Source of the DNA: an uncultured Clostridia bacterium
Lineage (GTDB): Bacteria; Bacillota; Clostridia; Oscillospirales; Oscillospiraceae
Assembly: GCA_947058885.1 (NCBI GenBank)
Contig: CAMSIF010000010.1
Span: 1-38,948, forward strand
Direction: 5' to 3'
DNA length: 38,948 nt
How positions within the stretch are numbered: the stretch's first letter is position 1; each line of letters starts with the position of its first letter. The notes beneath the pieces were generated by a model. It did not search any database. It was not told the origin of the DNA and saw only the letters and a list, made by a program, of their open reading frames with translations. The position numbers were made by a program, and so were the translations under genes. This document shows positions 1 to 38,948 of this stretch, in pieces.

Positions 1-52
1 GAGATCTACACAACCGCGGACCCTCTGTCCCTCCACGACGCTCTTCCGATCT
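1..52 (+). other. Illumina P5/Read-1 sequencing adapter with 8-nt index (contamination, not genomic)
   Basis: GAGATCTACAC (1-11) + 8 nt AACCGCGG (12-19) + ACCCTCTGTCCCTCCACGACGCTCTTCCGATCT (20-52), which matches the Read-1 adapter ACACTCTTTCCCTACACGACGCTCTTCCGATCT at 30/33 positions. Confidence 0.97.
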
Positions 53-855
53 GTAAGGAGGCTACATATGAAGAGGTGGAGGCCATCCGAAAGGAATTCG
101 GGTTGGATAAGCCCCTGCTCGTGCAGTATTTCAACTATATGAAGGACCTGTTCCGCGGGGACATGGGCCGGAGTCTGAAGAGCAACATCCCCGTCTCCGA
201 GCTGATTTGGTCCCGGTTCCAGTTTACCATTCAGCTGGTGTTCGCCGGACTGATTTGGGGTCCCTTCGTGGGAATCGTCATAGGCGTCATCTGCGCCATC
301 AAACGAAGTACGTTCATTGATCTGGCCGGAATGCTGCTGGCTATCTGCGGCCTGTCCGCCCCCGGCTTCGTCATTGGTCTGGTGGGTATCCAGGTCTTTT
401 CCGTCCAGCTGAACCTGCTGCCAACCTCGGGATTGGATTCCTGGAAGAGCTTCATCCTGCCCTCCCTGGTGATGGGCACCGGCATCATGGCCACCCTGGC
501 CCGCTACTCCCGTTCCTCCATGCTGGAGACCCTGCGGGAGGACTATGTGCGTACCGCCCGGGCGAAGGGCCAGAAGGAATCAATCGTCATGTTCCGCCAT
601 GCTTTCAAGAACTCCTTGATTCAGGTGGTAACCATCCTTGGCCTTCAGATTGGCGGTCTGCTCTCCGGCTCCGTCATCACGGAAACCATTTTCTCCATTC
701 CTGGCATGGGCCGTCTGCTGGCGGACTCCATTTCGTTCCGGGATTATCCCACCATTCAGGGACTGCTGATGATCTTTGCCTTGCAGTACGTTCTCATTAA
801 CCTGGTTGTGGATATTCTCTATGGCGCTATCAACCCGAAGATCCGCTACGACTAA
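53..855 (+). CDS. Oligopeptide/dipeptide ABC transporter permease (DppB/OppB type), 5'-truncated
   Basis: Reading frame is open from just after the adapter (..KEATYEEVEAIRKEFGLDKPLLVQYFNY..); BPD-type permease with the EAA-like loop DYVRTARAKGQKESIVMFRHAFKNSL. The GTG at 76 in the ORF track is probably internal. Confidence 0.93.
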
Positions 856-873
856 CCGAAGGAGGAGGATACT

Positions 874-1794
874 ATGTCGAACACACCCAACGAGCGCGAG
901 GAGACTACCGTTTCCTTCGAGGAAAATTATGTAGACGAAAACATACTGGCGGATAAAAGCAGCAAAACCAAAGAGTTTATCAAAAAGTTCATGAAGCGCA
1001 AGACTGCGGTTGTGGCCTTCTTCATCATGGTCTTTCTGCTGATTATCGCCATTATCGGCCCCTATATCACGCCCTATGACCCCAACTTTTTTGACTATGA
1101 CAATATTCTCTCGCCCCCCAGCGCGGAGCACTGGTTCGGTACCGACCACTTCGGCTATGACATTTTCAGCCGTATCCTGGCCGGCGCGCCCCTCACCCTG
1201 GGCGTAGCCCTGTCCTCGGTTATCGTGGGCGCGGCTCTGGGTACGGTCCTGGGCCTCCTGGCCGGTTACTATGGCGGCTGGATTGAGATGCTGGTAATGC
1301 GCGGCGCGGACGTGCTCTTCAGTTTCCCGGACATTCTGCTGGCCATCGCCATTGTGGCCATCCTCGGCCCCGGTATTTTTAACGTGTTTATCGCCGTGGC
1401 GGTCTTTACAGTCCCCAGCTTTGCCCGTATGATGCGCAGCGCCACCCTCGCGGTCAAAAACTCCCTCTATGTAGAGGTGGCCCGCAGCCTTGGGTGCAAG
1501 GACGGACGCATCCTGTTCCTGCACATCTTCCCCGGCACGATTCAGTCTCTGATCGTCAACTTTACCATGCGTATCGGTTCGGCCATCATGGCGGGTTCCG
1601 GCCTGAGCTTCCTGGGCTTCGGCGCTAATGTTACGGACCCGGAGTGGGGCGCTATGCTCTCTCAGAGCCGCACCTACCTGGGCACCGCACCCCACATGGT
1701 GTATTTCCCCGCTCTGGTGATTTTCATCACCGTGCTGGCCTTCAACCTCTTCGGCGACGGCCTGCGCGACACTTTGGATCCGAAGCTCAAGTGA
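874..1794 (+). CDS. ABC transporter permease (DppC/OppC type)
   Basis: 306 aa; N-terminal OppC-like segment, GTDHFGYDIFSRILAGAPLTLGVAL, EVARSLGCKDGRILFLHIFPGT; RBS ggaggagg upstream. Confidence 0.95.
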   Translation: MSNTPNEREETTVSFEENYVDENILADKSSKTKEFIKKFMKRKTAVVAFFIMVFLLIIAIIGPYITPYDPNFFDYDNILSPPSAEHWFGTDHFGYDIFSRILAGAPLTLGVALSSVIVGAALGTVLGLLAGYYGGWIEMLVMRGADVLFSFPDILLAIAIVAILGPGIFNVFIAVAVFTVPSFARMMRSATLAVKNSLYVEVARSLGCKDGRILFLHIFPGTIQSLIVNFTMRIGSAIMAGSGLSFLGFGANVTDPEWGAMLSQSRTYLGTAPHMVYFPALVIFITVLAFNLFGDGLRDTLDPKLK

Positions 1795-1822
1795 TGCGGC
1801 GAATAGGAAAAGGAGTAACGAT

Positions 1823-2803
1823 ATGCAGAAAGATGTTTTGCTGAAGGTAGATGAGTTACGCACTGAATTCTTTTCCAGTAAGAAAAGCAGCGTCACTGCG
1901 GTGGACAAAGTCTCCTTCCAAATCTATAAGGGAGAAATCCTGGGCCTGGTGGGAGAATCCGGCTGCGGCAAAAGCGTAACCAGCCTCTCCATCATGCGCC
2001 TTTTGCGGGACACCCCCGGCAAGGTCACCAACGGTCAGGCAGTGCTGGACGGAATAGACCTTATCAGCGCCCCTGAATCGGAAATCCGGAAAATCCGCGG
2101 CGGAAAGATGAGTATGATTTTCCAGGAGCCCATGAGCGCTCTGAACCCGTCCATGCGCATTGACCGGCAGATGATGGAGACCATTATGCTCCATACCAGC
2201 ATGAACAAAGTGGAAGCCCGCCAGCACGCGGCGTCCATGCTGGGCAAGGTGGGTATCCCCGACCCGCCCCGGGTGCTGAAGAACTACCCCCACCAGCTCT
2301 CCGGCGGTATGAGCCAGCGCGTGATGATTGCCATGGCCCTCAGCTGCGACCCGCAGCTGCTCATCGCCGACGAGCCCACCACCGCGCTGGACGTGACCAT
2401 CCAGGCGCAGATTCTGGAATTGATGAAAAAGCTGCAAAAGGAGGACCAATCCAGCATCCTGCTCATCACCCACGATTTGGGCGTGGTGGCGGAGATGTGC
2501 TCCCGGGTTATCGTCATGTACGCGGGCAAGATCGTGGAGGAGGCCCCCGTGGAGCAGCTGTTCGCCAGCCCCACCCACCCGTACACCCAGGGTCTGATCG
2601 CCTCTGTGCCCAAGCTGGGCTCCGGCGTGAAGGTATTGCCCAGCATTCCGGGAAGCGTGCCGGATCTGGCATCCATGCCCAGCGGGTGCCGCTTCGCGCC
2701 CCGGTGCAAATACGCCACGGAGAAGTGCCGCGCTCAGGAGCCTGAGCTGGTCACCGTAGGCGAAGACCAGAGGTGCCGCTGCTGGCTGAAACAGGAAGGA
2801 TAG
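1823..2803 (+). CDS. Oligopeptide ABC transporter ATP-binding protein (DppD/OppD type)
   Basis: Walker A GESGCGKS, signature LSGGMSQRV, Walker [14 protein letters not shown]-terminal oligo_HPY motif [15 protein letters not shown]. Confidence 0.96.
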
Positions 2804-2807
2804 GGGG

Positions 2808-3779
2808 ATGCTGAGAATGGATAAAATTGTTTCTTTAAAGAATGTATCGAAAACCTTCCCCGTGGGCAAATCCCTGCTGGGAAGACCCACAAAATTCGTC
2901 CACGCAGTCAACAACGTGAGCTTCGACGTGTTCGAGGGCGAGACGTTTTCCATCGTGGGCGAGTCCGGATGCGGCAAAAGTACCACAGGCCGGATTATCA
3001 ACCATCTGTTGATTCCTGACAGCGGCGAGGTCTGGTTCCAGGGCAAGGAGATTTCTAAAATCAGCCAGGACGAGATGCGTCCCCTGCGCAAGGATATGCA
3101 GATGATTTTCCAGGACCCGGCAGGCAGCCTGAATCCCCGGATGCGGGTCTCGGAGCTGATTGAGGAGCCTCTGATTGTTCATACCAACATGAGCGCGGAG
3201 GAGCGGGCCAAGGTGGTCAACGAGCTGCTGGGCATCGTGGGCCTCAGCTCCAAGCACGCCCGCCGTTACCCCCACGAATTCTCCGGCGGACAGAAACAGC
3301 GTATCGGTATCGCCCGGGCTCTGACGGTGAATCCTAAGCTGGTCATCGCTGACGAGCCGATCTCCGCCCTGGACGTGTCCATTCAGGCCCAGGTGCTGAA
3401 CCTGCTCCACAGGCTTCAGGAGGAGTATAAGCTGACGTACGTATTTATCTCCCACGACCTCTCGGTGGTAGAGATGATCTCCGACCGTATCGCGGTTATG
3501 TATCTCGGCTTTATGGTGGAGACCGCTCCTAAAACCAAGCTGTACGCCAATCCTGTCCATCCCTATACCGAGGCGCTGCTCTCCGCCGTTCCCATTCCCG
3601 ACCCCACCTTGCAGAAGGAGCGCATTATCCTGGAGGGCGATATTCCCAGTACCATCAATCTGCCCAAGGGCTGTCCCTTTGCGGCCCGGTGCAAGAAGTG
3701 CGGCCAGGAGTGCCTGGAGCAGCGTCCGGAAACCAAAGAAGTGGAGCCCGGACACTTTGTAGCCTGTCACAAGTGCTGA
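2808..3779 (+). CDS. Oligopeptide ABC transporter ATP-binding protein (DppF/OppF type)
   Basis: [51 protein letters not shown]. Confidence 0.96.
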   Translation: MLRMDKIVSLKNVSKTFPVGKSLLGRPTKFVHAVNNVSFDVFEGETFSIVGESGCGKSTTGRIINHLLIPDSGEVWFQGKEISKISQDEMRPLRKDMQMIFQDPAGSLNPRMRVSELIEEPLIVHTNMSAEERAKVVNELLGIVGLSSKHARRYPHEFSGGQKQRIGIARALTVNPKLVIADEPISALDVSIQAQVLNLLHRLQEEYKLTYVFISHDLSVVEMISDRIAVMYLGFMVETAPKTKLYANPVHPYTEALLSAVPIPDPTLQKERIILEGDIPSTINLPKGCPFAARCKKCGQECLEQRPETKEVEPGHFVACHKC

Positions 3780-3819
3780 TTTTGTCCTGAAATTGTATTC
3801 TTGTTAGGAGAACAAATAT

Positions 3820-4572
3820 ATGAACAAACCACTGATTGAAGCTTGCGTGGATTCCCACGCCTCCTGTATGGCTGCGGCGCGCGGCGGAGCGGACCGTCTG
3901 GAGCTGTGCGCCCACCTGGCTATCGGCGGCACCACCCCCTCCCCTGTCGTCTTCCGCCAGGTCCAGCGGGACTGCGATGTGAAGATTAACGTTCTCATCC
4001 GCCCCCGCTTCGGCGATTTCCTCTATACGGATATTGAGATGGAGGAGATGTGCGAGGAGATCAAGACCTTCCGTGAGCTGGGCGCCAACGGCGTGGTTAT
4101 CGGCGTACTGACGCCGGACGGCGATTTGGACGCGGAGAAGATGAAGCGTCTGATGGACTGCGCGGGCGGCATCGACGTCACCCTCCACCGGGCCTTTGAT
4201 ATGACCCGCGACCCCTATGCCGCCCTGGAAACCGCGATTGAACTGGGCTGCAAGACTATCCTGACCTCCGGACAGGCAGGCGACGTGGTCGCCGGTAAGG
4301 AGATTCTGAAGGAAGTCTACGCCAAGGCGGCGGGACGGATTGACATTATGGCCGGATGCGGCGTAAAGAAGTGGAATATTCAGGAGATTCACGACTATAC
4401 CGGCATCCGCGTATTCCACACTACCGGCCGGAAGGGCGTGCTGGACAGCGGCATGGTATACCGCAAGAGCACAGTATCTATGGGTCTGCCCTCCCTCTCC
4501 GAGTACGAAATCTGGCAGACGGACGAGCAGGAATTCCGCGAGTGCGCCCAGATTGTCCACGCCTTTTCCTGA
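3820..4572 (+). CDS. cutC: CutC family protein
   Basis: IEACVDSHASCMAAARGGADRLELCAHLAIGGTTPS.. INVLIRPRFGDFLYTDIE.. VTLHRAFDM, typical CutC TIM-barrel motifs. Confidence 0.93.
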   Translation: MNKPLIEACVDSHASCMAAARGGADRLELCAHLAIGGTTPSPVVFRQVQRDCDVKINVLIRPRFGDFLYTDIEMEEMCEEIKTFRELGANGVVIGVLTPDGDLDAEKMKRLMDCAGGIDVTLHRAFDMTRDPYAALETAIELGCKTILTSGQAGDVVAGKEILKEVYAKAAGRIDIMAGCGVKKWNIQEIHDYTGIRVFHTTGRKGVLDSGMVYRKSTVSMGLPSLSEYEIWQTDEQEFRECAQIVHAFS

Positions 4573-4628
4573 AAAACCCCGGCGGCCTGCCGTAATTCTT
4601 TTATGAAACATCATCCAGGAGAAAAACT

Positions 4629-7181
4629 ATGATTTTTTCACCCCAAGTGCGGGAAACCGCAGAAAAGAAATTCGCGTCCCTGCTGGACCGGGCCGGGGAC
4701 GTGCGGAAGCGGGAACTTCTGACAGCGTTGGAGGAGGCAAAGGCCACGGCTTCCGAGGATGTACTCCTCGCGGCAAAGTGGATTTGCGCCAACAGTCCCC
4801 TCAGCGATCTGGCCAACTATGATTTCTCCATCTTCCTCTCCTGTGCGGAGCATGGAATCTTCCTCCTGCAAAATCCCTTGTTCCCGGATAAAATCCCGGA
4901 GGACATCTTCCTCAACTATGTGCTCCATGTCCGGGTCAACGAGGAGGAGCTGTGCGACTGCCGTAAGTTCTTCTACAGCCAGCTGGCGGACCGGGTCCGG
5001 GGCCGCTCCATGCAGGACGCCGTCATCGAAGCCAACTACTGGAACGCAGAGAACGTGATGTACCAGGCCACCGACGGGCGGACGATCTCCGCCCTGTGGG
5101 CCTACCGTTCCGCCTATGGACGCTGCGGCGAGGAGTCCGCCTTCGGCGTGAACGTCTTCCGTTCGCTGGGCATCCCCGCCCGGCAGATCTATACCCCCCG
5201 CTGGGCCCACTGCGATGACAACCACGCCTGGGTAGAGGTATGGTGCGGCGGGCAGTGGCGGTTCCTGGGCGCCTGTGAGCCCGAGGAGGTGCTCAACAAG
5301 GGGTGGTTTACCAACGCCTCCAGCCGGGCCATGCTGATCCACAGCCGCTGTTTCGGGGAGATTTCCGGCGAGGAAGTCATCTCCCGGATGGGAATGGCCT
5401 ATTTCCTCAATAACCTCAAGCTCTACGCGGTGACCAAGCGGCCCGTCGTGGCGGTAAAGGACCCCGCCGGCGCGCCGGTAGAGGGCGCTCAGGTGTCCTT
5501 TGGTATCCTCAACTACTCCGACATCTTCCCCGCCGCCGTAGTGACCACCGGCGCGGACGGCATAGCCGCCCTCACCTGCGGTCTGGGCACCATTGATATC
5601 CATGTCAAAAAGGGGTCTGTCTTCTGCGAGAAGATGGTCTACACCCCCGATGTGGACACGGTGGAGATGGTTCTGAAAACAGAGGAGCCTGTCTGCGGCG
5701 TCTGGGAGGACTTCGTCTCCATCGCGCCCCGCGACCAAATTGTCAACGGCGCAAGGCCGACGGAGGAGCAGAAGGAGCTGGGCCTGAAAAAGACCGCTGC
5801 CGCCAACGGAAAGCGGGAGCAGCGGGTGGCCGCCATGTTCGACGAAGCCAAGGCCCGGGCTGTGGTGGAGAAGGGCGGTTACAGCCAGGAAATCTACGAC
5901 CTGCTCTATGAGAGCCGGGGCAATGTGGAACGGCTTATGGCTTTCCTGGAGGATAAGGACTTCTCCTCTCAGGAAAAGGAGGCTCTGCTGCTGACCCTGT
6001 CCAAGAAGGACCGGCGGGACGTTGACCCGGATATTCTTCGCGAGGCGTTGTCTCTGACCCGGGGCTATACCGCCGGAAAGGATGACCTTTTCTATCCCTA
6101 TATTGTTTGTCCCCGGGTATTCAACGAGCCCCTGACGAAAAACCGTCAGTTTATTTTGGACTACTTCAACGACGCCCAAAAGGCGGACTTCCGGGCGGAG
6201 CCGGGAAAAGTTTGGAGTTATATTCAGGAGAACATCGGCTTTGACCCCTCGGTAGAGTACGGTCAAATCGTTACCAGGCCGGTGGGCGCGCTGACGGTGA
6301 AAAACGCCAACCCCCTGTCTCAGAAGATTCTGTTTGTCTCCATCTGCCGGGCCCTGGGCATCGCCGCCCGGATGAATCCGGTAGACCACGGAGCGGAGTA
6401 CTGGCAGAACGGCGCGTTCCAGCCGGTGGAGCCCCTCAAGGAGGGCAGCGGAACTCTGGTCTTCGAGAAGGAGCCGGAGGAAACCTGGCAGTATGGTCCG
6501 GACTTCTCCGTAAGCGTGCTGGTGGACGGCGCGTACCAGAGGCTGGACCTGTCCCGGGAGAAGTGGGAGAACAACCAGCTGAAGGTTCCCGCCAACGGCG
6601 GCGACTACCGGATTATCACGGATAACCGCCTGCCCAACGGCAGCATCCACGCCAGCAAGTACCATTTCCATCTGGAGGACGGCGGAACGAAATCCGTCAA
6701 GCTGAGGAAGTTCCAGGCGGACCTCTCCCAGATGCTGGACAATTTTACTCTGGACGAATTCAAGGCGGCGGACGAGGCTGGCAACACGGTCTTGGGCAGC
6801 CAGCTGACAAAGGGCAAGGCAGTCCTTATGTGGCTGGAGGAGGGCATGGAGCCCACCGAGCATATTCTGAACGAGATGCTGGAGCAGGAGGACGATTTCC
6901 GGAACCTGCCTGCGGATATTGTGTTCCTGGTGCGGGGAAAAGAAGCTCTGGAGAACGCCAAGCTGCAAAAGGTTCTGGCGGCCTTCCCGAAGATTCGCGT
7001 TTGCTACGACAGTTTTGTACCCAATGTGGAGACCATCGCCCGCCGGATGTATGTTGATCCGGAGAAGCTGCCTCTGATTGTGGTGACAACAGCGGAATTG
7101 AACGCAGTTTACGCGTGCAGCGGTTACAACGTGGGCAGCGGAGATATGATTGTAAAAATCTGCAACCACTCGTTTACCTGA
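4629..7181 (+). CDS. Large transglutaminase-like domain protein, no signal peptide, C-terminal thioredoxin-like region
   Basis: 850 aa; transglutaminase core GRCGEESAFGVNVFRSLGIPARQIYTPRWAHCDDNHAWVEVWCGGQWRFLGACEPE (C-H-D/E arrangement); second degenerate copy; C-terminal LPLIVVTTAELNAVYACSGYNVGSGDMIVKI. Confidence 0.85.
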   Translation: MIFSPQVRETAEKKFASLLDRAGDVRKRELLTALEEAKATASEDVLLAAKWICANSPLSDLANYDFSIFLSCAEHGIFLLQNPLFPDKIPEDIFLNYVLHVRVNEEELCDCRKFFYSQLADRVRGRSMQDAVIEANYWNAENVMYQATDGRTISALWAYRSAYGRCGEESAFGVNVFRSLGIPARQIYTPRWAHCDDNHAWVEVWCGGQWRFLGACEPEEVLNKGWFTNASSRAMLIHSRCFGEISGEEVISRMGMAYFLNNLKLYAVTKRPVVAVKDPAGAPVEGAQVSFGILNYSDIFPAAVVTTGADGIAALTCGLGTIDIHVKKGSVFCEKMVYTPDVDTVEMVLKTEEPVCGVWEDFVSIAPRDQIVNGARPTEEQKELGLKKTAAANGKREQRVAAMFDEAKARAVVEKGGYSQEIYDLLYESRGNVERLMAFLEDKDFSSQEKEALLLTLSKKDRRDVDPDILREALSLTRGYTAGKDDLFYPYIVCPRVFNEPLTKNRQFILDYFNDAQKADFRAEPGKVWSYIQENIGFDPSVEYGQIVTRPVGALTVKNANPLSQKILFVSICRALGIAARMNPVDHGAEYWQNGAFQPVEPLKEGSGTLVFEKEPEETWQYGPDFSVSVLVDGAYQRLDLSREKWENNQLKVPANGGDYRIITDNRLPNGSIHASKYHFHLEDGGTKSVKLRKFQADLSQMLDNFTLDEFKAADEAGNTVLGSQLTKGKAVLMWLEEGMEPTEHILNEMLEQEDDFRNLPADIVFLVRGKEALENAKLQKVLAAFPKIRVCYDSFVPNVETIARRMYVDPEKLPLIVVTTAELNAVYACSGYNVGSGDMIVKICNHSFT

Positions 7182-7185
7182 AAAT

Positions 7186-7221
7186 AATGAGATGGCCTCC
7201 ATTATGGGAGGCCATCTCATT
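7186..7221. terminator. Bidirectional intrinsic terminator between the transglutaminase gene and nfo
   Basis: Perfect 15-bp inverted repeat AATGAGATGGCCTCC-attatg-GGAGGCCATCTCATT flanked by A- and T-rich tails. Confidence 0.85.
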
Positions 7222-7241
7222 TTATTCAGCGAAACGCGGTA

Positions 7242-8078
7242 TTACTGCTCTCCGATTTTCTCCCGCAGCATGGTAATCTCCTCGCCGTGACCCTTGTCGT
7301 CAGTGGGCGTTTCCAGAAGAAACGGCAGGCCCCGCAGCGCCGGATGGGTTATAATTTTGACAATGGCTTCTGTGCCGATGGAGCCCTGCCCGATGAGGGC
7401 GTGACGGTCCTTGCGGGAGCCCCGGGGGTTCAGGCTGTCGTTGATGTGTATCGCCTTCAGCCGGGGAAGGCCGATAATCCGGTCAAATTCCTCCAGTACG
7501 CCGTCCAGGTCATCCACAATGTCGTACCCGGCGTCAGAGACGTGGCAGGTATCCAGGCAAACGCCCAGCTGGTCCCGGCAGGAGGCCAGGTCCAGAATCG
7601 TCCTCAGCTCCTCAAAACGCCCGCCAATCTCGCTTCCCTTTCCGGCCATGGTCTCCAAAAGCACCACCGTCTTCTGCTCCGGACGGACCACCCGGTCCAA
7701 CATGCCCGCAATCTGCCGGCATCCCGTCTCCACCCCCTGCCCTACATGGCTGCCAGGATGGAAATTATAGTAGTTGCCCGGAAGATGCTCCATCAGAGCA
7801 AGGTCTCCAGCCATCATCTCCGCCGCCAGTTCCCGGATGCCCTCATCCTTGGAACAAGGATTCATAATATACGGGGCGTGGGCGACAAAGGGACCAAACC
7901 CCTCTTCCGCCATCAGTACCCGAAGCTTTTCCAGGTCTGCCGGGTTCACGGCTTTAGCCTTTGCTCCCCTGGGATTCCGAACAAAGCATTGGAATGTATT
8001 GGCCCCGATAGCCAGGGCCGCACGGCCCATTTTCGCAAATCCTCCAGAAGAGGACAGATGCGCACCAATATAGGTCAT
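7242..8078 (-). CDS. nfo: Deoxyribonuclease IV (AP endonuclease IV)
   Basis: MTYIGAHLSSSGGFAKMGRAA..; NYYNFHPGSHVGQG; GVCLDTCHVSDAGYDI; HINDSLNPRGSRKDRHALIGQGSIG; LETPTDDKGHGEEI. Confidence 0.96.
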   Translation of the reverse strand: MTYIGAHLSSSGGFAKMGRAALAIGANTFQCFVRNPRGAKAKAVNPADLEKLRVLMAEEGFGPFVAHAPYIMNPCSKDEGIRELAAEMMAGDLALMEHLPGNYYNFHPGSHVGQGVETGCRQIAGMLDRVVRPEQKTVVLLETMAGKGSEIGGRFEELRTILDLASCRDQLGVCLDTCHVSDAGYDIVDDLDGVLEEFDRIIGLPRLKAIHINDSLNPRGSRKDRHALIGQGSIGTEAIVKIITHPALRGLPFLLETPTDDKGHGEEITMLREKIGEQ

Positions 8079-9385
8079 AGAAGCTTCTCCTTTGTATATC
8101 CCAGCAAAATATTGCGGTCATTGGGCAGTTTTTCGTCAATTACCAGCTCCAGCAAGGCCTCCAGGGCTTGTCCCACCGCCGGTCCCCGCAGTCCCAGCGC
8201 AGTCATATCGCCGCCCTTAACCGCCAGCTGCCGCAAAGAGAAGCAGCTGTCCCCCGCCAGCGTCATATCCAGCAGGGCTTCCCACTGGTCTATCAGCTCT
8301 AAACGGCCCTGACAGTCTTTCGCCTGCGCACGGTTGTCCGCCCGCTTGACCTCCAGCAGCAGCCGCAGCGTTTCTTCCCCGTATCTGGCCAGATTCCGCC
8401 GCACGGACCGCTCGTTGAGCGGAAGTTCACAGTCGTGCCGCTCCACCAGGGTCAGGATAACATGCTTACTCCGGTTGTCGAAGCGAAGCCGTTTCATGAC
8501 CGCCGACGCCTTTTCCACGCTTTTGCGCCAATGTCCATAAAAATGTCCCCGGCCATCCTCCCCCAGAAAGAAGGTATCCGGCTTGCCCAAATCGTGGAAC
8601 AGCATCGCGTATCGGACGATGCTCCGGACAGGGGCCGCGTCTACGGCCCGGGCCGTATGCTCCCACACGTCGTAGCAGTGGTAAGGGCTTCGCTGGTCAA
8701 ATCCTACGCAGGGCAGAATTTCCGGCAGAAATATCCCCAGGACGTCCGGGTAGTCCAGCAAAATATCGCCGGGGGCCTCTCCGCACAGCAGACCTGTCAG
8801 CTCCGTCTGAATCCGCTCTGGGGCGATACGCTCCAAAAGAGGGGCGCAGCGGCGGAGAGCGCCGGCGGTATCCGGCTCGATAACAAATCCCAGCCGCGCG
8901 GAGAACCGCAAGCCCCGCAGAATCCGCAGAGCGTCCTCCTGAAACCGCTTTTCCGGGTTCCCTACCGCCCGGAGGACCTGCCGCTCCAGGTCCTGCCGTC
9001 CGCCGAAGGGATCCATAAGCTCCCCCCGCAGGCTCATAGCAATGGCGTTGACCGTAAAATCCCGCCGGGCCAAGTCCTCACGCAGGGAACTTGTAAATTC
9101 CACATGATCCGGATGCCGGTTGTCCAGGTAATTCCCATCCCGGCGGTAGGTGGTGATTTCCACATGATCCACAGTGACGGTACCATGCTGGAGGCCCGTC
9201 GGCAGGGCCCGGGGCGCAAACAGCGACAGAACCGCTTCCGGCGGCGCGCTGGTCGTTACGTCCCAATCCCCCGGCTCGCGGCCCAGCAGAAGGTCCCGCA
9301 CCGCGCCGCCCACGCACCACGCCTCGTGTCCCGCGGCCTCCAGCCTAGTCAGTATTTCCTGTACATTTCCCGGGATTTGCCCCAC
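8075..9385 (-). CDS. cca: CCA tRNA nucleotidyltransferase with HD domain
   Basis: CVGGAVRDLLLGREPGDWDVTT; RRDFTVNAIAM; QEDALRILRGLRFSARLGF; HDLGKPDTF; 4-nt overlap with nfo. Confidence 0.95.
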   Translation of the reverse strand: MGQIPGNVQEILTRLEAAGHEAWCVGGAVRDLLLGREPGDWDVTTSAPPEAVLSLFAPRALPTGLQHGTVTVDHVEITTYRRDGNYLDNRHPDHVEFTSSLREDLARRDFTVNAIAMSLRGELMDPFGGRQDLERQVLRAVGNPEKRFQEDALRILRGLRFSARLGFVIEPDTAGALRRCAPLLERIAPERIQTELTGLLCGEAPGDILLDYPDVLGIFLPEILPCVGFDQRSPYHCYDVWEHTARAVDAAPVRSIVRYAMLFHDLGKPDTFFLGEDGRGHFYGHWRKSVEKASAVMKRLRFDNRSKHVILTLVERHDCELPLNERSVRRNLARYGEETLRLLLEVKRADNRAQAKDCQGRLELIDQWEALLDMTLAGDSCFSLRQLAVKGGDMTALGLRGPAVGQALEALLELVIDEKLPNDRNILLGYTKEKLL

Positions 9386-9549
9386 AGGCTACACCTCGCT
9401 AAAAAAGAGTATCTATAAAAAGCTTTATGTCTCTTAGTTTACCATGATACACCCTGAAATACAAGTAATCCCGCGTCAAAATTCCGGTTGTGGCCGCAGC
9501 CCCTCAGACCTCCTTTTTTCCGCATGTTCCCGCCGCCTTTCGCATATAT

Positions 9550-9834
9550 ATGGAGCATATCGGGATAGGGAGAGTGTTGGCCTTGAAGGGAAACATCGAG
9601 GAACGGGCCTGCGAGCTGGCCAATTTTATTATTGAGAACCGTACCACAGTACGGGAGGCCGCCAAACGGTTCGGTATCAGCAAGAGCACCGTACATAAGG
9701 ATATTCAGGAGCGCTTGCCCCTCTACAACAGGAGCCTCTATCTGCAGGTCAAGGAGGTCCTGGACGAGAACAAGGCGGAACGGCACATTCGCGGCGGTAT
9801 CGCCACACGGCGTAAATATCGCGGCGGCACGTAA
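9550..9834 (+). CDS. spoIIID: Sporulation transcriptional regulator SpoIIID
   Basis: GNIEERACELANFIIENRTTVREAAKRFGISKSTVHKDIQERLP..LYLQVKEVLDENKAERHIRGGIATRRKY; start codon uncertain (ATG 9550 or a downstream TTG). Confidence 0.93.
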   Translation: MEHIGIGRVLALKGNIEERACELANFIIENRTTVREAAKRFGISKSTVHKDIQERLPLYNRSLYLQVKEVLDENKAERHIRGGIATRRKYRGGT

Positions 9835-9844
9835 TCACAGCCGG

Positions 9845-9891
9845 AAATCCCCGGCGGAAAAGCGCCGGATACACACTTCCGCCGGGGATTT
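9845..9891 (+). terminator. Stem-loop downstream of spoIIID
   Basis: Perfect 15-bp arms AAATCCCCGGCGGAA / TTCCGCCGGGGATTT with a 17-nt loop; only a short T-run follows. Confidence 0.6.
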
Positions 9892-9937
9892 TGAATAGGA
9901 TAGCAAGAAATGACACAGCTTGGGAGGAAACAGTACC

Positions 9938-10195
9938 ATGAAACCGTATCGTAAGCGCAGACCCCAGCGCCAGGCCCCAGCGCAACAGGTTACCCGGGCT
10001 GCCTGCGCCCCGCCCGCGGCGGTACAGAAAATTCCTGTACACCGCTACAGCCATCCCATCCGCACCCAAACCGCGGTTCACGCAAACTCTACCGATGAAC
10101 TCCTCGCCGGAGTGCTGGAGACGCTTTCCCATCACTCAGACCTCCTGGAGGAGCTGCTGCGCCGCACAGGCGTAGATGGCTCCGATACAAAATAA
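9938..10195 (+). CDS. Small basic hypothetical protein (85 aa)
   Basis: RBS gggagg 5' of ATG; Arg/Pro/Gln-rich N-terminus and helical C-terminus (DELLAGVLETLSHHSDLLEELLRR). Confidence 0.6.
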   Translation: MKPYRKRRPQRQAPAQQVTRAACAPPAAVQKIPVHRYSHPIRTQTAVHANSTDELLAGVLETLSHHSDLLEELLRRTGVDGSDTK

Positions 10196-10237
10196 AAAGC
10201 GCGGGGTCCTACAAAAATACCGCAACCAGCCCCTCCT

Positions 10238-10259
10238 AACGCCTGTCAAGGCGTTTTTT
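10238..10259 (+). terminator. Intrinsic terminator
   Basis: AACGCC-tgtcaa-GGCGTT followed by TTTT. Confidence 0.75.
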
Positions 10260-10299
10260 CTTGCCTGTTCCGTCCAATCCCTTTGTGAAAAGGGCGGCA

Positions 10300-10331
10300 G
10301 AAGGGGACGCACGAAATCGTGCGTCCCCTTC
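10300..10331. repeat. 15-bp perfect inverted repeat with 2-nt centre
   Basis: GAAGGGGACGCACGA-AA-TCGTGCGTCCCCTTC. Confidence 0.9.
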
Positions 10332-10374
10332 CGGCGTTATACCGCCGCGTTTTTGCGGATACCGGACCGCCGGG

Positions 10375-11628
10375 TTACCGCTTCCCCATATACGCCTCGA
10401 TATCCTCAATGCTTCTGGGCGTCACGGCGGAGAGATTTTCGCAGCCATCCTCCGTAATCAGGCAGTTGTCCTCCAGACGGAAGCCGATTCCCCACTCCTC
10501 ATGGTAGATGCCCACGTCCACGCAGAATACCATACCGGGCTCCAGAAGGCGGCGGCCCTCCTCTACGTCCACCTCGTCATGGACGTCATAGCCTACGTGG
10601 TGCGCGCCGCCATGCCAGATGTAGGTGCCCACGTCCTCAAAGCGGTCGCAGACGCCAATTGCTTTCAGCTGCTCAAAGTTGTATTTGCGAATCTCCTGGT
10701 CCACGCTGGCCATAGGCAGGCCGGGCTTCAGGGTCTGGAACATATAATTAGAGGTGTTATAGGCGCAGGTATACAGCAGCTTTTGCCGCTCGTTGAATTT
10801 TCCGTTCAGAGGCCAGCCTCTGGAGACATCGTTAATTTCGTTGTCCCAGCAGGCGCCCACGTCGTTGAGCACCATGTCGCCATCCCGCGCCACGCCGCGA
10901 TAGCCGTAATAGTGGATAAAAAAGTTATTTTTGCCCGCCGACACAATGGACGGGAAGCCGGGAGACAGAACCCCGTGCTGCGCCAGAGCGTAGTCAAACT
11001 CCGCTTTCAGCTGATACTCGTAGATACCGTCCCTGGCGGCCCGCATCATGGCCTTGATTCCCTCGCTGGTAATGATTTCAGCGCGGCGCATAGCCTCCAG
11101 CTCGCAGGGCTTTTTGATTGTCCGCTGGCGGGCAGCCAGCTTATGGATGTTCTCTACTTTGACAAAGGGATAGTTCTTTTTCAGCCAGGCCGCCAGCTGG
11201 AACGCCTGACGCACAGGCTGCTCATCCAGGTTTTTCCGGTCAAAGTCCAGGCAGACGGTGGTGACGCCCCGGGCAATCAGCCTCTCCAGCGCGGGGAGGA
11301 ACTGGGCGTTATACCGGAAATCCTCCACGCCGGAGGCGTCGGAAGCCTCCTGAGGGGTCAGACGTTTGCCGGTCCAGCGTTCCGCCAGCAAGTCCGGCGG
11401 GAGCATGTACAGCGTCTCCTGAACGCCGCTCTCATCCTTGTAGGCGGCCAGAACGCTGTCCGCCTGCTCAATGCCCGTATAGTACACAAAGGTGCGGTCA
11501 GCAAAAAAGGGGTAGTCCTCGTCTCCGGTTTTCCGGGGAGCGTGTCCGCTGAAAAGGAGGAGAAGGCTGCCCGGCGCAAGGGACAAATAGAGCTCTCTTC
11601 TGTTTTCCTGATGAAACGTCTTTTCCAT
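10375..11628 (-). CDS. M24 family aminopeptidase (Xaa-Pro aminopeptidase type)
   Basis: Aminopeptidase P-type N domain plus catalytic domain motifs (DGDMVLNDVGACWDNEINDVSRGWP, HGGAHHVGYDVHD, LEPGMVFCVDVGIY, FRLEDNCLITEDG); start at MEKTFHQE with RBS ggaggt. Confidence 0.93.
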   Translation of the reverse strand: MEKTFHQENRRELYLSLAPGSLLLLFSGHAPRKTGDEDYPFFADRTFVYYTGIEQADSVLAAYKDESGVQETLYMLPPDLLAERWTGKRLTPQEASDASGVEDFRYNAQFLPALERLIARGVTTVCLDFDRKNLDEQPVRQAFQLAAWLKKNYPFVKVENIHKLAARQRTIKKPCELEAMRRAEIITSEGIKAMMRAARDGIYEYQLKAEFDYALAQHGVLSPGFPSIVSAGKNNFFIHYYGYRGVARDGDMVLNDVGACWDNEINDVSRGWPLNGKFNERQKLLYTCAYNTSNYMFQTLKPGLPMASVDQEIRKYNFEQLKAIGVCDRFEDVGTYIWHGGAHHVGYDVHDEVDVEEGRRLLEPGMVFCVDVGIYHEEWGIGFRLEDNCLITEDGCENLSAVTPRSIEDIEAYMGKR

Positions 11629-11714
11629 ATGTAGGTTACCTCCATGTGATATCCCGCGCAACGCTCCTGCATACGCGGCGGCGCATTTTCTCCACAGCGG
11701 CGCGTATGTTAGGA

Positions 11715-11764
11715 TTGACATTTTGCGTGATGTTCATTATAATGAATTTTAGATGGATAGTCAA
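11715..11764. promoter_or_regulatory. Divergent overlapping sigmaA promoters sharing a palindromic -10
   Basis: Plus: TTGACA(11715-11720)-17-TATAAT(11738-11743). Minus: TTGACT(11764-11759)-17-TATAAT(11741-11736). Embedded in palindrome TTCATTATAATGAA (11733-11746). Confidence 0.75.
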
Positions 11765-11964
11765 CAGGAATTACATGAATCAGACGAAAATGATATGCCG
11801 TTGTCACAGGTTTTGCAGGACAATAATGTTGAATAACGCCTGAATCTTATCTGTTTTGCAATTGTCTTCCCCCGCCGGGCTGCACTTTCAGATGTTTTGT
11901 TTATTTTCACAAATATGAAATCAGCGTCCCACCCGTAACGCCATCAAACAGGAGGATGCCAACT

Positions 11965-14238
11965 ATGACAGACAGAGACATCGTAAAAAAGGACATAGAG
12001 GAGCTTTACCTGGGAAATCTGGGAACAGTGGAGTTTGACCTGGACCTGCCCAGCGCGGGAAAAAACGGTTCTACTATTACCTGGCAGTCCGGCAATCTGG
12101 CTTTTATGAACCATGAGGGGAAGGTCACCCGGCCCGCCTATGGGCGCGGAAACCGTGAGGTACCTCTCACCGCCCGTTTTACCCACGGGGCGTACACGGA
12201 AGAGAAGCAGTATATCGTAACCGTTTTAGAAGAACACAACCAGATTGAGGTGGAAGAAATCTTCCCCATCGCGCTGGAAGCCGCGGCGGGGGAAACTGTG
12301 CGCCTGCCCAGCGCGTCCGCCGTGAGAACCCGGGACGGCCGGGTGATTGCCCACCTTATCGACTGGGAAGACGGCCTGGAGCGCGTCTGGGACCAGCCGG
12401 GGACCTTCTCTGTGCGCGGCGTCTTGAAGGACACCTCTATTTCTGTGGCTGGAGAAGTGCGTGTTACGGCATGTCCCGCGCCGGAGGCCGCCCGGCCACA
12501 AAAACTGGCGGCGGCTTTCCCGGATGGCGTGACCCTTCTGGAGGGCAGCAGCTTCCACGCCGCTCAGGAGCGGATGCACGACTATTTGCTCCACACAAAC
12601 CTGGACCAATGGCTCTACAATTTCCGCCGGGCGGCGGGACTTTCCACCCGTAACGCCCCTGCTATGACAGGCTGGGATTCTCCCAGCGGCCTGCTGCGGG
12701 GGCACAGCGCAGGTCACTATCTGTCCGCCCTGGCTCTCTGCTGGCACGCCACCGGAGACAGAGAAATCCACCAGAAAGCGGTATATATGGTAGACGCCTT
12801 AAAGGAATGCCAGGACGCCTTCGCTGCTCAGGATGGATACCATCCCGGTTTCCTCAGCGCGTACTCCGAGGAGCAGTTTGACCTGCTGGAGGAGTATACC
12901 CCCTATCCTAAAATCTGGGCCCCTTACTACACTCTGCATAAAATCCTGGCCGGACTTTTGGATTTACACCGCTTGGCAGGGATTGAGAAAGCGTTTGAGA
13001 TCGCTTCCGGCATCGGGGATTGGGTCTACGCCCGGCTGTCCCGGCTGAATCATGAAAAGCGGGTGCGGATGTGGGGCATTTATATTGCCGGGGAATACGG
13101 CGGCATGAATGAATCCATGGCTGAGCTCTACCGTATCACAGGTAAAAAGGACTACCTGGATGCGGCCCGGTACTTTGATAACGACCGCCTTTTCTACCCA
13201 TTGGAGCAAAATGTGGACGCCCTGACCGGGATGCACGCCAACCAGCATATCCCCCAGATAGTTGGCGCCATGAAGCTGTACGAGGTAACAGGCGAGCGCA
13301 GGTATTACAGCATTGCGGAACGGTTCTGGTCTCTGGTGTCCGGGAGCCGGATGTACGCCATTGGCGGCGCAGGCGAGAGCGAGATGTTCCATGAACCCCG
13401 CAAAATCGCCGGTCTTCTTACGAAAAGTACCTCGGAAAGCTGCGCCACCTATAACATGCTGAAGCTGACAAAGGAGCTGTATCAGTACCGCCCCGACGCG
13501 GCCTATATGGACTACTACGAGCGGGCTGTGACAAACCATATCCTCTCCTCCTGCGACCACAGGCCCACCAGCGGCAGCACCTATTTTCTCTCCATGCTGC
13601 CCCGGGCGGTCAAAGACTTTGACGCCTCGGAAAACAGCTGCTGCCATGGTACGGGTATGGAGAGCCATTTCAAGTACGTTGAGAGCATCTATTACGCCGG
13701 GGAGGACTGCGTTTATATAAATCTCTTCCTTCCTTCCCGGCTGTGTCTGGAGGGATTTGCTCTCACCATGCGGACAGAGGAGGCTTATCCAGAGAAAATA
13801 CATATTACAATCGAATCGGATCTTTCCACTGTCCCCTCCCGAAAACTGCGCATCCGAAAGCCCTTTTGGACAGATGAAAACGTAGTAATCCGTCTGAACG
13901 GGGTGGACTGCGCCGCGCCTCTCCGCGACGGTTACTTTACCGTTGCGGTTGACCAGCCGGGGACTTCTGAGCTGGACGTGGAATTCTCCTGTGGACTTCG
14001 GTTTGAGAAGGCCCCGGACCGCCCGGATTATTTTACCGTCCACTATGGTCCCTATGTGCTCGCGGCTTTGACCACCTCGGAGGAACGGCTATCCCTGAAA
14101 TCGAAAGAACCGGAGACGGCTTTTGTACGGGAGGAAAACCGGCCTCTCGCCTTCCGATGCAAGGAAAACGGCGTACTGTTTATCCCGTTCGAAAAGGTCT
14201 GGAGAGAGGAATATCAGGTATATATCAGAGAAGTATGA
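11965..14238 (+). CDS. Glycoside hydrolase family 127 (DUF1680, beta-L-arabinofuranosidase-like) with N-terminal Ig-like domains
   Basis: LRGHSAGHYLSALALCWHATGD; MHANQHIPQIVGAMKLYEVTGE; TSESCATYNMLKLTKELY; SENSCCHGTGMESHFKYVESIYY; RBS aggagg 5' of ATG 11965. Confidence 0.92.
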   Translation: MTDRDIVKKDIEELYLGNLGTVEFDLDLPSAGKNGSTITWQSGNLAFMNHEGKVTRPAYGRGNREVPLTARFTHGAYTEEKQYIVTVLEEHNQIEVEEIFPIALEAAAGETVRLPSASAVRTRDGRVIAHLIDWEDGLERVWDQPGTFSVRGVLKDTSISVAGEVRVTACPAPEAARPQKLAAAFPDGVTLLEGSSFHAAQERMHDYLLHTNLDQWLYNFRRAAGLSTRNAPAMTGWDSPSGLLRGHSAGHYLSALALCWHATGDREIHQKAVYMVDALKECQDAFAAQDGYHPGFLSAYSEEQFDLLEEYTPYPKIWAPYYTLHKILAGLLDLHRLAGIEKAFEIASGIGDWVYARLSRLNHEKRVRMWGIYIAGEYGGMNESMAELYRITGKKDYLDAARYFDNDRLFYPLEQNVDALTGMHANQHIPQIVGAMKLYEVTGERRYYSIAERFWSLVSGSRMYAIGGAGESEMFHEPRKIAGLLTKSTSESCATYNMLKLTKELYQYRPDAAYMDYYERAVTNHILSSCDHRPTSGSTYFLSMLPRAVKDFDASENSCCHGTGMESHFKYVESIYYAGEDCVYINLFLPSRLCLEGFALTMRTEEAYPEKIHITIESDLSTVPSRKLRIRKPFWTDENVVIRLNGVDCAAPLRDGYFTVAVDQPGTSELDVEFSCGLRFEKAPDRPDYFTVHYGPYVLAALTTSEERLSLKSKEPETAFVREENRPLAFRCKENGVLFIPFEKVWREEYQVYIREV

Positions 14239-14283
14239 TTTAGCGGCGGAAATCCCGCCAGTTGTGTAAAGGCAGGAGTAACG

Positions 14284-15417
14284 ATGTATCGAATTTGCCT
14301 GAAAGAGCGGAAGATTCTGGACCGGATTTTTAAGGAGGACACCCAGCCCCTGGAACAGCTGGCGGAACAGCTGGTTAGCGGCGCGGCGCCGGAGGATTTC
14401 CTGTTTGGGGTGGCTGGCCTGTATGGGCGCGTGCGCGGTTCGCCGAGCCTGGAGGAAATTTTTCAGGCCTTTGACGGCATTCTGTATTATATAGAGCTGC
14501 CGGAGCTGACCCTGTTACTGCTGGCTCCCGACGCGGACTGCCGGGATTTGGCGGGAAAGGTGGCGCGATGGCTGTGCGGCCGGGGCGCGTCGCTGAACGT
14601 GGTCTATCTGGAGGGAAAACGGACGCTGCCCGAGGCGCGTCAGATTCGGGACATGTTTCTGGCGGCGTCGGACGAGGTCTTCTACTGCACAGAGCTGGAG
14701 TGCCGTTCCTTGGTGGACCTGCTGCCCTCCCGCCGGGAGGCGGAGCTGGGCGACCCCGAAGACCAGCGGCTGCGGCTCCTGCGCCAGGATATCGCCTCCT
14801 GTCTCGCAAGGGGGGAGGTTGACTACGCCCACGAGCGTCTGGACAATTACTTCGCCATCAGCGGCCGAGGCAGCGCGGCGGTTTTCCGGGAGTGCTGCGC
14901 CAGCCTGTATCACCTGGTCAACGATGAGCTTGTCGCCCCGGACGAGGATCTGGCCGGACACCGCAGGGCTTTGCGTCCCAACGGAAAATCGATTTTTCAG
15001 CTGATAGCGGAAGCCAATACCGCCGGCGAGATCCGGCGGCACATCATCTGGTACATGGACCAGCTTCTGGCCTGGTACCGCCCGCTGAAGGAAAATACCA
15101 ACTACAGGGTAGCGGCTTTTGTAGAGGAATACATCGAAAAGCACTATATGGAGACGGTTTCCGTTGACGAGGTTGCCTCCCAAGTGGGCCTTTCCACCAA
15201 CTATGTGCGCACCATTTTTAAAAACAGCCGGGGGACTACGATTCAGAACTATCTCTCGGAATACCGTCTGAAAATGGCCTGTAGGCTGCTGCGCAATACG
15301 CCGACCACTGTCAGCAAGGTGGGCCAGCTGGTGGGGTATAATAATGTCTCCTACTTCTGCGCCTCCTTCCAAAAGCGTTTTGGAAAGACGCCCACGCAGT
15401 GGCGGCGGGAGCCATAG
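14284..15417 (+). CDS. AraC-family transcriptional regulator
   Basis: C-terminal double HTH: YIEKHYMETVSVDEVASQVGLSTNYVRTIFKNSRGTTIQNYLSEYRLKMACRLLRNT..VGQLVGYNNVSYFCASFQKRFGKTPTQWRRE. Confidence 0.92.
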   Translation: MYRICLKERKILDRIFKEDTQPLEQLAEQLVSGAAPEDFLFGVAGLYGRVRGSPSLEEIFQAFDGILYYIELPELTLLLLAPDADCRDLAGKVARWLCGRGASLNVVYLEGKRTLPEARQIRDMFLAASDEVFYCTELECRSLVDLLPSRREAELGDPEDQRLRLLRQDIASCLARGEVDYAHERLDNYFAISGRGSAAVFRECCASLYHLVNDELVAPDEDLAGHRRALRPNGKSIFQLIAEANTAGEIRRHIIWYMDQLLAWYRPLKENTNYRVAAFVEEYIEKHYMETVSVDEVASQVGLSTNYVRTIFKNSRGTTIQNYLSEYRLKMACRLLRNTPTTVSKVGQLVGYNNVSYFCASFQKRFGKTPTQWRREP

Positions 15418-15425
15418 TCTCTGGT

Positions 15426-15454
15426 TTGACAGAGATATCCCGCTGTGATATACT
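15426..15454 (+). promoter_or_regulatory. SigmaA-type promoter for pruA
   Basis: TTGACA-17 nt-TATACT. Confidence 0.7.
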
Positions 15455-15533
15455 GATTTTCCAATTCTTTCAGCTGAAGTCCCTCTATACCTTAAGATTC
15501 CCATTTTAATATTATATTTGGAGGTAAGAAACC

Positions 15534-17162
15534 ATGCCCAACGCTTATTTTACTATTGCCCGCCCCGAAAACGACCCGTTTAAGGGCTATCTGCCCGGCA
15601 GTCCCGAGCGGGCCGAGCTGAAGGAGGAGCTTGCCAAGCAGGCCGGAGAGGTGGTCAAAATCCCCCTGATTATCGGCGGGAAAGAGGTCTGGACCGATCA
15701 GACCATCCAGGTCACCATTCCTCATGACCATCAGCACGTCATCGCCGAGTGCTGCATGGCCGGGGAGAAAGAGCTGAAAATGGCCATTGATGCCGCCCTG
15801 GCTGCCAAGGACGCCTGGGAGGAGATGCCTTGGGAACACCGTTCCGCTATTTTCCTGAAAGCGGCGGATATGATTACCGGTCCCTACCGCAAGGTTCTCA
15901 ACGCCTCCACCATGCTGGGCCAGTCCAAAACCGTGTTCCAGGCGGAAATTGACATCGCCGAGCTGGCAGACTTCCTCCGCTTCGGCGTGTGGGGCGCGCA
16001 GGAAATCTTCAAGGAGCAGCCCGGCAGCGTGGACGGCATCTGGAACCGTCAGGACTACCGGGCCCTGGACGGCTTCATCTGCGCGATTTCCCCCTTCAAC
16101 TTCACCTCTATCGGCGGCAACCTCCCCACCGCTCCCGCCATTGTGGGCAACGTGGCCCTGTGGAAGCCCTCCCGCACAGCGGTGCTCTCCAACTACTACT
16201 ACATGAAGCTGCTCCAGTGGTGCGGCCTCCCCGCCGGGGTCATCAACTTCGTGCCCTGCACTGGCGGCGACATGTCCAAGTATGTTATCAGCCATCCGAA
16301 GATGGCCGGTTTCCATTTTACCGGCTCCACCGCCGTGTTCCAGAGCGTCTGGAAGCAGGTGGGCGAGAATATCGCTTCCTATGCCAACTACCCCCGTTTG
16401 GTGGGCGAGACTGGCGGCAAGGATTTCATTTTTGCCCATAACACCGCCGACATCGAACCCCTGGTGGCGGCTATTGTCCGCGGCTCCTTCGAGTTCCAGG
16501 GTCAGAAATGCTCCGCCTGCTCCCGGGCCTTTGTCCCCGCCAGCATCTGGCCGGTGGTGGAGAAGCGTCTGAAAGAGCAGACCGCTACCATCAAAGTGGG
16601 CGACGTCCAGGAGTTCGACACCTTCATGGGCGCGGTTATCGACCAGGCCTCCTTTGAAACCTGCAAGGGCTATATCGACCGCGCCGCCGCTTCCCCGGAC
16701 TGCGAGTTTGTAGCCGGCGGCACCTACGACGGCAGCAAGGGCTGGTTTGTGCAGCCCACCATTATCCGCTGCAAGACCCCCACTTATGAGTCCATGGTCA
16801 AGGAAATCTTCGGGCCCATCGTCTCCATCTACGTCTATGACGACGATAAACTGGATGAAACCCTGGCTATCTGCGACAGCGCCTCCCCCTACGCCCTTAC
16901 CGGCGCGATTTTCGCTCAGGACCGCCAGGCCGTGGTCAAGATGGAGAAGGCTCTGCGCAACGCCTCCGGCAACTTCTACATCAACGACAAGTGTACCGGC
17001 GCGATTGTAGGCCAGCAGCCTTTCGGCGGAGCGCGGGCCTCCGGCACCAACGACAAGGCCGGTACCACCCTGAACATTATCCGCTGGGTCAGCGCGCATA
17101 CGGTGAAGGAGTCCTTCTGCCCCTCCGCCGCCATCGCCTACCCCTATATGTCCGAGAAGTAA
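15534..17162 (+). CDS. pruA: L-glutamate gamma-semialdehyde (1-pyrroline-5-carboxylate) dehydrogenase
   Basis: 542 aa aldehyde dehydrogenase; FNFTSIGGNLPTAPAIVGNVALWKPS; VGETGGKDFIFAH; FEFQGQKCSACSRAFVP; QQPFGGARASGTNDKAG, all P5CDH-type. Confidence 0.95.
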   Translation: MPNAYFTIARPENDPFKGYLPGSPERAELKEELAKQAGEVVKIPLIIGGKEVWTDQTIQVTIPHDHQHVIAECCMAGEKELKMAIDAALAAKDAWEEMPWEHRSAIFLKAADMITGPYRKVLNASTMLGQSKTVFQAEIDIAELADFLRFGVWGAQEIFKEQPGSVDGIWNRQDYRALDGFICAISPFNFTSIGGNLPTAPAIVGNVALWKPSRTAVLSNYYYMKLLQWCGLPAGVINFVPCTGGDMSKYVISHPKMAGFHFTGSTAVFQSVWKQVGENIASYANYPRLVGETGGKDFIFAHNTADIEPLVAAIVRGSFEFQGQKCSACSRAFVPASIWPVVEKRLKEQTATIKVGDVQEFDTFMGAVIDQASFETCKGYIDRAAASPDCEFVAGGTYDGSKGWFVQPTIIRCKTPTYESMVKEIFGPIVSIYVYDDDKLDETLAICDSASPYALTGAIFAQDRQAVVKMEKALRNASGNFYINDKCTGAIVGQQPFGGARASGTNDKAGTTLNIIRWVSAHTVKESFCPSAAIAYPYMSEK

Positions 17163-17176
17163 TAGAACGGAAAAAG

Positions 17177-17206
17177 GACCGGACAGCCCGCAGGCTGTCC
17201 GGTCCT
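17177..17206. terminator. Bidirectional terminator between pruA and the flavoprotein operon
   Basis: GGACCGGACAGCC-cgca-GGCTGTCCGGTCC. Confidence 0.8.
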
Positions 17207-17225
17207 CCTTGTTGTCAAAAATCGT

Positions 17226-18374
17226 TTACACCACTGAGGGCTCCAGCAGAAACACGCCCTTCTGATACCGCTCCTGACTGAACGTCCTGATGTCCAAATC
17301 ATCCGTCTGTCCGGTCAGGTGGTTCGCCACCAGAATAGCGATGCGCGGCGCGACCATGAAACCGTGACCTGAGAAGCCGCAGACACTATAGAATCCCTTG
17401 GCCCTCTTCGCCTCGTCGATGACAGGGATATGGTCCGGACTCAGGTCGTAGCTGCCCGCCCACTGGCGGACCACGTTCAGCTTCCGCAGCAGGGGCAGGG
17501 TCTCGCAGATAACGGCACAGTTTTTCTCCAGGAACTTCCAGCTGGAGCGGGTGTTGAAGCTGGGCTCCTCATGGGGGCCAATGCCCATGACAAAGCTGCC
17601 GTGGGGCGTCTGCTGAACGTAGAAGGAACGGTGGAAGCTCATAACCATACTCCGCAGCAGCGGGGCCACCGGCTCCGTAACCAACGCCTGGTGGCGTTCG
17701 GAAACGACGGGGATGTCCTCTCCCACCAGCTTCGCCAGCCCCGGGGCCCGGACATTGGCACAGTTAATCACCAGGTCCGCACCGAAGAAATCGCCTCCAG
17801 CGGTCTCCACGCCGGTGATACGGCCGCTCTGGGTCCGCAGTCCGGTCACCTCGGTATAGGTCAGAATCTCCGCGCCCATCCGCGCCGCCCCCTGGGCGTA
17901 GGCCATGGTGCAGTGGAAGGGGTTGGCGTGGCCGTCCTTCTCACAGAAGGTGGCTCCAAACATGCCCTCCGTATTCAGGAAGGGTACAATCTCCTTGGCC
18001 TGCTGCAAATCCAACGCCTTGGCGTCAATACCCAGAGCCTGCTGAACCTTCAGGTTCTCCTGAAACTGTGCCCACTCCTTCTCTGTGTAGGCTACCAGCA
18101 GATAACCTCCCTGCTGAAGGCCGCAGCTCTGGCCGTATCCGGTGTACTGCTCCAGATGCTCAAAAATGTGGGTGCTTTCCAGGGCCAGCCGGGCGTTGAG
18201 CTTCGAACCCCACTGCTGGCGGATGCCGGCCCCGCAGCGCCCGGTAGCGCCAGAGGACAGATAGCCCTTCTCAATGAGCAGGATATCGGTCAGCCCCCGC
18301 TTGGCCAGCTCGAACGCCACGGCGCAGCCGACAATACCGCCTCCGATGACAATGGCCTCATAATTTTTCTTCAT
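17226..18374 (-). CDS. FAD-dependent amino-acid oxidoreductase (DAO family; proline dehydrogenase beta / HcnC-like)
   Basis: EAIVIGGGIVGCAVAFELAKRG FAD motif; SSGATGRCGAGIRQQWG; GSYDLSPDHIPVIDEAK..VCGFSGHGFMVAP. Confidence 0.9.
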   Translation of the reverse strand: MKKNYEAIVIGGGIVGCAVAFELAKRGLTDILLIEKGYLSSGATGRCGAGIRQQWGSKLNARLALESTHIFEHLEQYTGYGQSCGLQQGGYLLVAYTEKEWAQFQENLKVQQALGIDAKALDLQQAKEIVPFLNTEGMFGATFCEKDGHANPFHCTMAYAQGAARMGAEILTYTEVTGLRTQSGRITGVETAGGDFFGADLVINCANVRAPGLAKLVGEDIPVVSERHQALVTEPVAPLLRSMVMSFHRSFYVQQTPHGSFVMGIGPHEEPSFNTRSSWKFLEKNCAVICETLPLLRKLNVVRQWAGSYDLSPDHIPVIDEAKRAKGFYSVCGFSGHGFMVAPRIAILVANHLTGQTDDLDIRTFSQERYQKGVFLLEPSVV

Positions 18375-18658
18375 TCCGCGCCTCCTTCCCGGCAGGCGTC
18401 CGCCAGAACGCCCATGCTGACGGGTTTCGTGGGCGGGCGGAAGGTGGGCATGAGGACCTCCTCCATAGGAACTTTATAGTAAGCGGACAACTCCTGGGCA
18501 ATCAGCATCCGGCAGGTCCGTCCCTGGCATGGACCCATTCCGGCCCGGGTGACCCGCTTGATTTCATCAATAGTACGGCAGCCGGACTCGATGCACTGGA
18601 GAATGGCCTCCCGCGTCAGGTCCTCGCACCGGCAGAGAATGATGTTTTTATCGTCCAT
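18371..18658 (-). CDS. BFD-like [2Fe-2S]-binding protein
   Basis: NIILCRCEDLTREAILQCIESGCRTIDEIKRVTRAGMGPCQGRTC. Confidence 0.9.
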   Translation of the reverse strand: MDDKNIILCRCEDLTREAILQCIESGCRTIDEIKRVTRAGMGPCQGRTCRMLIAQELSAYYKVPMEEVLMPTFRPPTKPVSMGVLADACREGGAE

Positions 18659-19151
18659 CCCGGTAACCTCCTACCTTGATATTCCGGACCTCCATCGCCA
18701 GCTCCTTGGGCACCGCCAGACTGATGGTGCAGGTCATATTCCGCTTTCCGCCGGAAACCGCCTTCACCACGGGGAACCATCCCAGCTCCTCCCCTGACCG
18801 GCTTAAGCCGCAAGCCAGCTGTCCCTCCTGAGGTACGGGGAGAAACTCGAAGGGCAGCTTTACCAGGGCCTCTCCGCCGCTGTAGGTCATGTCCACCACA
18901 AAAATCGCCAGTCCCGGACAGCGGGCAACGCACGCCCCGCATCCGTTGCAGATATCGAAGTCCACCTTCGGCGTCGCGTTAATATCCGGTTCCACACGGA
19001 TGGCCTTTTTCACGCAGGCCTTCGCGCATGGGTTGCAGGGAATCTTCTGAAAGCACTCCGCAATGGCCACCGCGCCCTGGGCCAGCCGGTGGGCGGGAGG
19101 TGTCACGCTCTGTATGTCCTCCCTGGTGGGGATGCCATCCTGAATCAGCAT
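18648..19151 (-). CDS. 4Fe-4S ferredoxin-type subunit
   Basis: CNPCAKACVKKAI and CNGCGACVARCPGLAIF cluster motifs; overlaps both neighbouring genes. Confidence 0.88.
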   Translation of the reverse strand: MLIQDGIPTREDIQSVTPPAHRLAQGAVAIAECFQKIPCNPCAKACVKKAIRVEPDINATPKVDFDICNGCGACVARCPGLAIFVVDMTYSGGEALVKLPFEFLPVPQEGQLACGLSRSGEELGWFPVVKAVSGGKRNMTCTISLAVPKELAMEVRNIKVGGYRDGR

Positions 19152-20269
19152 GGTCCGGCGCCTCCTTTCCGTGCCGCCAGCAGGGCGGCCGCCTTTTCCA
19201 GTCCAGCCATAATCCGCGCTCCGGCGGGACCGGACCGAAGTTCCGCAAGCTCCTCCGCCGCCCCCTGCCGGAGCTCCCCGGCCTTTTGAGGTTCATAGCC
19301 CAAACTTCCTGCGGCGGCGTACCCCGCCAGACGGCCCTCCACCATGGCGGCGGAGGCCTCCTCAATGCCGGAAATATCCCCGGCGGCGTAGAGTCCGGGA
19401 ATGGAGGTCTCCAGGTTCCCGTCCACCACCGGTACATGCCCGGACAGTTCCCGGATGAACGCCATCTGGCATCCCGCCTGCCAGCACAGCTCCGCCAAGG
19501 GGGTGAGACCCACCGCGAGACAGATGGTGTCGCAGCGGATGTCCTCCTCTGTGCCTGGGACAGGCTTCCAGTTCTCGTCCAACCTGCAAATGACCGCGCC
19601 TTCCAGTTTGCCGTTTCCGTAGGCCTCCTTGATGGTGTACCCGGTGCGGATGGGAACACCGGCGCGGCGCAGCTTGGAGGCGTGGACCAGATATCCGCCG
19701 ATGCGGGGCGCGGCCTCAATAACCCCGGCAACCTCTACCCCCGCCTGCAAAAGCTGGTAGGAGACAATCAGACCGATATTACCGGCTCCCACCATCAGCA
19801 CACGCTCCGCCGGTTTTACTCCGTGGACGTTCATCAACGTCTGAACAGCTCCCGCCCCGTAAATACCGGGGAGGTCATTGTTCGGAAAGGCCAGGAACTT
19901 TTCCGCCGCTCCAGTGGCAACGATGGTCCGCTTGGGACGGATTTTCAGATGCTGGTTTTTATACAGGACCGTGACCACGCCGTCCTCATAAATACCCAGA
20001 ACGGCGGCGTCCGTCAGGATTTCAATGTTCGGATGGTTGACGGCGGCATCCGCCAGCGTCCGCCCAATATGTATCCCCCGGTCTCCTGCGTACTGCTTTT
20101 CCGAGCCAAAAAATTTGTGGGTCTGCTTCACCAGCTGGCCGCCGGGGACGTCGCTGCGCTCGCAGAGCAGAACCTTCGCCCCCAGAGACGCCGCGGCGGC
20201 AGCGGCGCACAGTCCAGCGGGACCGCCTCCGGCAACCAGAATCTCCACTTCTCTAATCAAGTGAAACAA
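19145..20269 (-). CDS. NAD(P)/FAD-dependent oxidoreductase (proline dehydrogenase alpha / HcnB-like)
   Basis: EILVAGGGPAGLCAAAAAASLGAKVLLCER; VLMVGAGNIGLIVSYQLLQAG; IPGLYAAGDISGIEEAS. Confidence 0.9.
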   Translation of the reverse strand: MFHLIREVEILVAGGGPAGLCAAAAAASLGAKVLLCERSDVPGGQLVKQTHKFFGSEKQYAGDRGIHIGRTLADAAVNHPNIEILTDAAVLGIYEDGVVTVLYKNQHLKIRPKRTIVATGAAEKFLAFPNNDLPGIYGAGAVQTLMNVHGVKPAERVLMVGAGNIGLIVSYQLLQAGVEVAGVIEAAPRIGGYLVHASKLRRAGVPIRTGYTIKEAYGNGKLEGAVICRLDENWKPVPGTEEDIRCDTICLAVGLTPLAELCWQAGCQMAFIRELSGHVPVVDGNLETSIPGLYAAGDISGIEEASAAMVEGRLAGYAAAGSLGYEPQKAGELRQGAAEELAELRSGPAGARIMAGLEKAAALLAARKGGAGPC

Positions 20270-20564
20270 CCCCCTTCCCGGCCTGCTCCTCTACACGCAT
20301 ACCCGCCTTGACCTTGGTGACGCACACCCGCACGTTAGGCTGCCCGTCCACAGTCATGAAGCAGGAGGAGCAGTTGCCAATGGCGCAGAACAGGCCGCGC
20401 GGGCGGTGCAGCTCGGGGCTGTGCCCCAGCTCCCGGATGCCCGCCGCGTGGAGGGCGGCTGCAATTGTTTCAGACGTGTACCCATCTACCGGCTGGCCGT
20501 TGAAGAAGAAAACCACCTTCTCTCCCCGGTCAAATTCCAGTATAGGATGCTGCTCAATTCTCAC
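20253..20564 (-). CDS. [2Fe-2S] ferredoxin-like subunit (HcnA-like)
   Basis: FFNGQPVDGYTSETIAAALHAAGI..GLFCAIGNCSSCFMTVDGQPNVRVC. Confidence 0.9.
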   Translation of the reverse strand: MRIEQHPILEFDRGEKVVFFFNGQPVDGYTSETIAAALHAAGIRELGHSPELHRPRGLFCAIGNCSSCFMTVDGQPNVRVCVTKVKAGMRVEEQAGKGVVSLD

Positions 20565-20633
20565 ATTTTTTCCTCCTTTTCAATATTGCCTCCCGGTTCC
20601 GGCAGTGCGTTTTCGTGATTTTGCCTATATTCC

Positions 20634-20662
20634 AGTATAACACATTCAACCGGTCTTGGCAA
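20634..20662 (-). promoter_or_regulatory. SigmaA-type promoter of the flavin/Fe-S operon
   Basis: Minus strand TTGCCA-17 nt-TATACT with upstream TG (extended -10). Confidence 0.65.
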
Positions 20663-20701
20663 TAAATTCAGAAAAAGAAGAATATTTTGTTTTTAAGGCT
20701 C

Positions 20702-21739
20702 TTACGGATGTTCCGTCATTTTTCCTTTCAGCCGCAAAATCTCTCTGCGCCTCTCATCCACCGTTTCGCCGGAGACAGCATCCCACTCTGACGCCAGCAG
20801 GGCAATTTCCTCCTCCAGGGCCGCGACAGCCCCGGCGTAATCCCCTTGCAGCTCGCAGACGATAGCGGTGGAGCAAAGAGCGTCCGTATACCGGGGCGGC
20901 TCTTGCAGCTCCAACGCCCGGCGGTAACAGGCCTTGGCCTCCTCATACCGGCCCATACGGGACATAATATCCCCCATGCTCAGCTGAACACACCATTCGT
21001 CCGGGTAGTCCCGGCACATCTGCTCCCAAATTTCCAACGCTTCGGCGTGGCTGCCGCTGGCTTTGGCGAGATGCCCCCGGTACAGGGGTGTGCGGAAGGT
21101 ACCGTCCACCTTCTCCATTCGTTCCAGGTAGGTTTTCGCCTCCTCCACCCGGCCGGTGTTGATGAGCTGGTTCAGAAGCCACTGGTAGCCGTTCCGGAGG
21201 CCGGGATTTTTTTCCACAAATTCCTTGTACCAGTCAATCAGGCGGTATACGTTATTCTGACACCAGTCCACAGGCGCGCCGCCCATTGCCTGCACCAGCT
21301 CCTGGTGGGCGTTGCGCAGATCCGGCTGGCGCGTCAAAGCCTCCCTGGCAAACTCCGCCGCGCGGGCCCGGTGGGCGCGGGCCGTGTGGTTCTCCAGGTC
21401 CGCCAGCAGCTCGCAGGGCTGGCCGTTGGCGGGTTCCCGGCGCGCCTTCTCTAAAAGGAACGCCTCCTCCTGCTCCAGCACCGCCGGGGTGATAAACCTC
21501 TCGTCCCAAATCATATTTTGAATCCGCTCCATCCGCGTCTCGTCCGAGAGGGCAAACAGCGCGTCAATCGTCACGCCGAAGTAGGCTGAGAGAGACGGCA
21601 AAAGCTGCACGTCGGGCGCAGTCGCGCCACGCTCCCATTTGCTCACCGCCTGTGCGCTGACACCCAGCTTTTCCGCCAGCGTCTCCTGGGTCACGCCTCT
21701 TGCCAGGCGCAGGGCTTTGATTTGATTTCCAATTTCCAT
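20702..21739 (-). CDS. XRE-family HTH regulator with TPR-like C-terminal region
   Basis: MEIGNQIKALRLARGVTQETLAEKLGVSAQAVSKWERGATAPDVQLLPSLSAYFGVTID; C-terminal TPR-like helices. Confidence 0.9.
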   Translation of the reverse strand: MEIGNQIKALRLARGVTQETLAEKLGVSAQAVSKWERGATAPDVQLLPSLSAYFGVTIDALFALSDETRMERIQNMIWDERFITPAVLEQEEAFLLEKARREPANGQPCELLADLENHTARAHRARAAEFAREALTRQPDLRNAHQELVQAMGGAPVDWCQNNVYRLIDWYKEFVEKNPGLRNGYQWLLNQLINTGRVEEAKTYLERMEKVDGTFRTPLYRGHLAKASGSHAEALEIWEQMCRDYPDEWCVQLSMGDIMSRMGRYEEAKACYRRALELQEPPRYTDALCSTAIVCELQGDYAGAVAALEEEIALLASEWDAVSGETVDERRREILRLKGKMTEHP

Positions 21740-21864
21740 ATATTCCGTTCTCCTGCTTATTTTTTCGTCCGGACTGTACCCAGTATAGCCCTTCCCCCGC
21801 CTGGTTTCCAGCGTCCAAACAGATTTCCCGCTCAACCGGCGGTTGAACGGGATGCTGCTGTGTC

Positions 21865-21912
21865 CAAAAAAAACGCACTCCCCCCGCCACCGGCGGCTGA
21901 AGAGTGCGTTTA
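21865..21912 (-). terminator. Intrinsic terminator of spo0A
   Basis: On minus strand: AAACGCACTCT...AGTGCGTTT followed by a T-tract; inner GC-rich arm. Confidence 0.75.
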
Positions 21913-21923
21913 TACGCCTAACA

Positions 21924-22676
21924 TTATGCTGTCGTGTTGTTCTTGAGTTTTAAGCGGATTTGGTCGCTGATCATAGCAATAAACTCCGAATTGGTTGGCT
22001 TCCCCTTCGCGTTGCTGACGGTATACCCAAAAAACCGCTGAAGGGTCTCCAGGTCTCCCCGGTCCCAGGCCACCTCGATGGCGTGGCGGATAGCCCGCTC
22101 CACACGGCTTGGCGTAGTATGGTAACGCTTGGCTACTTCCGGGTAGAGCACCTTTGTGACGGAGTTGATAACCTCCATGTCCTCTACGGTAATCATGATA
22201 GCCTCTCGGACGTACTGGTACCCCTTAATGTGCGCCGGGACGCCAACTTCATGGATGATAGACGTCACCAGCTCCTCCAGGCCAGGCATATGGAGGGACG
22301 GTTCCCGTTTTTCCGTCAGACGGAGCAGATTTTCCACAAGGGCGTTCTCATGGTAAGGTTTACTGATGAACATTGCCGCGCCCAGCCGGCCGGCCTCTCC
22401 CACTACCTCTTGGGTGGTAATGGTAGACATCGCCAAAATAGCGGGCCGCCTTTCCGCATCCAACCGCCGCAGGATGCCCAGGCCGTCCAGCCCCGGCAGG
22501 ATCAGATCTAAAGCCAGCACATCCGGCGCGGTCTCCTCCACGAGCCGAAGCGCCTCATTGCCATCCCCAGTGGAGCCTACAACGGAGAACCGGCCTGTGC
22601 GTTCCAGAGCGTCCCGCAGCGCGCTGCGGGCATCGCTGTCAGCGTCAGCCAGCACGATTTTGATTCTGTTATCCAT
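21924..22676 (-). CDS. spo0A: Sporulation transcription factor Spo0A
   Basis: Receiver domain ([37 protein letters not shown]) plus Spo0A_C effector ([52 protein letters not shown]). Confidence 0.97.
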
Positions 22677-22701
22677 ATGCGTATATCCTTTCAAAAATTT
22701 A

Positions 22702-22878
22702 TGTCGACATGTAAGGAGGGGCGTCCGTCCGTTTTAGACGAAATATCGAAGCTTCGTTGCACCTTGCTTACAAATTACCATAAACAGACAGAAAACACAA
22801 GGGGAAACTCGAAATTTGTGCCTAAAAATCGTTCTTCAAAATTCGACATTAAAGGTAAAATAAGCCGTTTTTGTCGAA
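22702..22878. promoter_or_regulatory. Candidate Spo0A-binding boxes upstream of spo0A
   Basis: TTCGACA 22842-22848 and TGTCGAA 22872-22878 (both 7/7 to the 0A box TGTCGAA on opposite strands), TGTCGACA 22702-22709 (6/7). Confidence 0.6.
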
Positions 22879-22927
22879 AAAGGTTATAATATGGAATATA
22901 CATTTCACACCCCTGCGGAGGACGGCG

Positions 22928-22967
22928 GCGGCCTCCGCAAAAAAGTTTTTGGGGCCGCAAATTTTTT
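22928..22967 (+). terminator. Terminator-like hairpin in the spo0A-padR intergenic region
   Basis: GCGGCC (22928-22933) / GGCCGC (22953-22958) with inner A/T pairing, then AAATTTTTT. Confidence 0.6.
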
Positions 22968-22968
22968 C

Positions 22969-22997
22969 TTGACAAACGATGCATTGTCATGTATAGT
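22969..22997 (+). promoter_or_regulatory. SigmaA promoter for the padR operon
   Basis: TTGACA-17 nt-TATAGT. Confidence 0.8.
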
Positions 22998-23020
22998 ATG
23001 ATACGAAAGGGGGCGTAGAT

Positions 23021-23359
23021 ATGATTGACCCACAGCTTAAGCGCGGTTTGCTGGACGTGTGCGTACTGACCGCGCTGCGTCAGGAGGACTCCTATGGATA
23101 TCAGATTATTAAGGACCTGGCCGGTTGCATCGATATCTCGGAGTCCACGCTCTATCCAATTCTGCGCCGTCTGGAAGAGGCGGGAAGACTGACGGTCTAC
23201 TCCGTGGAGCACAGGGGCAGGCTGCGCAAGTTCTACCACATCACCCCGGACGGTATCGCCCAGATTGACCAGTTTCTAACCAGTTGGCCGGAAATTGAAC
23301 GGGTATATGATTTTATAAAGGAGAGTGCATTACATGACGCGCGCGCAGTTTCTAAATGA
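23021..23359 (+). CDS. PadR-family transcriptional regulator
   Basis: RGLLDVCVLTALRQEDSYGYQIIKDL..ISESTLYPILRRLEEAGRLTVYSVEHRGRLRKFYHITPDG. Confidence 0.95.
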   Translation: MIDPQLKRGLLDVCVLTALRQEDSYGYQIIKDLAGCIDISESTLYPILRRLEEAGRLTVYSVEHRGRLRKFYHITPDGIAQIDQFLTSWPEIERVYDFIKESALHDARAVSK

Positions 23360-24839
23360 TTTGTACCGCCGTTTAGGGTCTCTGAGCAGAGAACAGGCGG
23401 AGCAGCACCTGACCTACTATGCGGAGATGCTGGCCGACCGCATGGAGGAGGGCATGACAGAGGAGGAGGCCGTGGCCAGTATGGAGGATGTGGGGACCAT
23501 CGCACAGCGCATCCTCCAGGACGAGGGCTCTTCCAAACCCGCCGCCCCGCCCAAGTACCCGAGTCTCAGCGGCGTCCAGCCTGTCAGGGCTGCCAGCACG
23601 GCGGAGCGTCCGAACAGGAAGCTCAATTGGCGCAAACCCGCCAAGTACGCTTTATGGGGACTTGCCGTGCTGTTGGTTGCCGGAATGCTCATCAACCGGT
23701 TCGCCGGAGGCGGCAGCGAAAACAGGGCAAAGCTGTTGGAAGGGGACGCCTCTGTTAAGGAGGACTTTCCTATAGACCGCAGCTCCTCTCATTACGGCAT
23801 CAACATTGGACCGGACGGTATTGAGATTGGCGATGGAATCAGCATCGGACCCGACGGCGTGGAAATCGGCGACGGCGATCACGGCCTGTATGTGGGTCCC
23901 GACGGCATCGAAGTGAACGGCGAAACCATGGATTGGCACGGTTGGCACAATTGGGATGATTGGGATGACTGGGATAATTGGGACAGCTGGGAAGAGTGGA
24001 CCGATCCCGACGATTATACGTTCCACGGTACGGACTACGACGTTCCCGCCAGCGGCATTACGGATGTAAAAATTGAGTGGACGGCGGGACTGGTGCAGAT
24101 ACAGGCAAGCGATCAAGCGGACTCTATCTCCTTCTACGAGGTTTCCACCGGGGAACTGACCAGCAAGACGCAGCTGGTCTACAAAGTGGAGGATGAAACC
24201 CTGCACATCCGATTCGCCAAGCCTAATGTCACCATAAGAGACTCCAAGATGCTTGTGGCGTACATCCCCGACAACTGGCTGGATGAGCTGGAGGTGGAAA
24301 CTACATCTGCCGGGGCGGCCATTTCCCACCTGTCCGTGGAGAGCCTGGAAGTGGATACCACCAGCGGATGCGTGGCCCTCAGCGGGGTGTCCGCCCAGTC
24401 TGTGGAGGTAACTACTACCAGCGGCGACGTGATACTCGACAGCGTCACAACGGGTACTCTGGACATGGACACCACTTCCGGCAATATTGGCGGCACAGCG
24501 GTTACAAAGGAATTGAAGGCGGACACCACCTCCGGCGATGTGACGGTTCAGGCGGAGTCCTGCACAAAATACCGTCTGGATTCTGTCAGTGGAAATCTGT
24601 GCGCGGCCTTGATGGGGGCAGGCCCCTTTGATGTGGAGCTGGAGACCGTCAGCGGCGATATGACTCTGACGATGCCCGGGCAGCTGGGCTTCTCCCTGGC
24701 CTTTGAGACCTTGTCCGGCAGTATTGATTCCGGCGGGTTCAGCCTCTCCGGCGGCGGCGGAAAGTACGTCTGCGGCAGCGGCGCGTCCCAAATTGAGGCG
24801 GACAGTGTCAGCGGCAGCTTGAAGCTGGCGCAAAGTTAA
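23334..24839 (+). CDS. HAAS/DUF1700 domain, TM, repeat linker, DUF4097 beta-solenoid protein
   Basis: N-term MTRAQFLNDLYRRLGSLSREQAEQHLTYYAEMLADRMEEGMTEEEAVASM (HAAS); TM YALWGLAVLLVAGMLI; TTSG-type DUF4097 repeats; overlaps padR 3' end. Confidence 0.88.
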   Translation: MTRAQFLNDLYRRLGSLSREQAEQHLTYYAEMLADRMEEGMTEEEAVASMEDVGTIAQRILQDEGSSKPAAPPKYPSLSGVQPVRAASTAERPNRKLNWRKPAKYALWGLAVLLVAGMLINRFAGGGSENRAKLLEGDASVKEDFPIDRSSSHYGINIGPDGIEIGDGISIGPDGVEIGDGDHGLYVGPDGIEVNGETMDWHGWHNWDDWDDWDNWDSWEEWTDPDDYTFHGTDYDVPASGITDVKIEWTAGLVQIQASDQADSISFYEVSTGELTSKTQLVYKVEDETLHIRFAKPNVTIRDSKMLVAYIPDNWLDELEVETTSAGAAISHLSVESLEVDTTSGCVALSGVSAQSVEVTTTSGDVILDSVTTGTLDMDTTSGNIGGTAVTKELKADTTSGDVTVQAESCTKYRLDSVSGNLCAALMGAGPFDVELETVSGDMTLTMPGQLGFSLAFETLSGSIDSGGFSLSGGGGKYVCGSGASQIEADSVSGSLKLAQS

Positions 24840-24850
24840 GATTAGAAAAA

Positions 24851-24883
24851 TCCGGCTGGCAAATGCCAGCCGGACTTTTTTCT
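24851..24883 (+). terminator. Intrinsic terminator
   Basis: TCCGGCTGGC-aaat-GCCAGCCGGA then CTTTTTT. Confidence 0.85.
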
Positions 24884-24891
24884 GCCGCCGG

Positions 24892-26289
24892 TTAAGCGGC
24901 TTCCGCCTGCTCCTTGGCCTCGAAGCCGTGGACCCAGTCGGAACGGAGGTAATAGATAAGATAGATAATCGAGCTGATGGACCAGGTGACAGGATAGGCC
25001 CAGTAGATAAAGCTGATTTGCCCAAAGAGGTACACCACGATGGCGATATAGGCAATTCGGATGACGCACCATACCGAGAGCATAATAACCATAGGCACAA
25101 ACGCCCTTCCGGCCCCCCGGCACACCGCCGCCACCGAATGGGAAAAGGCCAGCAGAAAGTAGAACAGCGCCAGCACCCGGCACTGGAGCACGCCCAGTTC
25201 AATCACACCCGGCGTACTGTCGAAAAGTCCAATCAGCTGGGGGGCGAAAATATAGGTGAAGACGCCAATGCTCTCCGCCAGAATCATCGCCGCCAGAATG
25301 CTGAACCGCGCCCCCTTCTTCGCCCTGTCGTACTGCTTGGCCCCCAGGTTCTGGCTGATGAAGGTGGTGCAGGCCATGTTGAAGCTGGTGATGGGCAGGA
25401 AGGCGAAAGCCTCAATCTTGGCGTGGGCCCCATACGCCGCCATAGCCAGCTTGCCAAAGGAGTTAATCTGGGACTGGACCACCACGTTAGCCAGGGAGAT
25501 AACGGAGTTCTGTATCCCCGAGGGAAGGCCGTAACGGACCACTTGGAGAAAGATGTGCTTGTGGAACCGGATTTTTTTCAGCTCTACCGTAAAAATGTTG
25601 CCCTTTCGGAGCAGGTAGATCATACACAACACTACGCTCGCCACCTGGGAAAGCACGGTGGCGAAGGCCGCCGCCCATACGCCCCAATGGAACACCCCGA
25701 TAAACAGCACATCCAGCACCACGTTGACCATGGATGAAAAAATCAGGTAGTACAGGGGACGGCGGCTGTTGCCGAGAGCGTTCATGATGCTGCGGCAAAT
25801 GTTGTACAGCACCAGGGCCAGAGACCCCATGAAGTAATACCGGAAATACTCCACCGCGTCCGGCATGACCTCCGGGTCAGTCTGCATCCATGTCAGCAGC
25901 GTAGGGGTAAAGGCCACGCCTACTACCGTGAGAATCAGGCCGCTGGCAATGCCGAAGGCCAGCATGGTGTGGATTGCGTTGGAGACCTGTTCCTCATCCC
26001 CCGCCCCGAAGTAGCGGGAGATGACGATGCCCGCCCCCATGGCGGTGCCCATGAAAAAGCTGACCAGCAGATGAATCAATGTGCCGGAAGATGTAACCGC
26101 CGCCAGGGCCTCCGTGCCCAGGAAGCGGCCGACAATAAGCGCGTCGGCGGTGTTATAGAGCTGCTGAAAGACCTGGCTTAGGAACAGGGGAAGGGCGAAG
26201 CTGATCATTAGGGTATAGGGATTCCCTACGGTCATATCCCTGGTATGCGCCCCGCCGGGTTTACGGACTCCTTCATTTGGTTGTGGCAT
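24892..26289 (-). CDS. MATE-family efflux transporter
   Basis: 12-TM protein; MTVGNPYTLMISFALPLFLSQVFQQLYNTADALIVGRFLGTEALAAV; NIILVFISQNLGAK-type motif TTFISQNLGAKQYDRA. Confidence 0.95.
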   Translation of the reverse strand: MPQPNEGVRKPGGAHTRDMTVGNPYTLMISFALPLFLSQVFQQLYNTADALIVGRFLGTEALAAVTSSGTLIHLLVSFFMGTAMGAGIVISRYFGAGDEEQVSNAIHTMLAFGIASGLILTVVGVAFTPTLLTWMQTDPEVMPDAVEYFRYYFMGSLALVLYNICRSIMNALGNSRRPLYYLIFSSMVNVVLDVLFIGVFHWGVWAAAFATVLSQVASVVLCMIYLLRKGNIFTVELKKIRFHKHIFLQVVRYGLPSGIQNSVISLANVVVQSQINSFGKLAMAAYGAHAKIEAFAFLPITSFNMACTTFISQNLGAKQYDRAKKGARFSILAAMILAESIGVFTYIFAPQLIGLFDSTPGVIELGVLQCRVLALFYFLLAFSHSVAAVCRGAGRAFVPMVIMLSVWCVIRIAYIAIVVYLFGQISFIYWAYPVTWSISSIIYLIYYLRSDWVHGFEAKEQAEAA

Positions 26290-26334
26290 GACGTTCTAAT
26301 TTTCCTCCCTCTCCAATCAGTTTCGATACTTCCT

Positions 26335-26365
26335 ATCGTACCACCTGGAGCCAGCTCCATGTCAA
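26335..26365 (-). promoter_or_regulatory. Promoter with 19-bp spacer and internal dyad (MerR-type architecture) upstream of the MATE gene
   Basis: Minus strand TTGACA-TGGAGCTGGCTCCAGGTGG(19)-TACGAT; dyad ACATGGAGC-TG-GCTCCAGGT (8/9). Confidence 0.6.
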
Positions 26366-26395
26366 GACATTTTTTCAGGGAAAGGATAGAAACCT

Positions 26396-27793
26396 TTACT
26401 TCTCCGGCAGCCGGATGGACACTGTCCCATCCTTTCCGATGGCAAGGCGCATCGGCTTGATATATTTGTTGTAAAACTGCTGCCGCTCCACCTCCGACAT
26501 CTCCACGCGGGTGGCGCGGAAGGCGTAGTCCATCATCGCGTTTGTATTGAGCTGAAAGTTCTTTTCCAGATAACTGTAGATCTCCCGGAGCAGTGCGCCG
26601 GTCTGTATGTCGCCGCAGTCTCCGGAGTAGAAATCGTCCAGATAACAGTAGGAAATCCCGGCGGAATCCATGGTCGCTTTCAGGTCTCCGCTGACGTGCT
26701 CGCGCTCCACCATGACCATGAACCGCGCCCCCGGCAGGGAGGAGATCAGTCCCCAGTAGTCTGAATCGCTGGACACGAGGATAAAGGAGTCCACTCTATT
26801 CTGGTAAAATTCCCGGCACGCCCCCGCCGTCAAGCTGATGTCCACCAGGGATTTCTGTTTTTTTACCCGGTCAATCATACTGTGCTCCACCGGACAGCCG
26901 ATATAGGAGCTGAGAATCCGCCAGGCGCTGGCGCTGTGACTGTCGTCGTAGAGCATCACCTTGGAGACCCGGCTCAAGGTGTCCTGGTCCAGCTCCCGCA
27001 GGGCGGCGCAGAGCTTGTACGGGTCGGAATTTTCGCAGTCCACCACGATGACGGCGTTCCTGCTCTGTTCCAGGAAACTGTGGATATTCACTTTTGTGTG
27101 GGGTCCCGCGTCAGAGACCTTGCTGAAATCCGTAAATTCGTCGCCGTGCCAGCGGTAGAGCAAAATGGCGAACTTCATATCAGAAAAAAGAATGTTGCCC
27201 TCGTTTGCAGGCTGCCAGTTGATATACATCTGGTAGGGGTACAAGACCCGGTTCTTCTGATAGAGCGCGGCGGCGGCCTGGGTTCCGGCCTCTGTAAGTC
27301 CGTTCGGCACGATGAAGATATCCTTGATATACTCCCAGCGAATCCACAGCGGGAAGAAATCCCGGCAGTTGTTGATGTGATCTGAGATCAGCCGGTTAAG
27401 CTCAATCAGGCACTCCCAGGGCTGGTAAAACGCTGTCATTAGGGAAATGCCATCCGCCTGAAGCTGTACGATACACTCCGCCGGCGCGTAGTCCGACAGA
27501 TTGCAGCGGGCTTTTTGGGGCTTTCCGGCGGGGATGGGCTTGGCCCGGTGCATGATTTCCGTGCGCAAGACGCACAGGTTTCGTATAATCCTGGCCGGTC
27601 TGTGCTCCTCCAGGGTTTGGAAGATTTCCAAATCCGGCGGCTCATACTCCTTCTCAAAGATTTCCCGCGCCACTCCCGCCAGGTAGGCAGTCCGTGATAC
27701 CACCGACTGCTTTTTACTTAACTGCGGGAGAGCTGTTCGGGGGGCCGTTCGGCTGTTTGACGTCCTTGGCCGTATTTTTTTTCCCGCGGCCAT
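26396..27793 (-). CDS. NYN (PIN-like) domain protein with uncharacterised N-terminal domain
   Basis: AVIVVDCENSDPYKL..KQKSLVDISLTAGACREFYQNRVDSFILVSSDSDYWGLI, acidic residues of an NYN nuclease; N-terminal ~240 aa of unknown type. Confidence 0.82.
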   Translation of the reverse strand: MAAGKKIRPRTSNSRTAPRTALPQLSKKQSVVSRTAYLAGVAREIFEKEYEPPDLEIFQTLEEHRPARIIRNLCVLRTEIMHRAKPIPAGKPQKARCNLSDYAPAECIVQLQADGISLMTAFYQPWECLIELNRLISDHINNCRDFFPLWIRWEYIKDIFIVPNGLTEAGTQAAAALYQKNRVLYPYQMYINWQPANEGNILFSDMKFAILLYRWHGDEFTDFSKVSDAGPHTKVNIHSFLEQSRNAVIVVDCENSDPYKLCAALRELDQDTLSRVSKVMLYDDSHSASAWRILSSYIGCPVEHSMIDRVKKQKSLVDISLTAGACREFYQNRVDSFILVSSDSDYWGLISSLPGARFMVMVEREHVSGDLKATMDSAGISYCYLDDFYSGDCGDIQTGALLREIYSYLEKNFQLNTNAMMDYAFRATRVEMSEVERQQFYNKYIKPMRLAIGKDGTVSIRLPEK

Positions 27794-27842
27794 AAATTAT
27801 CGCCTCCTTTTGTTTGGTTCATAATATTTATGATACGCTCCG

Positions 27843-28382
27843 TCACCCGCGAGGGCCGAAGCAGTACATACTAAAAAATGCTGTCACGCCCGGGCCGCAG
27901 TCATATTCCATACCGCAGCGTTGGGCCAGGTCCTTTACAAAAATACAGTAGGCCGACATGCAGGAATACCGCAGCTCCGGAAAACGGCACGGCTGGCCCT
28001 CTGTGATAGCGCAGGGCGTGCAAAGACTGCACCCGCTGGCCCCCACCATCAGTCCCGGCTCGCCCGCGAGGTTGATGAGTTCCCGGGTGAGGCGGTTGTG
28101 CTGGGCCTTTGCCGGTTTGACCTGGGCGCCGTCCAGCGGGTCCTCAATGTCCCACATGGTTTGCAGCACCAGGGCCCGCCGCCAGCTTTGTACCCGAAGC
28201 CGCATTTCGTCTACGGAGCCGCACGCGGGCGGACAGGAGTAGTTCACTCCATATTTTCCGCATAAATTTTCTTCGCAAAGGGGCCGGAAGGAGGGGATAA
28301 AAACCAAATCCTCCGTATTCACCAGAGCCGCGTTGGCAAACCCAAGCTCCAAAGCCTTTGCCAGCAATCTTTTCTCGTCCAT
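27843..28382 (-). CDS. DUF2284 domain-containing Cys-rich metal-binding protein
   Basis: FRPLCEENLCGKYGVNYSCPPACGS..GASGCSLCTPCAITEGQPCRFPELRYSCMSAYCI..YDCGPGVTAFFSMYCF. Confidence 0.88.
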   Translation of the reverse strand: MDEKRLLAKALELGFANAALVNTEDLVFIPSFRPLCEENLCGKYGVNYSCPPACGSVDEMRLRVQSWRRALVLQTMWDIEDPLDGAQVKPAKAQHNRLTRELINLAGEPGLMVGASGCSLCTPCAITEGQPCRFPELRYSCMSAYCIFVKDLAQRCGMEYDCGPGVTAFFSMYCFGPRG

Positions 28383-28594
28383 GGACGCCTCCAACGGTTT
28401 TATTCTGCGAGCCACCTTAGTATACACCATTCCTGGAATTTTTTCCAGATAATTATTTTAGATACGATTCTGGTCAGGCACGTCCTCCTGTTTCCTGGAT
28501 ATTTTGTGCGCTTTGGAAGTCTTGCCCCGCCCATTATCAAGGGCTGAAGCGGTGTGGAAAGGAAAAATTACCGGCAGAATTCGCCCCTTTTGAT

Positions 28595-28623
28595 TTGACG
28601 GACGGGAAAAAATCTGTTAGAAT
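28595..28623 (+). promoter_or_regulatory. SigmaA promoter for the SLH gene
   Basis: TTGACG-17 nt-TAGAAT. Confidence 0.7.
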
Positions 28624-28656
28624 AGCCGCATTCCACCGAAGAAAGAGGTTTTTATC

Positions 28657-29703
28657 ATGAAAAAGCGTTTTATCGCGCTCTTATTGGCTCTGACGTTATG
28701 CCTGGGCCTGTCCCTGCCCGCCCACGCGGCCTCCGGCTACAGCGACGTCCCCGCCGGGCACTGGTCTGAGGAAAGCGTCACCCGCGCTACGGAGCTGGGC
28801 CTGTTCTACGGCCTGGGCGACGGGTCTTTCGGTCTTGGCCAACCCGTGACCCGCGCGGCGTTTGTCACGGCCCTGGTCCGCCTGTTCGGCTGGGAGGAGA
28901 CCCTGCCCTCCAAGGCCTCCTTCTCCGATACCACCCCGGACCGGTGGTTTTACGCCGCTGTAGAGACCGCCTGCGCCAACGGCGCGCTCTCCGGCGCGGG
29001 CCACGCCTTCCGTCCCACGGACAACATCACCCGCGAGGAAATGGCGGCAATGCTGGTACGCGGTCTGGGCTACACCTCCCTGGCCGGAGCCGCCAGCAGC
29101 TACAGCTCCCCTTTTACCGACGTCACCACCAATAAGGGCTTCATCTCCTTGGCCTATGACGCTGGCATTATCGGCGGCGTAGGCGACGGGCGGTTCCACC
29201 CCACCGGCACTGCTACCAGGGAACAGGCCGCCGCTATGCTGGTCCGGGTCTATGACCGGCTCTACGCCAAGTCCTCCCGGCTGGCGTCTGCCAGCAGCTA
29301 CAGCCAGATTATCGTCCAGACGCCCAAAGCCGCCGTCGGCGACGATATCCCCACCACCCCGCTGGAGCCGCTGGCAGACCTGTACAACGCGCTGCGGCAG
29401 ATGAAGGACAAGGGCGCGGATATGAGCCGGGCGGCCCTGCGGCTCACCGCGGGCGGCGTGCGCACGATTACCTCCGGAGGAAAAATCATCTCCAGCGAGG
29501 CCGTCACCCACCGCGAGGTAGAAGATATCCTGGCGATGAACGGCGTAAACACCTACTACTCCGACCGCTACGAGTGCGCCTACTGCATCTACCAGCCAAG
29601 CCCTGGCCAGACGGCCACCGTTTGGTATCAGAGCGATGAGAGTATGGAGGCAAAATTACAGCTGGCCCGGCTGTTCGGCGTGACAAGGTATTTTATGGCG
29701 TGA
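28657..29703 (+). CDS. S-layer homology (SLH) domain protein
   Basis: Signal peptide MKKRFIALLLALTLCLGLSLPAHA; three SLH repeats (YSDVPAGHWSEESV.., FSDTTPDRWFYAAV.., FTDVTTNKGFISLA..). Confidence 0.95.
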   Translation: MKKRFIALLLALTLCLGLSLPAHAASGYSDVPAGHWSEESVTRATELGLFYGLGDGSFGLGQPVTRAAFVTALVRLFGWEETLPSKASFSDTTPDRWFYAAVETACANGALSGAGHAFRPTDNITREEMAAMLVRGLGYTSLAGAASSYSSPFTDVTTNKGFISLAYDAGIIGGVGDGRFHPTGTATREQAAAMLVRVYDRLYAKSSRLASASSYSQIIVQTPKAAVGDDIPTTPLEPLADLYNALRQMKDKGADMSRAALRLTAGGVRTITSGGKIISSEAVTHREVEDILAMNGVNTYYSDRYECAYCIYQPSPGQTATVWYQSDESMEAKLQLARLFGVTRYFMA

Positions 29704-29763
29704 CAAAATGTTCCAGGCATTGCGCCGTCCCGGCTGGGAACGCTAGGGATGAGGTGATGTAGC

Positions 29764-30195
29764 ATGTCAAAAAATACAGAGCTGCTCCAATTCGTTCACA
29801 AAAACGCGGAAATGGGCTGCGGTACTATTCCCAAGGTCTTGGAAATGGTAGAGGAGCCGGAACTGCGGCGCACACTGAACAGGCAGCTGGAGGAGTACAG
29901 CCAGATTGCGGGGGAGGCGGAACAGGCCATCCGTCTTCGCGGGGGAACGCCGCAGAATCCGGGTCAGATCAGCGAGGCCATGAGCGATCTCGCTCTGAAA
30001 GCCAAGACAATAACCAACCAGTCCGCCTCCCATATCGCGGAGATGATGATTAAGGGTTCCACAATGGGCACAGTCCAGATGACCAAACGCATACACGATT
30101 TGAAGGATAAGGGTGACCAGGAAGCCGTGGAACTGGCAGAACGCCTGCTGAAAACGGAAGAGAACAATATTCAGCAGTTGAAATCCTTCCTGTAA
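29764..30195 (+). CDS. Small helical protein, ferritin-like/DUF2383-like
   Basis: 143 aa all-helical, ELLQFVHKNAEMGCGTIPKVLE..IKGSTMGTVQMTKRIHDLKDKGDQEAVELAERLLKTEENNIQQL. Confidence 0.7.
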   Translation: MSKNTELLQFVHKNAEMGCGTIPKVLEMVEEPELRRTLNRQLEEYSQIAGEAEQAIRLRGGTPQNPGQISEAMSDLALKAKTITNQSASHIAEMMIKGSTMGTVQMTKRIHDLKDKGDQEAVELAERLLKTEENNIQQLKSFL

Positions 30196-30218
30196 CCGCA
30201 GTTTTCCGAAGACGCAGG

Positions 30219-30248
30219 GACGGCGCAGCATAACGCTGCGCCGTCTTT
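30219..30248. terminator. Intrinsic terminator between convergent genes
   Basis: GACGGCGCAGC-ataac-GCTGCGCCGTC-TTT. Confidence 0.8.
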
Positions 30249-30265
30249 ACATAAGCTTTCGCCGT

Positions 30266-30685
30266 CTAAAAGCCGTCTGGTTCCGTCATACCGCCGTTTT
30301 CTGCCAGCCGTTCCCAATATTCCAGCGGGAACGGCGGCTCCGCCAGAGGCCGTACCGCCAAGCTCATCAGCTTCAAAGGGCTGTCGTCGGCGGCCACACG
30401 GTTGGAGTGCAGAGTGCCGCAGCGGCGGCAGCGGTGAATAACAGCCCACTCGCCCCCCTTGCGCACCCACACGCTTACTGGTTCCATGACGCCGCCGCAC
30501 TCTGAGGCGCGGTCGCCAGGCTCATTATCTAAATGGAGACTGTGGAGGCAGTTCGGGCAATGGTTACGGTGCCGGGTACCGGCTCCGCCGGGGGCCGCCC
30601 TGTAGCCGCAGACACGGCAGGCAAACGGCGTTTTTTCATCTGGGTGAAGGCGTGCTCCATCCTTCTTATCACTGTATCGGGACAT
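30266..30685 (-). CDS. RNHCP domain protein (zinc-binding)
   Basis: FACRVCGYRAAPGGAGTRHRNHCPNCLHSLHLDNEPGDRASECGGVMEPVSVWVRKGGEWAVIHRCRRCGTLHSNRVAADD; RBS AGGAGG-aattt-ATG. Confidence 0.92.
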   Translation of the reverse strand: MSRYSDKKDGARLHPDEKTPFACRVCGYRAAPGGAGTRHRNHCPNCLHSLHLDNEPGDRASECGGVMEPVSVWVRKGGEWAVIHRCRRCGTLHSNRVAADDSPLKLMSLAVRPLAEPPFPLEYWERLAENGGMTEPDGF

Positions 30686-30690
30686 AAATT

Positions 30691-30791
30691 CCTCCTGGTA
30701 TGTTATAAAAACACATACGGGAGGCGTCGGGAAGCTAGTTCTCGCAGACCTCCCAGCTTCCAGCAATCTCCGAATCAAAATAATGCGTCAT
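30691..30791 (-). promoter_or_regulatory. Candidate translational attenuator: uORF plus alternative stems controlling the RNHCP RBS
   Basis: uORF ATG 30791 to TAG 30735; anti-SD stem CCTCC/GTATGT (30724-30713) with ACATAC/GGAGG (30703-30691); competing GGGAGG (30754-30749) with CCTCCC (30724-30719). Confidence 0.65.
30735..30791 (-). CDS. 18-aa leader peptide MTHYFDSEIAGSWEVCEN
   Basis: AAAGGAG 5' of ATG; ends TAG 50 nt upstream of the RNHCP start, in a different frame. Confidence 0.55.
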   Translation of the reverse strand: MTHYFDSEIAGSWEVCEN

Positions 30792-30966
30792 ACTTAGATA
30801 CGCTCCTTTCTTCCTTAGCTGCGTTGAACCGGCCAGTTCTTCCCCAGATTATCACAAACAGTTAGAAAATGCAAGTCCATCCGCCGTTGAACTATTTTAT
30901 CCACGCAAAGATTTTTTCCTCGAAAAAAGACGAAATCTGTGATAAGATGGTGCTGAGGTGATAGAA

Positions 30967-31617
30967 ATGAAAGACCAACAGACCATACTGGCGATTATTG
31001 ACGAATTAAAACGGCTGTATCCCGAGGCGGCGTGCTCCCTCCCCTTTGACAAAACAAAGGCGTATGAGCTGCTGTTCTCTGTCCGGCTGGCGGCGCAGTG
31101 TACAGATGCCCGGGTGAACATGGTGACGCCAACGCTCTACGCCCGCTTCCCTACCCTGGAATCCCTGGCGGAAGCCAGCGAGGAAGAGGTGGGGGAAATT
31201 ATCCACTCCACAGGTTTTTGGCGGGCCAAGGCCCGGGACATCGTGGCGGCCAGCAAAATGCTGGTCGAGGAGTACGGCGGGCAGGTGCCGGACACTATGG
31301 AGGATTTACTTCGCCTGCCAGGGGTTGGCCGCAAAACCGCTAATCTGATTCTTGGGGACGTCTACGGCAAAGAGGGCTACGTCTGCGACACCCACTGCAT
31401 CCGTATCACAGGACTTTTGGGCATCACAGACGGCAGCAAAGATCCCCTGAAGGTGGAAAACCAGCTGCGCCAGTGCATTCCGCCGGAGGAGAGCAACGAT
31501 TTCTGCCACCGGATGGTACTCCACGGCAGGGCGGTCTGCGTGGCCCGGAGGCCGGACTGCGAAAATTGCACGCTGCGGCCATACTGCAACTTTTGGACCG
31601 GAAAAGACGCGCGGTGA
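30967..31617 (+). CDS. nth: Endonuclease III
   Basis: HhH LPGVGRKTANLILGDVYGKEGYVCDTHCIRI; C-terminal Fe-S CVARRPDCENCTLRPYC. Confidence 0.96.
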   Translation: MKDQQTILAIIDELKRLYPEAACSLPFDKTKAYELLFSVRLAAQCTDARVNMVTPTLYARFPTLESLAEASEEEVGEIIHSTGFWRAKARDIVAASKMLVEEYGGQVPDTMEDLLRLPGVGRKTANLILGDVYGKEGYVCDTHCIRITGLLGITDGSKDPLKVENQLRQCIPPEESNDFCHRMVLHGRAVCVARRPDCENCTLRPYCNFWTGKDAR

Positions 31618-31623
31618 ATTCCC

Positions 31624-31656
31624 GCCCTCATCCCAACAGGATGGGGGCACTTTTTT
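31624..31656 (+). terminator. Intrinsic terminator of nth
   Basis: GCCCTCATCC-caaca-GGATGGGGGC then ACTTTTTT. Confidence 0.8.
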
Positions 31657-31704
31657 GCCTCCCGCCACATATACTGGAAGGACAAAGACATGGGAGGGCA
31701 TGGT

Positions 31705-31953
31705 ATGAAACAAAATAACCAACCCAATATTCAACAGCTCCTCAGCGATAAAAAAGCTCTGGAGCGGGTGGCGAAATCGCCGGACGCCCGCGCGCTGGCC
31801 AGTATGCTGACGGCAGGACAGGACCAGGCGTCGCTGAAACGGATTGCGGAGAACGCGGTCAAGGGCGATACCGCCGAGCTGAACCAGCTGATACAGTCCA
31901 TCGTGCGCAGTCCTGGCGGAGCGGAGCTGCTCCAACGCCTCAGCGGGTCCTGA
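31705..31953 (+). CDS. Small hypothetical protein (82 aa)
   Basis: MKQNNQPNIQQLLSDKKALERVAKSPDARALASML..LNQLIQSIVRSPGGAELLQRLSGS; RBS gggaggg upstream. Confidence 0.7.
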   Translation: MKQNNQPNIQQLLSDKKALERVAKSPDARALASMLTAGQDQASLKRIAENAVKGDTAELNQLIQSIVRSPGGAELLQRLSGS

Positions 31954-32082
31954 CCGGATCCGCGATTCCCGGGCGGAGAGCCAAACCCGCTTGCTTCCGT
32001 CCGTCTATTCCCCAATAGCCGTATGATAACGGCTGCTGTTTCTTAGCGGGTAACTATCTTGATGGAAAGGAGGGAATGGCGT

Positions 32083-32517
32083 ATGAGCGACTTCGAGGAC
32101 AAACTGAACGGCATTCTCTCCAACCCGGACGCCATGGCGCAGATTGCGAATCTGGCCCAATCCCTGAATCTGGGGGGCGGCGGGGGCGGCGCTCAGCCGG
32201 AAGAACCGGCGAATGCATCTCCCGCCCTGCCCCCCGGCGGGAGCGGCAGTCCGGCGGCCGGACTGGGGGGACTGGCGGGGCTGGGCGACCTGCTGGGGCA
32301 GATTGACCCGAAACTGATTTCCCGCCTGCTGCCTCTGGTGGGGGAACTGACGGGCGGCGGAGGCAGCGGCGGGGACGACCGCTTGCAGCTTTTGTATGCC
32401 CTGCGGCCTTTTTTGAAACCGGAGAAGCGGGATAAGGTGGAGCGAGCGGTGAAGGCGGCAAGGCTGATCCACGTGGGAAAGAAGCTGCTGTCCACAATGG
32501 GTGAGAGCGATGTATAA
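32083..32517 (+). CDS. Hypothetical protein with Gly-rich linkers (144 aa)
   Basis: MSDFEDKLNGILSNPDAMAQIANLAQSL.. two Gly-rich spacers; RBS aaaggaggg. Confidence 0.75.
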   Translation: MSDFEDKLNGILSNPDAMAQIANLAQSLNLGGGGGGAQPEEPANASPALPPGGSGSPAAGLGGLAGLGDLLGQIDPKLISRLLPLVGELTGGGGSGGDDRLQLLYALRPFLKPEKRDKVERAVKAARLIHVGKKLLSTMGESDV

Positions 32518-32842
32518 CCGGTACATACGAAACGACAGCGGGCAGTATGAGCGAATTCCCGTGCAGGAGCAGGAGCACGTGCCGGCCGGTCCCCCGCCGG
32601 ATGGCGGTCCGCCTCCGCCAAACCACGAGAGCTATGCCCCGCCGCCTCCGCCGCCTAACAGCGGACCTTCCCGCCAGGAGCCGCCTCCAAAGCGGGGATT
32701 CCTGAACGGTATCCTCAGCAAACTCAAGCTGGAGGACATCGACACCGGGGATTTGCTGCTCCTGCTGATTCTCTTCCTACTGTTCAAGGATGGGGAGGAT
32801 GAGGAATTGCTGATTGCTCTAGGACTGATGTTGATTTTATAG
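32510..32842 (+). CDS. Pro-rich small membrane protein (110 aa)
   Basis: MYNRYIRNDSGQYERIPV..poly-Pro..LLLLLILFLLFKDGEDEELLIALGLMLIL; 8-nt overlap with the preceding gene. Confidence 0.75.
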   Translation: MYNRYIRNDSGQYERIPVQEQEHVPAGPPPDGGPPPPNHESYAPPPPPPNSGPSRQEPPPKRGFLNGILSKLKLEDIDTGDLLLLLILFLLFKDGEDEELLIALGLMLIL

Positions 32843-32877
32843 GGGGAACCGGCAGAAAATCCGGTTCTCCCTCTTGC
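32842..32877 (+). terminator. Intrinsic terminator
   Basis: GGGGGAACCGG-cagaaaat-CCGGTTCTCCC, then a short T-containing tail. Confidence 0.65.
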
Positions 32878-32949
32878 GTTTTCCGTTGGCGTCCTGTATA
32901 ATACTTTCCATCCATTTTTGGATAATATATGTATAAGGAGAGTGACGAC

Positions 32950-34644
32950 ATGGCCGAAGAAACCAGGACTCCCGCCGGGGAGCCGGAAAGCAAAAATTTC
33001 ATTCACCAGTTTATCGACGAGGACATCGCAGAGGGGGGCCGGTTCCAGGACATGGCGGTCCATACCCGTTTCCCGCCGGAGCCCAACGGCTATCTGCATA
33101 TTGGCCACTGCAAGGCTCTGTGCATCAATTTCAGTACCGCTGAAAAATATGGCGGCCTGTGCAACCTGCGCTTTGACGACACCAACCCCACAAAGGAAGA
33201 TACGGAATTTGTGGAAGCTATCCAGGAGGACATTCACTGGCTGGGGTTCGACTGGGGGGACAGGCTGTTTTACGGCAGCGATTATTTTGAAAAGACCTAT
33301 GAGCTGGCGGTAGAGCTTATTAAAAAGGGGCTGGCCTATGTCTGCGAGCTGACGCCGGAGGAATTTAAGGAATACCGGGGGGATGTGAACACCCCCGCCC
33401 GGTCCCCGTGGCGGGACAGGCCTATAGAGGAGAGCCTGGATCTGTTCGCGAGGATGCGCGCCGGAGAGTTCCCGGATGGAACGTATACCCTGCGGGCTAA
33501 AATTGACCTGGCCAGCGGCAACTTCAACATGCGTGACCCGGCGCTGTACCGTATCCGGCATATCGAGCACCACCGCCAGGGAACCAAGTGGTGCATTTTC
33601 CCCATGTATGACTTTGCCCACCCCATTCAGGACGCGCTGGAGGGCATTACCCACTCCCTCTGTTCCCTGGAGTATGAGGACCACCGGCCTCTCTACGACT
33701 GGGTGGTGGCGAACTGCGGTTTACCCGCGAAGCCGAGGCAAATCGAGTTCGCGCGGCTGGGCATCAATTACACCGTGATGAGCAAGCGGAAGCTGCGGGC
33801 TCTGGTGGAGGACGGAAGGGTCTCCGGGTGGGACGACCCGCGTATGCCTACCCTGTGCGGCCTGCGGCGGCGGGGGTATACGCCCGCGTCTATCCGCAGC
33901 TTCTGCGATAGGATTGGAGTGGCTAAGGCCAGCAGTACCGTTGAATTCGCGTTCCTGGAGCACTGCCTGCGGGAGGACCTGAACGAGACCGCACAGCGGG
34001 TAATGGCGGTTATCCGTCCGGTGAAGCTGACCATTACCAACTACCCCGAGGGGCAGAGCGAGACCTTTGAGGTGGAGAACAATCCCAACCGTCCGGAGGA
34101 TGGGACCAGGCGTATTTCCTTCTCCCGGGAACTGTACGTGGAAGCGGACGATTTTCTGGAAACGCCGGTACCCAAGTATAAGCGGCTGTATCCAGGCGGA
34201 CCGGAGTGCCGTTTGAAGGGCGCCTACCTGATTAAATGTACCGGCTGCCGGAAGGATGAGGCGGGAAATATTGTGGAAATTCTGGCGGAGTACGACCCGA
34301 AGAGCCGCGGCGGAAACCCCGCTGACGGCAGGAAGGTAAAGGGCGCGACGATTCACTGGGTAGACGCCGCCACGGCGGTAGACGCCGAGTGCAGGCTGTA
34401 CGGCAACCTCTTTACGGACCCGTCCCCGGATGCCGCTGACAAAAACTTCCTGGATTGCCTGAATCCGGATTCGCTGGAGGTTGCGGCTGGGTGCAAGGTG
34501 GAGGCCAGCCTGAAGGACGCTGCCGCTCCGGCAGGGTTCCAGTTTATGCGCGTGGGATATTTCTGCCTGGATTCCAAGGACAGCAGGCCGGGACATCTGG
34601 TATTCAACAGAAGCGTTGGGTTAAAGGACAGCTTCAAGGTATAG
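32950..34644 (+). CDS. glnS: Glutaminyl-tRNA synthetase
   Basis: TRFPPEPNGYLHIGHCKALCINF (HIGH motif); LRFDDTNPTKEDTEFVEAIQEDIHWLGFDWGDR; YTVMSKRKL (KMSKS-like). Confidence 0.97.
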   Translation: MAEETRTPAGEPESKNFIHQFIDEDIAEGGRFQDMAVHTRFPPEPNGYLHIGHCKALCINFSTAEKYGGLCNLRFDDTNPTKEDTEFVEAIQEDIHWLGFDWGDRLFYGSDYFEKTYELAVELIKKGLAYVCELTPEEFKEYRGDVNTPARSPWRDRPIEESLDLFARMRAGEFPDGTYTLRAKIDLASGNFNMRDPALYRIRHIEHHRQGTKWCIFPMYDFAHPIQDALEGITHSLCSLEYEDHRPLYDWVVANCGLPAKPRQIEFARLGINYTVMSKRKLRALVEDGRVSGWDDPRMPTLCGLRRRGYTPASIRSFCDRIGVAKASSTVEFAFLEHCLREDLNETAQRVMAVIRPVKLTITNYPEGQSETFEVENNPNRPEDGTRRISFSRELYVEADDFLETPVPKYKRLYPGGPECRLKGAYLIKCTGCRKDEAGNIVEILAEYDPKSRGGNPADGRKVKGATIHWVDAATAVDAECRLYGNLFTDPSPDAADKNFLDCLNPDSLEVAAGCKVEASLKDAAAPAGFQFMRVGYFCLDSKDSRPGHLVFNRSVGLKDSFKV

Positions 34645-34681
34645 CGTCCCGGATAAAATTTCCCCTGATGATACAAATTTC

Positions 34682-34722
34682 AAAAAGCGGCGCACCTTGC
34701 GATACAAGGTGCGCCGCTTTTT
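34682..34722. terminator. Bidirectional intrinsic terminator
   Basis: AAAAAGCGGCGCACCTTG-cgata-CAAGGTGCGCCGCTTTTT. Confidence 0.9.
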
Positions 34723-34756
34723 CAGGGGGCTTATATTAGTACTCACCGCCTCTCGT

Positions 34757-35749
34757 TTAATACTTCCGGCTTTCCAGAACCGCCTCTGTCAAATCCTCCG
34801 CAGCGAAGACTTGTTCCTCTACATAATGGTGCTTCTCCGGTACACGGCCCGCCTCCATGGCCTGTATAACCTCCGCCGCCAGCGGTCCCAGCAGCGGATT
34901 GCACTCTACCGCCAGGGAAATTTTCCCGTTCAAGCACTCCGCCAACGCTCCCCGCGTGGCGTCGAAGGTAATAATATTCACTCCATTCCGGCCGCAGGTA
35001 TAGCCCTGCTCCTCCAAAGCCTGAAGCGCGCCGAACGCGATGTTGTCATTCTCACAATAGACCACGTCAATATCCCCCTTTTCCGGAAGCGCGGAGAGAT
35101 AATCCGTCATGACCTCATACGTCTTGGCCTGTGTGAAGTCCCCGTCCAGCCTGGCCAGCAGTTCCCAGTTTTCGTGGGAATTCACGGCCTCCTCCAACGC
35201 CGCCGTCCGGCCCAGCTGAGCGGTGGATCCCGCTGTACCTTGGATATGGATGATACGGACCGGGTCCCCCTCTGGAAAGACCTGTTCCATCCAGGCGGCG
35301 GCCCGCATCCCCTCCTCCCAAAAATTGGAGCCAATGTGTGCGGCGTAAAGCGACTCGTCCTCCACGTCTACCATGCGGTCCACCAGGACGACAGGAATCC
35401 CCGCCTCTTTCGCCTCCTGAAGCACCGAGTCCCAGCCGCTTTCGCTGATGGGCATCAGGACAATATAATCCACCTGCTGCTGAATAAACTTACGGATAGC
35501 GGTAATCTGATTCTCCTGCTTCTGCCGGGCGTCGTCGAAGAGGAGGCGGTAGCCGTTTTCCTCAGTGAAAACCGCCTTCATGGACTCGGAATTCGCCACC
35601 CGCCAATCGGACTCCGCGCCCACCTGACACATACCAATCACCGTCAGCTCCTCGCCGGACAGGTCCCCGGAGGTATCCGTTCCGGCCCCGCAGGCGGAGA
35701 CAAAGATGAGTCCCAGCAGCGTCAGCGCGATCCGTAAAAACCGTCTCAT
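34757..35749 (-). CDS. Periplasmic (sugar-type) substrate-binding lipoprotein
   Basis: Lipobox LIFVSACG; ADSDARQKQ-type fold with QQQVDYIVLMPISESGWDSVLQEAKEAGIPVVLVDR; VVYCENDNIAFGALQALEEQG. Confidence 0.9.
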   Translation of the reverse strand: MRRFLRIALTLLGLIFVSACGAGTDTSGDLSGEELTVIGMCQVGAESDWRVANSESMKAVFTEENGYRLLFDDARQKQENQITAIRKFIQQQVDYIVLMPISESGWDSVLQEAKEAGIPVVLVDRMVDVEDESLYAAHIGSNFWEEGMRAAAWMEQVFPEGDPVRIIHIQGTAGSTAQLGRTAALEEAVNSHENWELLARLDGDFTQAKTYEVMTDYLSALPEKGDIDVVYCENDNIAFGALQALEEQGYTCGRNGVNIITFDATRGALAECLNGKISLAVECNPLLGPLAAEVIQAMEAGRVPEKHHYVEEQVFAAEDLTEAVLESRKY

Positions 35750-37158
35750 GTCTCCTCCCTCCCCCACCTGGGGACCCGCACCGTCACCGTCGTGCCCACG
35801 CCCTCCCGGCTGGAGAGCGTGAGTCCATAAGGGCAGCCGAACAGCAGGCGCAGGCGTTCATGAACCGTCGCCAGACCAAAACCCACCCGCTCCCAGCTTT
35901 CCATAGCCCGGTTCAGCTCCTCCAGCCGCGCCTCCGTCATCCCCATGCCGTCGTCGGTAATCTGGAGCAGGACGTCCGCCCCCTCCGCCCGGCTGGTGAT
36001 GTAGATACAGCCTTTGCCCCGTTTGCGCTTAATGCCGTGGTACAGCGCGTTTTCCACCAGGGGCTGGAGCGTCAGCTTGGGAAGCCGCGTCTCCCGCAGG
36101 CAGGAGTCAATCTGAATGGTGTACTCCATAATATCCTTGTAGCGGGCCTGCTGAATCTGGAGATAACTGCGCACATGCTGTTCCTCCTCGCCCAGGGTGA
36201 TAACGTCCTCGCCCCGGCTCAGGGAATGGCGGAAAAAATCGGACAGATTGGAGACCATCTCCACAGCCGCCTGAGTCCGGTCCGCTTCTATCAGCCAAAT
36301 AATGGTGTCCATGGTGTTGTACAAAAAATGCGGATTAATCTGCGCCTGGAGCAGGGCCAGTTCCGCTTTGCGGAGGCTGGCCTGTTTCTGGGTAATCTCC
36401 TGAATCTGGGCGTTGATGCGGGCAATCATCTGCTCCATCCCCTCGCTGAGGGTACGAAGCTCGTAAGTATCCGAATGGACCGGCTCCCGAACCGTCAGAT
36501 CGCCGCCAATAACGTCTTCCGCCCGGCGGCTCAGGTCAACCACAGGCTGGGTGACGGACCGGCCTAGCCGGAGGCTGTAGCGGATCAGCAGCAGGATGAG
36601 TACGGCAGACAGCGCCAGCGCCAGCAGGATTTCTGCCGCGATCTGCCGGGAAATCTGCTGCTGCAAAAGATTCAGCTGTACGGACTCGCAGTAGAGATAG
36701 TTATACATATACTCCTGAATCAGAGCTGTAAGGACATAGATATTATTTTCCAGCTGCATTTGCCGGCTGTCGTAGCTCTGCGTCTGCTCTATTTGATAGA
36801 TTTTCTCCTCCAGGTTTTCGCACAGGTCCAATACGCTGGTAACGGCCCGGAGGCTGTCCTTCTGGCTGGTGGTATCCAGGAGATTCCTCGCCAGGGCCTG
36901 GGCCGCCTGGACCTCCTGAATGGGCAGTCCCTCGGAATAGCGGCTCTCAATTACATAATAATACATTTTCAGGTCGATGTTTTCCTTGAAATCCTGGTTG
37001 AATTCCGAGGCGGTGGTTACATTGTACAGGAGATTTTTATACTGACTGTTGTGGGTCAGCACCAGCGTCAGCGTTACCACCAGGATTGCCGCCATAAAGC
37101 CGCAGAAAATCACCACCATGCGGCGCATCCTGCTTTGAATGGAATCCGGACGGATCAT
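35746..37158 (-). CDS. Sensor histidine kinase (YesM/LytS type)
   Basis: HAMP; LLQAQINPHFLYNTMDTIIWLIE; LPKLTLQPLVENALYHGIKRKRGKG; ITDDGMGM. Confidence 0.93.
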   Translation of the reverse strand: MIRPDSIQSRMRRMVVIFCGFMAAILVVTLTLVLTHNSQYKNLLYNVTTASEFNQDFKENIDLKMYYYVIESRYSEGLPIQEVQAAQALARNLLDTTSQKDSLRAVTSVLDLCENLEEKIYQIEQTQSYDSRQMQLENNIYVLTALIQEYMYNYLYCESVQLNLLQQQISRQIAAEILLALALSAVLILLLIRYSLRLGRSVTQPVVDLSRRAEDVIGGDLTVREPVHSDTYELRTLSEGMEQMIARINAQIQEITQKQASLRKAELALLQAQINPHFLYNTMDTIIWLIEADRTQAAVEMVSNLSDFFRHSLSRGEDVITLGEEEQHVRSYLQIQQARYKDIMEYTIQIDSCLRETRLPKLTLQPLVENALYHGIKRKRGKGCIYITSRAEGADVLLQITDDGMGMTEARLEELNRAMESWERVGFGLATVHERLRLLFGCPYGLTLSSREGVGTTVTVRVPRWGREET

Positions 37159-38777
37159 GGACGTTTTCCTCCTCCCCGGTAGTCCCGGGGCGTGCAGCCC
37201 TGCGTCTTCTTGAAGAGAAAGCTGAAATAGTGGGGGTCCCGGTACCCCACCGCCGCCGCCACCTCGCCGGAACGCTTATCCGTGGTGCGGAGCAGTTCCT
37301 TGGCGCGGTCCATCCGTTTGCTGGTGACATATTCGGTGAAGGTGGCTCCCATCTCCTGACTGAACACCGCCGAAAGGTAGTTGGCGGAGATGTTCACCTC
37401 CCGGGCCACCTGGTTCAGGGAGAGGGACTCCTCCGCAAAGTGGCTGTCAATATAGGCCACCGCCTGTTTGAGAAGACTCCGGAACTGACTGCTGGACGCT
37501 TGGTCCCGCAGTTCTACAATCCGCAGCAGAATCGCGGAGAGATACCCCCTCAAATCCGCCGCCGTCACGTTCCTTCCCACCAGCTCCAGGCAGGTCAGCG
37601 GCGCGAAGGCCTCCCGCTGGTTCACCCCCAGGGCGGCGGCAAAACGGGCGGCTGTAAAGCGGACGGAGAGCATGAGGTATTGGCAGAAGGGTTTGGAGGA
37701 AAGGGCCTCCTCCACATTGCGGATATATTCGTCCACAAAGCTGGGGATCTCCTGTGCGCTGGCGCTCTGCATCACCCCGGAGAGGATAGCCGGGTCCACC
37801 TTGCCCGCGTCCAGCTGGTCCAGCTGGCAGTCGCTGCCGGTTCCTGTCAGAAAGCTGACGGTATCCGCTGTCAGCACATGCTGGCGGGGCAGAATGTACC
37901 GGCAGGCCCAGAGGCGGGAAACCTCCTCGAAGCAGGCGGGAAGCGCGCTCAGCCGCTGGGTAGGGCGGCCGGCGGCGACATACCAGTTCTGCTCCGGGGC
38001 GTGCAGCGCGTATTGGCTCCGCACCGCGTCCACACAGCGGCGGGTCAGCTCCTCCATCTGAGCGGTCTCGCCTTTCAGCAGCACGGCGTAGGTGGTCAGG
38101 TTCCAGCGCAGGAGGATGTACTCCGGATATTTCAAAAAGTGCTCCAGCAGGGCGTCCCGCAGGCGGGCCCCGGGTTCGGAATAGGCCTCCGCCGAACCGG
38201 CGGGCTCCGGCAGAACGGAGAAAAAGGCGATGGTATAGCACTGAGCCCGGAGGTCAATGTCCAGCTTTGCGGCAGACTCGTAAATCTCCTGAACGGAGAG
38301 CTGTCCCGCCACGACCCGTTCAAAAAATACCCGGCGGGTGTACTGCTCGTACTCCTCCGCCTCCCGGTGGAATTGGGCCAGGTGGCTTCGGTTGGCCCGT
38401 TCGCCCTCAATTTTCTCCTTAAGCTCCTCCAGCGCGTTCAGCAGCGCTTTTTTTGTGATGGGCTTCAGGAGATAGCGGTCCACGCCGATGTTGATGGCCT
38501 GCCGCGCGTACTCAAAGTCGTCATAGCCGGAGATGATGACGATTTTCATTTCCGGAAACTCCCGGCTGACCAGCTCGCTGAGGGCCAAGCCGTCCATAAA
38601 AGGCATTCGGATATCGGTAATGAGCACGTCCGGCTTCACCTGGCGAATGAGAGGCAGGGCCATTTCTCCGTCCCCGGCCTCCCCGGCGAAGGAGTAGCCG
38701 TATTGAGACCAGGGCACCGTATCCCGCAGGGTCTCCCGAATAATGCTTTCGTCCTCTACTAAAAATACGCGCAGCAA
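37155..38777 (-). CDS. Response regulator, YesN/AraC type
   Basis: Receiver VFLVEDESIIRETL..DVLITDIRMPFMDGLAL and C-terminal AraC HTH (VAREVNISANYLSAVFSQEMGATFTEYVTSKRMDRAKELL). Confidence 0.94.
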   Translation of the reverse strand: MLRVFLVEDESIIRETLRDTVPWSQYGYSFAGEAGDGEMALPLIRQVKPDVLITDIRMPFMDGLALSELVSREFPEMKIVIISGYDDFEYARQAINIGVDRYLLKPITKKALLNALEELKEKIEGERANRSHLAQFHREAEEYEQYTRRVFFERVVAGQLSVQEIYESAAKLDIDLRAQCYTIAFFSVLPEPAGSAEAYSEPGARLRDALLEHFLKYPEYILLRWNLTTYAVLLKGETAQMEELTRRCVDAVRSQYALHAPEQNWYVAAGRPTQRLSALPACFEEVSRLWACRYILPRQHVLTADTVSFLTGTGSDCQLDQLDAGKVDPAILSGVMQSASAQEIPSFVDEYIRNVEEALSSKPFCQYLMLSVRFTAARFAAALGVNQREAFAPLTCLELVGRNVTAADLRGYLSAILLRIVELRDQASSSQFRSLLKQAVAYIDSHFAEESLSLNQVAREVNISANYLSAVFSQEMGATFTEYVTSKRMDRAKELLRTTDKRSGEVAAAVGYRDPHYFSFLFKKTQGCTPRDYRGGGKRP

Positions 38778-38854
38778 AACGCTTCCCCCTCCCCCGCGCC
38801 CCCTGATACAGCGAAACAGACGGCGTCCCGTATGAGAACAGCGCGGTTTTTAAA

Positions 38855-38891
38855 AAAATACCCTGAAATCCATAGGATTTCAGGGTATTTT
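38855..38891 (-). terminator. Terminator downstream of the tRNA-Gln
   Basis: 17-bp perfect arms AAAATACCCTGAAATCC-ata-GGATTTCAGGGTATTTT; T-tract on the minus strand. Confidence 0.85.
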
Positions 38892-38893
38892 CA

Positions 38894-38948
38894 TGGCAGC
38901 GGGAGAAGGATTCGAACCCTCACATACGGAGTCAGAGTCCGCTGTGCT
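38894..38948 (-). tRNA. tRNA-Gln(CTG), partial (5' part beyond the window)
   Basis: Minus strand AGCACAGCGGACTCTGACTCCGTATGTGAGGGTTCGAATCCTTCTCCCGCTGCCA: anticodon loop CTCTGAC, T-arm GGTTCGAATCC, encoded CCA. Confidence 0.92.

Follow-up and report, generated by a model that had tools for sequence, protein, structure and literature searches.

The window analysed is a stretch of 38,948 nucleotides from an uncultured Clostridia bacterium (contig CAMSIF010000010.1), and the locus described here lies on its minus strand, where all the elements were read directly from the sequence (Table 1). The gene at this locus encodes an RNHCP-domain protein, identified by its match to PF12647 (E 6e-38, 129.2 bits for a cut-off of 24). 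It is preceded by a leader that carries a candidate promoter, a near-palindrome, an upstream open reading frame (uORF) with its own Shine-Dalgarno (SD) and several complementary segments forming the helices P1 to P4. A first-pass annotation, made from the sequence alone, had described the uORF, GGGAGG, CCTCCC, the GTATGT/ACATAC stem and the SD of the main gene and had assigned the downstream gene to RNHCP; all these elements, at the bases that it gave, and the assignment are confirmed. It had left out a second hairpin around the uORF end, GGAAGCT(GG)/(CT)AGCTTCC (arms 30761-30755 and 30736-30730), here named the protector hairpin; the minimum-free-energy fold of the leader holds it together with the SD hairpin.

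Table 1. Coordinates of the leader elements and of the RNHCP gene in the window.
Feature	Position	Strand	Basis or remark
Candidate promoter TTGCAT-17-TAATCT with TGn extended -10	30846..30874	-	Sequence
Near-palindrome GAACTGGCCGGTTC, right behind the -10	30826..30839	-	Also in L050; perfect palindrome in L051
uORF Shine-Dalgarno, AAGGAG core	30802..30806	-	Sequence; SD before 158/171 homologous uORFs
uORF, 18 codons, product MTHYFDSEIAGSWEVCEN, long form	30735..30791 (ATG 30791-30789, TAG 30737-30735)	-	Frame conservation
Protector hairpin GGAAGCT/AGCTTCC (stems P1/P2 of the window)	30730..30761	-	Predicted fold; P1 and P2 arms cognate-specific across leaders
GGGAGG, anti-sequester arm (P3 5' strand) within the uORF	30749..30754	-	Complementary to 30724-30719; pairing of the core in nearly all leaders
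CCTCCC, switching arm, partner either GGGAGG (P3) or SD (P4)	30719..30724	-	Pairing analysis
P4 sequester hairpin CCTCC-c-GTATGT...ACATAC-ca-GGAGG	30691..30724	-	3' arm is the RNHCP Shine-Dalgarno, 30695-30691
RNHCP-domain protein, 139 aa	30266..30685 (including stop codon), ATG 30685	-	PF12647

The promoter proposed in the same annotation holds only in part: its letters, TG extension included, are present but match the consensus poorly, and the site is absent from the listing of the promoter consensus scan. The TGnTAnnCT part and the GAACTGG that follows recur in the leaders L050 and L051, which belong to two species of the same genus. The near-palindrome GAACTGGCCGGTTC has a single exact copy in the genome; it is possibly an operator, i.e., a second, transcriptional layer of control, or else a 5' hairpin. 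No terminator-like site was detected at 30150-31000, and the P4 hairpin runs directly into the gene start; in the absence of an intrinsic terminator in the leader, transcription attenuation was rejected. It must be noticed that the whole leader of the window is not more stable than its dinucleotide shuffles (z -0.30). Its stability is thus ordinary for its composition, folding energy alone is no evidence, and the case rests on comparison.

RNHCP genes were searched in the 301 genomes of the window's family and were found in 62 of them, and the same leader is present at 38 of the 63 RNHCP loci examined in these 62 genomes (some genes being partial). Once aligned, the 38 leaders share TCGGAGATTGT-n4-5-GACCGGGAGGTTTGCG, a variable loop, CCTCCC, a second variable loop and AGGAGG. 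A covariance model was built from them; it matches the window at 30777-30691 (52 bits, E 2.8e-16), the window being itself a member of the training set. At the thresholds used, the model has matches in 107/301 genomes of the family, 51/397 of the order and 38/392 of the class. The weakest of these matches are doubtful, since obvious false positives, e.g., coding regions, occur among those scoring under about 28 bits. The model finds the leader in other orders and in Negativicutes, and a pattern scan of named genomes gave further copies in Oscillospiraceae, Lachnospiraceae, Anaerotignum sp. MB30-C6, Peptococcaceae, Desulfotomaculaceae and Pelosinus; one more copy, on a plasmid of Selenomonas ruminantium, is followed by a GNAT gene.

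Many model matches are not located before RNHCP: the well-scoring ones that were inspected precede GNAT, RsgA or, in one case, MFS genes. The GNAT acetyltransferase (~208 aa) and the RsgA-type GTPase (~360 aa, a second copy) are unrelated to each other and to RNHCP. No erm-like gene (23S rRNA methyltransferase) was found downstream among the leaders classified, and that of the window is followed by RNHCP. At the locus L118, a Mef-like MFS exporter lies behind the same CCGGGAGG/CCTCCC/SD arrangement (39 bits), without any recognisable uORF having both SD and start codon. Rfam scans of the window and of the 38 related loci, at gathering thresholds, return no family for the leader but only tRNAs. 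One partial tRNA match lies at 38897-38948 of the window, where it is cut by the contig end.

Three criteria of a translational attenuator were considered: (i) upstream of the main gene, a translatable leader ORF that has an SD of its own; (ii) a hairpin that sequesters the SD of the main gene; (iii) an alternative pairing by which this SD would be freed upon a ribosome stall in the leader ORF. The first-pass hypothesis depended on the conservation, in relatives, of the uORF and of both competing complementarities; this check was run and the hypothesis survived it. As for the uORF, an SD and a start codon are found in frame in 157/171 leaders, as compared with 0 and 9 in the other two frames. 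The start codon is located 9-13 codons (typically 11±1) before the anchor at the CCGGGAGG arm, and the SD present in 158/171 leaders is mostly spaced by 7-10 nt. The uORF part of the check thus holds (fixed frame and fixed distance), and criterion (i) is met in 157/171 leaders, translation itself being inferred. The gap between the uORF stop and the main gene is 46-93 nt, on account of which translational coupling was rejected.

The uORF exists in two forms. In the short form, which is the majority, the stop codon directly adjoins CCGGGAGG; in the long form, that of the window, the frame runs on through ...SREVCxx and the stop comes ~22 nt later. Codons 2-5 vary at all three positions in the RNHCP class, and from these counts it is inferred that the length and position of the uORF are conserved and its peptide sequence is not. 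This bears on amino-acid attenuation, i.e., a pause of the ribosome at codons whose amino acid is in short supply, for instance Cys in the long form. In favour of that reading, long-form uORFs hardly vary in REVC (Cys in 16/18). On the contrary, the short form lacks those codons, codons 2-5 of the RNHCP class vary freely, the codons of REVC belong to the constrained pairing arm and the downstream genes are not biosynthetic. Amino-acid attenuation was considered very unlikely and rejected.

The pairing part of the check holds too. Pairing is seen in 82-90% of the alignment cells of P4, P3 (GGGAGG/CCTCCC) and the P2 hairpin (88.9% for P4 and 90% for P3), and both the percentage paired and the covariation score exceed those of all 500 column shuffles and of every slid register. 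The cores of the two competing complementarities, GGGAGG/CCTCCC and CCTCC/GGAGG, are near-invariant, the latter being paired in nearly all sequences. The complementarity of the flanking extensions is specific in the RNHCP class, where the arms of P1, P2, the P3 extension and the P4 extension fit their own partners better than arms swapped between leaders (sign-rank p 1e-6 or smaller, a value overstated by the relatedness of the leaders). In the GNAT class, P1 and P2 are cognate-specific; the P3 and P4 extensions, as defined in the test, are not, and the predicted state without ribosome is already half open. A tree-aware covariation test on 160 anchored leaders gave no individually significant pair (best helix pair at E about 17). 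Because core pairs without variation leave no room for covariation, this null result weakens the structure without contradicting it.

A second alternative is that the leader binds a ligand or a protein, i.e., that it is a riboswitch or an autoregulatory site (for zinc or for RNHCP itself, for example) in which the uORF is incidental. The high conservation of the core sequence and the conserved P2 hairpin, ACC-GGGA-GGT with a GNRA-like loop, would agree with it. Against it, the frame and distance of the uORF are fixed, its stop codon abuts the pairing arm, the loops are variable, unrelated products stand under the same leader and no Rfam family matches. A binding leader is thus regarded as unlikely, and the ribosome-mediated reading is retained.

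Switching was modelled by removing the leader 5' of the leading edge of the ribosome, folding the remainder and reading the accessibility of the main-gene SD. For 50 RNHCP leaders, the mean accessibility is about 0.11 without ribosome, 0.40 when the edge stands at the CCGGGAGG arm and 0.02 once the edge is beyond this arm, as at the stop codon. The best stall position gives a mean of 0.41, which a double G-to-C substitution in GGGAGG lowers to 0.03; in shuffled leaders the accessibility stays level at about 0.4. The edge of a ribosome precedes its P-site codon by about 15 nt, therefore the exposing stall corresponds to an arrest near codons 5-8. No opening of the SD is predicted in the folding for a stall at the start codon. 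The difference between stall and stop is greater than 0.2 in 38 of the 50 leaders. The first-pass proposal that an early stall exposes the SD, and that a completed uORF keeps it hidden, is thus supported by the folding of these 38 leaders.

The same proposal is not met at equilibrium in the window's own copy, whose predicted SD exposure is ≤ 0.01 at all stall positions tested and rises (0.2) only with the ribosome edge past +30. The sequestering hairpin is too stable: P4 has 11 base pairs vs. 6-7 bp for P3. All three criteria hold in the family, the third one as a prediction from folding and not at equilibrium in the window. If the copy of the window works, it is inferred that P3 probably must form co-transcriptionally, before the SD arm is transcribed. 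The alternative is a constitutive down-tuning, in which the hairpin just keeps RNHCP translation low and the window copy no longer switches. The wide margin by which P4 beats P3 at equilibrium speaks for it. On the contrary, the window and the two same-genus species all keep the uORF, GGGAGG, CCTCCC and the GTATGT/ACATAC stem, and the two relatives are predicted to switch (0.49 for L050 and 0.60 for L051 at stall vs. 0.00 at stop; partly open, 0.44, without ribosome). Loss of switching in the window is therefore held to be unlikely.

The reading preferred is a ribosome-mediated translational attenuator of erm logic that senses ribosome stalling, and it is considered likely. Without ribosome, the P1/P2 protector hairpin at the uORF end would hide GGGAGG, and CCTCCC would pair with the main-gene SD (P4), leaving the gene off. 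When a ribosome reads the uORF through to the stop codon, it would cover GGGAGG; P4 would still form and the gene would remain off. A ribosome arrested around codons 5-8 would break the protector hairpin and leave GGGAGG uncovered; the freed GGGAGG would then capture CCTCCC (P3), the SD would be released and RNHCP would be translated. The anatomy, its conservation, the fixed frame and distance of the uORF, the competing complementarity and the predicted switching in most relatives are shown. That the switch works in cells is inferred, no expression data being available, and so is the cause of the stall, i.e., ribosome-targeting antibiotics or a similar translation stress.

The erm-type logic put forward in the first-pass annotation is thus supported overall, while the response it suggested to translation stress or ribosome-targeting drugs stays an inference. 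Genes under such attenuation logic are usually drug-induced, as is the case for erm and for the attenuated genes induced by ribosome-targeting drugs VmlR (PMC9226507), hflXr (PMC6310831) and toiL/topAI (PMC12121999). Drug induction is therefore likely here by analogy; without expression data it is unproven.

Three known systems are the closest. (i) The erm/cat-type attenuators have in common with the present leader a leader peptide, competing hairpins, a sequestered main-gene SD and a stall within the uORF predicted to free it. They differ in their sequences and peptides and in the downstream genes: an rRNA methylase or acetylase there, RNHCP, GNAT and RsgA here. Moreover, one leader family is here common to unrelated gene families, and in its RNHCP class it is the uORF length that is conserved, the peptide hardly at all. 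(ii) The toiL uORF of E. coli topAI-yjhQ, induced by five antibiotic classes (PMC12121999), also senses stalls, at different positions, and the structure at the ribosome-binding site opens. However, sequence and host are unrelated, and no opening of the SD is predicted here for a stall at the start codon, as occurs with tetracycline at toiL. (iii) The uORFC-6-1 motif before hflX (PMC8632094) and the lincomycin-resistance gene hflXr (PMC6310831) likewise present a uORF in a structured leader before a ribosome-acting GTPase; it is a Bacillales motif with an Arg-Leu-Arg peptide, whereas no such peptide exists here and the GTPase is RsgA-like. The mechanism itself is thus of a known kind; the leader family, its gene set and its sharing by unrelated genes are what is new. 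The first-pass annotation knew of no described attenuator for RNHCP proteins, and no description was found in the open-access literature searched. The leader family is also undescribed in the open-access literature searched on attenuation and RsgA; most subscription journals were outside this scope and a prior description is not excluded.

The function of RNHCP has to be approached indirectly. The AlphaFold model of the protein is poor (pLDDT 56, pTM 0.36), its PDB sequence matches are only zinc-finger-like (E about 0.01 or worse), and PADLOC gives no defence match for RNHCP and GNAT. RNHCP as a protein domain is unmentioned in the open-access literature searched, where no functional paper was found. 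Three genomes encode an RsgA fusion whose C-terminal part is an RNHCP domain (L189:720-2156, L190:828-2222 and L191, minus strand). RsgA, RNHCP and GNAT are adjacent and in one direction in an operon (L192:498-2547), a GNAT-RsgA fusion is carried by a plasmid of Roseburia sp. 831b (WP_075681267.1, L199:2986-4566), and a TetR-type regulator, RNHCP and RsgA follow each other on a Vibrio coralliilyticus plasmid (L201:1848-3944). All these loci are without the leader. Each of the six genomes with a leader-borne RsgA also has an RsgA of ~300 aa, next to which the leader-borne one is a second copy, and the same is observed in the fusion and operon genomes. Leaderless RNHCP genes may also lie behind a MarR-like regulator gene (L195:1469-2445, confirmed by Pfam; L015, L019, L022, L035 and L039, by eye), which possibly provides an alternative control. 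The leader is missing from the gene fusions, the RsgA-RNHCP-GNAT operon and the RNHCP loci with a MarR-like neighbour, and its control over them was rejected.

RsgA is a maturation GTPase of the small ribosomal subunit. Given this linkage, RNHCP is most naturally inferred to act at the 30S subunit. If the attenuator holds, RNHCP, the RsgA paralog, GNAT and the exporter may be inferred to constitute a ribosome-protection or resistance set. A bolder reading, for which the balance of evidence falls a little short, is that an undescribed family of ribosome-sensing leaders, present in Clostridia and Negativicutes, has joint control of a ribosome-protection or resistance module with three parts (RNHCP, a dedicated RsgA paralog and GNAT); in that case RNHCP would be a small-subunit factor that is inducible and gives tolerance to a class of translation inhibitors. 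For this widespread domain, the putative stall-sensing leader would tell when the protein is needed, i.e., when ribosomes are stalled, and the RsgA linkage where it probably acts. The leader makes the question of RNHCP and of the RsgA paralog testable with simple reporters, and can serve as a sequence tag for uncharacterised, possibly drug-inducible ribosome-protection genes in gut bacteria. The presence of a ribosome-assembly GTPase on plasmids is unexplained: RsgA homologues were found on 186 plasmid records, 52 of which are typed as conjugative.
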